Assembly (NCBI GenBank): GCA_001899305.1
Contig: MKWL01000001.1
Coordinates: 496,001-560,000 of the forward strand
Origin: Thiobacillus sp. 0-1251
Lineage (GTDB): Bacteria > Pseudomonadota > Gammaproteobacteria > Burkholderiales > Thiobacillaceae
Direction of reading: 5' to 3'
Length of the DNA: 64,000 nt
Shown here: positions 1 through 64,000 of the stretch, piece after piece
How positions within the stretch are numbered: position 1 is the stretch's first letter
Layout: the number at the start of each line of letters is the position of its first letter
Notes under the pieces: generated by a model
Seen by the model: the letters and a program-made list of their open reading frames with translations, nothing else
Told to the model about the DNA's origin: nothing
Database searches by the model: none
Made by a program: the position numbers and the translations under genes

Positions 1-254
1 TGGCGGTGACCATCGACAAATTCGAGGAAGAGGGCAATCTGCGCCGCATCTTCGCCACCATCCTGGTCGACCGCGACAGCCACAAGGCCATCGTCATCGG
101 CAAGGGCGGCGAGAAGCTCAAGGCCATCTCCACCCAGGCGCGCCTCGACATGGAGCGCGCTTTCGACAGCAAGGTATATCTGGAGGTCTGGGTCAAGGTC
201 AAGGGCGGCTGGGCCGACGATGTGCGCATGCTGAAATCGCTCGGACTGGATTGA
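1..254 (+). CDS. era: GTPase Era, C-terminal part (5' end outside window)
   Basis: Only the last 84 or so residues are present, read in the frame beginning at base 3. They form the KH domain by which Era binds the 3' end of 16S rRNA during 30S subunit maturation. The sequence [15 protein letters not shown] contains the GxxG loop of the KH fold, and the ending LKSLGLD is typical of Era. The G domain lies upstream of the window. recO starts 7 bases after the stop, the usual rnc-era-recO arrangement. Confidence 0.95.
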
Positions 255-261
255 GTGGGCG

Positions 262-1029
262 ATGTCCGCAGACGCGCGCGTCAACAACGAACCCGGTTTC
301 GTCCTCCACACGTATCCTTTCAAGGAAACCAGCGTGGTGGCGGAAGTGTTCACGCGCGACCATGGGCGCGTGGCACTGATTGCGCGCGGCGCGCGGCGCC
401 CGACGTCGACCCTGCGCGGACTGATGCAGCCGTTCACCCCGCTGCTGCTGTCGTGGTTCGGCAAGTCCGAACTGAAAACCCTGCACGCCGCTGAATGGCA
501 GGGCGGTTTGAAGGCCCCTGAGGGACGGGCGCTGATGTGCGGGTTTTATCTCAATGAATTGCTGCTGCGTCTGTTGGCGCGTGGCGATGCGCACGAGACG
601 TTGTATGACCGTTACCTCGCGACCCTCGAGCAGTTGGCCGGCGAGCATGACTGCACTTCCGATCACGAACGTACTGCTTACTTTGAGCGGATCCTGCGGC
701 GCTTCGAAAAGAATCTGCTGGGTGAGATCGGCTATGGCGCCACCTTCGATGTCGAGGCGGGCAGCGGCGCGACTATCCAGGCACAGGCCCGTTATGTGTT
801 CCAGCCAGAGCGTGGCGCACTGCTCACCCTGGATGACTCGGCAGCGGGGCAGCCGGGCTGTCCGGTGTCCGGCCAGACGCTGATCGACTTGGCCGGCGAC
901 CGCTTCGAGCGGCCGACGACGATGGTCGAAGCCAAGGCACTGATGCGCACCTTGATCAATCACACGCTGGGCGCCAAGCCGCTTTATACTCGCCAGCTGT
1001 TACGCGACCTCACCGAACTCACACAATGA
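262..1029 (+). CDS. recO: DNA repair protein RecO
   Basis: This 255-residue protein matches the RecO family in length and layout. RecO anneals ssDNA and, with RecR, loads RecA onto SSB-coated DNA in recombinational repair. The N-terminal OB fold shows the typical [12 protein letters not shown] and [15 protein letters not shown] segments, followed by a helical domain. No CxxC zinc cluster is obvious, as in many proteobacterial RecO proteins. ATG 262 gives the full N-terminus. The stop overlaps the pdxJ start (ATGA at 1026-1029), so the two genes are probably translationally coupled. Confidence 0.95.
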
Positions 1030-1754
1030 GCATCTTTCTCGGCGTCAACATCGACCATATCGCCACCTTGCGCCAGGCACGCAAGACCCGCTACCCCAGC
1101 CCGGTCGAGGCGGCGCTTGCCGCGGAAACCGCTGGCGCCGATTCGATCACCCTGCACCTGCGCGAAGATCGCCGCCACATCCAGGATGCCGACGTGGCGA
1201 TCCTGCGCCAGGTGCTGAAAACCAAGATGAACCTGGAGATGGCGGTGACCGAGGAGATGCTCGCGATCGCCGTCGCTACCCGGCCGCAGGACGTCTGTCT
1301 GGTTCCGGAAAAGCGCGAGGAACTCACGACCGAAGGCGGGCTCGACGTCAAGGGCCAGATGCAGAAAATGACCGCTGCCTGCAAACGGCTCGGCGATGCC
1401 GGTATCCGTGTCTCACTGTTCATCGACGCCGATTTCGCCCAGCTTGACGCGGCCCATGCGGCCGGCGCGCCGGTGGTCGAAATCCATACCGGCCATTATG
1501 CCGACGCGGAGGCGGACGAAGCGCGCATCGCAGAATTCGAGCGTATTCGCATGGCCGTTGCCTATGGCCGTAGCCTCGGGCTGACGGTGAACGCCGGCCA
1601 CGGTCTCACCTATCACAATGTCCAGCCTGTTGCCGCCCTGCCCGGCATCCACGAACTCAACATCGGCCACGCGATCGTGGCGCAGGCACTGTTTGTCGGC
1701 TGGAAGGAGGCGGTGGCCGAGATGAAGCGATTGATGGTGGAGGCTGCAGGCTGA
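1026..1754 (+). CDS. pdxJ: Pyridoxine 5'-phosphate synthase PdxJ
   Basis: This 242-residue TIM-barrel enzyme condenses 1-deoxyxylulose 5-phosphate with 3-amino-2-oxopropyl phosphate to make pyridoxine phosphate in the DXP-dependent vitamin B6 route. Family signatures are visible: [15 protein letters not shown] at the N-terminus, the [14 protein letters not shown] strand, [18 protein letters not shown], and the C-terminal phosphate-binding region [11 protein letters not shown]. It overlaps recO by four bases. In many proteobacteria acpS follows pdxJ; here the next gene is an HD-GYP protein. Confidence 0.96.
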
Positions 1755-1826
1755 TGGCGTCGTCGGCCCCGCATGATCGTGGGCGCAGAGGGTGACAGGC
1801 GAACAGGCTACAGGATCGTTTGACCG

Positions 1827-3101
1827 ATGAACGAACTGGAACAACGCATAGGCATCGAACAGGTAAGAGTGGGGCTGTACATCCGGCTGGACTCCTGGAC
1901 GGATCATCCCTTTCTTTTCAGCAGCTTCAAGATTCGCAGCGAAAAACAAGTGCAGCAGTTGCGTTCCCTCGGGATTTCGCATGTGCTCTACGACAGCAGC
2001 AAGAGTGATTCGGTCCCCTTGCCGCCGCCCAAGGCGAGCGCGCCCCCACCGCCTCCCTCGCCGCCCGATCCGGAAATGGAGGCGATGTGGGCAGAAAAAC
2101 GGAAACGGCGGGAACAGCTTTCGCGCCAGCGCGAGGCACTGGGGCGCTGCGAACGGCAATTTGCTGCCGGAGCTTCAACCGTCAAGTCGTTGTTGCGCAA
2201 CCTTTTTTCCCGCCCGGATGAATCGGTCCAGCAGGCGCAGGCGCTGGTGTCGGATATGGTGGACTCGATGCTGGCAGACAAGGACGTTGCGCTGCATCTG
2301 GTGAATACCAAGGCGGGGGACGAAAACGCGTACTACCATGCCCTCAATGTCACGATGCTGTCGCTGGTGCTGGCCAAGGAAGCGCAACTGGGCGCCGAAG
2401 AAATGCGCGCGCTGGGACTCGGTACGCTGCTGCACGATATCGGCAGGGAAAAAATCCCCAGTCAGATTCTCCTGAATAAAGCCCCCTGGACGAAAGCCGA
2501 ACTCAGTTTCTACCAGCAGCACGTGACGTATGGCGTCGACATGGCGCAACGCCTGCCGGGCATGCCTGCCGCTGCGCTGGACGTCATCGCCATGCATCAT
2601 GAACTGCTCGACGGCAGCGGCTATCCGGGCAGGCTCGCAGGCGAGCAGATCGGACGGTTGGCCCGCATTGCCTGCATTGCCAATGCCTTCGACCATTACT
2701 GCAACCGCATCAATCCGGCGGAGTCCATGACGCCTGCCGAAGCCATTGCCTTCATGTTCAAGAAGGAACCGGGCAAATACGATCCGGTCTTGCTGCAGTT
2801 GTTCGTTCGCTGCATGGGGATCTATCCACCCGGTAGCGTCGTCCAGTTGAACAACGGCCAGATTGGTCTGATCATGAGCGTCAACCCGGGCCGGCTCTTG
2901 CACCCTTCGTTATTGATCTACGATCCCGATGTGCCCAAGGAAGAAGCCTTATGGCTGGACATGCGCGAAGCCCCCGAACTTTCCGTGGCCAAAACCTTGC
3001 GCCCTGCGGAACTGGATATGGCGGTGATCGCCTACCTCGACCCACGCACCCGCATCAGCTATTTCACCGAAAACAGCCTGTCGAACAATCGGCCGGCTTG
3101 A
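1827..3101 (+). CDS. HD-GYP domain protein, probable cyclic-di-GMP phosphodiesterase
   Basis: This 424-residue cytoplasmic protein starts with a DUF3391-like N-terminal domain (about 1-65). A proline-rich linker follows (about 70-90), then a basic helical stretch, then an HD-GYP domain from about residue 150. The HD metal-site motif HDIGREKIP is near residue 202 and the HHExxDGxGYP signature (HHELLDGSGYP) near 257, so the catalytic residues look intact. Such proteins hydrolyse c-di-GMP to pGpG or GMP. It stands alone, 72 bases after pdxJ and convergent with dedA. The matching opposite activity in the window is the GGDEF protein at its far end. Confidence 0.9.
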   Translation: MNELEQRIGIEQVRVGLYIRLDSWTDHPFLFSSFKIRSEKQVQQLRSLGISHVLYDSSKSDSVPLPPPKASAPPPPPSPPDPEMEAMWAEKRKRREQLSRQREALGRCERQFAAGASTVKSLLRNLFSRPDESVQQAQALVSDMVDSMLADKDVALHLVNTKAGDENAYYHALNVTMLSLVLAKEAQLGAEEMRALGLGTLLHDIGREKIPSQILLNKAPWTKAELSFYQQHVTYGVDMAQRLPGMPAAALDVIAMHHELLDGSGYPGRLAGEQIGRLARIACIANAFDHYCNRINPAESMTPAEAIAFMFKKEPGKYDPVLLQLFVRCMGIYPPGSVVQLNNGQIGLIMSVNPGRLLHPSLLIYDPDVPKEEALWLDMREAPELSVAKTLRPAELDMAVIAYLDPRTRISYFTENSLSNNRPA

Positions 3102-3157
3102 GGGGCGCCCTCCTCAGGCTGGCGTCTCGCCGCTTCCTTCTCAGGCGATGGCCCCCC

Positions 3158-3766
3158 TCAGCGCAGCAGTTTTTTCTTCAGCTTGAGGCGCATGTACAGC
3201 AACACGATGACCGCGACGGCACCCAGCAGGATGAGGGTGATGATATGAAGATTGCCGCGGATCGCCTGCTCGTTGTGTCCCAGGGTATACCCCAGCACGG
3301 CCAGGATGGTGACCCAGATTCCGGCACCGAGACTGGTGTAGAAGCTGAACACGGCAAGATTCATGCGCGCCAGTCCCGCCGGCAACGAGATGTACTGACG
3401 CACTGCGGGAATCAGCCGGCCAGTGAAGGTAGAAATGTGGCCATGCCGGGCAAAGAAGTCTTCCATGCGTTGCAAGGTGTGTTCCTTGATCAGCACGTAT
3501 TTTCCGTAGCGCTGCAGAAAGGGCCGTCCCAGTTTCAGCGCGAGCCAGTAGTTGAATAGCGCGCCCGTCAGACTCCCGGCAATGCCGACCACGATGGCCA
3601 GCGCGAGGTTCATCTCGCCCTTGTAGGCGAGGTAACCGGCGGGAATCATCACCACTTCGCTGGGGAACGGGAAGAAACTCGATTCCAGCGCCATCATGAG
3701 GAAGATGCCGGGATAGCCCCAGGCACCGACGGTGTTGACGATGGTCTGAATGATTTCGTTGAGCAT
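3158..3766 (-). CDS. DedA family (SNARE-associated) membrane protein
   Basis: This 202-residue polytopic inner-membrane protein belongs to the DedA/VTT family. These proteins act in membrane homeostasis and, in some members, in undecaprenyl-phosphate or lipid translocation. The acidic pair region near [14 protein letters not shown] and the motif [18 protein letters not shown], with its conserved arginines and prolines, are both present. A basic tail ([11 protein letters not shown]) follows the last membrane helix. It is probably monocistronic, converging on the HD-GYP gene and 91 bases downstream of the secF stop. Confidence 0.88.
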
Positions 3767-3857
3767 GAGGCGATGGGGCGAAGGAGTCGGGGACAGGATA
3801 GGGCGTCAGGTTTCAGGGCGTGCGCATTGATGTGCACATTCCCCGAATTCCCGTCAC

Positions 3858-4790
3858 TCAAACGACGGCTTCTTCCTTCTTCTCCACCGGCTTGATGAAG
3901 TGCTCGCGCTTGACGCCGAACATCAGCAGCAGCGGCGAGGCGACCAGCACCGAGGAATAGATGCCGAACATGATGCCGATGGTGAGCGCCAGCGCGAAGT
4001 TGTGCAGTGCCTCGCCGCCGAAGAACAGCATCGACAGCACCATGATCTGCGTCGAGCCGTGGGTGATGATGGTGCGGCTCATGGTGCGGGTGATGGCGTC
4101 GTCAATGATGTCCGGGATGGTCGCGCCGCGCATCTTGCGGATGTTCTCGCGGATCCGGTCGAACACCACCACCGATTCGTTGACCGAGTAGCCGAGAATC
4201 GCTAGCACGCCCGCCAGCACGGTAAGCGTGAACTCCCACTGGAAGAAGGCGAATACGCCGAGGATGATGACGATATCGTGCATGTTGGCGAGCATCCCCG
4301 CCACCGCAAAGCGCCATTCGAAGCGGATCGCCAGATAGGCCATGATGCCGAAGGCGACCACCAGCAGCGCCAGGGCGCCGTTGTCGTAGAGTTCCTTGCC
4401 AACCTGCGGGCCGACGAAGTCGACGCGCTTCAATTCGAGCCCGGGGTTGGTGGCCGTCAGTGCGGCCATCACGCGGTTGCTGGTTTCCGCGGCATTGCTG
4501 TCGCCTTTGTTGGGCAGGCGGATCAGGACGTCATGGCTGGTTCCGAAAGTCTGCACCGATACTTCGATCAGGCCGGTTTTTTCCAGTACCGTCCGGATGG
4601 CCGGCAAATCAGCGGGCTGGCTGGTGCGCACTTCCATGACGGTGCCGCCCGTGAAGTCGACGCCCAAATTCAGGCCCTTGTCCCACAGCGCCCAGACCGC
4701 AAAGAGAAAGGTGAGAAGCGAAATCGCCGTCGTCACCTTCCCCCAACTCATGAAGGGGATGTTCTTCTTGAAGGGGAAAAATTCCAGCAT
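3858..4790 (-). CDS. secF: Protein translocase subunit SecF
   Basis: This 310-residue inner-membrane protein forms the SecDF complex that uses the proton gradient to drive late steps of protein export. Visible are the N-terminal membrane helix (ISLLTFLFAVWALWDKGLNLG), the FTGGTVMEV motif opening the periplasmic domain, and the C-terminal RND-like helices with GYSVNESVVVFDRIREN. I start it at ATG 4790 (MLEFFPFKKN), 10 bases after the secD stop, with AAGGG upstream. The longer open frame to 4919 overlaps secD and is not protein-like. Confidence 0.95.
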   Translation of the reverse strand: MLEFFPFKKNIPFMSWGKVTTAISLLTFLFAVWALWDKGLNLGVDFTGGTVMEVRTSQPADLPAIRTVLEKTGLIEVSVQTFGTSHDVLIRLPNKGDSNAAETSNRVMAALTATNPGLELKRVDFVGPQVGKELYDNGALALLVVAFGIMAYLAIRFEWRFAVAGMLANMHDIVIILGVFAFFQWEFTLTVLAGVLAILGYSVNESVVVFDRIRENIRKMRGATIPDIIDDAITRTMSRTIITHGSTQIMVLSMLFFGGEALHNFALALTIGIMFGIYSSVLVASPLLLMFGVKREHFIKPVEKKEEAVV

Positions 4791-4800
4791 GGCGTTGCCC

Positions 4801-6615
4801 TTAGATGGAGACCTTGGCCAGCCGCGCCTGGCGGCCATAGGTGAGATTGACCATGGCGCGCGACACGGTGACGGCGCTGAACATGGAAGTGAGGATGCCC
4901 AGACACAGGACGACCGCAAAGCCGCGCACCGGGCCGGAGCCCAGCCAGAACAGGGCGACGCCGGCGATCAGTGTGGTGAGGTTGGAGTCGAGAATGGTGC
5001 CCCAGGCGCGGTCGTAGCCGGCGTGGATCGCAGCCTGTGGCGTGGCGCCGTTGCGTAGTTCCTCACGGATGCGCTCGTTGATCAGCACGTTGGCGTCGAT
5101 CGCCATGCCGAGCGTGAGTGCGATGCCGGCCAGGCCGGGCAGGGTCAGCGTGGCCTGCAGCATCGACAGCAGTGCGACCAGGAAGATGCCGTTGATGGCG
5201 AGCGCAATCGACGAGAAGAGACCGAAAACGCGATAGTAGAACACCATGAACAGCGTGACGGCCAGGAAGCCCCACAGGTTGGAGCGGAAGCCCTTGCTGA
5301 TGTTTTCCGCACCCATGCTGGGTCCGACGGTGCGCTCTTCCACGATCTGCATCGGGGCAGCCAGCGCGCCGGCGCGCAGCAGCAGGGCGATGTCCGATGC
5401 CTCTTGGGCGGATTCCATGCCGGTGATCTGCACCCGGCCGCCGCCGATTTCCTCGCGGATGACTGGCGCGGTGATGGCCTCGGCCACGCCCTTTTCGATC
5501 AGCAGGATGGCCATGCGCTTGCCGACGTTTTCGCGGGTCACGTCCTTGAAGATGCGGGCGCCTTTGCCGTCCAGGTTGACGTGGACAGCCGCCTGGCCGC
5601 TGGTGCTTTCAAAGCCGGGCGAAGCATCGGTGATCGAATCGCCGGTCAACACCACGTCCTTCTTCACGGCGATTTTCCCGCCATCGCGGCTGGTTACGAT
5701 GTCGTCGCCGTACGGCGTCTGGCCCTGCTGAATGGCCGTCGGGTCGGCCTGTTCGTCGACCATGCGGATTTCCAGCGTGGCGGTGCGGCCCAGGATCTCC
5801 TTCGCCTTGGCGGTGTCCTGCACGCCAGGCAATTGCACTACGACGCGGCTGTCCCCCTGCTGCTGAATGACGGGTTCGGCCACGCCGAGTTCGTTGACGC
5901 GGTTTCTGAGCGTGGTGATGTTTTGCTGCAGGGAGCGTTCTTTCTCCTTGGTTTCGGCTTCCGGCTTCAGGCGTGCGGTCAGGGTAAAGCCTTCGGCCTC
6001 ATCTTCCGGGGTGAACACCAGATCGGGGAATGCCGTGCCCAGCTTGTTTATGGCGGCATCACGCTGGTCGCGCGTGGCGAAATGCACGGTCACGGCACTG
6101 CCTTCGCGACTGATGCGCCCGTAGCGGATCTTGTCGCTGCGAAGTTCGGAGCGGAAATCATTCTGGTAACGGTTGGCCGCTTTTTCTAGTGCAGCTTTCA
6201 TGTCGACCTCGAGCAGGAAGTGCACGCCGCCGCGCAAGTCCAGGCCGAGATACATCGGCAGCGCGTGAATCGACGAGAGCCAGGCGGGCGAGGCCGACAC
6301 CAGATTGAGCGCGACGGTATAGCGTCCGCCCAGGCTGTTTTGCAGCACGTCCTTGGCCTTGATCTGCTCGTCAGTCGTGCCTAATCGCACCTTGATGCTG
6401 TTTCCTGACAGTTCCACGCCCTGATAGCCCAGGTTGGCCGCTTTCAGCGAGGACTCCACCTGGCCCAGCAGGGTGGAGTCGACCTTTTCAGTGGTGCGCA
6501 CGGGGGAAATCTGCACCGCAGGCACTTCGCCAAAAAAATTGGGCAGGGTGTAAAGGAAGGAGACCACCAGCGTGATGCCGATGAGCACATATTTCCAGAG
6601 CGGGAAGCGGTTCAT
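4801..6615 (-). CDS. secD: Protein translocase subunit SecD
   Basis: This 604-residue partner of SecF has an N-terminal membrane anchor (about 8-25), a large periplasmic P1 region opening with LGLDLRGGVHFLLEVD, and a C-terminal six-helix RND-type membrane domain. The membrane domain carries GIALTLGMAIDANVLINERIREE, whose conserved Asp is needed for proton flow. Order and strand follow the classic yajC-secD-secF operon. The 77 bases before it include short GGGTCAGG-like repeats rather than a clear promoter. Confidence 0.96.
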   Translation of the reverse strand: MNRFPLWKYVLIGITLVVSFLYTLPNFFGEVPAVQISPVRTTEKVDSTLLGQVESSLKAANLGYQGVELSGNSIKVRLGTTDEQIKAKDVLQNSLGGRYTVALNLVSASPAWLSSIHALPMYLGLDLRGGVHFLLEVDMKAALEKAANRYQNDFRSELRSDKIRYGRISREGSAVTVHFATRDQRDAAINKLGTAFPDLVFTPEDEAEGFTLTARLKPEAETKEKERSLQQNITTLRNRVNELGVAEPVIQQQGDSRVVVQLPGVQDTAKAKEILGRTATLEIRMVDEQADPTAIQQGQTPYGDDIVTSRDGGKIAVKKDVVLTGDSITDASPGFESTSGQAAVHVNLDGKGARIFKDVTRENVGKRMAILLIEKGVAEAITAPVIREEIGGGRVQITGMESAQEASDIALLLRAGALAAPMQIVEERTVGPSMGAENISKGFRSNLWGFLAVTLFMVFYYRVFGLFSSIALAINGIFLVALLSMLQATLTLPGLAGIALTLGMAIDANVLINERIREELRNGATPQAAIHAGYDRAWGTILDSNLTTLIAGVALFWLGSGPVRGFAVVLCLGILTSMFSAVTVSRAMVNLTYGRQARLAKVSI

Positions 6616-6692
6616 GTCAGAAGGGGTCAGGGGTCAGGATTCAGGGACAGGGGACGGGGAGCCGGCGTTGCGCCTTCCCCGCCCCCTCGGTT

Positions 6693-7010
6693 TTACAGGC
6701 CTTTGATCGTGCCCTTGGGCAGCAGCGTCTGCACCGACTGTTTCTGCACGTGGGTAATGACGCCGTCGGCAATTTCCAGCGACACGAACTGGTCGCCGAT
6801 CTTGACGATCTTGCCAGCCTGGCCGCTGGCAGTGACGACTTCGTCGCCCTTGGCCAGCTCCGACAGCATTTTCTTCTGTTCCTTGGCGCGCTTCATCTGC
6901 GGGCGGATCAGCATGAACCAGAACAGGATGAAGATGATGATGAGCGGAAGAAACTGCTCAAACCCCGGGTTGGCTGCGGCGGCGGCTTGTGCGTGGGCGA
7001 GTGAAATCAT
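6693..7010 (-). CDS. yajC: Sec translocon accessory protein YajC
   Basis: This 105-residue single-pass inner-membrane protein co-purifies with SecDF. A membrane helix (FLPLIIIFILFWFMLIRPQM) is followed by the family signature KRAKEQKKMLSELAKGDEVVT and a small soluble domain. It precedes secD by 77 bases. A TAGAAT box at about 7057-7062 on the minus strand, at the end of tgt, could provide a promoter, with a leader of roughly 40 bases. Confidence 0.94.
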   Translation of the reverse strand: MISLAHAQAAAAANPGFEQFLPLIIIFILFWFMLIRPQMKRAKEQKKMLSELAKGDEVVTASGQAGKIVKIGDQFVSLEIADGVITHVQKQSVQTLLPKGTIKGL

Positions 7011-7056
7011 GGGTAAAAGCTCCGAATCAAGGCAGTTCAGTTAAAACCACGGGATT

Positions 7057-9182
<2,126 letters not shown>

Positions 9183-9190
9183 GGGGCGCG

Positions 9191-9196
9191 ATTATA
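9191..9196 (-). promoter_or_regulatory. -10 element of queA, placed for a leaderless transcript
   Basis: On the minus strand this reads TATAAT, followed by CGCGCCCC and then the queA ATG. Transcription normally starts about 7 bases after the -10 box, so the RNA would begin at or one base before the start codon. No ribosome-binding site fits in the gap. No clear -35 hexamer is seen. Confidence 0.5.
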
Positions 9197-9205
9197 ACGG
9201 TCGCC

Positions 9206-9235
9206 TTGCGGCAGGCTGCCCGATTCGGCGATAAT
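9206..9235 (+). promoter_or_regulatory. Putative sigma-70 promoter of tRNA-Leu
   Basis: A -35-like TTGCGG (9206-9211) and a -10-like GATAAT (9230-9235) are separated by 18 bases. They are followed by a GC-rich segment resembling a stringent discriminator. The tRNA starts about 42 bases downstream, leaving a short 5' leader for RNase P. Confidence 0.5.
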
Positions 9236-9277
9236 GCGCGGCTTCTGTTGCCGGACGCGTTCGCGCCCGGCCCCTTT

Positions 9278-9364
9278 GCCGGGATGGCGGAATCGGTAGA
9301 CGCAGCGGATTCAAAATCCGCCGGTGGTAACACTGTGGGGGTTCGAGTCCCCCTCCCGGCACCA
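9278..9364 (+). tRNA. tRNA-Leu (anticodon CAA)
   Basis: This is a complete 87-base class II tRNA with encoded CCA. The acceptor GCCGGGA pairs with TCCCGGC, the D-loop region contains AATCGGTAGAC, and the anticodon stem GCGGA/TCCGC encloses TTCAAAA, giving anticodon CAA (reads UUG). A long variable arm follows, then GTTCGAGTC in the T-arm. The 54 bases from the anticodon loop to the 3' end are repeated exactly at 10808-10861, which marks this gene as an integration site. Confidence 0.97.
9311..9364 (+). repeat. Left 54-bp direct repeat (att site inside tRNA-Leu)
   Basis: Bases 9311-9364, from the anticodon loop to the CCA end of tRNA-Leu, match 10808-10861 base for base. Identity stops at 9310 (T versus C) and after the CCA. 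A repeat of the tRNA 3' half beginning at the anticodon loop is what site-specific tyrosine recombinases leave when an element enters a tRNA gene. Confidence 0.93.
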
Positions 9365-9432
9365 ATGACTTCTACCATTCTTTCCGTCTTGGCGCCTGTA
9401 GATGCAGCGGGGACATTGGCAGGAATCTGTTG

Positions 9433-10581
9433 CTAGTGGAATGGTTTCTCAAGCGCATCCAAGACGGGTGCGCAAACGTAAAAACGTCCCCACTGGCGCC
9501 CGCTGACCTCCTTGAGTATCTTCTTTTCCTCCAGCACGCTGATGGCGGCTTTCGCTGTGGGATGGGTCTTGTTGAGCACCTTGGCTCCGCGGCCTATGGT
9601 CATGTACGGATTGACGAAAAGTTCGTCGATCAGGCCAAGGGCATTCGGCTTGTCTCGTAATTGGCTTCGGTATTGCTCCCGCAGGCGGTGTAGTTCCTTT
9701 GACTGCTGTCCGGCCTCGGTGGCGATTTCTGTCACGCCTTGGAGAAAAAATCGTATCCAAGGTACCCAGTCGCCGTGTGTACGTACGCGCTGTAACAAAT
9801 CGTAATAGTCCCCCTTGTGGGCGTCGATGAACGCGGAGAGGTAAAGCAAGGGCTCTGACAATCGCCCTCTCTGCATGAGGAAGAAGGTAATCAGCAGACG
9901 CCCGACACGTCCATTCCCATCGAGAAAAGGGTGGATGGTTTCAAACTGGACGTGCATCATCGCGCACTGGATTAGGTCGGGTATCACGTCTTGTGAATGC
10001 AGAAAATTTTCCCAGTCCCCCAGGCAGTCCATCAACACTTCAACCGGCGGTGGGACAAATGCCGCAGTCATCGGTGTGCTCCCGGCTGGCCCAATCCAGT
10101 TCTGTGATCGCCGAAATTCGCCTGGGGTCGCTTTTTCTCCCCGAACGCCGTCCATGAGCTCGGCGTGAATTTCCCGGATGAGTCTGAGCGAGAGCGGTAG
10201 TGTTTCCAGTCGCTGGACGCCAAACTCCAACGCTCGGACGTAGTTGCGAACTTCCTTGACGTCGTCGCTGGGCGCTCTTGCTTGGCCGTCTTCAATCTCA
10301 TCGATCAGGAGGTCAGAAAGGCTGGCCTTTGTGCCTTCGATGCGGGACGATAGAACCGCCTCCCGCTTGATGTAGGGCGAAATTAACAGGTGAGGGTTCG
10401 GTAACTGGCCGCCAAGGCCTGATAGTTCCGAGAGTGCCGCGTCGGCTTTTGAGAGCGCCAGGGCGAGCGGCATATCGAAGTTGATAGGCGGTGGCAACGG
10501 GTTCGGCACAAAAGCCAGGTAGCCCTGAGGGGTATCTACCAGTCGGCCGCTTGTCGTGTCAGCAAAGTCTTTTCGATTCAT
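9433..10581 (-). CDS. Fic family protein with N-terminal inhibitory motif and C-terminal winged-helix region
   Basis: Fic proteins usually transfer AMP from ATP to hydroxyl side chains of target proteins. From ATG 10581 (MNRKDF) the protein has 382 residues. An N-terminal Fic_N-like region contains the inhibitory-helix motif (S/T)xxxE(G/N) as S78...E82-G83. The Fic core carries the catalytic H217-PFLDGNGRVGR loop, complete with the base His and the anion-binding residues. The C-terminal 80 or so residues (NPYMTIGRGAKVLNKTHPTA and beyond) look like a winged helix-turn-helix. Inhibitory helix and active site share one chain, so no separate antitoxin is needed. The start at 10614 is less likely because it lengthens the N-terminus beyond the family norm. 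Target and role are unknown; autoregulation is suggested by the upstream palindromes. Confidence 0.9.
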   Translation of the reverse strand: MNRKDFADTTSGRLVDTPQGYLAFVPNPLPPPINFDMPLALALSKADAALSELSGLGGQLPNPHLLISPYIKREAVLSSRIEGTKASLSDLLIDEIEDGQARAPSDDVKEVRNYVRALEFGVQRLETLPLSLRLIREIHAELMDGVRGEKATPGEFRRSQNWIGPAGSTPMTAAFVPPPVEVLMDCLGDWENFLHSQDVIPDLIQCAMMHVQFETIHPFLDGNGRVGRLLITFFLMQRGRLSEPLLYLSAFIDAHKGDYYDLLQRVRTHGDWVPWIRFFLQGVTEIATEAGQQSKELHRLREQYRSQLRDKPNALGLIDELFVNPYMTIGRGAKVLNKTHPTAKAAISVLEEKKILKEVSGRQWGRFYVCAPVLDALEKPFH

Positions 10582-10607
10582 TGGATTAGAGACGAGAGCC
10601 CAGAATA

Positions 10608-10675
10608 TTTTCAAACCATTGTAGGCTTTGAAAGAAATTGGTCAATTTTTTTCAAAGCCATTTGGGGTTTGAAAA
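10608..10675. promoter_or_regulatory. Two tandem 27-bp palindromic operators upstream of fic
   Basis: Two imperfect palindromes, 10608-10634 and 10649-10675, share the plan TTTTCAAA-n-CC ... GG-n-TTTGAAA. Their centres are about 41 bp apart, close to four helical turns, so dimers on both would lie on the same DNA face. They start 27 bases upstream of the fic start codon, where a repressor would block transcription. The likely binder is the winged-helix region of the Fic protein itself, but that is inference. Confidence 0.6.
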
Positions 10676-10744
10676 TTCTTTGTTCCGACAACTTCTACAA
10701 TTTGTGAGGAGCCAACGTAATGACGCGGTTTTCCGCAGGCTGAG

Positions 10745-10771
10745 AAAATGCCCTTTGTAGAAGGGCATTTT
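10745..10771. terminator. Bidirectional intrinsic terminator inside the mini-island
   Basis: An 11-bp perfect stem, AAAATGCCCTT (10745-10755) with AAGGGCATTTT (10761-10771), encloses a 5-base loop. The A and T runs at the ends allow termination in either direction. It would insulate the fic promoter from the right junction. Confidence 0.7.
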
Positions 10772-10807
10772 GCTAGTGACTTGTTTTAACTAGCTTCCCG
10801 CCAAGCC

Positions 10808-10861
10808 TCAAAATCCGCCGGTGGTAACACTGTGGGGGTTCGAGTCCCCCTCCCGGCACCA
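10808..10861 (+). repeat. Right 54-bp direct repeat (orphan tRNA-Leu 3' half)
   Basis: This is an exact copy of 9311-9364, lacking the 5' half of the tRNA, so it cannot make a functional tRNA. It marks the far end of the element inserted in tRNA-Leu. Confidence 0.93.
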
Positions 10862-11260
10862 GTAGAGACGTGGGTTTTCTGAGTCGCCCGCGTTTCCGGG
10901 GTTCTGAACCTCGCTTTCCAGACGCGGTCGAGACCCCATCAACTCCTACCGGCGTCACGCATTTCCAACGTCAAAACGACATGGGCGTGCCGGGCCCATA
11001 TCCAGGCGAACGTCAGTTTCTCGGCAATCAGCCAACATCCGCTTTGGCCAGGAAGCGGGGGCTATGCCTATTCCCCGTCAAGTCGTTCTCACAGGCCGAC
11101 CCATGGATCGTGGATTGCGCTTGTTTGGGGTGCGGTCGATCGACTCGTAAGCATCATGTAAGTAAACACAGATTAGGCTGGACATTGGCGGGATACCTTG
11201 TTTCCAGGGGTGTTCTATAAGAGCAGCGGTGGCTGAATTTGACAAATTGACGAGGATCCG
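10862..11260. other. 399-bp region without a supported gene
   Basis: Open frames exist on both strands (for example plus 10870-11220) but have no ribosome-binding site and no recognisable protein features. The segment may be residual island DNA between the right att copy and the oxygenase gene. The promoter of the next gene should lie near its end; GAGG at 11251-11254 is the ribosome-binding site for the start at 11261. Confidence 0.5.
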
Positions 11261-11923
11261 ATGAAGGAAAACAGCATGGAAACTGCACAAAGGCCGTTTC
11301 TGACTAGTTTGCCGGGAGCGGAGATCCGCGAATTTCCTTACAGGCACTGGCTACTGGACCACTGCCTGCCGGAAGACGTCATCGATGCCATCATCAATCT
11401 ACCCATCGCGCCCGTCCACATCGGAAATACGAAGGGAAAACGGGATACGCACAATAAGACACGGGTTCTGTTCAGCGAGGCCAATCGCAAGCAGTACAAG
11501 GTGATGGACGAATTGGCCCGGGCATTCCAGTTCCAGGAGACGGTGGACGCGCTGAAAGAGGCCACGGGTGCCCTCCTTTCCGACACGTCACTGCGTATCG
11601 AGTATTGTCAGGACACGGATGGATTCTGGCTGGAACCGCATACCGATATAGGCGTAAAGCGGTTCACCCTGCTGATCTATCTCAACAGGGAGCCGGAAGG
11701 AGCGGATTGGGGGACGGACATCTACGCTGACCCCCACACGCACGTGGGACGTGCCCCGGCGGGCTTCAATTCGGGTTTCATTTTCGTTCCAAGCGACAAG
11801 ACCTGGCATGGTTTCGAGAAGCGTCCAATCAATGGTGTGCGGAAATCCCTGATCATCAACTACGTCACTCAGGATTGGCGCAGCCGCGAGGAATTGTCCT
11901 TCCCTGATGTGGTGGTGCGGTAA
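11261..11923 (+). CDS. 2-oxoglutarate/Fe(II)-dependent oxygenase-like protein
   Basis: The 220-residue protein has the double-stranded beta-helix metal site of 2OG oxygenases: H127-x-D129 in EPHTDIG, distal H183 in TWHGFEKR, and R194 in NGVRKSLIINYV to bind the 2-oxoglutarate carboxylate. Members of this group hydroxylate prolines, other side chains or small molecules; the substrate here is unknown. There is no signal peptide. ATG 11261 is preceded by GAGG; ATG 11276 is an alternative. An ELM1-family gene begins 11 bases downstream, and the exopolysaccharide locus follows convergently, so a role in modifying a surface glycan or its machinery is possible but unproven. Confidence 0.75.
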   Translation: MKENSMETAQRPFLTSLPGAEIREFPYRHWLLDHCLPEDVIDAIINLPIAPVHIGNTKGKRDTHNKTRVLFSEANRKQYKVMDELARAFQFQETVDALKEATGALLSDTSLRIEYCQDTDGFWLEPHTDIGVKRFTLLIYLNREPEGADWGTDIYADPHTHVGRAPAGFNSGFIFVPSDKTWHGFEKRPINGVRKSLIINYVTQDWRSREELSFPDVVVR

Positions 11924-11934
11924 GTCCGCAGACA

Positions 11935-12921
11935 ATGAATGGCGCGCGCACCCTCTGCTGGGCGATGACAACCGGGGAAGCGGGTATGGTGAGCCAGGCG
12001 AATGGCCTGGCCCAGGCGCTTGGATTGCCTTTTGTGGCGAAAGCTGTCCAGCCTGGAATTCCTTGGCGCTGGCTGCCTGGCCATTGGGCGGCCCGGCTGG
12101 GTGTGTTGTCGAACCTGAAACCGGAGGACGGCATCTCGCCTCCATGGCCGGATATCCTCATCACCTGCGGACGGCGTTCCGTTGCCGTCGCCCTTGCGAT
12201 CAAGCGGGCGAGCGGTGGTCGAACTTTCACGGTACACATCCAAGACCCACGCGTGCCGCCCGGCTATTTCGACATGGTCGTACCGCCGGAACATGACGGA
12301 GTCGTCGGCGAGAACGTCTTCCCGACATCAGGTGCGTTACACAGGCTGACGAGGGAAGGGCTGTCTCAAGCCGCGGAGCATTTTCGTGACCGTTTCTCAT
12401 CGGTCAGAAGGCCCCTCGTGGCGGTGCTCATCGGGGGGCAATCCAAGGCCTACGACCTCACCGCCAGTCGCATGGAGAAACTGGCTGGGCAACTGCTGGA
12501 ACTCACCACGCGCCACGGCGCAGGTCTTGTGGTGACAACTTCGCGACGCACCGGAAAAGAGAACGAAGCCATCTTGCGGCGTATTCTCGCCGATACCGAT
12601 GCCCAGATCTGGGACGGGACCGGGGAGAACCCTTACGTTGGCATGCTAGGCAGTGCGGACTACATCGTCGTCACCGAAGATTCCGCCTCCATGGTTTCCG
12701 AGGCTTGCTTCACAGGCAAGCCGGTTTATGTGGCCAGGATGGAAGGGGGCTCCAAGCGCTTCGATGCGATGCATCGACAATTCCTGGCATCCGGCTATAC
12801 GCGAATGTTTGAAGGGAATCTGGAGCATTGGGATTCCCAGCCTCTCGACGAAACCCGACGCATTGCAGCGATCGTACGAGAACGCACGGCCAGTCACGAC
12901 TGCAAGGGTTCGAATCGATAA
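11935..12921 (+). CDS. ELM1/DUF1022 family protein (GT-B-like)
   Basis: This 328-residue protein matches the family named after plant mitochondrial fission factor ELM1 (DUF1022). Bacterial members are predicted to adopt a GT-B glycosyltransferase-like fold. Typical features are the N-terminal WAMTTGEAGMVSQANGLAQ, the DILITCGRRSVAVALAIK segment, HIQDPRVPP, VAVLIGGQSKAYDL, and the C-terminal nucleotide-site-like TEDSASMVSEACFTGKPVYV. No signal peptide or membrane helix is seen. It is co-oriented with and close to the oxygenase gene, and ends 23 bases from the convergent GH10 gene. A role in envelope glycan synthesis is plausible, not shown. Confidence 0.8.
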   Translation: MNGARTLCWAMTTGEAGMVSQANGLAQALGLPFVAKAVQPGIPWRWLPGHWAARLGVLSNLKPEDGISPPWPDILITCGRRSVAVALAIKRASGGRTFTVHIQDPRVPPGYFDMVVPPEHDGVVGENVFPTSGALHRLTREGLSQAAEHFRDRFSSVRRPLVAVLIGGQSKAYDLTASRMEKLAGQLLELTTRHGAGLVVTTSRRTGKENEAILRRILADTDAQIWDGTGENPYVGMLGSADYIVVTEDSASMVSEACFTGKPVYVARMEGGSKRFDAMHRQFLASGYTRMFEGNLEHWDSQPLDETRRIAAIVRERTASHDCKGSNR

Positions 12922-12944
12922 TTGTCCAGGGACCGCCCGTATGG

Positions 12945-14000
12945 CTAAGATCTGCCGGCCTCGCCTCGTCCCACGCGGCGCAGCAGGTGCCGAATGCTAT
13001 AGTACGCCGGCTTGGCACGACCCTCTGCATCGAACAGCAACGCCGCACCGCGACCGGGAAAGAATTCCGGTATCCACGAATAACGATCGGTCGCCCCCCA
13101 GGTGGAGAAGCTGCGGCACTGCGGCACCGCCAGGCAGGCCTGCAGCATGGCGCCATACAGCACAGCCTGTTTCCTGAGCGTCACCCGGCTTGCCGGCAGC
13201 TGGAGCATCACGTCCATTTCAGTGATGTCGGTCTGCAGCCCGAGCGCGGCCAAGCGCTTCATGTTGAGGCGCACGTCCTCGGAGCGTGGCGCGTCGTTCA
13301 GGCTCACGTGCATTTGCAGGCCCACGGCGTCGATCGGGACGCGGCGCATGCGCAGGTCGGCCACCAGCGTGTAGATGCCGTCCGATTTGGCGCCGGCGCC
13401 TTCGCCGCCGTAGTCGTTGTAGCGCAGGCGCGCCTGCGGGTCGGCCGCGTGCGCCCAGCGGAATGCCAGGGCCAAATAGTCCGGGCCGATGCCACGCGAC
13501 CAGAAGGTCTCGCGCGGCGTGCCGTCTTCGCCGACCGCTTCGGCCGCTACGTCCCATGAGGCCACGCGTCCGCGATAGCGGGCGACGACGGTCTGGATGT
13601 GCTCGCGCAGGATGGCCTTCAGTTCGTCGGAGCTGAAATGGCCCTGCGTCAGCCAGTCCGGCAGTTGCTGGTCCCACACCAGCACATGGCCGTTCACCTG
13701 CATGGCGTGCGCTTCGGCGAATGCGACGAGGGCATCCGCCTGTGTGAAGTCGAAGCGGCCGCGTTCGGGCTGGATGACGGAGAATTTCATCGCGTTCTCC
13801 GGCGTGACGAGGTCGAACTCGCGCGCCAGTAGTTTGGAATAGGCGGCGTCCGTGCCCAGGGCCTCGACGTTCACGGCGGTGCCGAAGCGGATCCCGGCCG
13901 TGTGCGCCAGGTTGCGCATGCCGTCGGCGGCAAGGGCGAAGGTGGCCGTGGTGCACGCGACGGCGGCCGTGATCGCCATGAGGGTGATACGCCAGGGCAT
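12945..14000 (-). CDS. GH10-family glycoside hydrolase (xylanase-like), exported, with altered -1 subsite
   Basis: From ATG 14000 the protein has 351 residues, with a signal peptide (about 1-25) and one GH10 barrel. Family landmarks: ENAMKF (68-73), GHVLVWDQQLPDW (104-116), SWDVAAEA with acid/base E154, GLQMH (Q229, H231), ITEMD with nucleophile E261, and STWGATDRYSW (W301). Two positions differ from typical GH10: the His of LVWH is Asp110 and the Asn before the acid/base Glu (WDVxNE) is Ala153. Both normally contact the -1 sugar, so the substrate may not be xylan. It is the last gene of the exopolysaccharide operon, 1 base after the deacetylase stop. It may trim the polymer like the hydrolase half of PgaB. 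Confidence 0.85.
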   Translation of the reverse strand: MPWRITLMAITAAVACTTATFALAADGMRNLAHTAGIRFGTAVNVEALGTDAAYSKLLAREFDLVTPENAMKFSVIQPERGRFDFTQADALVAFAEAHAMQVNGHVLVWDQQLPDWLTQGHFSSDELKAILREHIQTVVARYRGRVASWDVAAEAVGEDGTPRETFWSRGIGPDYLALAFRWAHAADPQARLRYNDYGGEGAGAKSDGIYTLVADLRMRRVPIDAVGLQMHVSLNDAPRSEDVRLNMKRLAALGLQTDITEMDVMLQLPASRVTLRKQAVLYGAMLQACLAVPQCRSFSTWGATDRYSWIPEFFPGRGAALLFDAEGRAKPAYYSIRHLLRRVGRGEAGRS

Positions 14001-14001
14001 G

Positions 14002-14952
14002 TCAGTAGCCGCGCAACGCGGCGGCCCCGGCCCACTGGGTGACGAAGCCCGGGACGGGTGGCGGCAAGGGCGGCCGCAGGCCGGCCTGGCGGGCCCAGCC
14101 CTCGAGCCAGGATTCGCCTTGTGCGCCGTTGGTCCCCAGGGGGGAGATGTAGGCGGGATCCTTGAGCGCGTCGTCCAGCGTGACGAAGCGGTAGCCCCGT
14201 TGCCTGAGCATGGCGGCGAGCGCGTCGAAGTGATCTGCGTTGAGCGAATTGGCGTGCAGCACCAGTACGTGGGCGATGGGGCGGCCGAACAGGTCGAGCG
14301 CCAGCTGCTCGGCCTGCGCGAACACCGTCTGCATGTAGGGCACGTAGGCGTCGCCGATGCGGCGTGCCGCGGCCTCGTCGCCTTGTGCCTGCGCCCGGGC
14401 ATAGGCGGCGGCGAACACCCATTCCGGGCTGTTCACGGTCACGGGAGCCACGATATAGCCGTGCGTCGTCAGGAAATCCCGGAAGGCCGCGCGTACTTCG
14501 GGGGTCGTCCCCTGATGCAGGAACGGATGGCGGAACCAGCGCAGGGTCTTGCCTTCGCGCTGCATGAGGGGTCGGGTCACGGTTTCGCCCTGCAGTAGAT
14601 CGGCCTCGAACGCGGCGAGCGGGATGCGGTTGAGCGAGGGATGTGAATAGGTATGGTTGCCGAGCTCGAAGCCGGCCTGCAGCCACGTGCGCAGCAGGCC
14701 GATCCGAACCGCATCCGGGGTGCCGTCGCGAGCCAGTTTCGACTCGTTGACGAAACCGACTGCGGGTACGTGCTCGGCCTGCAGGCTGTGCAGCAGGCGG
14801 GTGGTCATGGTCTCGAGATAGCCGTCGTCCTCGGTCGGTACCGCGGCAAAGGGCAGGTCGTCGAAGGTGACCGCTACGGTGCGGTCCGGCGGCGGCGCGG
14901 CCGACGCGGCGAAAGGGAGCAGGCAGAGAAGGAAAAACAGCCGGCGTGTCAT
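14002..14952 (-). CDS. Polysaccharide deacetylase (NodB homology/CE4), exported
   Basis: The 316-residue protein has a signal peptide (FFLLCLLPFAASA) and the metal-dependent CE4 motifs: TFDDLP with D31-D32, H100-TYS-H104-P, RHPF as motif 3, and VLVLHANS as the late His motif. It should remove N- or O-acetyl groups from a glycan in the periplasm, as the N-terminal domain of PgaB does for poly-GlcNAc. I prefer ATG 14952; a TTG nine bases further upstream also keeps frame. It lies between the TPR porin (50 bases upstream) and the GH10 gene, so the two activities fused in PgaB appear here as separate neighbouring genes. Confidence 0.86.
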   Translation of the reverse strand: MTRRLFFLLCLLPFAASAAPPPDRTVAVTFDDLPFAAVPTEDDGYLETMTTRLLHSLQAEHVPAVGFVNESKLARDGTPDAVRIGLLRTWLQAGFELGNHTYSHPSLNRIPLAAFEADLLQGETVTRPLMQREGKTLRWFRHPFLHQGTTPEVRAAFRDFLTTHGYIVAPVTVNSPEWVFAAAYARAQAQGDEAAARRIGDAYVPYMQTVFAQAEQLALDLFGRPIAHVLVLHANSLNADHFDALAAMLRQRGYRFVTLDDALKDPAYISPLGTNGAQGESWLEGWARQAGLRPPLPPPVPGFVTQWAGAAALRGY

Positions 14953-15002
14953 GTTGCCCAAGAGCGACGCATGCCGGAGAGAGTCGCCTGGCTGGACGCG
15001 AC

Positions 15003-17324
15003 TTAGAAACGGCGTGTCAGGCCGAGTTCGAACGTGCGCGAGCGGTAGCCCGCCGTGGGGCCGCCGCCATAGCTGGAAAAGCCGGCCTTCACGTCGAGGA
15101 ACCAGTCCCGGTACAGGCCGAAGAAACCTTCCGCCACGATGTCGCCGCCGCGGCGGAAGCCGGATTGGGTGTTGTCCTTGTAGGGACCGTAGCTGACGGC
15201 CACGCTCACGCCGTCGTCGTCGCTGATCTTCCAGTAGGTGAAGGCGGTCAATGCGTAGCGTTGATAGAGGGAAGGGGCGTAGTAGCCGTTACCTGGGTCC
15301 CGGTCGAAACCGAACCAGCGGCCGCTCACGCCGAGGTCCAGGTTCAGGCGCTGTGTGCGCAGGATGGCGCGGCGCGGCGCAAGCTCGGCCTCCCAGCGGT
15401 CGTTGCCGTCGGAGAAGGTGTCGTAGGCGAGGCGGCCGGCGACGGTGTAGCGCAGGTCGGAGGTCCAGGTCGCGTCGAGGGTATTGGCACGGCGTTCGAT
15501 GCCGAGTGCCGCGGCGCGTGGCGACACTGCAAACAAGTCCTGGCGGCGCGACAGCCGCAGGGCAAGCTCGTCCCTCGGTTGCAGGTCGGCGCCGAGTTCG
15601 TAGAGGAAGCGGCTGTCGCCCGTGGCCGTGCCGCCGCCGATCTGCGCGTCGAGCGACAGCCTGGGCGACATGCGGTGCTGGACGCCCAGCCAGGCGCGGT
15701 TGTAGCCGACGGTGGTGCCGCCGTCCGGCCTGGCGTAGGGGCTACCGGCTTTCGTATCGATCGATTGGCGGTCGGTTCCGCCGAACAGGCGGGTTTCGGG
15801 GTTGATGACGTATTCGCCCGCCAGCCCGGCATGGCGGAGCGTGATGTTGTCGGAGGCCGACTCGTAGCCCAGATTGAGGGTGGCGTTGGATCGCAGCGGC
15901 GTGTAGATGAAGCGGGTCAGGTCGGCGGTTTCCTTGCTGTCCAGGCGCAGACGCGCGACATCGGCAAGGCTCGCCAGCGCTTCGCGCGGGCGATGGGCGT
16001 AATGCAGGGCGATGGTGCGGGTGTAGCCCAGTTCGTAGTCGTCGCGCAGTTCCGGCTCGAGCGCCGTGATGAGGTCGAGGGCGGGCGTCGGCCGTTCCGC
16101 CCAGGCCAGCACGCGTGCCTTCTGCTTGCGGTAGGCAAGGTTGTCGCCGAAGCGTGTCTTGTAGGCTTCCAGCAGTTCCATCGCACGCGCGTAGTCGCCC
16201 AGTTCGGTGACGACGACGATGTATTCCATCGACGCGGTGGCCACGCCGGGCTGCCTGGCCAGGTAGTCGCGATAGGCGCGTGCCGAGTCGTCCAGCTGGC
16301 TGCGCCAGTAATGCACGCGGGCGATGCCGAGGCGTGCCCCGGGATCGTCCGGCGCGATCGCGAGGATGCGCCGGTAGCTGTCCAGCGCCGTAGCGTAGTC
16401 GCTGCGCCAGGCGGCGATGTCGGCGCGGCTGCGCAGGTACTCGAGGTTCGTCGGGTCGAGCACCACCGCGTGTTCGATGGCGTCCGCTGCGTCGCTGGCT
16501 TCCTTGTCGGTGGAATAGCTCTGCGCCAGGCGGTAGAACAGGGCATGATCCTGCGGAGCGAGGCGGGCCGCTTCCTTGAGTGCGGCCGACGCGGCCGCGG
16601 GATGGTTGCCCAAGGCATAGAGATCGGCCATGCGCAGCCAGTATTCCTTGCTCGTGCCGAAGCGCTGGCGGTAGAGCGCGTCGTATTCCTGGACGGCCTG
16701 GGTGTCGCCGCGCTCGGCTTCCAGTTCCATGTACTCCAGCATCACGTCCTTGTCCTGTGGACGCTGCGTCAGGTAGGTGCGGTAGCGCGGCACGGCGGCG
16801 TCCTTCTTGCCGCTGCGGGCGCTGGCCCGGGCGAGACCGAGCAGGGCATCGGCATCCTGGGGCGTCGCGGCAAGGATGCGTTCGAAGCTGTCGGTCGCCA
16901 CGGCGTAATAGCCGGTCCACAGGGCGATTTCGCCGCGCGCGCGCAAGTAGGTCGGATTGCCCGGGTCGAGTTCGACGGCTTGCGCGATGGCGGCCAGCGC
17001 GCTCGGACCTTTCTGGATGGCGGCATAGGCCTGCGAAAGCTTGTAGTGCAGGCGGGCGTCCATGGGCGCGTAGTGCGTTGCCTCACGCAGGGCTTCGGCG
17101 GCCCCGGCGGGATCGTTGAGCCGGGTGGCGCGAATGTCGGCGATGCGTTCCCACAGATTCGCCTGCGCGGGGTTGGCTGCCAGGGCTTGCTGATAGATGC
17201 CCACTGCGTCGCCCCATTGACCCTGCATCTCGGCACGCAGGCCGGCGTCGGGGACGGGCTGCGCAGCTGCCGGCAGCGATGCCGCCGCGAGACAGGCCAG
17301 AGCGAGGATCGGAAGCAATTTCAT
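15003..17324 (-). CDS. PgaA-like outer-membrane exopolysaccharide porin (TPR plus beta-barrel)
   Basis: This 773-residue protein has a signal peptide (ALACLAAASLPAAA), then about 450 residues of tetratricopeptide repeats (for example PGNPTYLRARGEIALWTGYY and several LDPTNLEYLRSRA-type units). A C-terminal region of alternating beta strands follows and ends in RRF, the terminal aromatic typical of outer-membrane barrels. This is the PgaA/HmsH design: periplasmic TPR scaffold, barrel for export of the sugar polymer. The ATG at 17324 overlaps the glycosyltransferase stop (ATGA), showing translational coupling. Confidence 0.86.
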   Translation of the reverse strand: MKLLPILALACLAAASLPAAAQPVPDAGLRAEMQGQWGDAVGIYQQALAANPAQANLWERIADIRATRLNDPAGAAEALREATHYAPMDARLHYKLSQAYAAIQKGPSALAAIAQAVELDPGNPTYLRARGEIALWTGYYAVATDSFERILAATPQDADALLGLARASARSGKKDAAVPRYRTYLTQRPQDKDVMLEYMELEAERGDTQAVQEYDALYRQRFGTSKEYWLRMADLYALGNHPAAASAALKEAARLAPQDHALFYRLAQSYSTDKEASDAADAIEHAVVLDPTNLEYLRSRADIAAWRSDYATALDSYRRILAIAPDDPGARLGIARVHYWRSQLDDSARAYRDYLARQPGVATASMEYIVVVTELGDYARAMELLEAYKTRFGDNLAYRKQKARVLAWAERPTPALDLITALEPELRDDYELGYTRTIALHYAHRPREALASLADVARLRLDSKETADLTRFIYTPLRSNATLNLGYESASDNITLRHAGLAGEYVINPETRLFGGTDRQSIDTKAGSPYARPDGGTTVGYNRAWLGVQHRMSPRLSLDAQIGGGTATGDSRFLYELGADLQPRDELALRLSRRQDLFAVSPRAAALGIERRANTLDATWTSDLRYTVAGRLAYDTFSDGNDRWEAELAPRRAILRTQRLNLDLGVSGRWFGFDRDPGNGYYAPSLYQRYALTAFTYWKISDDDGVSVAVSYGPYKDNTQSGFRRGGDIVAEGFFGLYRDWFLDVKAGFSSYGGGPTAGYRSRTFELGLTRRF

Positions 17325-18712
17325 TTGCGCCACCGCCGGTTACGGAAGATCCACAGGTCGGCGGCGAAGCGGCCGATCGTGACGAGATCGAACAGTAGCA
17401 CGGCATAACGCAGCGGCATCACCAGCAGGCTCTTGAAGAAATATTCCAGCCGGTGTCCCTTGGCCACCGTGACCAGGATGCTGGTGCCGACGGCGGTTTC
17501 CGCAATGAGCGTGATCGCCAGCGGCTCCCACAGTTGCAGCAGGATCATGATCAGTAGCGCGGTCGGAAACGCCACTTTCTCGAACGCCGACATGAACAGC
17601 ACCCAGCCGATCGGACGGCCGTATTTGCGCGTGTAGTCGGCGCCAAAGGGCTGGCGGTACTGTTCGAAATGCACGCGTTTGTCGGCGTGGTTTCCTGTCA
17701 CTTTGGCGGCTTCCTTCTTCTTGTGGCGGTAGCGCTTGAAGGCCTTGAACGGGCTGCGCATCAGGTCGTCGAAATAGTAGCAGCTCTGCAGGAAGGACGA
17801 GGACCACAGATAGATCTGCCCCGGCACCCGGCCGACTTCCGGCTCCTGCGAGCGGGCGTAGACGTCAGTCACCTGGATGTTGCGGTAGCCGTTGTCGTTC
17901 ATGGCGAAGCCGATGAAGATGTCTTCCGAATTGGTGAGATCGTCGCCCAGGATCGGCTCGTAGCGGTCGAACACGATGGTCTTCAGCACGCTGCGGCGGT
18001 AGGCCACGGCGCATCCCACCGGATTGAGAATGCTGCCGAAGAAGGTCACCTGCCCCAGGTACACGAATTTCTGCAGGAAGTAATACAGCACGTCGCGGTA
18101 CATATTGGTGATGCCACGCTGCAGGTGGTGGAACCAGCCTACCTTGGGATAGATGGTGGCTTCGGGATGGGATTTGAGAAAGGTTTGCAGCGCCTCGGTC
18201 TTCAGCATGGCGTGGCGGTCGCGGTCGCGCAGTGGCAACACGGTGCCGCAGGCGCTGGCGATGCCGGCGCCCTTGTAGAGCTCCTCGACCACGCGGTCGA
18301 TGTAGTTGTCCGACTCCAGCACGGTGTCGCCGTCGAGAATGAACTCGACGTCGGAATCGAATTCGCGCGACTGGCGCTTCAGGGTCGGCGTCTTGCCGAT
18401 CGAGTGCGCGCGCCGGATCGTGATCAAGTCCATGCCGTTGAGGGCACAGAAGGTCTGGGCATATTCGACCGTGCGATCATGGCTGCCGTCGTCGATCAGG
18501 ATGATGCGCGTGGGCTTGCGGGTCTGACGCGCCAGCGCGGCCAGGCACAGGGGAATGTTGCTTTCCTCGTTGAAGGCGGGGATCACGACATCGACGGTGG
18601 CCTCGCGCCAATCCTCGGCCGGATTGGGAAGGGTCTTGTCCGGTCCGTGGGCCAGGCCGATGAGGCTCAGCACCGTGTTCGGGCTGAGGATGAAATAAGG
18701 GGTCGTGGCCAT
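17321..18712 (-). CDS. Processive family-2 glycosyltransferase, exopolysaccharide synthase
   Basis: This 463-residue GT2 enzyme polymerises a sugar from a nucleotide donor. Motifs: DVVIPAFNEE (41-50), D74-D75-G76, the metal-binding D127-G-D129, and S262-E263-D264 in the position of the TED/EED catalytic loop. The expected QxxRW is represented by Q299-IYL-W303, with Leu for Arg. Three or so membrane helices occupy about 365-450 at the C-terminus. Unlike PgaC there are no N-terminal membrane helices, and no pgaD-like partner is present. It lies 12 bases after the epimerase gene and is coupled to the porin gene. The polymer is unknown. Confidence 0.85.
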   Translation of the reverse strand: MATTPYFILSPNTVLSLIGLAHGPDKTLPNPAEDWREATVDVVIPAFNEESNIPLCLAALARQTRKPTRIILIDDGSHDRTVEYAQTFCALNGMDLITIRRAHSIGKTPTLKRQSREFDSDVEFILDGDTVLESDNYIDRVVEELYKGAGIASACGTVLPLRDRDRHAMLKTEALQTFLKSHPEATIYPKVGWFHHLQRGITNMYRDVLYYFLQKFVYLGQVTFFGSILNPVGCAVAYRRSVLKTIVFDRYEPILGDDLTNSEDIFIGFAMNDNGYRNIQVTDVYARSQEPEVGRVPGQIYLWSSSFLQSCYYFDDLMRSPFKAFKRYRHKKKEAAKVTGNHADKRVHFEQYRQPFGADYTRKYGRPIGWVLFMSAFEKVAFPTALLIMILLQLWEPLAITLIAETAVGTSILVTVAKGHRLEYFFKSLLVMPLRYAVLLFDLVTIGRFAADLWIFRNRRWRK

Positions 18713-18724
18713 GGGCGTCTATAT

Positions 18725-19708
18725 TTAGGCGACGCGCCGGATCTTCTCGGATTCGCGCGCGATCAGGTCGTCAAGGGTGTCGTTCAGCTTCCATTCCGGT
18801 TCGAATCCGGTGAGCGCCCGCAGTTTGTTGAGCACCGGACGCCGATGTGTGACGTCCTCGAACTCCTCGCCGTAGGCATCCTTGTAGGAGATGTAGTGCA
18901 GTGGCGAGCTGCTGTGCGCGCGTTGCACGATCAGCGAGGCCAGGTCGTGGATGGAGATCTCCTGGTCGTTGCCGACGTTCACCACCTCGCCCCAGGCCGC
19001 CGGGCAGCCGGCGAGGCGATCCAGTGCCACCACGGTGTCGCGTACGTCGCAGAACGAGCGTGTCTGGTTGCCTTCGCCGTAGACGGTGAGCGGCTCGTTG
19101 TTGACCGCCTGCCTGACGAAACTGGGCACCACCATGCCGTAATGCCCGACCTGGTTGGGGCCGATGGTGTTGAACAGCCGCGCGACCACGATATTCAGGC
19201 CGTATTTGCGGGCATAGGAGAAGGCGAGGAACTCGTCCGCCAGCTTGGTCACGGCATAGGCCCAGCGCAGGCGGCCGGCGGAGGGCAGTACGATGTAGTC
19301 GATCTCGGAGAAACTGCTGCTGGTGTTGAAGCCATACACCTCCGAAGTCGAGGCGATGATGACCTGCGGGTTCCATCCTCCTTGCTGGATGGCGCGCAGG
19401 ATCCGTTCGGTGCCGGTCATGTTGGTCGCCATCACGGCCACCGGGTCCTCCAGTACCTTTTTCACGCCGACGACCGCGGCCATGTGGTAGATGCGATCGG
19501 CCCAGGCGACGGCTTTGTCGAGGCCATTCCAATGCAGGATGTCGGCCTCGGCAAAGCGGAAGGCAGGGTTGCCGCGGAAGGGGTCGATGTTCGTAAGCGA
19601 GCCCGTGCTCAAATTGTCGACGACATAGACCTGGTCGCCCAACGACAAATGGTGCTCTGTCAGATGCGATCCGATGAATCCTGCGCCGCCCGTGATCAAA
19701 ACATGCAT
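18725..19708 (-). CDS. NAD-dependent nucleotide-sugar epimerase/dehydratase
   Basis: This is an extended SDR enzyme of 327 residues from ATG 19708. The Rossmann motif GGAGFIG is at 7-13, S122 in STSEVYG and Y151-AVT-K155 form the catalytic triad, and RLFNTIGPNQVGHYGMVVP is typical of GalE/UDP-glucuronate-type enzymes. It probably converts a UDP-hexose or UDP-HexNAc to the donor used by the adjacent glycosyltransferase; C4 epimerisation is most likely but decarboxylation cannot be excluded. AGAGGTGG 5 bases before the ATG supports this start. It is the first gene of the exopolysaccharide operon. Confidence 0.85.
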   Translation of the reverse strand: MHVLITGGAGFIGSHLTEHHLSLGDQVYVVDNLSTGSLTNIDPFRGNPAFRFAEADILHWNGLDKAVAWADRIYHMAAVVGVKKVLEDPVAVMATNMTGTERILRAIQQGGWNPQVIIASTSEVYGFNTSSSFSEIDYIVLPSAGRLRWAYAVTKLADEFLAFSYARKYGLNIVVARLFNTIGPNQVGHYGMVVPSFVRQAVNNEPLTVYGEGNQTRSFCDVRDTVVALDRLAGCPAAWGEVVNVGNDQEISIHDLASLIVQRAHSSSPLHYISYKDAYGEEFEDVTHRRPVLNKLRALTGFEPEWKLNDTLDDLIARESEKIRRVA

Positions 19709-20134
19709 GTTCCACCTCTCCGAGTTTTCGGCATCCACTGCCGAACGATTAACAGGACGGCTGTGCGGTCCACGATCAAGGCCCAGTAAAAACAATGAGT
19801 TGTCTTTTTTTATTGGAAGGCCTGGCCGCCAGCATTGTGCCTATTCATGGTGCAGCAAGGAGCGTACCAATCCGTGCGCATGTAGATAGATCGCTTCAAG
19901 GGCACTTTTTGGGTGCATGCTCGTCCCTGTCTTATGGCGGCATCGAGGATTCGGGGCGCATTTTTGGGGCGGCATGTTGGCCTGTCATGTGCCCATCACC
20001 AATTTTTCCTATGGTTAATCAAGTGATGACATTTTTCTTGTCGTCAGTGGCACAGCCGTTGCTTGATGACGATCGGGCGGCATCGAATGCCATAGCCAAA
20101 TGGCGTGGCCCATTCCGGTAGGGAGAAACACTGC
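19709..20134. other. 426-bp divergent intergenic region between exopolysaccharide and glucan operons
   Basis: No gene is supported here. The segment is AT-richer than its flanks and holds the promoters for both operons. On the plus strand there is a strong sigma-54 match at 20048-20062. On the minus strand, 19842-19828 reads AGGCACAATGCTGGC, which has GG and GC spaced as in a sigma-54 site but a poor -12 half. An imperfect dyad TGATGAC/GTCGTCA (about 20022-20046) abuts the plus-strand site. Confidence 0.55.
20048..20062 (+). promoter_or_regulatory. Sigma-54 (-24/-12) promoter upstream of pgi
   Basis: The sequence TGGCACAGCCGTTGC followed by TT matches the RpoN consensus TGGCAC-N5-TTGCW, with the GG and GC dinucleotides exactly 10 bases apart. 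Transcription would begin about 12 bases downstream, leaving roughly 60 bases of leader before pgi. Such promoters require an AAA+ activator protein, which is not encoded in this window. Confidence 0.6.
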
Positions 20135-21802
20135 ATGGCATCATCAGTATTCGCGAAAGAGAAACAGGATGAGGTGACGGGACCGCTGCATCGCCCGGTC
20201 TGTCTTCAGTTGAAAGCGCATCAGACCATCATGGCGGCGGCCCATATGCGCGACCTATTCGCAACCGATCCGGCGCGCTTCGAGCGGTTCTCGCTGCAGG
20301 TCGGCGAGTTGTTGCTGGATTATTCGAAGAACCGCATCACCGACGAGACCATGGGTCTGCTGGTTCGGCTGGCCGAGGAGGCGGACGTGGCCGGCTGGCG
20401 CGACCGCATGTTCAGCGGCGACAAGATCAACAACACCGAGAATCGCGCGGTCCTGCATGTGGCCCTGCGCAACCGCAGCAATCATCCGGTCGTCGTCGAC
20501 GGCGAAGACGTGATGCCCAGGGTGAACGCGGTGATCGAGCGCATGGGCGCCTTCGCCGAGCGGGTGCGCAGCGGCGAGTGGCGCGGCTACACCGGCGAGC
20601 GCATCACCGATGTCGTCAACATCGGCATCGGTGGTTCCGACCTCGGCCCGCAGATGGTCTACCAGGCATTGAAGCCGTACCGCCATCCGCGTCTGAAGGT
20701 GCATTTCATCTCCAACATCGACGGCGCGCATGTGAAGGAGGCGCTGGAGACGCTGAATCCGGAAACGACGCTGTTCATCGTGTCGTCCAAGACCTTCACC
20801 ACGCAGGAGACGATGACCAACGCACACTATGCGCGTGCGTGGTTCCTGGCGCAGTCGCAGGCAGAGAAGCACATCGCACGGCATTTCGTGGCGGTGTCGA
20901 CCAACCGCGACGGGGTCGTCGCTTTCGGTATCGATCCCGCCAACATGTTCGAATTCTGGGACTGGGTGGGCGGACGCTATTCGCTGTGGTCGGCGATCGG
21001 GCTGTCGATCGTGCTGGCGGTGGGCGCAGAGCGCTTCGTCGAGCTACTGGAGGGCGCCCACGCCATGGACGAGCATTTTCGCCATGCGCCGCTGGCTGCC
21101 AACATGCCGGTCATCCTGGCGTTGCTGGGCGTGTGGTACAACAACTTCTTCGGTGCCGAGTCGCACGCGATCCTGCCGTATGACCATTACCTGCGCAGCC
21201 TGCCGGCCTACCTGGAGCAGGCCGACATGGAAAGCAACGGCAAATCGGTCGACCGCGACGGCAACATCGTTGACTACCCCACCGGCGCGATCGTCTGGGG
21301 CGCCACCGGCATCAATGGCCAGCACGCGTTCTACCAGCTGCTGCACCAGGGCACCAAGATCATCCCGGCCGATTTCATCGTGTCGGTCGAATCGCACACC
21401 GAATTGCAGGAACATCACGACATCCTGATCGCCAACTTCCTCGCGCAGACCGAGGCGCTGATGCGCGGCCGCACGCGCGAGGAGACGCAGGCGCAGACCG
21501 GGCAGTTCGTGTCGCACAAGGTGTTCGACGGCAACCACCCCAGCAACGCGATCCTGTTGCAGAAGCTGACGCCGCATGTGCTCGGTATGCTGATCGCACT
21601 GTACGAGCACAAGATCTTCGTGGAAGGCGTGATCTGGAATCTCAATTCCTACGACCAGTGGGGCGTGGAACTCGGCAAGCAGCTGGCCAGTCGCATCCTG
21701 CCCGAGTTGCATGCCGACGCACCGGTGGCGGGGCATGATGCCTCGACCAACGCGCTGATCAATTACTATCGCCGCATGAGTCATCCGCGCACTGGCCTAT
21801 AG
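20135..21802 (+). CDS. pgi: Glucose-6-phosphate isomerase
   Basis: This 555-residue enzyme interconverts fructose 6-phosphate and glucose 6-phosphate and feeds the glucan genes downstream. Signatures: [28 protein letters not shown], the [15 protein letters not shown] stretch with catalytic residues, and the C-terminal [19 protein letters not shown]. The start is ATG 20135, with AGGGAG 10 bases upstream; the frame stays open to 20105 but without other support. It is the first gene of the operon, and glk begins 7 bases after its stop. Confidence 0.95.
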
Positions 21803-21809
21803 TTCGAAG

Positions 21810-22820
21810 ATGGAGTTGATTGCAGGCGATATTGGCGGAACCAAAAGCTGGCTGGCCTGGACGACCGGCGAGGCGGACGGTGCGATGCGCCTGCGCTTCG
21901 AGCGGGTGTATGCCAGTGCCGATTTTGCGTCTGCGGAAGCCTTGTTGCGGCAGTTCATCGCCGATTCACAGGATACGCCCCGGCCGGATCGGCTGGTCCT
22001 GGCGTTGCCGGGGCCGCTGCATGCGCAGCAGGTGCGCCTGACCAACCTCGACTGGACGGTCGATGCAGGCTCGCTGCAGGCTGTGCTGGGTATCGCCGAG
22101 GTTCAACTCATCAATGATTTTCAAGCTGCTGCCATGGGGGTGGCCGCCCTGTCGACGGCCGACCGGGTCGCGCTCAATTCGCAGCCGGCCGAGCCAGGCG
22201 GCGTGCGCGTCGTCACGGGCGCGGGGACGGGACTCGGTCTCGCTTTCATGCTGGCGGACGACACCGGGCACTACCGGACGTTTGCGACCGAGGGCGGACA
22301 TATCGACTTTGCGCCGGCCAGCCCGATCCAGGTGCGGCTTCTGGAACGCTTGCGTGAAGAATACGGTCATGTGTCCTGGGAGCGCGTGGCATCGGGTTCG
22401 GCCATGAACGATCTATACCGCTTTTGCTGCATCGAGCATGAACGGCCGTTGCCCGATGGCGTGGTGGATGGTGCCGAGCTTGCCGTGCGCGCCGAATCGG
22501 GCGATGCCGCCGCCGAAGCCGCACTGGATCTTTTTGTCGACTTGTACGGTGCATGGGTGGGCAACGTGGCATTGCTGTATCGGCCGCATGGCGGCCTGTA
22601 TATTGCGGGCGGGGTGAGTGCGCATTTGCGCATGCGGATGCAGTCCGCCCGCTTCATGGAAGCCGCCGTTGCCAAGGGCCGCATGCGCAGTGTGGTCGAG
22701 CGCACGCCGATTTTTCTGGTTACCAGCAGCAGGCTGGGCGTGGCGGGGGCGCTTGCAGTGGGGCAGGCCATGTCCCGTGGACAGCATCCCCGTCCCGTCC
22801 AGCAATCAATAACGAGATAG
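21810..22820 (+). CDS. glk: Glucokinase
   Basis: This 336-residue Glk-type hexokinase phosphorylates glucose with ATP. The phosphate-binding [17 protein letters not shown] opens the protein, [12 protein letters not shown] holds the catalytic Asp, and [10 protein letters not shown] and EGGHIDFAP follow as in the family. [10 protein letters not shown] lies near the C-terminus. In this operon it would recycle glucose released by the glucan hydrolases. It follows pgi by 7 bases and precedes glgC by 14. Confidence 0.92.
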
Positions 22821-22834
22821 ACGAGGAGCAGTTT

Positions 22835-24154
22835 ATGACTCTTTCCAAGGCCGAACAGGAACGCCTTTACCGCTATTACACCGAACCGAAAATGGTGACC
22901 GATCTCACCCGCAAGACGCTGGCGCTCGTGCTGGCGGGCGGGGAGGGTTCGCGGCTGAAGGACCTGACCGCCTGGCGCGCCAAGCCGGCCGTCCCGATCG
23001 GCGGCAAATACCGCATCATCGACTTCCCGCTGTCCAACTGCGTCAACTCCGGGATTCTCCGTATCGGCGTGCTCACGCAATACAAGTCGCACTCGTTGAT
23101 CCGGCATCTGCAGCGCGCCTGGGGTTTCATGCGTGCCGAGATCGGGGAGTTCGTCGAGATCCTGCCCGCGCAGCAGCGTACCCACAAGAAGGAGTGGTAT
23201 CAGGGGACGGCCGACGCGCTGTTCCAGAACATCGACATCATGCAGCGCCATCACCCGGAATACGTGCTGGTGCTTGGCGGCGATCATGTCTACACCATGG
23301 ATTATTCGGAGATGCTGCTGTATCACGTGCAGACCGGCGCGGATTTCACCGTCGGCAGCATCGAGGTGCCGGCTGCCGAAGCAAGCGGATTCGGCGTGAT
23401 GTCGGTCGACGAAGAGATGCGCATCACCCGCTTCACCGAAAAACCCAAGGATCCCGACTGCATTCCCGGCAAACCCGGGACGGCCCTGGTATCGATGGGC
23501 ATCTATATTTTTTCCAAGGACTTCCTCTACAAGACGCTGATCGAGGATGCGGGAAAAACTAGCTCCAGCCACGATTTCGGCAAGGACATCATTCCCGCCA
23601 ACATCGGCGAAGCCCGCGCCATGGCCTTTCCTTTCCGCGATCGAAATGGCGAGCCCGCCTACTGGCGCGACGTGGGGACGCTATTTTCCTACTGGCAGAC
23701 CAACATGGAATTGTGCTCGATCGAGCCGGAGCTCAACCTGTACAACCGCGACTGGCCGATCTGGACCTACCAGCCGCAATATCCTCCCGCGAAATTCATT
23801 TTCGACGATGAAGGGCGGCGTGGCGAGGCGATCGATTCGCTGATCGCCGGCGGCTGCATCCTGTCGGGCGCGCGGGTCAAGCGTTCGGTGCTGTTTTTCG
23901 CCACCACGGTGGAAAGCTATAGCCTCATCAAGGACAGCGTGATCCTGCCCAAGGTCTCGATCGGCAGCAATTGCCGCATCACCCGCGCCATCATCGACAA
24001 GGGGACGGTCATTCCCGACGGCATGGTCATCGGCGAGGACCTGGTGGAAGACGCCAAGCGTTTCCACGTCACGCCCGAAGGCATCGTGCTGGTGACGCCC
24101 GCGATGCTCGGCCAGAATCTTTACGCGAGACTGCAGAATGACTACGACGGCTAA
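22835..24154 (+). CDS. glgC: Glucose-1-phosphate adenylyltransferase (ADP-glucose pyrophosphorylase)
   Basis: This 439-residue enzyme makes ADP-glucose from glucose 1-phosphate and ATP, the committed step of bacterial glycogen synthesis. [17 protein letters not shown] is the nucleotidyl site, [12 protein letters not shown] and [14 protein letters not shown] the substrate region, FTEKP the sugar-phosphate region, and a left-handed beta-helix forms the C-terminus. An allosteric enzyme is expected from family. The start at ATG 22835 has GAGGAG 6 bases upstream. Its end overlaps the GH57 gene by 17 bases. Confidence 0.96.
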
Positions 24155-25871
24155 ATCGCTCAATGTGGTGCTGTGCTGGCACATGCACCAGCCGTATTAC
24201 CGGGAGGGCCTCAAGGGCGCCTACCATCTGCCCTGGGTGTACCTGCACGGCATCAAGGATTACAGCGACATGGCCGCGCATCTGGAGCGCTACCCGGCGA
24301 TGCGTACGGTAGTCAACTTTGCGCCGGTGCTGCTGGAGCAGCTGGACGATTATGCCCAGCAGCTCGACGTATTGCTGAAGCACGGCAAACCCACCCAGGA
24401 CCACATGCTGAACCTGCTGTCCGGGGTCGAACGCATCCCGTCCGATGCCACCAGCCGTTTGCGCATCGTGCGGGATTGCCAGCGCTGCAACGCGACGCGC
24501 ATGATCCACCCATACCCTGCCTTCCATCGTCTGTTGAGCATGATCGGTGTGGCCGACGAAGCGGATGGCGATAGTACCGGGCTTCCCGGGCTGATGGGTT
24601 ACCTGTCCGAGCAGTATTTCCTCGATCTGCTGACCTGGTATCACCTCGTCTGGCTGGGGCATTCGCTCAGGCAACTGCCGCTGGTTCAGCGCTTGATGAC
24701 ACAGGAAAAGCATTATTCGGCAGCCGACCGCCATGAACTGCTGCACCTGATTCAGCACTGCATCGCCGGACTGATTCCGCGCTATCGCGCGCTCGCCCAA
24801 CGCGGCCAGATCGAGTTGTCGATGACCCCTTACGGCCATCCCATCGTGCCCCTGCTGAACGATTTTTCCAACCTGCGCGATGCGATGCCCGATGCGCCTG
24901 TCCCTGATGCGTCCAGTTATCCGGGTGGCGCAGTGCGATCGCACTGGCATTTACAGCATGGCGTCGAGGTGTTCGAGCGTCATTTCGGCATGAAGCCGTC
25001 TGGCGTATGGCTGTCTGAAGGCGGCGTCAGTGAAGATGCACTGGCCCAGCTCGACAGGATGGGGTTCGCCTGGACGGCGTCGGGCGAGGGCGTATGGCGC
25101 AACAGCTGCGACAAGTCGGGATGCCCGCCCGAGCAGACGCAAACCAAGCGTGCGCTGTTCTCCCCCGCCCAGGTCGATGGCTTCAAGACGCGGGTTTTCT
25201 TTCGCGACGATGGCCTGTCGGATCTGATCGGCTTCAAGTACAGCGACTGGCACGCCGACGACGCGGTGGGCGACTTCGTTCAGCACCTGGAGAATATCGC
25301 CACCTTTTTCGGCAAGGATGCGAATCGGCATGTCGTCTCGGTCATTCTCGACGGCGAGAATGCCTGGGAGTATTACCCCGACAACGGCCATCATTTCCTG
25401 ACCTCCCTCTATGCGACGCTGTCCAGCCATCCCACGCTCAAGATCGGGACCTTTGCCGAACAGGTCGCGCATATCCCGCCGAAGCCGATGAAGCGGCTGG
25501 CGGCCGGCAGCTGGGTATACGGCAGCTTTTCGACCTGGATCGGTTCGGACGACAAGAACCGCGGCTGGGATTATCTGGTTGCCGCCAAGCAGGCCTACGA
25601 CAGCGTGGTGGCAACCGGGAAACTGAACGCCGATCAATTGGCGCTGGCGACCCGCCAGCTCGCCGTCTGCGAGGGCTCGGACTGGTTCTGGTGGTTCGGC
25701 GATTACAACCCGGCAAGCAGCGTCAGCGATTTCGAGCAGCTGTATCGAACCCAGTTGCGCGAACTGTATCGTCTGCTGGGCGTCGCGCCGCCGGCCCTGC
25801 TGGATGTGCCGCTGTCGAGCGGCGGCGGCTGGGCGGAAAACGCCGGCACCATGCGCAGGAATGCCGGATGA
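24138..25871 (+). CDS. Glycoside hydrolase family 57 alpha-glucan enzyme
   Basis: This 577-residue GH57 protein has the motifs HMHQPYY near residue 15, WLSEGG (nucleophile Glu, near 295), and DGENAWE (acid Asp, near 410). Family members are alpha-amylases, amylopullulanases, branching enzymes or glucanotransferases. The single-domain build without the branching-enzyme C-terminal helices, and the presence of glgB nearby, favour a hydrolase (alpha-amylase type). It has no signal peptide, so it acts on intracellular glucan. It starts 17 bases inside glgC and ends in an ATGA overlap with malQ. Confidence 0.88.
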
Positions 25872-27220
25872 ATTTCAACACGCGCCGCGCCGGCATTCTG
25901 TTGCACCCGACGTCGCTGCCATCCTGCGCGCTGGAAGACGTCGAGCGCTGGCTGGATTTCCTGCAGGCGGCCGGCATCACGGTATGGCAGATGCTGCCGC
26001 TCGGCATTCCGCTGTCCGGACTGTCCCCCTACCAGTGCGCCTCGGCGTTTGCGGTCAATCCTGCGCTGTTTCCCGGCGCGCGCGCCGACATGCGCGGTTT
26101 CTCCAGTTGGCGCAAGAAGCAGCACCACTGGCTGGACGATTACGCGCGCTTCATGGTGATCAAGCAGGAGCAGGGCGGCGCTCCCTGGACCGATTGGCCG
26201 CGTGAACTGCGCGATCGCGATGCGCAGACGCTGTCCGCGTTCGACGTCAGCCATGCCGATGCATTGAAAGCCGTCATGGCCGAGCAGTATCGGTCCGCCG
26301 TGCGGGGGCAGACCATCCGTGCGGCGGCAGCGGAACGCGGCATCCGGATGTTCGGTGACATGCCGATTTTCGTTGCGCACGACAGTGCCGACGTGTGGGC
26401 CCAGCGGCATCTCTTCCTGCTGGATGAAACGGGACATCCCACCGTGGTAACTGGGGTGCCGCCGGATTATTTTTCCGAAACGGGGCAGCGCTGGGGCAAT
26501 CCGCATTACAACTGGGACGTGATGCAGGCCGACGACTTCGCCTGGTGGCGGGCTCGGCTGCGTGCCCATTTCGAGTGGTTCGATCTGGTTCGTATCGACC
26601 ATTTCCGTGGGCTGTGCGCGGCCTGGACGATTCCGGCCAGCGAACCGACCGCCATTCATGGCGAGTGGCGTGCGACTCCTGGCGCAGCGCTGCTGCAGGC
26701 AATCAGTGCTGAAATGCGGGACTTGCCGCTGGTGGCCGAGGATCTCGGCATCATCACGCCGGACGTGACCGCGTTGAGACACCAGTTCGGGCTGCCCGGC
26801 ATGTCCGTGCTGCAGTTCGCATTCGACGCCCATGCCGACAACCCGCACAAGCCCGAGAATGTACAGCCCGATACGGTGTATTACACCGGTACGCACGACA
26901 ACGACACCACGCTGGGCTGGTGGCGCACGCTGCCCGATCATGTCCGGTTCGAGGTCATGCAGCGGCTGGGCGTTTCGGATCCCGACACAGTCCTGGACGC
27001 GATGATGGCCACGGTGCTGGAAAGTCGTGCTGCCCTGGCGATGCTGCCACTCCAGGATGTACTGCACCTCGGCAGCGAGGCGCGCATGAATACGCCCGGC
27101 ACGGACAGCGGCAACTGGGCCTGGCGGTTTGAATGGAATGCGCTGGCGCCGGACTTGGCGCCCCGTTTGCGACAACAATTACAGAAAGCCAATCGATGCG
27201 AGAGTCAGTCCACGCCATGA
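25868..27220 (+). CDS. malQ: 4-alpha-glucanotransferase (amylomaltase)
   Basis: This 450-residue GH77 enzyme disproportionates malto-oligosaccharides. The start RRAGILLHPTSLPS, WQMLPLG, SPYQCASAFAVNP, and the catalytic stretches FDLVRIDHFRGL (nucleophile Asp) and PLVAEDLGIIT (acid Glu) are intact, with YTGTHDNDTTLGWW further on. It is somewhat short for the family but complete at both ends. The start codon overlaps the GH57 stop (ATGA at 25868-25871), and its own stop overlaps glgB in the same way. Confidence 0.94.
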   Translation: MNFNTRRAGILLHPTSLPSCALEDVERWLDFLQAAGITVWQMLPLGIPLSGLSPYQCASAFAVNPALFPGARADMRGFSSWRKKQHHWLDDYARFMVIKQEQGGAPWTDWPRELRDRDAQTLSAFDVSHADALKAVMAEQYRSAVRGQTIRAAAAERGIRMFGDMPIFVAHDSADVWAQRHLFLLDETGHPTVVTGVPPDYFSETGQRWGNPHYNWDVMQADDFAWWRARLRAHFEWFDLVRIDHFRGLCAAWTIPASEPTAIHGEWRATPGAALLQAISAEMRDLPLVAEDLGIITPDVTALRHQFGLPGMSVLQFAFDAHADNPHKPENVQPDTVYYTGTHDNDTTLGWWRTLPDHVRFEVMQRLGVSDPDTVLDAMMATVLESRAALAMLPLQDVLHLGSEARMNTPGTDSGNWAWRFEWNALAPDLAPRLRQQLQKANRCESQSTP

Positions 27221-29433
27221 ATGCCCCCCTTCAATCGTTGGCGGGCGCGTCCCTGCCCGTCGTCAGCACACCGATCATGCGGGTGCAGGCCGGTACGCAT
27301 CACGACCCGTTCGAAGTGCTGGGGCTGCATCCGCAGCCTGACGGGCGCGTCCTGATCCGAGTCTTCCTTCCAGCAGCCGAGGCCGTCGAACTCGCGGCGA
27401 CCGGCGCACGCATGACGCGCGTGGCGGGTACAGATTGCTTCGAACTGCTCCTGCCGCACGACAGCACAGCCGAGAAGCATCCGCTGCTGCGCTGGCAGGA
27501 CAAGGGGCGGGGCGACTGGCATACCACGCAATGCCCGTATACCTTCGACGCGCAACTGGGCGAAATGGATCTGCATCTGTTCGGCGAAGGACGGCATCTG
27601 GAAATCTGGAAGGTGCTGGGTGCGCGGCTGAAGACCATCGACGGTGTCGATGGGTGCCTGTTTGCGGTATGGGCGCCGGCCGTGCAGCGTGTCAGCGTGG
27701 TGGGCGATTTCAACGCGTGGGACGGCCGCCGTCATCCGATGCGCTGCCGCGGCGTGTCCGGCGTATGGGAGTTGTTCATCCCCGGCCTGGATGCCGGTCA
27801 CGCCTACAAGTTCGAAATTCTCGGCAGCCACGGCCAGCTGGTGACCAAGACCGATCCCTATGCGCGGCGCATGTTCCTGCGTCCCGAGACCACCAGCCGC
27901 GTGCCTGACGACACGCCATACGCATGGGGCGATGGCAGCTGGATGGAGGCCCGGGCCCGATTCGACTGGCAGCACAGCCCGGTCAGCATCTACGAACTGC
28001 ACCCCGGTTCCTGGCGGCGGCATGTCGACGGCAGCTTTTATACCTGGGGCGAGCTCGTGACCGAGCTGATCCCCTACGTGCTGGACCTCGGCTACACACA
28101 CATCGAGCTTCTGCCGGTGGCCGAGCATCCGCTCGATGCCTCGTGGGGCTACCAGGTGTCGGGCTATTACGCGCCGACTGCACGCTTCGGCTCGCCCGAT
28201 GACTTCCGTGCCTTCGTCGATGCCTGCCACCAGGCTGGCATCGGTGTGCTGCTCGACTGGGTGCCCGCACACTTTCCGAAGGATGATTTCGCGCTGGCGC
28301 GTTTCACCGGCGAGCCGGTCTACGAGCACGCCGACCCGCGCCGTGGCGAGCATCAGGAATGGGGTACGCTGGTGTTCGACTTCGGCCGCAACGAAGTGCG
28401 CAATTTTCTGGTGGCCAATGCGCTCTACTGGCTGGACGAATTCCACATCGACGGCCTGCGCGTCGATGCGGTCGCCTCGATGCTGTATCTGGACTATTCG
28501 CGGCAGCCGGGCGAATGGCTGCCGAACCAGTATGGTGGGCGCGAGAACATCGAGGCGGTGCATTTCCTGCGCGAGATGAATACCGAAGTGCACGCCCGCT
28601 TCCCTGGCGTGCTGACCATCGCCGAGGAATCGACCGCGTGGCCGGCGGTATCGCGTCCGGTCGAGCTTGGCGGGCTGGGCTTCTCGATGAAATGGAATAT
28701 GGGCTGGATGAACGACAGCCTCGACTACATCGAGAAGGAGCCGATCTACCGCAAGTACCAGCACAATCAGCTGACCTTCAGCCAGATGTATGCGTGGACC
28801 GAGAACTTCGTGCTGCCGTTGTCGCATGACGAAGTGGTGCACATGAAGAAAAGCATGCTCGACAAGATGCCGGGCGACGTCTGGCAGCGCTTTGCCAACC
28901 TGCGTCTGTTCTACGCCTGGCATTACGCGCATCCGGGCAAGAAGCTGCTGTTCATGGGCAGCGAATTCGGCCAATGGAACGAATGGAAGGAAGCCGGCCA
29001 ACTCGACTGGGTGCTGCTCGAGTTTCCCGCGCATGACAGCATCCGCGCGCTGCTGCGCGATCTGAACCGGCTCTATCGCAGCGAGACGGCATTGCATGAA
29101 TTCGACTTCGATCCGCGCGGATTTCGCTGGATCGATTGCCACGATGCCGACCAGTCGGTGTTGAGCCTCGTGCGGCAGGGGCAGGATGCGTCCGCACAGA
29201 TGGTGGTGCTGCTCAATTTCACGCCGGTACCGCGTCGGGGCTATCGCATCGGCGTGCCGTCGGGCACCGCATGGTGCGAGATGCTGAACACCGACTCGAT
29301 GTATTACGGCGGCAGCAACCTCGGCAACGGCCAGCCGCTGCACCCGCAGAATCTGCCCTGGATGGGGTTCGACCATTCCGTCGAAGTGACGCTGCCGCCG
29401 CTGGGGGCGATCTTTCTCAAACCCTGCAGTTGA
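27217..29433 (+). CDS. glgB: 1,4-alpha-glucan branching enzyme
   Basis: This 738-residue GH13 enzyme introduces alpha-1,6 branches into glycogen. Two N-terminal CBM48-type regions (HHDPFEVLGLHPQ and VWAPAVQRVSVVGDFNAWDG) precede the barrel. The barrel carries GYQVSGYYAPTARFG, DGLRVDAVASMLYLDY (nucleophile Asp), AEESTAWP (acid Glu) and LPLSHDEVVH. The start at ATG 27217 overlaps the malQ stop, like the other couplings in this operon; an upstream ATG at 27196 is possible. Confidence 0.96.
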   Translation: MNAPLQSLAGASLPVVSTPIMRVQAGTHHDPFEVLGLHPQPDGRVLIRVFLPAAEAVELAATGARMTRVAGTDCFELLLPHDSTAEKHPLLRWQDKGRGDWHTTQCPYTFDAQLGEMDLHLFGEGRHLEIWKVLGARLKTIDGVDGCLFAVWAPAVQRVSVVGDFNAWDGRRHPMRCRGVSGVWELFIPGLDAGHAYKFEILGSHGQLVTKTDPYARRMFLRPETTSRVPDDTPYAWGDGSWMEARARFDWQHSPVSIYELHPGSWRRHVDGSFYTWGELVTELIPYVLDLGYTHIELLPVAEHPLDASWGYQVSGYYAPTARFGSPDDFRAFVDACHQAGIGVLLDWVPAHFPKDDFALARFTGEPVYEHADPRRGEHQEWGTLVFDFGRNEVRNFLVANALYWLDEFHIDGLRVDAVASMLYLDYSRQPGEWLPNQYGGRENIEAVHFLREMNTEVHARFPGVLTIAEESTAWPAVSRPVELGGLGFSMKWNMGWMNDSLDYIEKEPIYRKYQHNQLTFSQMYAWTENFVLPLSHDEVVHMKKSMLDKMPGDVWQRFANLRLFYAWHYAHPGKKLLFMGSEFGQWNEWKEAGQLDWVLLEFPAHDSIRALLRDLNRLYRSETALHEFDFDPRGFRWIDCHDADQSVLSLVRQGQDASAQMVVLLNFTPVPRRGYRIGVPSGTAWCEMLNTDSMYYGGSNLGNGQPLHPQNLPWMGFDHSVEVTLPPLGAIFLKPCS

Positions 29434-29467
29434 TTCGATCCAATAAAATTAGGGACAAAAACCAATA

Positions 29468-30940
29468 ATGAAACGCGGAGCAATGAAAATCCTGTTTGTC
29501 GCCAGCGAGGCCTACCCGCTGGTGAAAACCGGCGGGCTGGGTGATGTGGTCTACAGCCTGCCGCATGCCTTGCAGGCGCGCGGCGCCGATATCCGTCTGG
29601 TGCTGCCGGGCTACCGGGCGTTGTTGCGCCAACTCGACCAGGTGCGCATCCTCGGCTGGCTCGACGTGCGCGGTGCCGAAGGCATCGTCAGTGCACGCAT
29701 CCTGGAAACGCGTCATCCCGATTTTGCGTTCCCGCTCTGGGTGATCGACTGTCCGCCCTTGTTCGACCGCTCGGGCAATCCCTATGTCAACGCCAATGGC
29801 CAGGACTGGCCGGACAACGCCGAGCGCTTCGCAGTGTTCGCGCGGGTCGCCGCACTGCTGGCGCAGGATGCGCTCGATATCGGGTGGCAGCCCGCGGTGG
29901 TGCACACGCACGACTGGCAGACCGGGCTGGTGGCGGCATTCCTGGCCGACCAGCCGGGACGTCCGAAAACCGTGTTCACCATCCACAATCTGGCCTATGG
30001 CGGCTATTTTTCACATACCGATTTTGTCCGCCTGCAGCTTCCCGGCCCATGGTGGTCGTCCGAGGGGGTGGAATTCCACGGCGGCCTGTCCATGCTGAAG
30101 GCGGGTATCGTCTACGCCGATGCCGTCACCACCGTGAGCCCCACCTATGCCGCAGAAATCTGCACGCCGGCATTCGGCTACGGACTCGACGGACTGCTGC
30201 TTTCCCGGCAATACAAGCTGCATGGGATTCTCAATGGAATCGATCCCCGGATATGGAACCCGTCCACCGATCCGCACCTGCCCGCGCATTATTCGATGAG
30301 CCGCATTCTGCCCGGCAAGCGGCGCAACAAGCAGGCACTGATCGAGCGTTTCCTGCCGCGCGCCGGCGACGACGCGATGCAGGCGCCGCTGCTTGGACTG
30401 GTGGGGCGGCTGGTCGAGCAGAAGGGGATCGACTGGGTGCTGGCGGCGATCCCGGTGCTACTGGCCGAGACCGATGTGCGCTTCGTGCTGCTCGGCAGTG
30501 GCCAGGCTGTATACGAGCATAAGCTCACGCGTCTGGCCAAGCAGCATCCCGAGCGTGTATTCGTCGAGATCGGCTACGACGAGGCACTGGCTCATCACAT
30601 CGAAGCGGGCGCCGACCTGTTCCTGATGCCGTCCCGCTTCGAACCGTGCGGACTCAACCAGATGTACAGCCTGCGATATGGCACGCCACCCATCGTCTTC
30701 AAGACCGGCGGCCTGGCCGACACGGTGGTCGACGCCGACGCGGAGAATCTGGCAGCCGGCAGCGCCACCGGCTTCGTGTTCGACGTGCCGGAGCTGGCAG
30801 CCTTTCTGCAGGCCATCCGGCGTGCGCTCGATCTGTACCGCCAGCCCACGCAATGGCGCCGCCTGCAGCAGAACGGCATGCGCCAGTCGTTCGACTGGGC
30901 GGATAGCGCCGGCCATTACCTCGCACTCTATTCCACTTGA
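29468..30940 (+). CDS. glgA: Glycogen synthase (ADP-glucose:glucan transferase)
   Basis: This GT5 enzyme of about 490 residues elongates alpha-1,4-glucan using ADP-glucose. The N-terminal [20 protein letters not shown] carries the Lys of the KxGGL motif, and the GT-B C-terminal half has [18 protein letters not shown] and a second KTGGL. Two starts are possible: 29468, with AGGGA 12 bases upstream, or 29483 (MKILFVASE), whose GGAG is only 2 bases away. I use the first. The gene lies 34 bases after glgB. Confidence 0.95.
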
Positions 30941-30957
30941 ACTCAGCGGGAACCACC

Positions 30958-33432
30958 ATGCCAGACGAGAAACCTGTCTCTCCCAGCCGCGTCGCCCTCA
31001 AGCAATTGCCCGACAGCAGCGAGGCGCTGACCGAGGATTTCCAGCGTTACCAGTTTTACCATCTGGGGCGGTTCCATGGCTGTCCCACCGTCTATACCTA
31101 TCATGCGCTGGCCTGGACGCTGCGCGACCGTCTCATGTCGGACTGGATGAACACCTATGCCGAGCGCGACCAGCCCGGTAAGCGCCGCGCGTATTATCTT
31201 TCGCTTGAATTCCTGATCGGCCGCGCGCTGTCCAACCACGTGCTCAATCTGGGGCTGGACACCGCCTCGCGCGAAGCACTGCAGAGCTTCGGACAGACGC
31301 TCGAGGCCGTGGCGGAGGAAGAAACCGATGCCGGGCTGGGGAATGGCGGTCTGGGCCGGCTGGCGGCCTGTTTCATGGACAGCTGCGCCACCCTGAACTT
31401 GCCAGTGATGGGCTATGGCATTCATTACGAATACGGCATGTTCCGCCAGGACATCGAAAACGGCTATCAGGTCGAGGAACCCGACCACTGGCTGCGCGAC
31501 GGCAATCCGTGGGAGGTCGAGCGCTCCGAATTCACCTGCCGCGTGCCGTTCGGCGGGCACACCGAGCATTTCCACGACAAGGCCGGGATTCCCCGCACGC
31601 GCTGGGCGGACACCAGCGACGTGCTGGCGATTCCCTACGACATGCCGATCTCAGGCTACCGCAATCATGCGGTGAACACGCTGCGTTTGTGGAAATCCGC
31701 CGCCACCGACGTGTTCGACCTCAACGAATTCAACGCCGGAAGCTACTCCGAGGCGGTGCAGGCGAAGAATCACGCCGAGCACATCTCGATGGTGCTGTAT
31801 CCGAACGACAGCAGCGAAAACGGCAAGGAACTGCGCCTGCGCCAGCAGTATTTCCTGGCGTCGGCCAGCCTGCAGGATGCGCTGCGCCAGTGGCGCGCAG
31901 CCGGCAACAACGATCTGATGAAATTCGCCGAGCACAATGTCTTCCAGATGAACGACACGCACCCCACCATCGCGGTGGCCGAACTCATGCGTCTGCTGCT
32001 CGACGACGAACGGCTGCAGTGGGACGAAGCCTGGGCGATCACCTCGCGGTGCATGGCCTATACCAACCACACGCTGCTGCCCGAGGCGCTGGAGCGTTGG
32101 CCGGTGGCATTGTTCGAGCGCCTGCTGCCGCGCCCGCTGGAAATCATCTACGAAATCAACGCCCGCTTCCTGCGCCAGGTGGCGATCAAATGGCCGGGCG
32201 ACATCGACCGCCAGCGCCGCATGTCGATCATCGAGGAAGAACCGGTACGCCAGATACGCATGGCGTGGCTGGCCATCGTCGGCAGTTTCTCGATCAACGG
32301 CGTGGCGGCGCTGCATTCGCGCCTGTTGAAGGAAGGGCTGTTCCGCGATTTCGTCGAGCTCTGGCCGCACAAGTTCAACAACAAGACCAATGGCGTCACA
32401 CCGCGCCGCTGGGTAGCGCATGCGAACCCCGACATGACGGCGCTGATCAGTTCGAAAATCGGCGAAGACTGGATTGCCGACCTGTCGCACCTGGCCAGGC
32501 TGAAACCCCTGGCGGCGGGCGGAAACGAGGCGTTCCATGCCGAGTGGCGTGCCGCGAAACGTGCCAACAAGGTGCGGCTGGCAGCGCTGGTCGAAGCCGA
32601 ATGCGGCGTGACGTTCGATCCGTCCGCCCTGTTCGACGTACAGGTCAAGCGCATCCATGAATACAAGCGCCAGCTGCTCAACGTCTTGCATGTGATCCAT
32701 CTCTATAACCGCATCAAGCACGGGCACCTGGAGGGCTCGGTCAACCGTTGCGTCCTGATCGGCGGCAAGGCCGCACCGGGGTATGTGATGGCCAAGCGCA
32801 TCATCAAGCTGATCAACAGCGTCGCCGACGTGGTCAACAACGATCCCGACATCAATGGCCGGCTCAAGGTGGCCTTCCTGCCCAATTACCGGGTGAGCAG
32901 CATGGAAATCATCGCGCCGGCCACCGACCTCTCGGAACAGATTTCCACCGCGGGCAAGGAGGCCTCCGGCACCGGCAACATGAAATTCATGATGAACGGC
33001 GCCGTCACCATCGGCACCTACGACGGGGCGAATATCGAGATTCTCGATGCCGTGGGCGAGGACAACTTCTTCCTGTTCGGCCTGCGCGCCGACGAAGTCG
33101 AGGCATTGCGAGGTCACTACCAGCCCTTGTCCTATATGGAGCGCGACCCGGCCTTGCGCCAAGTGATCGACCTGCTCATCTCCGGCCATTTCAATCCCTG
33201 CGAACCGGGCATCTTCGACATGATCATCGGGGCCATGATGAGCCCAAACGATCCCTGGATGGTGCTGGCGGATTTCCGGACGTATGTCGATGCGCAGGAA
33301 CGGGTGGACCAGGCCTGGCAGGACGAAGCGCGCTGGACGCGCATGAGCATCCTCAACACGGCATCGAGCGGCTTTTTCTCGACCGACCGCACCATGCAGG
33401 AGTACAACGCGGATATCTGGAAGCTGACGTAG
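30958..33432 (+). CDS. glgP: Glycogen/starch/alpha-glucan phosphorylase
   Basis: This 824-residue GT35 enzyme releases glucose 1-phosphate from glucan ends. GLGNGGLGRLAACFMDS lies early, NDTHPTIAVAELMRLL in the middle, and the pyridoxal-phosphate site GTGNMKFMMNGA with its Lys near the C-terminus. It closes the operon: synthesis (glgC, A, B) and breakdown (glgP, malQ, GH57) are made together, so flux must be set by allostery. No debranching enzyme (glgX) or phosphoglucomutase is in the window. No clear terminator follows. Confidence 0.96.
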   Translation: MPDEKPVSPSRVALKQLPDSSEALTEDFQRYQFYHLGRFHGCPTVYTYHALAWTLRDRLMSDWMNTYAERDQPGKRRAYYLSLEFLIGRALSNHVLNLGLDTASREALQSFGQTLEAVAEEETDAGLGNGGLGRLAACFMDSCATLNLPVMGYGIHYEYGMFRQDIENGYQVEEPDHWLRDGNPWEVERSEFTCRVPFGGHTEHFHDKAGIPRTRWADTSDVLAIPYDMPISGYRNHAVNTLRLWKSAATDVFDLNEFNAGSYSEAVQAKNHAEHISMVLYPNDSSENGKELRLRQQYFLASASLQDALRQWRAAGNNDLMKFAEHNVFQMNDTHPTIAVAELMRLLLDDERLQWDEAWAITSRCMAYTNHTLLPEALERWPVALFERLLPRPLEIIYEINARFLRQVAIKWPGDIDRQRRMSIIEEEPVRQIRMAWLAIVGSFSINGVAALHSRLLKEGLFRDFVELWPHKFNNKTNGVTPRRWVAHANPDMTALISSKIGEDWIADLSHLARLKPLAAGGNEAFHAEWRAAKRANKVRLAALVEAECGVTFDPSALFDVQVKRIHEYKRQLLNVLHVIHLYNRIKHGHLEGSVNRCVLIGGKAAPGYVMAKRIIKLINSVADVVNNDPDINGRLKVAFLPNYRVSSMEIIAPATDLSEQISTAGKEASGTGNMKFMMNGAVTIGTYDGANIEILDAVGEDNFFLFGLRADEVEALRGHYQPLSYMERDPALRQVIDLLISGHFNPCEPGIFDMIIGAMMSPNDPWMVLADFRTYVDAQERVDQAWQDEARWTRMSILNTASSGFFSTDRTMQEYNADIWKLT

Positions 33433-33599
33433 GACCGGCAGCCGCGCAATGGGCGGGGCGGGACTGTACGGCCGGGATGGTTGGTGTGTGCTGAGTGACG
33501 TCTACCGACCCTAAGCGGAAATAGGGTGATTAGGAAAGCAGACGTTCATCGTAAAGTTGAGGGGCACCGCGCTTCAGCGGCATCCCCCTCGAACGCCGG

Positions 33600-34307
33600 T
33601 CAGATAACCGGCTGCTCAATTTCTAAATACTTTCTGAGAATATCACGGGTCATTTCAAGCATTCGCCAACGAATAAATTTGTCTGTTGGCTTTGCATTAA
33701 CCCAGTTTCCGTGGCGAACCGGATCTGCATATTGTTTTATGTTTGAGGTGATTGCTTCTCTGGTCGTACCTAGCGCAGCGTGCATTTCATCCCAGCGATC
33801 AAGGCCAGTTTTCATTACGAAAGAGGATTTGATGCTTTCGACAGCTCGATAACAGTAGCTAGCACAATCACTAACATCGTTAATTGCCTGCAAATAGTCA
33901 CGAATGGCGAGGCGAAAGAATATATCCCGTCCCGCTAGACGCAATGCAAGATTAAATATTTCAATTTGAGTAGTGAATGCCAATGTCTCACCATCCCGTT
34001 CAGGGTTCCCGGGGCGAACGCCGAACACATGGGGAGTACCATCTTCTTCTGTGACTTGAATTAGCTCAAGTGAATAGCCAGAGCCAAGCGAGAACCCAAG
34101 CGACCCAACAACTATTGAAGCCACATCTTCTGCGGTAACCATTGCAGAAATCCAGCCGTCAATGTTTGGCAAATCAAGGACAACAGTTATCTGAGAAGCA
34201 TCGCAGCTAACGATGGCCTTCCCTTTCTCTCCGATGCCCATTTCCACGCGGCCGAAGTAAATCTCCGCTCTCTCTGGCTGAACCCGCCCGGTAACTACGT
34301 ATCTCAT
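33600..34307 (-). CDS. Hypothetical protein, AT-richer orphan
   Basis: I do not recognise this 235-residue protein. The N-terminal half looks beta-rich (YVVTGRVQPERAEIYFGRVEMG), the C-terminal half helical (LRLAGRDIFFRLAIRDYLQAI and onward). There is no signal peptide or membrane helix. By eye its codons are clearly less GC-rich than its neighbours, and it sits alone between two metabolic operons, which suggests recent acquisition. A dyad near TGAATGATTATTCA lies just upstream of the start (about 34314-34327). Confidence 0.6.
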   Translation of the reverse strand: MRYVVTGRVQPERAEIYFGRVEMGIGEKGKAIVSCDASQITVVLDLPNIDGWISAMVTAEDVASIVVGSLGFSLGSGYSLELIQVTEEDGTPHVFGVRPGNPERDGETLAFTTQIEIFNLALRLAGRDIFFRLAIRDYLQAINDVSDCASYCYRAVESIKSSFVMKTGLDRWDEMHAALGTTREAITSNIKQYADPVRHGNWVNAKPTDKFIRWRMLEMTRDILRKYLEIEQPVI

Positions 34308-34555
34308 ATGATTGAATGATTATTCACCAAACCGGTGGGTCAGTATTATTAAAATTCGCAGAACATGCCGCTGTGCTCTAACTGCCTGCTTGATTCGTGG
34401 TCGGTTCCTCGAAGCCGCCTGTCAGCATATGCAATGATAATCCGGACCGGATGGTCGCTGTGGGAAGCATGCTCAGATGGTCGCTTGCGGCCGGTTGCTG
34501 ACATCAGGTCAGCAGTCCTCGAAACTCCAGAAACAAATCCGTCGCGATGCCATAG

Positions 34556-34583
34556 AAAAAGGCCAGGTTTCCCCGGCCTTTTT
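34556..34583 (-). terminator. Intrinsic terminator downstream of panD
   Basis: The stem AAAAAGGCC (34556-34564) pairs with GGCCTTTTT (34575-34583) around a 10-base loop. It lies 18 bases past the panD stop and has A and T runs on both sides, so it can end transcription of panD and possibly of anything reading the other way. Confidence 0.8.
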
Positions 34584-34601
34584 ACTCGCCCTCGGCTTGC
34601 C

Positions 34602-34982
34602 CTACGCCGCCTGCACCGGAATCGCCTGGCGCGTGTCCATGATGCGGTTGTCTGCGTCCACATACACCAGTTCCGGGGCGTAGCGCGCCAGTTCCAGTTC
34701 GTTGTAGGACGCAAAGGTGGCGATGATGATGAGATCGCCCGGGTTCGCCTTGTGCGCGGCCGCGCCGTTCACCGAAATGATGCCGGAATCACGCGCGGCA
34801 CGAATGGCATACGTCGTGAAACGTTCGCCGTTGGTGACGTTGTAGATCTGGATCTGCTCGTATTCGTGGATGTCGGCCGCGTCCAGCAGGGTTTCGTCGA
34901 TCGCGCAGGAGCCTTCGTAATGCAGCTCGGAATGCGTGACGGTCGCCCGGTGCAGCTTGGACTTGAGCATCGTTCTTTGCAT
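34602..34982 (-). CDS. panD: Aspartate 1-decarboxylase (pyruvoyl-dependent)
   Basis: This 126-residue proenzyme makes beta-alanine for pantothenate. The self-cleavage site [10 protein letters not shown] (Gly24-Ser25, where Ser becomes the pyruvoyl group) is intact, as are [20 protein letters not shown] and [19 protein letters not shown]. It has its own apparent promoter (TATAAT at 35017-35012 on the minus strand) and a GAGGG ribosome-binding site, and is separated from panC by a repeat. Confidence 0.96.
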
Positions 34983-35011
34983 GACGGTGCCCTCAATAAG
35001 AAAGGGCTCAT

Positions 35012-35017
35012 ATTATA
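35012..35017 (-). promoter_or_regulatory. -10 element of panD
   Basis: The minus strand reads TATAAT here, about 30 bases before the panD ATG; GAGGG then precedes the start codon. The box directly abuts the GGTGAG repeat at 35020-35059, and no recognisable -35 is left in the repeat. The box also overlaps the panC stop codon. Confidence 0.5.
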
Positions 35018-35894
35018 CAGCGGTGAGTGGGGAGTGGGGAGCGGGCAACCACTCACCGCTCACCGCTTCCCATTCAATATTATCGATCAGCCGGGTCGAC
35101 CCCAGCCAGGCCGCGCCCAGCACCACAAGACGGGTGCTGTCGGGTGTGGGCGCCTGCAGGGTCGCGGCATCGCGCAGCGCGACGTAGTCGACCCGCCAGC
35201 CTGCCATTTTCAGGTGGCGGCCGGCGGTGGCGCACAGGGCTTCGAAATCCCGTTCGCCTGCCCGGACGGCGGCCACGACGGCAGTGAGTTCACGCTGCAG
35301 CTGGGGCGCCTGGATGCGTTCCGCTGTGCCGAGATAGGCGTTGCGCGAACTCATCGCCAGCCCGTCGGATTCGCGCAGGGTGTCGCCCGCCACGATCTCG
35401 ATCGGCAGGTTGAACTGCCGGACCAGCTCCTGGATGACCCGCAACTGCTGGAAATCCTTTTTCCCGAACACGGCCACGTGCGGCTGCACCAGGTTGAACA
35501 GCTTCAGCACGACCGTCGCCACGCCGGCGAAATGGCCGGGACGGAAGGCGCCGCACAAGTCCCGGGTCAGCGCGTCGGACGGCTGCACGGTGAAATCCTG
35601 CGGGACCGGATAGAGCGCGTCGACGTCGGGCGCGAACACCAGGTCGCAGCCCGCGGCAGCGAGTTTCTCGCAGTCGGCGGCGAGGGTGCGCGGGTAACGC
35701 TCGAAATCCTCTCCGGCACCGAACTGCAGCGGGTTGACGAAGATGCTCGCGACAACCGGATGACCGTGCCGCTTGGCCAGTTCGATCAGCGATACATGGC
35801 CGGCATGGAGGTTGCCCATGGTGGGCACAAAGGCGGTGCCGGTCTGTCCGGCGAGCGCGGTGCGCAGTTCGGCGACGGTATGCAGGACCTGCAT
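35013..35894 (-). CDS. panC: Pantothenate synthetase
   Basis: This 293-residue enzyme joins pantoate and beta-alanine with ATP. Visible: FVPTMGNLHAGHVSLI with the HxGH motif, FVNPLQFG, the KKDFQQLRVIQ stretch (KMSKS-like region nearby), and SSRNAYLG. The conserved family ending is at TRLIDN. The last 15 or so residues (VSGEWLPAPHSPLTAV) are encoded by the GGTGAG inverted repeat, so the tail is probably a read-through of repeat DNA. The start ATG overlaps the panB stop (ATGA). Confidence 0.95.
   Translation of the reverse strand: MQVLHTVAELRTALAGQTGTAFVPTMGNLHAGHVSLIELAKRHGHPVVASIFVNPLQFGAGEDFERYPRTLAADCEKLAAAGCDLVFAPDVDALYPVPQDFTVQPSDALTRDLCGAFRPGHFAGVATVVLKLFNLVQPHVAVFGKKDFQQLRVIQELVRQFNLPIEIVAGDTLRESDGLAMSSRNAYLGTAERIQAPQLQRELTAVVAAVRAGERDFEALCATAGRHLKMAGWRVDYVALRDAATLQAPTPDSTRLVVLGAAWLGSTRLIDNIEWEAVSGEWLPAPHSPLTAV
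35020..35059. repeat. GGTGAG-type inverted repeat at the panC-panD junction
   Basis: GCGGTGAGTGG (35020-35030) is repeated inverted as CCACTCACCGC (35049-35059), with further GGAGTGG and CTCACCGC units around it. Similar GTGAGTGG clusters occur at 42590-42656, 49141-49162 and 53294-53366, so this is a dispersed family. Confidence 0.7.
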
Positions 35895-36682
35895 CAGAAG
35901 GCGTGGTCGGGACCAGGAAAACTGCCGTCCTTCACCGCGGCGACGTAGGCGCGCGCGGCGGCTTCGATGCCGCCGGCGCCGGCAAGAAAGTTCTTCGAGA
36001 ATTTCGGTGCGCGCGGATACAGGCCCAGCATGTCGTACAGCACCAGGACCTGGCCGGAACAGCCGGCCCCGGCGCCGATGCCGATGGCCGGAATCGTGAG
36101 TGCTTCGGTGATGGCCTGGCCGAGCGCAGCGGGCACCATTTCCAGCACGATCAGTCCGGCGCCGGCGGCTTCCAGCGCACGGGCGTCGGCGACCAGCTGC
36201 GCGGCGGCCGCATCCTCGCGTCCCTGTACCCGGTAGCCGCCGAGCTGGTTGACCGACTGCGGCAGCAGACCGAGATGCGCGCACACCGGGATGCCGCGTT
36301 GCGTCAGGAAGGCGACGGTGTCGACCATCACCGCGCCGCCCTCCAGCTTGACCATGTGCGCCCCCGCAGCCATCAGCCGTGCCGCGGCGGAAAACGCACG
36401 CTCCGGCGAAGGCTGGTAGCTGCCGAAAGGCAGGTCGGCAACGATGAAGGCTCGCTCGGTCCCGGCGGCGACGCAGCGCGTGTGGTACGTCATCTCGGCA
36501 AGCTTCACCGGTAGCGTCGAGGTGTGTCCCTGCACCACCATGCCGAGCGAATCGCCGACCAGCAGCACCTCGACGCCGGCGGCATCGAGTACGCGCGCGA
36601 AGCTGGCGTCGTAGCAGGTGAGCACGGCGATCTTCTCGCCGCGTTCGCGCATTGCCTTGAGGGTGGACAGGGTGACGGCCAT
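35894..36682 (-). CDS. panB: 3-methyl-2-oxobutanoate hydroxymethyltransferase
   Basis: This 262-residue TIM-barrel enzyme makes ketopantoate from ketoisovalerate and methylene-tetrahydrofolate. [40 protein letters not shown], and the catalytic region [10 protein letters not shown] with [14 protein letters not shown] are all present. The start is ATG 36682. It follows the deoxynucleoside kinase gene by 19 bases and is coupled to panC. Confidence 0.96.
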
Positions 36683-36701
36683 GGTGTGATGTAAGGGTAG
36701 C

Positions 36702-37343
36702 TCAGGCCGCCCGGCTGAAGAACTCGCGCGGACCGCGCATCTTGTCCATGCGTTCCAGCAGCAGTTCGAAGTGGGCTTCGTTCTCAGCGAAGTTGAGGTT
36801 GCTGGTGTTGACGATGAGCAGGGGTGCGGCCTCGTAGCGATGGAAGAACTCGCTGTAGCTGTTGGCCAGGCGCTGCAGGTAGCCGGCATCCATGCCGCGC
36901 TCGAATTCCACGCCGCGGCGCCTGACGCGCTCCTGCAGCACGTCGACCGGCGCCTGCAGGTAGATCACCAGGTCGGGCGTCGGCGCCTGCAGCGCGAGGT
37001 CGGCGTAGACCTTCTGGTAGAGCTCGAACTCGTCGTCGTCGAGGTTGAGGCGTGCAAACAGCATGTCCTTGTCGATCAGGAAATCCGACACGGTACCGGC
37101 GCGGAACAGATCACCCTGGGCGAGATCGCGCAACTGGCGTGAGCGGTCGAACAGGAAATGCAACTGTGTCGGCAGCGCATAGCGCCTGGGCTCCTGGTAG
37201 AAACGCGGTAGGAAGGGGTTGTCGCTGGCATTTTCCAGCAGCGTGTCGGCATCCATGCGCTCGGCCAGCTTGTAGGTGAGGCTGGTCTTGCCGGCGCCGA
37301 TCGGGCCCTCGACAACGATGTAACGGTAACGGGAGAGACTCAT
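36702..37343 (-). CDS. Deoxynucleoside kinase (deoxyadenosine/deoxyguanosine kinase type)
   Basis: This 213-residue P-loop kinase has [16 protein letters not shown] as Walker A, an [13 protein letters not shown] segment with the catalytic Glu, DRSRQLRDL, and the LID-like [14 protein letters not shown]. Enzymes of this dNK family phosphorylate salvaged deoxynucleosides. The start overlaps the folK stop (ATGA at 37340-37343). The order pcnB-folK-dNK-panB-panC is a known proteobacterial neighbourhood, linking folate and pantothenate genes. Confidence 0.88.
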
Positions 37344-37903
37344 GCGTTGACGGCAGCGGCGGGAGGAATAGGAGGCGTCACACTCTCCCCGTAAAGGGGA
37401 GGCCGTGGTTGTAAAGTCGCTGAAGCGACAACAACCACGCTCTGGTCGGCACAGGCGGCGAGCCAGTCGGCAGCACGCCCGTGGCAGGGGATCACGGCAT
37501 CCGGCGCGATCTCCAGCAGCGGCAACAGCACGAAGCCGCGTTCCTGCATGCGCGGATGCGGCAGCGTCAGGCCGTCTTCGTGAAAATGCGCGTTGCCGTA
37601 GAGCAGCAGGTCGAGATCGAGCGTGCGCGGCGCGTTGCGGAAGCTGCGCTCGCGGCCGTGGCGGTGCTCAATATCCAGCAGGGCGGCGAGCAGCGCGCGC
37701 GGCGCCAATTCGGTTTCCACCTGCGCCACCGCGTTGATGAAGTCGGGCTGATCGACATGGCCGACCGGCGCCGAGGCGTACAGCGAGGAACGTGCCAGCA
37801 GCCGGGTGCCGGGCAGGCGGCCGAGCTCGGCGAGCGCGTACTCCACCTGCGCTGCCGGGTCGTTGAGGTTGGCGCCGAGGCCGATGGTGGCGGTGATCTT
37901 CAT
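37340..37903 (-). CDS. folK: 2-amino-4-hydroxy-6-hydroxymethyldihydropteridine pyrophosphokinase
   Basis: This folate-pathway enzyme transfers pyrophosphate from ATP to hydroxymethyl-dihydropterin. The N-terminal GLGANLNDPAAQVEYAL, the LYASAPVGHVDQPDFINAV stretch and RNAPRTLDLDLLLYG, which binds ATP and metal, are clear. At 187 residues it is longer than usual. The excess is the C-terminal tail after about residue 155, which is encoded by hairpin-forming repeat DNA (37386-37439). It overlaps pcnB and the kinase gene by four bases each. Confidence 0.94.
   Translation of the reverse strand: MKITATIGLGANLNDPAAQVEYALAELGRLPGTRLLARSSLYASAPVGHVDQPDFINAVAQVETELAPRALLAALLDIEHRHGRERSFRNAPRTLDLDLLLYGNAHFHEDGLTLPHPRMQERGFVLLPLLEIAPDAVIPCHGRAADWLAACADQSVVVVASATLQPRPPLYGESVTPPIPPAAAVNA
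37404..37439. repeat. Perfect compound hairpin inside the 3' end of folK
   Basis: The outer arms CGTGGTTGT (37404-37412) and ACAACCACG (37431-37439) enclose an inner stem GTCGC/GCGAC with a TGAA loop. A second small hairpin, CTCCCC/GGGGAG (37385-37402), adjoins it. The structure looks like a REP-type extragenic element that became part of the coding sequence. Confidence 0.65.
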
Positions 37904-39291
37904 GCGGGCTGCGTCTCACCGGCGGCTTCGCCCGGCTTCTTGCGTTTGCGCTTGCGGCGCGGTTTGGGCGCGTTGTCGGCCAGCAGCATGCGGGCACGCT
38001 CGTCTTCACTGACTTCCTGGAAACGCGTCCACCATTCGCCGAGTTCGGCGGCGACCTCGCCCGATTCGGCGCGCAACAGCAGGAAATCGTAGGCGGCACG
38101 GAAGCGCGGATGCTCCAGCAGGCGGTAGGGGCGTTGTCCGCCGCGCTGTTCGAAGCGCGGCTGCAGCGCCCAGATCTCCTTCATCATGCCGTCGTAGCGG
38201 CGCGGGATGGCGAGCTGGCTGCGCTGGGCATCGAGCACCTCGTCCATCGCGGCAAACAGGGCGGGTTGCGGCTTTTCGCCGGCGGCCTCGAGCGCGCGCC
38301 AGCGCAACAGCACCTGCGGCCACAGCAGCGTGCCGAACAGGAAGGCGGGCGACGAAGGCCGGTCCGACTGAATGCGCTCGTCGGTGCTCTTCAGAGCGGC
38401 ATTGATGAAACGTTCGCCGGTGGGATCGTCGAGGATCGTGTCCAGCAGCGGCAGCATGCCGTGATGCAGGCCTTCGGCGCGCAGCTGGTGGACGCCGCGC
38501 AGGGCGTGGCCGGAGAGCAGCAGCTTGAGCGCCTCGTCGAAGATGCGCGCGCGCGGGATGTTGGCGAGCAGCGGCGCCAGCGCCGCCACCGGCTTGCGCG
38601 TGTCGGGGTCGATGTGAAAGTCGAGCTTGGCGGCAAAGCGCGCGGCGCGCAGCATGCGCACCGGATCTTCGCGGTAGCGCGTGTCAGGGTCGCCGATCAT
38701 GCGCAGCACACGTTTCTTGCAGTCGGCCACGCCGCCAAAATAGTCGTGCACTTCCTCGCGCGCCGGATCGTAATACAGCGCGTTGATGGTGAAGTCGCGG
38801 CGCGCGGCGTCGTCCGCCATGCTGCCGAAAACGTTGTCGGACAGCAGGCGGCCGTGTTCGTCGGTCAGGCGCTTGTGCGCCGCCGGGGACTTGTCGCCGG
38901 CAACGTGCTCGTCGTCCTCTTCGGTCTCCTTCTGGCCATTGGCACGGAAGGTCGTGACCTCGATGGTCTCGCGTCCGCACATCACGTGCACGATCTGGAA
39001 GCGCCGCCCGATGATGCGCGAGCGGCGGAACAACCGGCGCACCTCTTCCGGTGTGGCGTCGGTGGCGACGTCGAAATCCTTGGGCGTCATGTTCAGCAGC
39101 AGGTCGCGCACCGCGCCGCCGACGAGATAACCCTTGTACCCGGCCTGCGCCAGGGTTTCGCAGGTTTTCAGCGCGCAGTCGTCGAGCTGGTCACGGCGAA
39201 TGCCGTGTGCGGACAGCGGCAGGATCTGCGCCCGGGAGCCGTCGGCGCGCGGTTTACGGCCAAATACTTTGTTGATGATGCGACGAATCAT
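37900..39291 (-). CDS. pcnB: Poly(A) polymerase I
   Basis: This 463-residue nucleotidyltransferase adds 3' poly(A) tails that mark RNA for decay. The head carries GYLVGGAVRDLLLNMTPKDFDVATDA with the catalytic DxD, the RRSRIIGRRFQIVHV segment and the DDAARRDFTINALYYD motif. The C-terminus is a basic RKRKRKKPGEAAGE tail typical of PcnB rather than of CCA-adding enzymes. It heads the operon; a TATAATCGCC box lies about 45 bases upstream (about 39330-39335, minus strand). Confidence 0.95.
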   Translation of the reverse strand: MIRRIINKVFGRKPRADGSRAQILPLSAHGIRRDQLDDCALKTCETLAQAGYKGYLVGGAVRDLLLNMTPKDFDVATDATPEEVRRLFRRSRIIGRRFQIVHVMCGRETIEVTTFRANGQKETEEDDEHVAGDKSPAAHKRLTDEHGRLLSDNVFGSMADDAARRDFTINALYYDPAREEVHDYFGGVADCKKRVLRMIGDPDTRYREDPVRMLRAARFAAKLDFHIDPDTRKPVAALAPLLANIPRARIFDEALKLLLSGHALRGVHQLRAEGLHHGMLPLLDTILDDPTGERFINAALKSTDERIQSDRPSSPAFLFGTLLWPQVLLRWRALEAAGEKPQPALFAAMDEVLDAQRSQLAIPRRYDGMMKEIWALQPRFEQRGGQRPYRLLEHPRFRAAYDFLLLRAESGEVAAELGEWWTRFQEVSEDERARMLLADNAPKPRRKRKRKKPGEAAGETQPA

Positions 39292-39330
39292 GAGGTGCGC
39301 GAGGGCGGTGGAATGCTGACCAAGTGGCGA

Positions 39331-40065
39331 TTATACAGGCTGGACCCGATCGCTCTTCCGCCAGAGCGCCGCCGTGCCGGTGCCGTACAGTGCTTCGAGC
39401 GATGCCGGGGTGAGCAGCGCGGCCGGCGGGCCCAGTTGCCAGCGTCCGTCGCCGTACAGGAACAGCAGGCGGTCGCAGTGACCGGCGGCCCAATTGGGGT
39501 CGTGCAGGGTCAGCACCACACTGTGCCCGGCATCGGCTTCGTTACGTGCCCAAGCCAGCAGCCGGGCCTGATGCGCCGGATCGAGATGGGTCAGCGGTTC
39601 GTCGAGCAGGGCGATGCGCGGCTGTTGCGCCGTCAGCTGCGCCAGCCGCGCACGCTGGCGTTCGCCGCCCGACAGACTGTCGAGCGGACGGTGGGCGAGA
39701 TCGGCGAGCTCCCAGGCGGCGAACAGGGGCGCCAGGTCGAGCGCGGCCACGCCGAACGGGTAATGGCCCAATGCGACGAAGTCGGCCACGCTGCCGAAGA
39801 ATCCGCCTTCGTCGCCCTGCGGCAGCACGCCAATGTGTTGCGCGCGGGTGAGCGGCGGCAGAGCGGCGAGGGGCTGGTTGTCGAGCATGATCTGCCCGCA
39901 CGCGGGCACGGCGAGCCCGGCCAGCATCGAGATCAGCGTCGACTTGCCGGCACCGTTGGGGCCGAGGATGCCAAGCACCTCGCCGGGTTCGAGTGCGAGG
40001 TCGAGCGTGTCCACCAGCATGCGGGGACCGGCCTGCAGGGTCACTCGGTGGGCGACGAGGCTCAT
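39331..40065 (-). CDS. ABC transporter ATPase, iron-siderophore/cobalamin type
   Basis: This 244-residue ATPase has Walker A GPNGAGKSTL, Q-loop VLPQGD, signature LSGGERQRARLAQ, Walker B IALLDEPLTHLD and an H-loop LTLHDPN. The start overlaps the permease stop (ATGA at 40062-40065). Together with the FecCD-type permease it forms the inner-membrane part of an importer for B12, haem or ferric siderophore. No binding protein or TonB receptor is nearby, so the substrate is open. Confidence 0.9.
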   Translation of the reverse strand: MSLVAHRVTLQAGPRMLVDTLDLALEPGEVLGILGPNGAGKSTLISMLAGLAVPACGQIMLDNQPLAALPPLTRAQHIGVLPQGDEGGFFGSVADFVALGHYPFGVAALDLAPLFAAWELADLAHRPLDSLSGGERQRARLAQLTAQQPRIALLDEPLTHLDPAHQARLLAWARNEADAGHSVVLTLHDPNWAAGHCDRLLFLYGDGRWQLGPPAALLTPASLEALYGTGTAALWRKSDRVQPV

Positions 40066-40922
40066 GGTTTGCGCAGCAGCCAGAGCATCATCGGTACGCC
40101 GAGCAGCGCGGTCAGCACGCCGACCGGCAATTCCCGCGGTGCGATCACGGTACGCGCCAGCGCGTCGGCCAGCACCAGCAGGCTGCCGCCCGCCAGGGCG
40201 CACGCCGGCAGCAGGACACGGTGGCCGGAAAAGCCCGTTTTCCGCAACGCATGCGGCACCATCAGGCCGACGAAACCGATGCTGCCGGCCTGCGCCACCA
40301 CCAGGGCGGTGCAGGCGCCGGCGAGCGTAAACAGCATCCAGCGCGTGGGCGCGACCGCCACGCCGAGCGAGGCGGCTTTCAGCGGTGACAATTGCAGTAC
40401 GTCGAGCCGCCCCGACAGGCCCAGCGCGGTTACTGTAGCCAGCAGCAGCGCTGCCCACAGCATGAATGGGTTGCTGGTCCATGCGAGGTCGCCCATCAGG
40501 AAGAACAGCATGCCGGGCAGGCGCTCGATCGGCGCCACGCTCAACACCAGCGCGATCAAGGCGCCGAAGCCGGCCGCCAGCATCACCCCGGCAAGCAGCA
40601 GCGGCGTATGGTCGCGCGCCAGCAGACGGCCGCCGAGCGCGGCGGCAAGCGCCAGCGCAAGCAGACTGCCGGCGAAGGCCAGCACCGACACCCACGGCCA
40701 CGCCAGTCCGGCGGCCATGCCCAATAGCGCCAGCAGGCCGGCGCCGCCGGACACGCCAAGCAGATAGGGTTCAGCCAGGGGATTGCGGAACAGCGTCTGC
40801 ATCAGCGCACCGGCCAGTGCCAGCAGGCCGCCGCAGGCGAACGCCGCGGCCACGCGCGGGCCGCGCAATTCGGTGAGGATCTGCATGGCGAGTTCATGGT
40901 CGGCGGGCAGGGCGCCGGCCAT
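40062..40922 (-). CDS. FecCD/BtuC-type ABC transporter permease (start uncertain)
   Basis: This polytopic permease has RGPRVAAAFACGGLLALAGALMQTLFRNPLAEPYLLGVSGGA, split here by membrane segments typical of BtuC/FecCD. VLQLSPLKAASLGV (the ATPase-coupling region) and GSIGFVGLMVPHALR follow. ATG 40922 gives 286 residues but leaves out a leucine-rich hydrophobic segment encoded in frame upstream (about 40985-40923) that looks like the expected first membrane helix. No ATG, GTG or TTG starts it, so a CTG start near 40988 is possible. Confidence 0.85.
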   Translation of the reverse strand: MAGALPADHELAMQILTELRGPRVAAAFACGGLLALAGALMQTLFRNPLAEPYLLGVSGGAGLLALLGMAAGLAWPWVSVLAFAGSLLALALAAALGGRLLARDHTPLLLAGVMLAAGFGALIALVLSVAPIERLPGMLFFLMGDLAWTSNPFMLWAALLLATVTALGLSGRLDVLQLSPLKAASLGVAVAPTRWMLFTLAGACTALVVAQAGSIGFVGLMVPHALRKTGFSGHRVLLPACALAGGSLLVLADALARTVIAPRELPVGVLTALLGVPMMLWLLRKP

Positions 40923-40995
40923 CAGGCCCAGCGCCAGCGCCAGCAGGGCGGTCAGCCCAAGCAGCAGCAGTTTGGTGGCGGAGGACAGAACAGGC

Positions 40996-41673
40996 CTATT
41001 GCTTCGGCTTGCTGTCGGCGCCGGGCGGGACGGCCGCGGCTGCTTCCGGCAGCAGGGTGACGCGCTTCATCACGACCGGCTCGATGGGAACATCCTGGTA
41101 AGGGCCGCGGTCGCCGCGCGGCATCGCGACGATGGCATCGACCACCTTCATGCCGTCGACCACCTGGCCGAACACGGCATAGCCCCAGGTGTCGTAGCTG
41201 GTGCCGCGGTGATCGAGGAAGGCGTTGTCCGCCACGTTGATGAAGAACTGCGACGAGGCCGAATCGGGGTCGGCCATGCGCGCCATCGCCAGGGTCCCGC
41301 GCAGATTCTTGAGGCCGTTGTCGGCCTCGTTCTTGATCGGTGCGTTCTTGGGCTTTTCCGTCATGTCCGGCGTCATGCCGCCGCCCTGGATCATGAAACC
41401 GGGAATCACGCGGTGGAAGATCAGGCCGTCGTAAAAGCCCGTCTTCACGTAGTTGATGAAATTGCCCACCGACTGCGGTGCGTTCTTGGTGAAGAGCTCG
41501 ACCGTGATGTTGCCCTTGCTGGTTTCGATCAGCACGCGCGGGTTAGCGGGCTGGCCGGGCGCCGGAGTGGTGGAGACGGTCTGCTTGCCGGGCTCGCTGG
41601 CGCCGCAGCCGGATATGCCGAGCATGATCGCGCCGATGAACAGCGTGGCGGAAAACAGGGAATGACGGGTCAT
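40996..41673 (-). CDS. Peptidyl-prolyl cis-trans isomerase (cyclophilin), predicted lipoprotein
   Basis: This 225-residue cyclophilin has a lipoprotein signal: a hydrophobic start, then LGISGC, with Cys23 as the lipidation site. The isomerase domain shows [13 protein letters not shown] with the catalytic Arg, SQFFIN and [14 protein letters not shown]. It would assist folding on the periplasmic side. A possible -10 (TAGAAT) lies about 30-40 bases upstream. It is followed by the ABC permease after 73 bases. Confidence 0.9.
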
Positions 41674-41721
41674 CGGACAAGGCTCCAGAAGGGGAAGGGG
41701 CGATTCTAGCGGGAGGCGGCG

Positions 41722-42354
41722 CTATTGCGCATCCGGCTGCAGGCAGCGGTCGATCGCCGCGCGCACCGTGTCCAGCGGCAGGCACCCGCTGCAGACCGGG
41801 TGAAGCTGCGTGTCCCGCTGCACGATCAGGGTGGGAAAGCCGCGCACGCCTGCCTGCCGCGCCTGCCTGAAATGCGCCTGGGTGCGAGCATGTGCCGTGT
41901 CGCTGTCGAAGTCGCGCAGAAAGGTTCTGTCATCCACGCCAAGGCCTGCCGCCAGATCGGCCAGCACGCCGGCTTGGGTCACGTCGCGTCCCTTGGCATA
42001 AAACGCCGACTGGATTGCCTTGAACATCGCGAATATCTGCGTGGAGTCGATCCCGCCGACCGTCACCACCGCTCGGCAGGCCGGTTCGGTGTCGTACACG
42101 AAGCCTTCCGGCAGTGCGTCGTCGAAGCGGAAGGGCTGGCCGGTACGGGCCTGCACCGCATGCCAGTGATGCAGGATGTCCTCGCGTCCCGTTGCGGTCA
42201 TCGGCACGGTTTCGCCCGGCCGCAGGCCGCCCACTACCAGTGCGATTTTCATGCGTTCGCGGTATTCGTCGCGCAAGGTCTCGATCACCGGGGAAAATCC
42301 CCAGCACCAGGAGCACATCGGATCGGCGAAATACCAGAGGATGGGCGGGTTCAT
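41722..42354 (-). CDS. DsbA-family thioredoxin-fold protein
   Basis: This 210-residue protein has an N-terminal CSWC active site in FADPMCSWCWGFSP and the cis-Pro loop GVRGFPTLI, with an all-helical insertion between. It resembles the FrnE/DsbA cytoplasmic oxidoreductase group. No signal peptide is seen, so it is probably cytoplasmic. It lies between a cyclophilin gene and ccoS, all on the minus strand. Confidence 0.85.
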   Translation of the reverse strand: MNPPILWYFADPMCSWCWGFSPVIETLRDEYRERMKIALVVGGLRPGETVPMTATGREDILHHWHAVQARTGQPFRFDDALPEGFVYDTEPACRAVVTVGGIDSTQIFAMFKAIQSAFYAKGRDVTQAGVLADLAAGLGVDDRTFLRDFDSDTAHARTQAHFRQARQAGVRGFPTLIVQRDTQLHPVCSGCLPLDTVRAAIDRCLQPDAQ

Positions 42355-42404
42355 GTGCAGTGGCCGTCGAAACAGGACAGCTCACAGCATAGGCGATCCC
42401 TGAA

Positions 42405-42581
42405 CTAGGTCTGCTTCGGCGTGTCGTCGGGCTTGGGCGGCGTGTCGTCGTCCATGATCACGCTGTGCGCCGGGCCTTCGAGATCGTCGAACTGTCCGCT
42501 TTTGGCCGCCCAGAGCATGAACCAGGCAATTGCACCGACGAGCACGAGGCTGAGCGGAATGAGCAGGAGGAGGATGTCCAT
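42405..42581 (-). CDS. ccoS: cbb3-type cytochrome oxidase assembly protein CcoS
   Basis: This 58-residue gene begins at ATG 42581 (MDILLLLIPL) and ends at 42405. One membrane helix (about 4-25) is followed by the family sequence WAAKSGQFDDLEGPAHSVIMD and an acidic, proline-rich tail. CcoS is needed to insert cofactors into cbb3 oxidase. It follows the copper ATPase gene by 39 bases, the usual ccoI-ccoS pairing. Confidence 0.93.
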   Translation of the reverse strand: MDILLLLIPLSLVLVGAIAWFMLWAAKSGQFDDLEGPAHSVIMDDDTPPKPDDTPKQT

Positions 42582-42589
42582 GGGGGAGG

Positions 42590-42656
42590 CGGTGAGGGGG
42601 GAGGGATAAGTGGTGAGGTTTTACCGCTTGCTGCTTACCGCTCCCCGCTCACTTCT
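42590..42656. repeat. GGTGAG-type repeat between ccoI and ccoS
   Basis: GGTGAGG and AGTGGTGAGG on one side face ACCGCTTGC, TTACCGCTCCC and CGCTCAC on the other, forming an imperfect inverted repeat. It supplies the last 11 or so codons of ccoI. It belongs to the same dispersed family as 35020-35059 and 53294-53366. Confidence 0.6.
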
Positions 42657-45092
42657 TTTGAAATCCGCAAGCCGCAGCGCGTTCAGCACGACCAGCAGCG
42701 AACTGGCCGACATGCCGATGCCGGCGATCCAGGGCGTGACGTGGCCCAGCGCGGCAGCGGGGATGGCGACGAGATTGTAGGCCAGCGCCCAGCCCAGGTT
42801 CTCGCGGATGATGCGCTGGGTTTTGCGCGCGAGTGCGACGCCGTCGGCCAGAGTGCCGAGGCGGCTGCCGAGCATGACCATGTCGGCGGCGGCCTGCGCG
42901 ACGTCGGCGCCTTCGCCCATGGCGATGGACACCTGCGCGCCGGCGAGCACCGGCGCATCGTTGATGCCGTCGCCCACCATGGCGACGATGCGGCCTTCGT
43001 TCTGCAGAGTCTTGACATAGGCGAGCTTGTCTTCCGGCAGCGCACCGGCATGCCAGTCGGCGATGCCGAGCTGCTGCGCCGTGCGCCTGACCGCCGCTTC
43101 GGCATCGCCGGACAGCAGGTGCAGACGCAGCCCTTGTTTTTTCAGGGCAGCGAGGGCGGCCGGCGCATCCGTCCGCGGCGTATCAGCCAGCGCAAACCAG
43201 GCGATCAGCCCGGATTCGCCGGCCAGCGCCACCCAACTGGCGCCACCTCCCGATTCCGGCGGGGCGGGTGGTGTTTCGCTGGCGGCAGCGAAACGCGGCG
43301 AGCCCAGTCGATAGATGTGGCCATCGATATGGCCTTCGACGCCGCGCCCGGGCGTGTTGCGGACCCGACTGGCGGTCGTGATGGATACGGCCGACTCGCG
43401 CAGCGCTTTGGCGATGGGATGTTCCGAGCCGGCTTCGAGTGCCGCGGCGATGGCCCCGACTTCGGCCTCGCTGCGGCCGCCCAGCGGGATCACCCGGCGT
43501 ACGGAGAGGCGGCCGTGGGTGAGTGTGCCGGTCTTGTCGAACACCAGGTCGGTGGCACGCGCCAGCGTTTCCAGGGCGTGGCCGCGCGTGGTCAGGAGGC
43601 CCAGGCGCGTGAGCCGGCCGGTGGCGGTGGTGAGGGCGGCAGGGGTGGCGAGGCCGAGCGCACAGGGGCAGGTCACGACCAGGACCGATACCACGATCCA
43701 CAAGGCTTTCGACGGGTCGATCACATACCAGGCGAGGCCGACCGCAAGGGTGATCAGCAGCAGCAGGCCGACGAACCAGGCGGCGGCGCGGTCGGCCAGC
43801 TGGCCGATGCGCGGCTTCTCGCTCTGCGCGCGGTCGAGCAGGCGCACGATCGACGCCAGCCGCGTATCGGCGCCGAGCCTGTCGACGCGCACGACCAGCG
43901 GGCTTGCCTGGTTGAGGCTGCCGCCGACCACATGGGCGCGCACGCCTTTCGATACCGGCAGCGATTCGCCGGTGAGCAGGGCTTCGCTGACCGCGCTGTC
44001 GCCCTCGACCACCACGCCGTCGGCGGGCAGGGTTTCGCCGGGGCGTACCAGCACATGGTCGCCTACCGCCAGCCGCGCCACCGGTACCTGCTCCTCGTCG
44101 CGCGCCGGCCAGTTCGGCAGACGTGTGGTGGCGGCTGGAATGAGCTTGACCAGTTCCTCCACTGCGGCACCGGCGCGACGGCGCGCGTTCATCTCGAGGA
44201 AACGCCCGGTCAGCAGCAGGAAGATGAACATGGTGACCGAGTCGTAATACACCTCGCCGTGCCCGCTGAAGGTGCTGTAGATGCTGGCGATGAAGGCCGT
44301 GCCCACGCCCAGCGCTACCGGCACGTCCATGCCCAGCGTGCGGCGCTTGAGATCGCGCCAGGCGCCGATGAAGAAGGGCCACGCCGAGTACACCACCACC
44401 GGTATGGTCAGGATCAGGCTTGCCCAACTCATCAGCAGCCGTATATCGGCGCTCATGTCGGTGGCGGTGTACGACGGCAGTGCGTACATCATGACCTGCA
44501 TCATGCCAAGGCCGGCGATGGCGAGCCGCTTGATCGCAGTGTTGCGTTCGCGCTTGTAGATGTCGTCAGAGCGGCCGGGATCGAAAGGGTGGGCAATGTA
44601 GCCGATGTCGGAGACCGCCTTGAGGATCGCCGACAGTTGGATGCGGGTGTTGTCCCAGCGCACCCGCGCGCGGCGGGTGGCGTAGTTGATCTCGACCGAC
44701 AGCACGCCCGGCAGCCCCGCGATGTGGCGTTCGTTCAGCCAGATGCATGCGGCGCAGACGATGTTTTCCAGGATCAGCGCAGCTTCGCGGATGTTCTCCG
44801 TTTCAGTCCGCACGAAGCTTTCCTGGATCTCCGGCAGATCATACAGGCCCAGTTGGGCGAGCTCGGCCTCCGCCTGCTGGGGCGTGGCGGGCAGCACGGT
44901 GCGGTGGGTGTAGTAGGCGCCCTGGCCGCTGTCGATGATGGTCTGTGCCACGGCCTGGCAGCCGCGGCAGCAGGCCTGGCGGGTATCGCCTTCGAACTGG
45001 ATGGGATAGTGGGCGCCGTCCGGCACCGGCAGGCCGCAGTGAAAGCAACCCGAAAAAGACGGGGCGTCCGTGAGCGCAGGAGAATCGCTCAT
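42621..45092 (-). CDS. ccoI: Copper-translocating P-type ATPase, CcoI/FixI type
   Basis: This 823-residue P1B ATPase, from ATG 45092, exports copper for cytochrome cbb3 oxidase maturation. An N-terminal cysteine cluster (CFHCG and CCRGC, 16-45) is typical of FixI. The metal-binding domain has C113-AA-C116. The membrane CPC motif is in VTCPCALGLATPAAL, TGES is in the actuator domain, DKTGTLTHG is the phosphorylation site, and EHPIAKA the nucleotide domain. The C-terminal RSERGAVSSKR is repeat-encoded. No ccoNOP structural genes are in the window. Confidence 0.93.
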   Translation of the reverse strand: MSDSPALTDAPSFSGCFHCGLPVPDGAHYPIQFEGDTRQACCRGCQAVAQTIIDSGQGAYYTHRTVLPATPQQAEAELAQLGLYDLPEIQESFVRTETENIREAALILENIVCAACIWLNERHIAGLPGVLSVEINYATRRARVRWDNTRIQLSAILKAVSDIGYIAHPFDPGRSDDIYKRERNTAIKRLAIAGLGMMQVMMYALPSYTATDMSADIRLLMSWASLILTIPVVVYSAWPFFIGAWRDLKRRTLGMDVPVALGVGTAFIASIYSTFSGHGEVYYDSVTMFIFLLLTGRFLEMNARRRAGAAVEELVKLIPAATTRLPNWPARDEEQVPVARLAVGDHVLVRPGETLPADGVVVEGDSAVSEALLTGESLPVSKGVRAHVVGGSLNQASPLVVRVDRLGADTRLASIVRLLDRAQSEKPRIGQLADRAAAWFVGLLLLITLAVGLAWYVIDPSKALWIVVSVLVVTCPCALGLATPAALTTATGRLTRLGLLTTRGHALETLARATDLVFDKTGTLTHGRLSVRRVIPLGGRSEAEVGAIAAALEAGSEHPIAKALRESAVSITTASRVRNTPGRGVEGHIDGHIYRLGSPRFAAASETPPAPPESGGGASWVALAGESGLIAWFALADTPRTDAPAALAALKKQGLRLHLLSGDAEAAVRRTAQQLGIADWHAGALPEDKLAYVKTLQNEGRIVAMVGDGINDAPVLAGAQVSIAMGEGADVAQAAADMVMLGSRLGTLADGVALARKTQRIIRENLGWALAYNLVAIPAAALGHVTPWIAGIGMSASSLLVVLNALRLADFKRSERGAVSSKR

Positions 45093-45170
45093 GAACCGCC
45101 CCACAGGAGAACGCCCGGGGGCAAGCCCGGGAGAGAGGCCGGGCCGGCAGGCGTCAGAGGGTACTTCTTG

Positions 45171-45746
45171 TCAGAAACGGAACCCGTAGCCGATACCCCA
45201 CACCACCGGATTGATTTCCAGGTTGGTGAGTTTGACGCCACCTGATTTGACGTCGGTGTCGATCCAGATTTTCTTAACGTCGAGGTTGATATAGCCATTC
45301 TTGGTGACCGCGATGTCCACGCCCGCCTGCAGAGCGCCGCCGAAGCTGTTCTTCCCGACACTCAGGCCGGGGGCAAGATCGACATTATAGAAGCGGGTGT
45401 AGTTCACGCCGGCACCGACGTAAGGCTTGATCGTCGGGGTGGGGTTGAAGTGGTACTGCACCGTCAGCGTGGGCGGCAGGTGATTCAGTTTTCCGAGGCT
45501 GGCGCCGTTCAGCGTCACTTCGTGGCGCGCTGTGCCGAGAATGAGTTCCATGCCGATGTTGGGCGTCACGAAATAAGTGAAGTCGACTTCCGGCACCACT
45601 TCGTCGGACACGTCGAGTCCGGCCAGACCGGAGGATTTGACGTCCGGGACGATGTCGATCGCGCGAACGCGCATCATCCAGTTTTCAGCCAGGGCGGAGG
45701 TGGGCAGGGCGGCGACCAGGGCCAGGACAAGCAGGGATTTTTTCAT
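45171..45746 (-). CDS. OmpW family outer-membrane protein
   Basis: This 191-residue protein has a signal peptide (SLLVLALVAALPTSALA) and an eight-stranded barrel ending in GIGYGFRF. The sequences PEVDFTYFVTPNIGMELILG and LPPTLTVQYHFNP are characteristic of OmpW. Such porins pass small hydrophobic compounds. AGAGGAGT precedes the ATG. It is transcribed divergently from aat and 78 bases before ccoI. Confidence 0.92.
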   Translation of the reverse strand: MKKSLLVLALVAALPTSALAENWMMRVRAIDIVPDVKSSGLAGLDVSDEVVPEVDFTYFVTPNIGMELILGTARHEVTLNGASLGKLNHLPPTLTVQYHFNPTPTIKPYVGAGVNYTRFYNVDLAPGLSVGKNSFGGALQAGVDIAVTKNGYINLDVKKIWIDTDVKSGGVKLTNLEINPVVWGIGYGFRF

Positions 45747-45851
45747 GTTCGCGACTCCTCTTAAAAAGACAAAGATATAAATAAGACATGCATATCGTAA
45801 TTAAGAAAAAATGCGGACGCAAGCCAAAAATGAATCCGTTACCATGGCGCC

Positions 45852-46565
45852 ATGAGCGAACGTCTCCAAAATGCCACAAATTTCCCGCCGGTCGAGACCG
45901 CGCTGCGGGAGCCCAATGGCCTGCTGGCGATGGGTGGTGATCTATCGATAGAACGCTTGCTGGATGCCTACTGCCACGGCATCTTCCCCTGGTTCAACCC
46001 CGGTGAGCCGATCCTGTGGTGGAGTCCCGATCCGCGCATGGTGCTCGTGCCATCGGAGATTCGCGTGACCCGCTCCCTCGCCAAACGCATCCGAAATGGC
46101 GGCTTCGAGGTGCGCGTCGACACCGCGTTTGCGGAAGTGATGCGGGCGTGCGCCGAACCCCGCGAAGGGGCCGGTGGCACCTGGATCTCGCCGGCGATGA
46201 TCGCGGCCTATACCCGCCTGTTCGATGCCGGCTATGCGCATGCGGTGGAAACCTGGCGTGACGGCCGTCTGGTCGGCGGCCTCTACGGTGTGGCGATCGG
46301 CCAGATGTTCTACGGCGAATCGATGTTCAGCCGCGAACCCGATGCTTCCAAGATCGCGCTGGTCCGTCTTGCGCGTCAGTTGCAGCAATGGGATTTCGGT
46401 CTGATCGACTGCCAGATGGAAACCGCGCATCTCGCCAGCCTCGGTGCGCGCACGGTGCCGCGAACGGCGTTCACGGCAAGGCTGGCGGAATTGGTAAACT
46501 TGCCACATCAGCCTGGCCCCTGGACGTTTAACCTAGAAACCACGGTTGACCACTCATTGCCTTAA
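45852..46565 (+). CDS. aat: Leucyl/phenylalanyl-tRNA--protein transferase
   Basis: This 237-residue enzyme adds Leu or Phe to proteins with N-terminal Lys or Arg, marking them for ClpAP through the N-degron pathway. FPPVETALREPNGLLAMGGDLSIERLLDAYCHGIFPWF and WWSPDPRMVL at the N-terminus and FYGESMFSREPDASKIAL with DCQMET are diagnostic. The companion bpt gene follows after 206 bases. Those 206 bases hold a small open frame without support. Confidence 0.96.
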   Translation: MSERLQNATNFPPVETALREPNGLLAMGGDLSIERLLDAYCHGIFPWFNPGEPILWWSPDPRMVLVPSEIRVTRSLAKRIRNGGFEVRVDTAFAEVMRACAEPREGAGGTWISPAMIAAYTRLFDAGYAHAVETWRDGRLVGGLYGVAIGQMFYGESMFSREPDASKIALVRLARQLQQWDFGLIDCQMETAHLASLGARTVPRTAFTARLAELVNLPHQPGPWTFNLETTVDHSLP

Positions 46566-46771
46566 TTGAAGCCTTGCATGAATATTGGTCTTATTGCCTG
46601 CGATCGGATTTGCCGTTTGGCTCAGACCGTTGCGCACCCGCTGGCACGCCTGGCCGAGCGCCTGCCTTTGTCGCTCGTCGTTGCAGGCACTGGCCTGCCG
46701 CCTCCTTGCTTCGTGGCAGTCACCCGCCCAGACACACCATCGGGTGCGCCCAACCATGGTATCTAGGTTAG

Positions 46772-47494
46772 ATGCACCCAACTGAACCGCCTTTCCAGCG
46801 CATCCAGTTTTACCTGACCGCGCAATACGACTGCAGCTACCTGCCGGATCGGCGTGCGCGTTCGCAGGTGGCTACGCCCACCCACCTGATCGATCACCAG
46901 GCCTACAGTGCCTTGATCCGCGCCGGCTTTCGTCGTAGCGGCCAGTTCACCTACCGTCCGCACTGCGAGCAGTGCCATGCTTGCGTGCCGGTGCGCGTCG
47001 ATGTGGCCGGCTTCGTGCCCAACCGCACCCAGCGCCGCTGCCTCAAGCGCAACCGGCACCTGGCCGCGCGTTTCCTGCCGCTCGACTTCAAGGAAGAACA
47101 CTACGCGCTCTATCGCACCTATCTCGGCAGCCGCCATGCCGGTGGCGGCATGGATCGCGACGGCCCCGACCAGTACACGCAGTTCCTGCTGTCATCCAAT
47201 GTCGATACCGTGATGGTCGAATTCCGCGACGGCGATGAGCTGGTGATGATCTCGGTGATCGACCAGATCGACGATGGCATTTCCGCCGTCTACACTTTCT
47301 TCGATCCCGCGCGCGAGCAGCAAAGCCTCGGCGTCTACGGCGTACTGTGGCAGATCGAACTGGCCAAACGACTGGAACTGCCTTACCTCTATCTGGGCTA
47401 CTGGATCGACCAGAGCCGCAAGATGGCCTACAAGAAACAGTACCCGCCGCTGGAGGGGTTGATCGACGGCCGCTGGCAGGTTCTCGACGCATGA
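46772..47494 (+). CDS. bpt: Aspartate/glutamate leucyltransferase (Bpt, ATE family)
   Basis: This 240-residue protein transfers Leu to proteins with N-terminal Asp or Glu, completing the N-degron set with Aat. The N-terminal cysteine motif appears as [12 protein letters not shown] with an early tyrosine-rich YDCSYLPDR, followed by RCLKRNRHL and the C-terminal [22 protein letters not shown]. The stop overlaps the next gene (ATGA at 47491-47494). Confidence 0.95.
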
Positions 47495-48330
47495 AATGGC
47501 TCCTGGTCGCCATGCTGCTGGCGACCATGCAGGGCTGTGCGCTCACCGCGAGCAATCCACGCGCCCTGCAGTCGATCGACGGCTTCTACCCGTTGGCGGA
47601 CGATGCTCGCGTCTGGGTCGAGCCGGGCTACGAGGCCTACGGTGAACGCGTGTCCGCGGCGCTGCCGGCCGCCATTGCCAAAGTCGAAGCGGCGCATTAC
47701 CTGCCGTTTCTCCATCCGCCACGCGTGTATGTCTGCGGCAGCGAGGATTGCTTCAACCGCTATGTGTATACCCCGCGGCTGTCCGCCGCGGTCATCCCGG
47801 ACAACCGCCTGATCCTGTCGCCGAATTTGAACGGCCGCGAAAGCGCCCGCCTGCCTGGGCTTCTGGCGCACGAACTGGCACACCTTCACCTGGGCCAGCG
47901 CATCGGCCACTACAACAGTACCCTGCCGGTGTGGTTCCACGAGGGTTGGGCTTCGCTGACGGCGGATGGCGGCGGTGCCGAATATGCCACCGACGCACAG
48001 GCGTATGCCGCGATCCGCGCCGGCCGGCGGGTCGATCTTATCGCGCGCGATACCCCCGATCTGCGCCACCGGGCAGGCGCGTTCGGCCTCAATATTTTCG
48101 AGTTCTATCGCGAGTCCATGCTGCTGGTCGGCTGGCTGAAGGCGCAGGACGAGACGCGTTTTCGGCAACTGGCGCTGGCCGTGCAGGCCAATACCGATTT
48201 CGAGATCGCCTTCTGGGACATCTATGGCCAGTCGCCCGCCGCCCGGCTGGCCGGCTTTTACGACGGCGTTCAGGGCAACACCGTATTCAACGATAATGGG
48301 CAAATCCAGGCTGCACCCGCACAACCTTAA
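47491..48330 (+). CDS. Predicted lipoprotein with gluzincin-type metallopeptidase signature
   Basis: This 279-residue protein starts with a lipoprotein signal ([16 protein letters not shown]; Cys16 in the lipobox). The central [12 protein letters not shown] contains HExxH, and WFHEGWAS about 25 residues later supplies the Glu of a gluzincin zinc site, as in M1/M61-like peptidases. A catalytic envelope peptidase is therefore plausible, but no substrate is known. It is coupled to bpt and lies 12 bases before thyA. Confidence 0.75.
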
Positions 48331-48342
48331 ATTCACTTCACG

Positions 48343-49137
48343 ATGAAACCCTATCTCGACCTGATGCGCCACGTGCTCGAGCACGGCACGAAAAAAGACG
48401 ACCGCACCGGCACCGGCACCCTCTCGGTGTTCGGCTGGCAGATGCGCTACGACCTCGCCGCAGGCTTCCCGCTCGTCACCACCAAGAAGTGTCACCTGCG
48501 TTCCATCATCCACGAATTGCTGTGGTTCCTGCAGGGCGACACCAACATCAAGTACCTCAAGGAAAACGGCGTCTCGATCTGGGACGAATGGGCCGACGAA
48601 CACGGCAACCTCGGTCCGGTCTACGGCCATCAGTGGCGTTCGTGGCCGAAGCCGGACGGCGGCACGATCGATCAGATCAGCGAAGTGGTGAAGACGCTCA
48701 AGAGCAACCCCGACTCGCGCCGCATCATCGTCTCGGCCTGGAACGTCGCCGACCTCGACAGGATGGCGCTGGCGCCGTGCCACGCCTTCTTCCAGTTCTA
48801 CGTCGCCGACGGCAAGCTCTCGTGCCAGCTGTATCAGCGCAGCGCCGACATCTTCCTCGGCGTGCCGTTCAACATCGCCAGCTATGCGCTCCTGACCATG
48901 ATGATGGCGCAGGTGACGGGGCTGAAACCCGGCGACTTCGTCCACACGCTCGGCGACGCACACCTCTATCTCAATCACCTCGACCAGGCGCGCGAGCAGC
49001 TCTCCCGCGATCCTCGCCCGCTGCCGACGATGACGCTGAATCCGGAGGTGAAAGACATTTTCGCGTTCCGCTTCGAGGACTTCACCCTCAGCGGTTACGA
49101 CCCGCATCCGGCGATCAAGGCGCCGGTGGCGGTGTGA
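48343..49137 (+). CDS. thyA: Thymidylate synthase
   Basis: This 264-residue enzyme, the same length as E. coli ThyA, methylates dUMP with methylene-tetrahydrofolate. Present are [32 protein letters not shown], the nucleophile Cys in [30 protein letters not shown], and the terminal APVAV. folA, which regenerates tetrahydrofolate, follows after a repeat-rich gap of 156 bases. Confidence 0.97.
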
Positions 49138-49140
49138 AGC

Positions 49141-49224
49141 GGTGAGGCGTGAGGCGTGAGGGGCCGCCGGTGGGAGAATTGGCACAATCTTTACCACCGT
49201 TCGCCCTGAGCCTGTCGAAGGGCT
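49141..49224. repeat. Intergenic repeats between thyA and folA
   Basis: Three tandem GTGAGGC-type units (49141-49162) belong to the GGTGAG family. At about 49198-49224 lies a second element with GCCCTGAGCCTGTCGAAGGGC, a small hairpin of a kind widely dispersed in beta- and gammaproteobacterial genomes. Confidence 0.6.
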
Positions 49225-49293
49225 GCCTGACGCAGTCCTTTTGATCAGGCGGGCTTGTCTGGGCAAAGCGCTCCGCATGAATATCGAGAAAAC

Positions 49294-49794
49294 ATGAATC
49301 AACAAGAACCCCGCATCAGCGTCATCGCCGCGCTCGCCCGCAACCGCGTCATCGGCATCGAGAACCGCCTGCCCTGGCGGCTGCCGGAAGACCTCGCCCA
49401 CTTCAAGGCGCTGACCCTCGACCACCCCATCCTGATGGGGCGCAAGACGTTCGAATCGCTCGGCCGTCCGCTGCCCGGGCGGACCAACATCGTCATCACC
49501 CGCAATCCCGACTATCGCAAGGATGGCTGCCTCGTTGCCGATTCCATTCCCGCAGCCATTGCTCTTTGCAAGGGTGTCGACGAGATCTTCTTCATTGGTG
49601 GTGCCGAGCTCTATGCCCAGGCCATCCCGCTGGCCGACCGGCTGTATCTGACCGAAGTGGACATCGAGGCCGAGGGCGACGCGTGGTTCCCCGACTACGA
49701 CCGCAGCGCGTTCAGGGAAGTCGCGCGCGAGTCGCACACAGCTGAGAAGGGCGACGCCCTGCGATTTGATTTCGTGATGTACGAGCGGGGCTGA
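49294..49794 (+). CDS. folA: Dihydrofolate reductase
   Basis: This 166-residue enzyme, from ATG 49294 (MNQQEPRISV), reduces dihydrofolate with NADPH. IAALARNRVIGIENRLPWRLPEDLAHFK contains the Met20-loop equivalent and the catalytic acid, GRKTFESLGRPLPGRTNIVITR binds NADPH, and IFFIGGAELYAQAIPLADRLYLTEV follows. The frame is open to 49255, but the extension is not family-like. It is paired with thyA, as in many bacteria. Confidence 0.96.
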   Translation: MNQQEPRISVIAALARNRVIGIENRLPWRLPEDLAHFKALTLDHPILMGRKTFESLGRPLPGRTNIVITRNPDYRKDGCLVADSIPAAIALCKGVDEIFFIGGAELYAQAIPLADRLYLTEVDIEAEGDAWFPDYDRSAFREVARESHTAEKGDALRFDFVMYERG

Positions 49795-49875
49795 GCGGAA
49801 GCGGCGTGCTCTCCTGACTGCCGTCGCCCAGCCTCACCCGATGATTGTTTGCGTCAACGGAAAGGGAGAAAAAGC

Positions 49876-50118
49876 ATGTCCGATCTTAGTCCGCTCGAAG
49901 AATACTTTCCGCGCCTGGTCCACGAGATTGTGGCGTTCTGGGGATCGCCCACCTGTTTCGATCAGCTGCAAGCCTTGCTGGTGGACAGCCGCGGCGGCCG
50001 CCAGGGATTTCCGGCGGACGTTTATTCCGACCTGTCCCTGCTGCTGACGCTGGTTCCCCGGCCCAAAGGTCCGTACGACATCTGGAATGATGCACTGGAT
50101 GCGGATAAAACCGGTTGA
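49876..50118 (+). CDS. Small hypothetical protein
   Basis: This 80-residue protein begins MSDLSPLEEYFPRL, with a good ribosome-binding site (AAAGGGAG, 6-13 bases upstream). It is acidic, has no membrane segment, and contains a segment around WGSPTCFDQLQALLVDSRG. I do not recognise a family; the clear ribosome-binding site and codon usage suggest a real gene. It precedes the PhnA-like gene by 90 bases. Confidence 0.65.
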   Translation: MSDLSPLEEYFPRLVHEIVAFWGSPTCFDQLQALLVDSRGGRQGFPADVYSDLSLLLTLVPRPKGPYDIWNDALDADKTG

Positions 50119-50208
50119 AACCGGGTTGTTCGGGTTTGATTTTGAGTTGTTAAAGGAAAACAGAATGGATGTAAAAAATAGCAACGCAACCGCGCAGCGA
50201 GGCATGGC

Positions 50209-50547
50209 ATGAGCGGTTTTCCCAAGTGTCCCCAGTGTGGTTCCGAATTCACCTATGAAGATGGTGCGATGTACGTCTGTCCGGAATGCGCGCACGAATG
50301 GTCGAAGGATGCGGCTGCTGCCACGGATGAGGTGCGCGTCATCCGCGATTCCAACGGCAATGTGCTGGCGGATGGCGACACGGTGACGGTGATCAAGGAC
50401 CTGAAGGTCAAGGGCTCGTCGCTGGTCGTCAAGGTGGGGACCAAGGTGAAGAACATCCGCCTGGTCGAGGGCGATCACGACATCGACTGCAGGATCGATG
50501 GCATCGGCCAGATGGGCTTGAAGTCGGAATTCGTGAAGAAGGTGTAG
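50209..50547 (+). CDS. PhnA/YjdM-like zinc-ribbon protein
   Basis: This 112-residue protein has an N-terminal zinc ribbon ([13 protein letters not shown] and CPECAHEW) and a C-terminal SH3-like domain ([21 protein letters not shown] ... KNIRL). This matches the PhnA/YjdM family; the name alkylphosphonate-uptake protein is historical and the function unclear. A strong terminator follows at 50579-50601. Confidence 0.92.
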
Positions 50548-50578
50548 GACACCGGATTCCGTCCGGCATCTACGATTG

Positions 50579-50601
50579 AACGGGGCCACGGCCCCGTTTT
50601 T
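50579..50601 (+). terminator. Intrinsic terminator after the PhnA-like gene
   Basis: AACGGGGCC and GGCCCCGTT form a 9-bp stem with a two-base loop, followed by TTT on the plus strand (50579-50601). Confidence 0.8.
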
Positions 50602-50669
50602 CCTGGCCTTCCACGTGCGCCGGCATTTTATCCAGCATGCCTGCAATCCGGTCCGGCATGCGTCGTGAT

Positions 50670-50981
50670 CTAGCGCTCCATGCGCTCGACCAGCCTTTCG
50701 AGTTGCTGTGCGATCGTGTCCCATACCACCATGGGGCCGGTCTTTTCGAATTCGGCCTCGGACCATTGATCGGGGGGCTTCACCTTGTATTCATCGATGC
50801 GCCCTGCCAGTTTGTCGCGTTCCGCCTTTGCGCTTGCCAGTTGTTCCACGGCATCGCTGCTGCCTGATTTGGCAATGCCGCTTTGGGCGCGTTCGAGCAG
50901 GGTATCCACATGTTTCAGGCGCATTTCGTGTTCAAGGATATGCTGCTGGATCAGATGATTCATTTTGGGGGTTTCAGTCAT
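50670..50981 (-). CDS. Small helical hypothetical protein
   Basis: This 103-residue protein, from ATG 50981, is predicted to be mostly coiled-coil: LIQQHILEHEMRLKHVDTLL, then QLASAKAERDKLAGRIDEY, and a C-terminal DTIAQQLERLVERME. AGGAG lies 7 bases before this ATG, whereas the ATG two codons earlier directly adjoins the AGGAGA. No family recognised. It is convergent with the PhnA-like gene. Confidence 0.65.
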   Translation of the reverse strand: MTETPKMNHLIQQHILEHEMRLKHVDTLLERAQSGIAKSGSSDAVEQLASAKAERDKLAGRIDEYKVKPPDQWSEAEFEKTGPMVVWDTIAQQLERLVERMER

Positions 50982-51113
50982 GCCCATTCTCCTGCATTAG
51001 AAGTATCTGTCTCGATGATCTAAACGTAGTCATCAAATCGCCCGGCGACAACCTGAGTCACTGGATTTAGGGCAACGTGGGCAGGGAAAAGCAGGTGGGC
51101 GGGCCGAAATGAA

Positions 51114-51135
51114 AAACGGAGCCTCGGCTCCGTTT
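51114..51135 (-). terminator. Intrinsic terminator of the hrcA-hemH operon
   Basis: AAACGGAGCC and GGCTCCGTTT form a 9-10 bp stem (51114-51123 with 51126-51135). It lies 25 bases past the hemH stop on the minus strand. Confidence 0.75.
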
Positions 51136-51159
51136 CCCGTTATGCGGCAGGACAGGACT

Positions 51160-52263
51160 TCAAGTGCGTGCGCCCATGGCCAGTGCGCGGTTCTTGCTGG
51201 TGAGGCGGGCTTGCTCGTCGGTATCGCGGTCGAAGCCGTCGCCGACCCAGCCCCCAAGGTTTTCCAGCGCGATGCGCCCGAGCGCATCGATCCATTGCGG
51301 GTGCTCGTTGAGCGCGGGGATGTAGTGGAATTCCTTGCCACCGGCCGCGAGGAAGGTGGCGCGGCCTTCCATTGCCAGTTCTTCCAGCGTTTCCAGGCAG
51401 TCGGCGGTGAAGCCCGGTGCGACCACGTCGACGCGGCCGGTGCCGGCGCGGCCGAGCTCGTCCAGCGTCCTGTCGGTGTAGGGCTGGATCCATTCGGCGC
51501 GGCCGAAGCGCGACTGGAAGGTGAGGCGATATTGCTTCGGTTCGAGCCCGAGCGCTTCGGCCAGCAGGCGGCCGGTCTTCTGGCATTCGCAGTGGTAGGG
51601 ATCGCCCTTGTCCAGGGTGTAGCGCGGCACGCCGTGGAAGCTCATCAGCAGCAGGTCGGGACGGCCATGCATCTGCCAGTAGTCGCGGATGTTGGTCGCA
51701 AGGGCGTGGATGTAGCCGGGGTGGTCGTGATAGTGCTTGAGCGTGCGCAGGGCCGGCTGGGTACGCGTCTTCTGCAGCCAGGCGAACGCGGCGTCGAAGG
51801 CGGTGGCGGTGCTGGAGGCGGCGTATTGCGGATAGGCCGGCAGGATCAGGATGCGGTCGCAGCCGGCGGCCTTCATCTTCGCCAGGGTGTCGGGAATTGA
51901 CGGATTGCCGTAGCGCATCGCGTAGTCGACCGTGAAGGGGGTGGCGATGCGCTCGCCCAGCCAGCCTTTCAGCAGCTTGGCCTGCTTCTCGGTGTGGACC
52001 TTCAGCGGCGAGCCGTCGGGGGTCCAGATCGCGGCGTATTTCGCGGCCGATTTTTTCGGCCGGGTGTTGAGGATGATGCCGTTGAGGATCAGCCACCACA
52101 CGGCGCGCGGGATTTCCACCACGCGCGGATCGGACAGGAATTCCTTGAGGTAGGGGCGCAGCGCCTGGGGCGTCGGCGCCCCGGGGGTGCCGAGGTTGAC
52201 CAGTAGGATGCCGGTGCGGGTTTGCTGGCCGTGGGTGTGCTCAGGCTCTTTCAGGTAATTCAT
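51160..52263 (-). CDS. hemH: Ferrochelatase
   Basis: This 367-residue enzyme inserts Fe2+ into protoporphyrin IX, the last step of haem synthesis. [23 protein letters not shown] opens the protein. [23 protein letters not shown] carries the active-site His, and [15 protein letters not shown] and the late Glu-rich [14 protein letters not shown] follow. The start ATG 52263 overlaps the hrcA stop by one base (TGATG). A longer frame to 52413 overlaps hrcA and is not used. Confidence 0.96.
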
Positions 52264-53279
52264 CAATGATGCGACAGCGCGCTGGACAGGAGTTTGGCAG
52301 TGACGTCGACGATCGGCACCACGCGCTCGTAGGCCATGCGGGTGGGGCCGACGACGCCGAGCGTGCCGACCACCTGGCCGTCGACCGAATAGGGCGCCGT
52401 GACCAGGCTGCATTCGTCGAGCGGCAGCATCTCGGATTCGCCGCCGATGAAAATCTGCACGCCGGCGGCGGTGCGCGACTGGTCGAGCAGTTGCAGCAAG
52501 CCGGTTTTCTTCTCGAAGGCGTCGAACAGGCGGCGCAGGCTCCCCATGTTGCTGGAAAGATCCTGCACGTCGAGCAGCTTGCGGCTGCCGGACACCACCA
52601 CGTTGTCCTGGCTGGCGTCGAGTGCCTGGCTGCCGGCATCCACGGCCGCCGCCATCAGGCGGGTGATGTCGTCGCGCATGCGGCCGAGCTCGTCGCGCAG
52701 CTTATTGCGCACTTGTTCGAAGCTGTGGCCGGCGAAATTCTGGTTGAAGTAGTTGGCCGCCTCGGTCAGCGCGGCGGCGCTATAGGGTTGCTCGGTGACG
52801 ATGACGCGGTTTTCGACCTCGCCTTCCATGGTGACGATGATGAGCAGGATGCGTTTGTCCGACAGGCTGAGAAATTCGATCTGACGGAAGGCCGGGCTGC
52901 GGCGCGGCGTCATCACCAGCCCGGCAAACCGGCTGAGATCGGACAGCAGGGTAGATGCCGCGGTCATCAGCCGCTGCGGGTCGGACGCCGTCAGGCTGTG
53001 CTCGAGCTGGTTGACCTCGACTTGCGCCAGGGGGCGCACGGTCAGCAGGGTATCGACGAAGAAGCGGTAGCCGCGCGGCGTCGGGATGCGTCCGGCCGAG
53101 GTGTGCGGGCTGGTGACGAAGCCCATCTCCTCGAGGTCGGCCATGATGTTGCGGATGCTGGCGGGCGACAGGTCCAGCCCGGCATGTTTCGACAGGGTGC
53201 GCGAGCCGACGGGTTCCCCTTCGCTGATATAGCGTTCCACCAGGGTTTTCAGCAGGATGCGGGCGCGGTCGTTGAGCAT
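52263..53279 (-). CDS. hrcA: Heat-inducible transcription repressor HrcA
   Basis: This 338-residue repressor binds CIRCE elements upstream of groE/dnaK-type genes. An N-terminal winged helix ([52 protein letters not shown]) is followed by the HrcA dimerisation domain and a C-terminal GAF-like region. No CIRCE inverted repeat was seen in its own upstream region. The ATG is 6 bases from a TATAAT, so the mRNA may be leaderless. It is paired with hemH. Confidence 0.96.
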
Positions 53280-53284
53280 GGGTT

Positions 53285-53379
53285 GATTATATAGGGGTGA
53301 GTGGTGAGTGGCGCGGGTGGAGCTTTTGATCCTCCGCTCACGGCTGACTGCTTGCCGCTCACCATCCCCCTATATAATC
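53285..53379. promoter_or_regulatory. Mirror-image divergent promoters of hrcA and nadK
   Basis: GATTATATAGGGG (53285-53297) and its exact reverse complement (53367-53379) flank a 69-bp repeat-rich core. Each arm holds TATAAT reading outward: 53291-53286 toward hrcA and 53373-53378 toward nadK. The start codons are 6 and 8 bases after these boxes, with no Shine-Dalgarno. The core contains GTGAGTGG/CTCACC units of the GGTGAG family. A weak -35-like TTGCCG lies 15 bases before the nadK box. Confidence 0.6.
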
Positions 53380-53386
53380 GCCCCTC

Positions 53387-54259
53387 ATGCAAATCCCTTT
53401 CCACACTGTCGGCCTGGTCGGCAAATACGACAATCAGGGCATGGAGGCCTCGGTTCGAGCGCTGGCGGAATTCCTTCAGGCGCGTGGGCACAAGGCCCTG
53501 CTGGCCTGCCAGACGGCCGAACATTTCGGGATCGCGGACTTCCCCACGCGCAATCTGCACGACCTGGCGACCGAAAGCGACGTCGTGGTGGTGCTGGGCG
53601 GCGACGGCACCATGCTGTCGATTGCGCGCGAACTGGCGCCGAACGGCGCGCCGCTGATCGGCGTCAACCAGGGGCGGCTGGGCTTTCTCACCGACATCAC
53701 GGTCGACCACATGTTCGATGCCATCGCCGAGATTCTCAGCGGCCAGTACGTGGCGGAAGAACGCATCCTGCTCAACGGGCAGGTTCGCCGGGGAGGTGAA
53801 CTTGTGTTCGAGGCCACGGCGTTCAACGACGTCGTGGTGGGCAAAGGCGGCTCGGGTCGCCTGATCGATCTGGAAATCGCCATCAACAGCGAGTTCGTCT
53901 ACAGCCAGCGGGCCGACGGCCTGGTGGTCACCAGCCCGACCGGCACCACTGCGTATGCGCTGTCGGCCGGCGGTCCCATTGTGCATCCGACGCTCGAAGC
54001 CGTGGCGTTGGTACCGATCTGCCCGCATACCCTGTCGGCGCGTCCGATCGTGGTCAGCAGCCATTCGCGCATCGAACTGACGCTCACCTATGCCGACGAC
54101 GCGCGCGTCCACTTCGACGGCCAGCATCATTTCGACCTCAGAAGCGGCGATCATGTGTGGATCACCCGCGCCAGCCGCCCGGTCACCCTGCTGCATCCGC
54201 ATTCCTACAGCTACTACGACACCCTGCGGCAGAAGCTGCACTGGGGCAAGAAACTCTAG
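53387..54259 (+). CDS. nadK: NAD kinase
   Basis: This 290-residue enzyme phosphorylates NAD+ to NADP+. GLVGKYDNQGMEASVRALAEFL opens it, VVVLGGDGTML contains the GGDG motif, INQGRLGFLTDI follows, and the catalytic C-terminal region has DGLVVTSPTGTTAYALSAGGPI. The start ATG 53387 lacks a ribosome-binding site. The stop lies at the edge of a 140-bp palindromic element. Confidence 0.96.
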   Translation: MQIPFHTVGLVGKYDNQGMEASVRALAEFLQARGHKALLACQTAEHFGIADFPTRNLHDLATESDVVVVLGGDGTMLSIARELAPNGAPLIGVNQGRLGFLTDITVDHMFDAIAEILSGQYVAEERILLNGQVRRGGELVFEATAFNDVVVGKGGSGRLIDLEIAINSEFVYSQRADGLVVTSPTGTTAYALSAGGPIVHPTLEAVALVPICPHTLSARPIVVSSHSRIELTLTYADDARVHFDGQHHFDLRSGDHVWITRASRPVTLLHPHSYSYYDTLRQKLHWGKKL

Positions 54260-54398
54260 ACTTGTGAATAAACCTACTGCGCTTGCCATCTCGGGGTTGG
54301 GCGGTGCTCGCAATCCTCATGTACTTTGAGTACATTCCGGTTGCTGTGCGCCGGCCGCCCCCGACCTGGCTGCGCTCGCGACGGTTTCTTCACAAGTC
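54259..54398. repeat. 140-bp imperfect palindromic element between nadK and recN
   Basis: The ends GACTTGTGAATAAACC (54259-54274) and GGTTTCTTCACAAGTC (54383-54398) are inverted repeats with one mismatch. Pairing continues inward through TCGGGG/CCCCGA and GCAATCC/CCGGTTGC-like blocks to a central TGTACTTTGAGTACA. It has no coding capacity. The length and terminal repeats resemble a MITE or a large REP-like element. Confidence 0.75.
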
Positions 54399-54414
54399 CT
54401 GACCGCACATTTCT

Positions 54415-56070
54415 ATGCTGTCGCATCTGTCCATCCGCAATTACCTGCTGGTCGAATCGGTCGAGCTCGACTTCGCGCCGGGGCTGACCGTGCTCACCGG
54501 CGAGACCGGCGCCGGCAAGTCCATCCTCGTCGACGCGCTGGCGCTGGCGCTGGGCGACCGCGCCGAAGGCGGTGTGGTGCGCAGCGGTGCGCCGCGTGCC
54601 GAAATTTCCGCCGAATTCGCGATTGACGGCCTGCCCGCACTGGCAGCCTGGCTCGACGAAGCCGGCTTCACATCGGATGATGGCACGCTGATCCTGCGCC
54701 GCGTCATCGAGGCCGGCGGGCGTTCGCGCGCGTTCATCAACGGCAGCGCGGCGCCGCTGTCGCAGTTGAAGGACGCGGCCGAATATTTACTCGACATCCA
54801 CGGTCAGCATGCACACCATGCCCTGCTGCGCCCACAGGCCCAGCGCGAGGTGCTCGACGCCTATGCCGGTGCGCAGTTGCTGGCAGCCGCGGTGAACGCG
54901 GCCTGGCACGCCTGGCAGGCCGCACGCCAGCGGCGCCAGGATGCCGAAACCCACAGCCAGGCGCGGCAGATCGAGCGCGAAGGCCTGACGCTGGCAGTAG
55001 AGGAACTGCGTGCGCTGGGCGACGATCTGGCGCGTTGGGACGAGATCCAGGCCGAGCATGCGCGGCTTGCCCACGTCACCACGCTGATCGAAGGCGGCCA
55101 TGCGCTGATCCAGGGACTCGACGAGGGCGACGCGGCGCTGTCGAGCCGTCTCGGTGAGATGTGCGCGCAGCTCGAAGCGATGCAGGCGGTGGACGGCAGT
55201 CTGGGCGAGGTCGCCACGCTGCTGAATTCGGCCAGCGCCAACCTGGCCGAGGCCGTGCATGCGCTGCGCCGCTATGCCGATCACCTGAATCTCGATCCCG
55301 ATCGGCTCGCCGAACTCGATCGTGTGCTCGGCGACATGCATCGCCTGGCGCGCAAGCATCGCGTGCAGCCGGAGGCACTGGCTGGTCTGCTCGATCGGTT
55401 TCAGGCCCGACTGGACGAACTGGCTGCCAGCGACGACCTCGATGCGTTGCAGGCCGCCGAGAATGCCGTCCGGGCGCATTATGAAAGCGAAGCGAAACGC
55501 CTCGGTGCGCAGCGCCGCAAGGCGGCCACTGCATTGTCCAAGCAGGTCACGGCGGCGATGCACGAACTCGCGCTCGCCGGTGGACATCTCGACATCGAGC
55601 TGCAAGCTGTGAGCGAACCGCGTGCACACGGGCTGGAGGACGTGAGTTTTCTCGTCGCCAGCCATCCCGGCCTGCCGTCGGGGCCACTCGGCAAGGTGGC
55701 CTCGGGCGGCGAATTGTCGCGCGTCAGTCTGGCGATCCAGACCGCGTTGTCGGGCGTGGCAGGCGTGCCGACGCTGATCTTCGACGAGGTCGACGTCGGC
55801 ATCGGCGGCAGCGTGGCCGAAGCGGTGGGCCGACGGCTGGCGAAGCTGGGCGAGACCCGCCAGGTGCTGGTCATCACCCACTTGCCGCAGGTGGCGGCGC
55901 GTGGCACGCAGCATCTGCGAGTGGCCAAGCAGGCAAACGGCCGTTTCGTCTCGTCCAATATCGCCGTCCTCGATGCGGATGCACGGGTGGAGGAGATCGC
56001 GCGCATGCTGGGCGGACTCAAGATCACCGCCACCACCCGGCAGCATGCCGCGGAGATGCTCGCCGGGTGA
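54415..56070 (+). CDS. recN: DNA repair protein RecN
   Basis: This 551-residue SMC-like ATPase acts in double-strand break repair. The N-terminal Walker A GETGAGKSILVDALALALGDR, a central coiled coil with SRAFINGSAAPLSQLKD and DIHGQHAHHALL before it, and the C-terminal signature LGKVASGGELSRVSLAIQ with Walker B TLIFDEVDVGIGG are all present. The stop overlaps the next gene (GTGA at 56067-56070). Confidence 0.96.
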   Translation: MLSHLSIRNYLLVESVELDFAPGLTVLTGETGAGKSILVDALALALGDRAEGGVVRSGAPRAEISAEFAIDGLPALAAWLDEAGFTSDDGTLILRRVIEAGGRSRAFINGSAAPLSQLKDAAEYLLDIHGQHAHHALLRPQAQREVLDAYAGAQLLAAAVNAAWHAWQAARQRRQDAETHSQARQIEREGLTLAVEELRALGDDLARWDEIQAEHARLAHVTTLIEGGHALIQGLDEGDAALSSRLGEMCAQLEAMQAVDGSLGEVATLLNSASANLAEAVHALRRYADHLNLDPDRLAELDRVLGDMHRLARKHRVQPEALAGLLDRFQARLDELAASDDLDALQAAENAVRAHYESEAKRLGAQRRKAATALSKQVTAAMHELALAGGHLDIELQAVSEPRAHGLEDVSFLVASHPGLPSGPLGKVASGGELSRVSLAIQTALSGVAGVPTLIFDEVDVGIGGSVAEAVGRRLAKLGETRQVLVITHLPQVAARGTQHLRVAKQANGRFVSSNIAVLDADARVEEIARMLGGLKITATTRQHAAEMLAG

Positions 56071-56579
56071 GACGCGGGTTGGCGTTGTTCCTGCTGTGTC
56101 TGGCCTGGGTGAGTGCCCCATCTGCGCAAGCCGAGACGATGCACGGTGTCGTCATCGTGGTCGTCGACGGCGATACCGTCCTGTTCAAACCCGATCACGC
56201 CCATACGTCCGGGCGCACCTTCCTGAAAGTCCGCCTGGCCGGCATCGATGCGCCCGAAACGGATCAACCCTACGGCGATGCAGCCACGCGCGCACTGGCG
56301 GCGCGCGTGCTGAATCGGCGGGTGGCGGTGACCTCGGTCGCGACCGATGTCTATGGCCGCACGATCGCTCACATTCAGGTGGCGGGACACGAGGTCGGAA
56401 CGGAACTGGTGCAATCCGGTTTCGCCTGGGCCGCCGCGCGTTCCCGACACACTGCAAAACTGGCGGTGGCGCAGCGCCAGGCGCGCCTGGACCAACGCGG
56501 ACTCTGGCAGGGTGCGGCGCCCGTGCCGCCATGGGAGTGGCGGCGAACGCATCCCAAAGGGGAGCGCAACCGCTTCTAG
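56067..56579 (+). CDS. Secreted thermonuclease-like protein (SNase domain)
   Basis: This 170-residue protein starts with a GTG that overlaps the recN stop. It has a signal peptide (ALFLLCLAWVSAPSAQA) and one staphylococcal-nuclease domain: VVDGDTVLF, VRLAGIDAPETDQPYG with the metal-binding Asp and catalytic Arg/Glu region, and DVYGRTIAHIQVAG. It is probably a periplasmic or secreted Ca2+-dependent nuclease. The tail is basic. Confidence 0.88.
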   Translation: MRRGLALFLLCLAWVSAPSAQAETMHGVVIVVVDGDTVLFKPDHAHTSGRTFLKVRLAGIDAPETDQPYGDAATRALAARVLNRRVAVTSVATDVYGRTIAHIQVAGHEVGTELVQSGFAWAAARSRHTAKLAVAQRQARLDQRGLWQGAAPVPPWEWRRTHPKGERNRF

Positions 56580-56747
56580 ACGGGGTGCGCCATGCCGGCT
56601 GTCGCGGAAACTACAGGCGAATTTCCACGTGGATTTTGTCCAGATCGAACATACAGTTTAGAAGCATATTAGAGAATAACGTTATAACTGCTTGTCATAA
56701 AAGGATTTTTTAGAACCCAATCGGTCGTCAGGCCACCTGTACGGTTT

Positions 56748-56753
56748 TATAAT
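56748..56753 (+). promoter_or_regulatory. Putative -10 element of the cytochrome c pair
   Basis: TATAAT stands about 64 bases before the first cytochrome start, preceded by a T-run. GAGGAAG just before the ATG is the ribosome-binding site. No matching -35 is evident, and the rest of 56580-56816 shows no gene. Confidence 0.4.
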
Positions 56754-56816
56754 CGAGCGCAAGCCCTGCGTCAGACGGGGACCACAACGACAACTCAACC
56801 AGAGAGAGCGAGGAAG

Positions 56817-57152
56817 ATGAAACTCATCACGAAGACGCTGTTCGCGTCCGTGCTGCTGGTGTTGGCCGTGCCGGTTCAGGCAGCGGGCGACCCCAAGGCC
56901 GGGCAACTCAAGACCTCAATGTGTGCCGGTTGTCATGGCATTCCCGGGTGGCGTACCGCTTATCCTTATGTATACAGCGTCCCCATGCTCGGCGGGCAGC
57001 ACGCGGAATACATCGTGGCGGCGCTCAAAGCCTACAAGGATGGCGAACGCAACCATCCTGGCATGAAGAGCATCGCCAGCAGCCTGTCCGAGCAGGACAT
57101 GGAAGATCTCGCGGCCTATTACGAATCGTCGTACACCGGTCCGGCCAACTGA
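56817..57152 (+). CDS. Periplasmic class I cytochrome c (mono-haem)
   Basis: This 111-residue protein has a signal peptide (LFASVLLVLAVPVQA) and one haem site CAGCH in SMCAGCHGIPGWR. A probable axial Met lies in PGMKSIASSLSEQDMEDLAAYY, typical of c553/c4-like cytochromes. A second mono-haem cytochrome follows after 10 bases. Together they could act like the two halves of a di-haem cytochrome c4. Confidence 0.92.
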   Translation: MKLITKTLFASVLLVLAVPVQAAGDPKAGQLKTSMCAGCHGIPGWRTAYPYVYSVPMLGGQHAEYIVAALKAYKDGERNHPGMKSIASSLSEQDMEDLAAYYESSYTGPAN

Positions 57153-57162
57153 GGAGAGACAC

Positions 57163-57486
57163 ATGAAAACAACGCTGCTCATCCTCGCAACGGCCGCACT
57201 GGCCGCCTCGTTCCCGGCGCATGCCGCCGGCGACTACGAGGCCGGCAAGGCCAAATCCACCACCTGCGCAGCCTGCCACGGCCCGGACGGCAACAGCACC
57301 GTGACGAGCTTCCCCAGGCTAGCCGGCCAGCACCGCGATTATCTCCTCCAGGCCCTGCACGAATACAAGATCGGCGTGCGCAAGAACCCCATCATGGGCG
57401 GTCAGGCGCAAGCCCTGTCCGACACTGACATGCAGGATCTGGCTACGTACTTTTCCGAGCAGAAGGGGCTGACCCTGAAATATTGA
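57163..57486 (+). CDS. Periplasmic class I cytochrome c (mono-haem)
   Basis: This 107-residue partner of the preceding gene has a signal peptide (LLILATAALAASFPAHA), haem site CAACH in TTCAACHGPDGNS, and the axial-Met region NPIMGGQAQALSDTDMQDLATYF. It closes the operon before the terminator at 57506-57536. Confidence 0.92.
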   Translation: MKTTLLILATAALAASFPAHAAGDYEAGKAKSTTCAACHGPDGNSTVTSFPRLAGQHRDYLLQALHEYKIGVRKNPIMGGQAQALSDTDMQDLATYFSEQKGLTLKY

Positions 57487-57505
57487 TTCCAGCCATACGG
57501 AAAGG

Positions 57506-57536
57506 AAAAGGGCTCTGCCACTGGCAGAGCCCTTTT
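57506..57536 (+). terminator. Intrinsic terminator after the cytochrome pair
   Basis: AAAAGGGCTCTGCC (57506-57519) pairs with GGCAGAGCCCTTTT (57523-57536) over 14 bp with a three-base loop, followed by a T-run. Confidence 0.92.
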
Positions 57537-57537
57537 T

Positions 57538-57856
57538 ACTGGAAATCCGGAATTCGTCGATGGCTCGAACCGATTCGCGAGCGCCCGAAACTGTCCTCCG
57601 GCTGGTATTCGAATGAAACACAAAAGACACGGTGCGTTCCGCTGGAAAACCATGGTTTCCGAAAAGCGACTGTCCATATGCTATACCTCGTTTACCCGTG
57701 CAAACAGTGGAGTCGCTACCTGACCTGAATACGGTCGGCGACCAGGGCAGCTCATCTCTCAACATACGATAGGTCACGTTCCGCAGGCCTTGTAGAAAGA
57801 ACGGGTTGCATCATTCGAAAAGCGGATTACCCGACGAACAGTCAAGGAGTGACATC
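57538..57856. other. Intergenic 319 bp, no gene recognised
   Basis: No supported coding frame, RNA gene or clear promoter was found. AAGGAG at about 57844-57849 is the ribosome-binding site of the next gene. Confidence 0.5.
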
Positions 57857-58459
57857 ATGGAGACACAATGGAAGGTGGCAGGCACGTACTTTGAAGCATG
57901 CAATTGTGAGGCCGCCTGTCCGTGCGTGTTCACGAGCCCGCCGACCGATGGCGATTGCAAGGCGCTGATCGGCTGGCACATCGATCGAGGTACGTTCTCG
58001 GACACCACACTCGACGGGCTCAATGCCGCACTGTTTGCCTACGCGCCTGGACACATGCTGCAAACCAAATGGAAGGTCGCCCTGTATGTCGATGAACGGG
58101 CCGATGCGCAGCAGATGGACGCCCTCACCAAGATATTCTCCGGGGCGGCCGGCGGCCATCTTTCAGCACTGACGCCGTTGATCGGCGAAGTCCTTGGGGT
58201 CAGGAGCGCCGCTATCGATTACCGCCTCGAAGGCAAGCAACGCAGCCTGACCATTCCGCAAGTGGCACAAATGGAAATCGAGGCGATGCCCGGCCAGGGC
58301 GGAGAGGATGTCTCGCTCACTCGTATTCCGTTCACACCGGTGCCGGGTTACCCCACGGTGGTGTGTCGATCGAAGCGTCTGAGCTTCCACGATCATGGCT
58401 TCGATGTGGAAATTTCCAAGAAAAATGGGTTTTATTCCCCCTTCAGTTACCAGTCCTGA
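57857..58459 (+). CDS. DUF1326 domain protein
   Basis: This 200-residue protein, from ATG 57857 with AAGGAG upstream, has the cysteine-rich N-terminal EACNCEAACPCVF characteristic of DUF1326 and no membrane segment. DUF1326 genes are commonly found next to DUF2182 membrane-protein genes, as here. A metal-related or thiol role is often suggested but not established. The last 35 bases overlap the next gene. Confidence 0.85.
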   Translation: METQWKVAGTYFEACNCEAACPCVFTSPPTDGDCKALIGWHIDRGTFSDTTLDGLNAALFAYAPGHMLQTKWKVALYVDERADAQQMDALTKIFSGAAGGHLSALTPLIGEVLGVRSAAIDYRLEGKQRSLTIPQVAQMEIEAMPGQGGEDVSLTRIPFTPVPGYPTVVCRSKRLSFHDHGFDVEISKKNGFYSPFSYQS

Positions 58460-59234
58460 CGGACGACACGGAGCCCGTGCCGCAAGTGTCGTAGCAGCCG
58501 CCAGCGTTGTCGGGATCACGGCGCTGGCGTGGGCTTATCTCGCCTATCAATCCTGGGCCATGCGCCACATGGACGTGGTGGACATGGCAATGCCCGGTGC
58601 GCGGGAATGGGGGCTGCTTGACCTCGCATTGGTGTTCACGATGTGGGCCGTCATGATGATCGGCATGATGGCGCCATCTGCCAGTCCGGTGCTCCTGTTG
58701 TTTACGCGCATCCAGCATGAACGCCATTCCCGAGTCTCGACAGGAGTGGCTAGCGGCCTGTTTCTGCTCGGCTATCTCCTCGCGTGGACGGGTTTCAGCG
58801 TGGCCGCGACGCTGATTCAATGGGGATTGCACAGTGCCATGCTGATCTCGCCTGCAATGATCGGTACCAGTCCCCTGCTGGGCGGAGTGGTGCTGATCGC
58901 CGCCGGCATCTACCAGTGGACGCCGGCGAAACACGCCTGTCTCAACCATTGTCGCTCCCCTCTCGGGTACCTCCTGAACGAGTGGCGAGATGGTGCTGGA
59001 GGCGCGCTAGTCATGGGATGGCGACATGGCCTCTATTGCACCGGCTGCTGCTGGTTGCTGATGCTCGTCCTGTTTGTCGTGGGGGTCATGAATCTGCTGT
59101 GGATCACACTCCTTGCCGCTTTCGTGCTGCTGGAAAAAAACCTGCCGCGGGGGCGATGGGTCAGCCATGCCACGGGTCTGGCCCTGATCGCATGGGGAAG
59201 CTGGATGGCGCTTGGAGCATGGGCTGACATCTGA
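58425..59234 (+). CDS. DUF2182 polytopic membrane protein
   Basis: This 269-residue protein, from ATG 58425, has about six membrane helices. The first contains WAVMMIGMMAPSA, a conserved Met-rich signature of DUF2182; HACLNHCRSPLG and RHGLYCTGCCW are the cysteine/histidine-rich loops. The Met/Cys/His content suggests metal binding, possibly copper. The 35-base overlap with the DUF1326 gene indicates co-translation. Confidence 0.85.
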   Translation: MGFIPPSVTSPDGRHGARAASVVAAASVVGITALAWAYLAYQSWAMRHMDVVDMAMPGAREWGLLDLALVFTMWAVMMIGMMAPSASPVLLLFTRIQHERHSRVSTGVASGLFLLGYLLAWTGFSVAATLIQWGLHSAMLISPAMIGTSPLLGGVVLIAAGIYQWTPAKHACLNHCRSPLGYLLNEWRDGAGGALVMGWRHGLYCTGCCWLLMLVLFVVGVMNLLWITLLAAFVLLEKNLPRGRWVSHATGLALIAWGSWMALGAWADI

Positions 59235-59386
59235 GAGGATGGTTTGAACGACAGTCATGGCCGAGGAGGTCCGGTTACGGCAGTCCCATGGATTCGCTAC
59301 TGCGCTGTTTCGCTGTCACGATTCCAGAATCACTGCACGGCCAGGATTTGGCTGATCCACAATACGCCCGGGCCGCGAAGCGCGGC

Positions 59387-60310
59387 TCATAACGCTGCCA
59401 GCGTCTTGATGTGCGCAGCCACGCTGCGCCCCAGGGCACTGAGGTCGTAGCCGCCTTCGAGCACGGACACGATGCGCCGCTCGGCATGGCGCGCGGCCAC
59501 GCCCATGACCTGCTCGGTGATCCAGACGTAATCCGCTTCCACCAGGCCGAACTGCGCCATGTCGTCCTCGCGGTGGCCGTCGAAGCCAGCGGAGCAGAAC
59601 AGCATCTGCGGCCGGAAGGCTTCCAGTTTCGGCAGGATGCGAGCAGTGAAGGCTTCGCGGTAGGCCGTTCCGGTGGTGCCCGCGGGCAGCGGCACGTTGA
59701 CGATGTGGTCGCTGACGGTGTCGGCGCCGCGGAAGGGGTAGTAGGGATGCTGGAAGGTGGAGCAGAGCATCACGCGCGGATCGTCGTGGAAGATGTCCTC
59801 GGTGCCGTTGCCGTGATGGACGTCGAAATCGACGATGGCGACACGTTCCAGACCGTGCTGTTCGAGCGCGTGCGCGGCGGCCACGGCGACGTTGTTGAAG
59901 ATGCAGAATCCCATGGCCTGGTTGCGGGTGGCGTGGTGGCCGGGCGGACGGGTGGCGACGAAGGCGTTGGCTTCCGCGCCCTGGATCACCCGGTCGACTG
60001 CCATCACGGCGCCACCCGCCGCATGGCGCGCGGCCTCCAGGCTGTGCGGGTTCATGCCGGTGTCGGGGTCGAGCATGTGCACGCCTTCGCGGGGCGCGGC
60101 GGCTTCGACGGCATCGAGGTAGGCGGCGTCATGCACCCGCAGCAGCTGGCTGCGGTGCACGCACGGGGCTTCGTGATGGGCCAGGAAGTCGAACAGGTGG
60201 GCGGCGTGCAGCCGGTCGTCGATGGCGCGCAGGCGTGCGGGACTCTCCGGATGCCAGTCGCCCATGTTGTGCTGTAGGCATGACGGATGGGTGATGTAGG
60301 CGGTGTGCAT
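59387..60310 (-). CDS. Histone-deacetylase-superfamily protein (AcuC/acetylpolyamine amidohydrolase-like)
   Basis: This 307-residue zinc hydrolase has the charge-relay HHATRNQAMGFCIFNNVAVAA, zinc ligands in DFDVHHGNGTED and FCSAGFDGHREDD, and the catalytic Tyr in EGGYDLSALG. Bacterial members deacetylate lysines (AcuC) or acetylpolyamines. It diverges from a GNAT/acyl-CoA-synthetase gene across 127 bases, so the pair may set and remove acetyl marks. Confidence 0.88.
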   Translation of the reverse strand: MHTAYITHPSCLQHNMGDWHPESPARLRAIDDRLHAAHLFDFLAHHEAPCVHRSQLLRVHDAAYLDAVEAAAPREGVHMLDPDTGMNPHSLEAARHAAGGAVMAVDRVIQGAEANAFVATRPPGHHATRNQAMGFCIFNNVAVAAAHALEQHGLERVAIVDFDVHHGNGTEDIFHDDPRVMLCSTFQHPYYPFRGADTVSDHIVNVPLPAGTTGTAYREAFTARILPKLEAFRPQMLFCSAGFDGHREDDMAQFGLVEADYVWITEQVMGVAARHAERRIVSVLEGGYDLSALGRSVAAHIKTLAAL

Positions 60311-60437
60311 GGCGCAGGCAAGGGAAGAAATAAATCAACTATACGCCCGGCATGATGGCGCGGCAGCAGGGGATGGCCTAGCATAGGCTGATTCCCGATC
60401 CGCTCGACAGGCCGCAGCAATCCAGTCTGCTCCAACC

Positions 60438-63116
60438 ATGCCCCGACATTATCTGCACCCCCTGTTCAATGCCCGTTCGGTCGCGGTCATTGGCGCCAGC
60501 GAACGCGAGAATTCGGTTGCCGGCACCCTGTTCCGCAACCTGCGCCAAGCCGGCTACAAGGGCGAGGTCTATCCGGTCAACCCTAAGTATGCAACGGTGT
60601 TCGGCGAACGCTGCTATGCGTCGGCCGGCGAATTGCCGGCGGTGCCGGAGCTGGCCCTGATCGCCACGCCCGCGTCGACGGTGGTGTCGATCATGCAGGC
60701 CTGCGGGCAGCATGGGATCCGCCATGCCATCGTCCTGTCCGCCGGATTCCGCGAAGTGGGCGCGCAGGGGATGGCGCTGGAGGACGCCCTGGTGGCGATT
60801 GCCCGGCAATACGGTATCCGTTTCATCGGTCCCAACTGCCTGGGGATCCAGCGGCCGTCCATCGGCCTGAATGCCACCTTCAGCCAGGGCGTCACCCAGG
60901 CTGGCGACCTTGCGCTGGTGTCGCAGTCCGGCGCGCTGTGCACGGCCATGCTGGACTGGGCGGAGACCAACGGCATCGGATTTTCCAGCGTGATCTCCAC
61001 CGGCGCGTCGGCCGATCTGGATTTCGGCGAGATTCTAGACTACCTCGCCGTCGATACGCATACCAAGGGCATCCTGCTGTATATCGAAGGCATTCGCGAT
61101 GCGCGCCGTTTCATGAGCGCGCTGCGCGCAACCGCCCGCTTCAAACCCATCGTCATGGTCAAGGTGGGGCGCCATGCGACGGGCGCCAAGGCGGTGATGT
61201 CGCATACCGGCGCCCTGGTTGGATCGGACGCGGTGTTCGATGCCCTGGTGCGGCGTGCCGGTGTGGTGCGGGTCAATACCATCCTGCAGCTGTTCGCCTC
61301 CGCGCGGGCATTGTCCACGCATATCCAGCCCACCGGCAACCGGCTTGCCATCGTCACCAACGGCGGCGGGCCCGGCGTCATGGCGACCGATCTTGCGGTG
61401 GACATGGGCGTGCGCATGGCCGAGCTGTCGCCGGCGACGATCACGGCGCTCGATGCGGTGCTGCCGCCAAACTGGTCGAAGGCCAACCCGCTCGACATCA
61501 TCGGCGATGCCACCGCAGCACGCTATCGCGCCGCGGTGGACGCCTGCCTGCGCGACGACAACGTCGATGGCGTGCTGGCGATGCTGACGCCGCAGGCGAT
61601 GACGCGGCCGACCGAGGCGGCCCAGGCGGTGGTGGACGTGGCGAAGACTTCGAGCAAGCCGGTGCTGACCTGCTGGATGGGCGAGGCGCAGGTGATCGAA
61701 GGCCGGCGGCTGTTCAAGCAGGCGGGGATTCCCTATTTCACCACGCCGGAGCCTGCGGTCGAGGTGTTCTCCTTCCTCTCGGCTTTCTACGAGAACCAGC
61801 GGCTGTTGATGCAGACGCCAGGGCCGCTGTCGCATCAGGCCGAGCCGGATGTGGAGGGCGCGCGCCTGATCATCGAAAGCGCACTGGCGCATGGCCGCCA
61901 TCTGCTGAACGAAGTGGAATCGAAAGCGTTGTTGTCGGCGTTCCACATCCCGATCGCGCAGACCCTGATTGCGCGCGATCCCATGGAAGCGATGCTGCTG
62001 GCGCAACAGCTGGGCTTTCCGGTGGCGATGAAGATCAACTCGCCGGACATCACCCATAAATCCGATGTCAACGGCGTACGGCTGGGCCTGTCCAGCGGCC
62101 AGGCGGTGCGCGCCGCCTTTGGCGAGATGCTGGCCGATGTGCAGCGATTGCGGCCCGATGCCACGCTGGAGGGCATCGTCATCGAACCCATGGTGGCCCG
62201 TCCGCATGCGCGCGAAGTCCTGCTGGGCATGACCTCGGACCCGGTGTTGGGTCCGGTGATCGTGTTCGGTGCCGGCGGGGTCGATGTCGAGGCCTTCCAG
62301 GACCGCGCCGTGACCTTGCCACCGCTCAACCGCTACCTGGCGCGCGATCTGATCCAACGCACCCGCGTCGCGATGCTGCTGGGCCCGTTCCGCAACCGTC
62401 CCCCGATCGACATGGATGCGCTGGAGAACGTGCTGCTGCGCCTGTCCGAAATGGTCTGTGAGCTCCCCTGGCTGGCGGAAATGGACATCAATCCCTTGCT
62501 GGTGGACGAGCACGGTGCGCTGGCGCTGGATGCGCGCATCGTCATCGCGCCGCGCGTGCCGACCGCCGACCGCTACGGCCACATGGCGATCCATCCGTAT
62601 CCGACGCATCTGGTGACGCGCTGGCAATTGCCCAGTGGTAACGACGTGCTGATCCGACCGATCCGTCCCGAAGATGCCGAACTGACCCAGGGGTTCGTGC
62701 GCAGCCTGTCCGAGGAGTCCAAGTATTTCCGTTTCATGGATGCGGTACGCGAACTGTCCCCCACCATGCTGGCGCGTCTGACCCAGATCGACTACACGCG
62801 CGAAATGGCGCTGCTGGCGTTGACGGAGATCGATGGCAAGGAGGTCGAGCTGGGCGTGGCGCGCTATGCCATCAATCCGGATGCCGAATCCTGCGAATTT
62901 GCCCTGGTGGTCGATGACCGCTGGCAGAAACAGGGGATCGGCCACAAGCTCATGGATGTACTGATGGACGTGGCGCGCAGCAAGGGTCTGAAAATGATGG
63001 AGGGCGAGGTACTGAAGACCAACCGCCCCATGCTGAAGCTGGTGGAAGCGCTGGGCTTCCATATCGAGATACACCCCGAGGATGACACGGTGCGGAAGGT
63101 CTCACGCGCGCTCTAG
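60438..63116 (+). CDS. Pat-type protein acetyltransferase: NDP-forming acyl-CoA synthetase-like domains plus GNAT
   Basis: This 892-residue protein has a CoA-binding domain (VAVIGASERENSVAGTLFRNL, from residue 10), a succinyl-CoA-ligase-like domain, an ATP-grasp domain (LGFPVAMKINSPDITHKSDV), and a C-terminal GNAT domain from about 720 (QKQGIGHKLMDVLMDVARSK). This matches PatZ/YfiQ lysine acetyltransferases in architecture and length, which in other bacteria inactivate acetyl-CoA synthetase. Catalytic competence of the ligase part cannot be judged here. Confidence 0.9.
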   Translation: MPRHYLHPLFNARSVAVIGASERENSVAGTLFRNLRQAGYKGEVYPVNPKYATVFGERCYASAGELPAVPELALIATPASTVVSIMQACGQHGIRHAIVLSAGFREVGAQGMALEDALVAIARQYGIRFIGPNCLGIQRPSIGLNATFSQGVTQAGDLALVSQSGALCTAMLDWAETNGIGFSSVISTGASADLDFGEILDYLAVDTHTKGILLYIEGIRDARRFMSALRATARFKPIVMVKVGRHATGAKAVMSHTGALVGSDAVFDALVRRAGVVRVNTILQLFASARALSTHIQPTGNRLAIVTNGGGPGVMATDLAVDMGVRMAELSPATITALDAVLPPNWSKANPLDIIGDATAARYRAAVDACLRDDNVDGVLAMLTPQAMTRPTEAAQAVVDVAKTSSKPVLTCWMGEAQVIEGRRLFKQAGIPYFTTPEPAVEVFSFLSAFYENQRLLMQTPGPLSHQAEPDVEGARLIIESALAHGRHLLNEVESKALLSAFHIPIAQTLIARDPMEAMLLAQQLGFPVAMKINSPDITHKSDVNGVRLGLSSGQAVRAAFGEMLADVQRLRPDATLEGIVIEPMVARPHAREVLLGMTSDPVLGPVIVFGAGGVDVEAFQDRAVTLPPLNRYLARDLIQRTRVAMLLGPFRNRPPIDMDALENVLLRLSEMVCELPWLAEMDINPLLVDEHGALALDARIVIAPRVPTADRYGHMAIHPYPTHLVTRWQLPSGNDVLIRPIRPEDAELTQGFVRSLSEESKYFRFMDAVRELSPTMLARLTQIDYTREMALLALTEIDGKEVELGVARYAINPDAESCEFALVVDDRWQKQGIGHKLMDVLMDVARSKGLKMMEGEVLKTNRPMLKLVEALGFHIEIHPEDDTVRKVSRAL

Positions 63117-63170
63117 CGCGGGCAGACCCGTTCGATGCATATACCTGTCCATAGGTGCGGACGGGCAGGG

Positions 63171-64000
63171 TCAATGGAATACGCTGTGCTGCCGGGTGCA
63201 GACCTTGTTGCGTCCCGCTTCCTTGGCGGCATAGAGCGCCTGGTCGGCGATGCTGACCAGTGCGTCGATGTCGCCGGTGACGGATTCGCGTGTGGCTACC
63301 CCGATGCTGACGGTGAGCGTTTTTTCCGTATTTCCGATGGTGATCCGCTTGGCGTTCAGATTTGCGCGCAGGCGTTCGGCCGACTGCATCGCGGCGTTGA
63401 GATCAGTGTTGGGACAAATGACCAGGAATTCCTCGCCGCCGATGCGGCAGACACTGTCCTCGCGGCGCGCCGAGGCGCGCAGGATGGCTGCGGCTTCGCG
63501 CAACACCCTGTCTCCGGCGGCATGGCCGTAGGTGTCGTTGATATGCTTGAAATGATCGATATCGACCACCATCACGGCGATCGGCTGGCCTGAGCGCGAG
63601 GCGGCACTCCAGGCCTGTTCGAGCTGGTCCATGGCCGAGCGGCGGTTCGGCAGCCCGGTCAGCAGGTCGGTGAGCGCCGCGTTGGCCAGCCGACGGTTGG
63701 CCACTGCCAGTTCGGCCGCGATCTGGCGCAGTTGCGCACGATCCTTTTCCCAGGCGGTTTGCAGATGGATCATGCGCTGTGCGGCACGCAGGCGGGTGTG
63801 CAGGCCCTTGGAACTGAGGTTGCTGGGCAGATAGCCGTCGGCATCGGCTTCGTAGGCGCGGTTCAGTTGTTCTTCGCCGTGTTCGTCGGACGTCATCAGA
63901 ATATGCATGCGTCGGCCTTCGTCGGTGGCCCGCAGCGCCTGGCACAATTCCAGGCCATCGAGCAGGGGCAGCTCGTAATGCGCGATGATGACATGGGGCA
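63171..64000 (-). CDS. Receiver-like domain plus GGDEF diguanylate cyclase (5' end outside window)
   Basis: The C-terminal GGDEF domain has DALTDLLTGLPNRRS-like entry, MVVDIDHFKHINDTYGHAAGD, and RIGGEEFLVI, with an inhibitory I-site R-R-E-D five residues before GGEEF, so it should make c-di-GMP and be product-inhibited. Upstream, helix-rich linker residues join it to a receiver-like domain running off the window. In that domain the phospho-acceptor Asp is His (AHYELPLLDG) and the conserved Lys is missing (GYLPSN), so it is probably not phosphorylated. Confidence 0.9.
   Translation of the reverse strand, partial: PHVIIAHYELPLLDGLELCQALRATDEGRRMHILMTSDEHGEEQLNRAYEADADGYLPSNLSSKGLHTRLRAAQRMIHLQTAWEKDRAQLRQIAAELAVANRRLANAALTDLLTGLPNRRSAMDQLEQAWSAASRSGQPIAVMVVDIDHFKHINDTYGHAAGDRVLREAAAILRASARREDSVCRIGGEEFLVICPNTDLNAAMQSAERLRANLNAKRITIGNTEKTLTVSIGVATRESVTGDIDALVSIADQALYAAKEAGRNKVCTRQHSVFH

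What the first reader, a model, noticed from the sequence alone, without database searches (positions are those of the whole stretch)
9278..10861. Integrase-less 1.5-kb mini-island with a lone Fic gene at tRNA-Leu(CAA)
A 54-bp exact direct repeat begins at the anticodon loop of an intact tRNA-Leu and recurs 1,497 bp later without the tRNA 5' half. The interval holds only a self-inhibited Fic protein, operators and a terminator. Islands at tRNA 3' ends normally carry an integrase. A minimal cassette with a single putative AMPylating protein and two operator sites may be a satellite element mobilised in trans, or a trimmed remnant.
Basis: partly seen in the sequence, partly recalled or inferred. 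Interest (0 to 1): 0.7.

Follow-up and report, generated by a model that had tools for sequence, protein, structure and literature searches.

The report
Integrase-less toxin remnants at tRNA genes
The short tRNA-flanked segment with one Fic gene is most likely what remains of a larger mobile element whose integrase was deleted, and relatives show that such elements have shrunk several times to their two ends plus one toxin or phage-defence module.

Summary
Observation confirmed: intact tRNA-Leu(CAA), a 54-bp exact repeat 1,497 bp apart, one Fic gene between. A Thiobacillus relative (G049) has a 7.6-kb element between the same repeats: intact tyrosine integrase, P2-GPA-type replication protein, regulators, and the same Fic (94%) as the gene nearest attR. 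Two elements of the same build, integrases 61% identical, sit at tRNA-Met in other families; nearest attR they carry YefM/YoeB or a Panacea-domain protein. Integrase-less minis recur: 7 modules in 6 of 55 Thiobacillus loci, all with Fic or ParE; others elsewhere carry ParE, Phd-PIN, or an 80%-identical Fic at tRNA-Lys, tRNA-Met or a gene 3' end. Different integrase leftovers survive in different minis, so the integrase was probably lost more than once. Minis keep CTTCTACAA sites near their ends; the same motif, paired, lies beside 4 of 6 of the closest intact integrases, so these are probably integrase arm sites. The window's copy has a shortened left arm and no cognate integrase was found in its assembly: probably immobile now. 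Fic is under purifying selection. Mobilisation in trans of better-preserved minis is not excluded (about 0.2).

The parts
9278..9364 (+). tRNA-Leu(CAA), target gene; its 3' part is the left att copy
   Evidence: ARAGORN
9311..9364 (+). left copy of the 54-bp att repeat
9368..9377 (+). arm-like site L1 (ACTTCTACCA, one mismatch), 5 bp from the core instead of about 40 as in relatives
9433..10581 (-). Fic gene, SoFic type, 382 aa
10607..10676 (.). palindrome upstream of Fic, probable operator (inferred)
   Evidence: inverted repeat; conserved across genera
10691..10702 (+). arm-like site R1 (ACTTCTACAATT, exact)
10808..10861 (+). right copy of the 54-bp att repeat (attR)

Best explanation
The interval is an integrase-deleted remnant (a cis-mobilisable element, CIME, in published terms) of a family of about 7.6-kb integrative elements, probably phage satellites. 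The family integrates at the 3' end of tRNA genes with a tyrosine integrase, carries a P2-GPA-type replication protein, and holds a toxin or phage-defence module beside attR. SHOWN: an integrase-bearing element with the same cargo at the same site in a relative; the same build at tRNA-Met in two other families; recurrent end motifs and their partial match to the integrase clade; integrase leftovers of different length in different minis; purifying selection on Fic; no cognate integrase found in the own assembly. INFERRED: the end sites are bound by the integrase; internal deletions removed integrase, replication and regulator genes more than once; the cargo is kept because it is a useful or hard-to-lose toxin-type module (Fic acting as a self-inhibited AMPylator in phage defence); the window's copy is now locked in place.
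For: Parent at the same site, G049 (L043): tRNA part 1-78, integrase ORF ending at 141 (PF00589), Phage_GPA 3.5e-82, two HTH proteins above and one below the Pfam cut-off, Fic 6291-7442 (94%), att 7666-7714. Same build at tRNA-Met(CAT): G117 (52-bp repeat, GPA, YefM/YoeB) and G241 (46-bp repeat, GPA, SocA_Panacea). Integrase leftovers: G014 69 aa at 93% plus a 21-aa piece, shorter stretches in G040 and G024; the ParE minis join the left arm to G049 position about 5,708 or 5,737. End sites: R2 49-54 bp from the right end in 8 of 8 Thiobacillus minis examined; L1 at 39-41 bp in G024, G040, G037, G012 and G049; none of 200 shuffles reached the count in 7 of 8 minis. L1 window 0.97 conserved against 0.71 over the left-arm alignment of 10. 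Paired motif beside 4 of 6 integrases with at least 50% identity and 0 of 8 below. Toxin-type cargo in 7 of 7 integrase-less att-flanked modules of the genus. Fic G000-G049: 94% amino-acid against 52% fourfold-site identity. Flanking repeats in 9 of 12 loci of this Fic clade against 0 of 10 more distant homologues with short flanks and none in L108.
Against: The window's left side matches the parent over only 30 bp at 80%, so its own derivation is the least certain. The Fic minis end their left leftover close to the Fic stop (overlap 3 bp in G024, then 14, 36 and 52 bp in G040, window, G014), closer than deletions that only had to spare Fic need to be. The same lone Fic at several kinds of target is also what a small mobile cassette would give. 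The end motif was chosen after seeing the sequences, so the shuffle counts overstate it; no arm site was found in L105 or L107, and 2 of 6 close integrases lack the pair within 260 bp (L164 has one about 1.4 kb further). No clean empty site was found.
Confidence: 0.72

Rival explanations
1. The minis are non-autonomous mobile units in their own right: ends plus one gene, excised and integrated by integrases supplied in trans by related satellites or prophages.
For: End sites are kept at similar positions in minis with different cargo; the same Fic clade lies alone between repeats at tRNA-Leu, tRNA-Lys, tRNA-Met and another gene end; modules stand in tandem in G014; integrases of the family occur in 22 of 399 genomes of the order sample. 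The GIsul2 integrase mobilises a unit through att sites (PMC9376610, abstract).
Against: Left junctions and integrase leftovers differ between minis, which points to separate deletions rather than one travelling small form. An intact G049-type integrase is in 1 of 56 genus genomes and was not found in the own assembly. The window's left arm is shortened and several attR copies carry small deletions.
Confidence: 0.2
2. The Fic gene is an ordinary chromosomal gene that happens to lie beside a partial tRNA duplication unrelated to integration.
For: The repeat is confined to tRNA sequence, and partial tRNA copies occur for other reasons (recalled).
Against: Integrase-bearing element with the same Fic between the same repeats; integrase leftovers in relatives; repeats at other target genes.
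Confidence: 0.03
3. Several unrelated integrative elements independently captured toxin modules at a tRNA hotspot, and the shared end motif is a coincidence or a regulatory sequence.
For: Other integrases use the site: a different one in G041 and P4-like starts in G019, G044 and G002 judged by eye. R1 and R2 lie next to the Fic operator, so a regulatory role is possible.
Against: The motif also bounds ParE modules without Fic and lies paired beside intact integrases; left arms are alignable across Fic and ParE minis.
Confidence: 0.05

Closest known systems
CIME (cis-mobilisable element), described for decayed ICE/IME (passages of PMC5704250)
   Same: Integration genes lost, attL and attR kept; tandem arrangement at one site, as in G014.
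   Different: The parent looks like a GPA-bearing phage satellite rather than an ICE or IME; remnants are about 0.8-1.5 kb with one toxin-type module; probable arm sites are kept.
SoFic / Sofic anti-phage Fic protein (PMC12249575: abstract and section 2.1 read)
   Same: PADLOC SoFic profile over nearly its whole length; SoFic chains are the nearest PDB sequences.
   Different: NCBIfam SoFic equivalog cut-off not reached (178.5 of 550 bits). EcSofic has a 47-aa antitoxin gene (AS1) downstream; here only 68 bp lie between the Fic stop and the tRNA.
PICMI and P4-like satellites (PMC10803314: abstract and passages)
   Same: Small integrative element with integrase and replication gene; defence genes in a slot near one end.
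   Different: PICMIs integrate at fis and encode AlpA and a primase; the G049 family uses tRNA genes and a GPA-type protein. P4 features were not compared.
GIsul2 / CR2-sul2 unit (PMC9376610: abstract)
   Same: Units bounded by att sites that an integrase can recombine.
   Different: Mobility was shown there by experiment; here it is only possible.

Membership tests
CIME | attL and attR retained | tested here: met
   54-bp exact repeat
CIME | integration genes lost relative to a related complete element | tested here: met
   G049 complete element; leftovers of its integrase in G014, G024, G040; none found in the own assembly
CIME | parent is an ICE or IME with transfer genes | tested here: inconclusive
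   Six G049 proteins scanned against Pfam and PHROGs: integrase, GPA, regulators, no conjugation family reported
CIME | mobilised in cis after accretion of a functional element | not testable with these tools
   Tandem modules seen in G014; transfer cannot be observed
Phage satellite (the parent) | own integrase and replication gene, no structural genes | tested here: met
   G049. G117 and G241: integrase, GPA and some ORFs scanned, not every ORF. One weak tail-assembly hit (phrog_1668, about 2e-4) on the HTH-like protein in G049 and G117 is taken as spurious
Phage satellite (the parent) | packaged by a helper phage | not testable with these tools
   no packaging data
SoFic anti-phage Fic | match to the defence-database profile over most of its length | tested here: met
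   PDLC03963 SoFic, 9e-120, profile 5-359 of 361
SoFic anti-phage Fic | NCBIfam ProtAdlyltaseSoFic equivalog cut-off | tested here: not met
   178.5 bits against 550: same family, not that equivalog
SoFic anti-phage Fic | protects against phage | not testable with these tools
   no assay
PICMI satellite | integration at fis with AlpA and primase | tested here: not met
   Target is tRNA-Leu; no AlpA or primase among the six G049 proteins scanned

The most novel reading that the evidence does not exclude
A cassette-like system outside integrons: one-gene units (two integrase-recognised ends plus a toxin or defence gene) that stack at a tRNA 3' end and spread between genera and target genes, using integrases supplied in trans by related satellites and prophages.
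Probability: 0.2. Interest if true: 0.8.

Novelty: new variant of a known kind. Interest (0 to 1): 0.52.

Why it matters
Lone defence or toxin genes beside tRNAs are easily left without a history. Here a repeated route is visible: a small integrative element loses everything but its ends and its toxin-type cargo. That makes two questions testable: whether toxin cargo outlasts its carrier because losing it is costly, and whether end-preserving remnants can be mobilised by the next related integrase. The link between integrase clade and end motif, if it holds, gives a way to find such remnants by sequence.

Tried and rejected
Chance repeat: rejected. Fic beside an unrelated tRNA duplication: rejected because of G049. 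Helper integrase in the own assembly: none of the G049 type at E<=1e-20; PF00589 has 18 matches there, not examined one by one. Clean empty site: looked for and not found, because the DNA after the tRNA is variable; G001 and G055 begin with sequence that resembles a decayed left arm by eye, but the BLAST gave no such match. Recent transfer judged from fourfold sites: inconclusive; Fic is somewhat more similar than core genes for G000-G040 and less for G000-G049, and its G+C (54% for the interval) differs from its surroundings. Fic in IMG/VR: none found; the integrase gave one 49% relative, L156, not informative. Fic in the phage and plasmid collections: only matches below 60% identity. Distant-homologue control: 11 loci scanned; L109 (79%) is the same place as L102 and belongs to the clade, which leaves 10; L110 lies at a contig end and could hardly show a repeat. 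Window scan with ACTTCTACAATT and up to 2 mismatches: 2 hits, both in the island, 0.8 expected, 18 of 100 shuffles reach it, so weak on its own. An earlier thought that every Fic mini joins exactly at the Fic stop codon was dropped on recount. Papers: nine searches, of which some were aimed at SoFic and PICMI; in their listings I saw no description of this integrase-less single-toxin form or of the GPA element family. Four papers were opened in part, none read whole; the library lacks most subscription journals. No structure was predicted.

Full report
WHAT IS THERE. The window holds an intact tRNA-Leu(CAA) at 9278-9364 and a 54-bp exact repeat of its 3' part at 10808-10861. Between them lies one plausible gene, a 382-aa Fic protein on the minus strand, with Fic_N and Fic domains, a strong PADLOC SoFic match and SoFic structures as the nearest PDB sequences; the NCBIfam SoFic equivalog cut-off is not reached.

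RELATIVES AT THE SAME SITE. Of 56 genus genomes including the own one, 5 encode a Fic at 94% identity or more (own, G014, G024, G040, G049), and all five lie at this tRNA or its att copies. I fetched 54 stretches from 52 genomes beside the window; G025, G027 and G032 were not fetched because no queA-tRNA match was listed for them. Ten of the 55 loci are shorter than 5 kb, so counts are lower bounds. Seven loci hold two or more att copies: G000, G014, G024, G012, G037, G052 and G049. Only G049 has an intact integrase of this family; fragments are in G009, G014 and G021. In G041 and G009 an att copy lies on a contig stretch without the tRNA: in G041 beside a different integrase, in G009 about 1 kb from a broken G049-type integrase.

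THE PARENT. Between tRNA and attR in G049 lie, on the minus strand, a tyrosine integrase ending 62 bp from the tRNA, an HTH-like protein below the Pfam cut-off, a Phage_GPA replication protein, two further HTH proteins, a small protein without Pfam match, and Fic. G117 and G241, in other families, have integrases 61% identical, Phage_GPA, repressor-like proteins, repeats of 52 and 46 bp at tRNA-Met(CAT), and next to attR YefM/YoeB (G117) or a SocA/Panacea-domain protein (G241). A weak tail-assembly hit on the HTH-like protein is the only structural hint. In G201 a relative of the integrase (52%) lies at tRNA-Leu(CAA), and a copy of the tRNA 3' part without the 5' part lies about 40 kb away, which fits a prophage; its content was not examined.

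THE MINIS. Seven integrase-less modules lie in six Thiobacillus loci: Fic in G000, G024 and G014; ParE toxin with a probable antitoxin in G014 (second module), G052, G037 and G012 (Pfam ParE_toxin for G052, for G012 and G014; the G052 antitoxin has no Pfam match). In G037 the ParE match covers 85 of 99 residues and no ORF of 60 aa or more was listed for it, so that toxin may be broken. G040 has Fic beside the tRNA but no attR. Outside the genus: a ParE module in G340 with a decayed attR and a 1,351-bp module with Phd/YefM and PIN_3 in G093. G340 was found with a ParE-bearing query; G093 came up by its att copy; the list is capped. In other genera the Fic clade (79-82%) lies between repeats in L101 (tRNA-Lys CTT), L105 and L106 (tRNA-Met), L104 (the contig starts in a tRNA end; tRNA-Met judged by eye) and L107 (25 bp at a gene end reading DPCMVCTVH, taken from recall as a NiFe hydrogenase large subunit); no repeat in L102 and L103. 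So 9 of 12 loci of the clade have repeats; in G014 the two copies counted are right copies, as the tRNA is off the contig. Of 10 more distant homologues none has a repeat of 14 bp or more in flanks of about 1.5 kb (L110 hardly testable), nor has L108 (44%) in longer flanks.

THE ENDS. With one mismatch allowed, a CTTCTACAA site lies 39-41 bp after the left core in G024, G040, G037, G012 and G049, at 33 in G052 and at 5 in the window; G014's first module starts inside the arm and its second has no left hit. A second site lies 112-117 bp before the right end in G000, G040, G014 (first), G037 and G049, and one in the opposite sense 49-54 bp before it in all eight Thiobacillus minis and G049 (for G040, without attR, I set the end by alignment). 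None of 200 shuffles reached the observed number in 7 of the 8 minis, in G049 and in L104; 3 did for G014's second module, 1 for L101, 6 for L106; L105 and L107 have no site. The motif was picked from these sequences, so the counts are generous. Among 14 integrase loci of the family examined, of 25 matches listed, the motif occurs as a pair about 20 bp apart just beyond the integrase stop in L162, L163, L165 and L166, not in L164 and L167, and not in the eight below 50% identity; three of these (L171, L174, L175) show a paired TTCCGCAA motif by eye. I take the sites as integrase arm sites; binding was not tested.

HOW IT FORMED. G014 keeps 69 aa of the integrase end and a 21-aa piece; G040 and G024 keep shorter stretches; the ParE minis join the left arm to a point near 5,708 (G014) or 5,737 (G037, G052) of G049. 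These different joins suggest several deletions, though later erosion of one older deletion cannot be excluded. Fic itself is conserved: 94% amino-acid against 52% fourfold-site identity between G000 and G049.

CAN IT MOVE. No G049-type integrase and no further att copy were found in the own assembly, and its left arm site is displaced and mismatched. I judge the window's copy immobile at present. For better-preserved minis trans-mobilisation is possible; the GIsul2 abstract reports integrase-driven movement of an att-bounded unit.

AGAINST KNOWN KINDS. It meets the tested part of the CIME definition, with a satellite-like rather than conjugative parent. It is not a PICMI. The Fic is of SoFic type but has no room for the AS1 gene reported downstream of EcSofic.

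Noticed in passing
window 10862-12973: About 2.1 kb after attR, with ORFs that look like a 2OG-Fe(II) oxygenase (11261-11923) and an ELM1-like protein (11935-12921; names by eye), had no match in the other fetched loci; homology resumes near 12970. It may be a further insertion without repeats.
   Followed up: partly
G007, G026, G037, G038, G040, G042: queA and tRNA-Leu, adjacent in most relatives, are separated by about 0.2 to 6.5 kb of other DNA on the 5' side of the tRNA.
   Followed up: no
L047 (G041): After an att copy beside a different integrase lies a left arm of the satellite type and then a Fic of another subfamily (40% identical), perhaps an older module with an independent Fic.
   Followed up: partly
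L059 (G009): The match to the tRNA at queA stops in the anticodon region; an integrase-like ORF and a 77% tRNA-Leu copy follow.
   Followed up: no
attR of G024, G049, G012, G037 and of L101, L106: These attR copies carry deletions of 1 to 3 bases in the tRNA 3' part relative to attL; in G024, G049 and G012 the same G is missing.
   Followed up: no
window 9311-9364 and 10808-10861: Both att copies carry a tRNA variant (CCGGTGG...ACACTG) that the tRNAs of G055, G023 and G040 share, while most of the genus reads CCGCTGG...ACAGTG, as if the last integration came from a close relative.
   Followed up: partly
L171, L174, L175: More distant integrases have a paired TTCCGCAA motif beside them in place of CTTCTACAA (by eye), as if arm motif and integrase clade change together.
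   Followed up: partly
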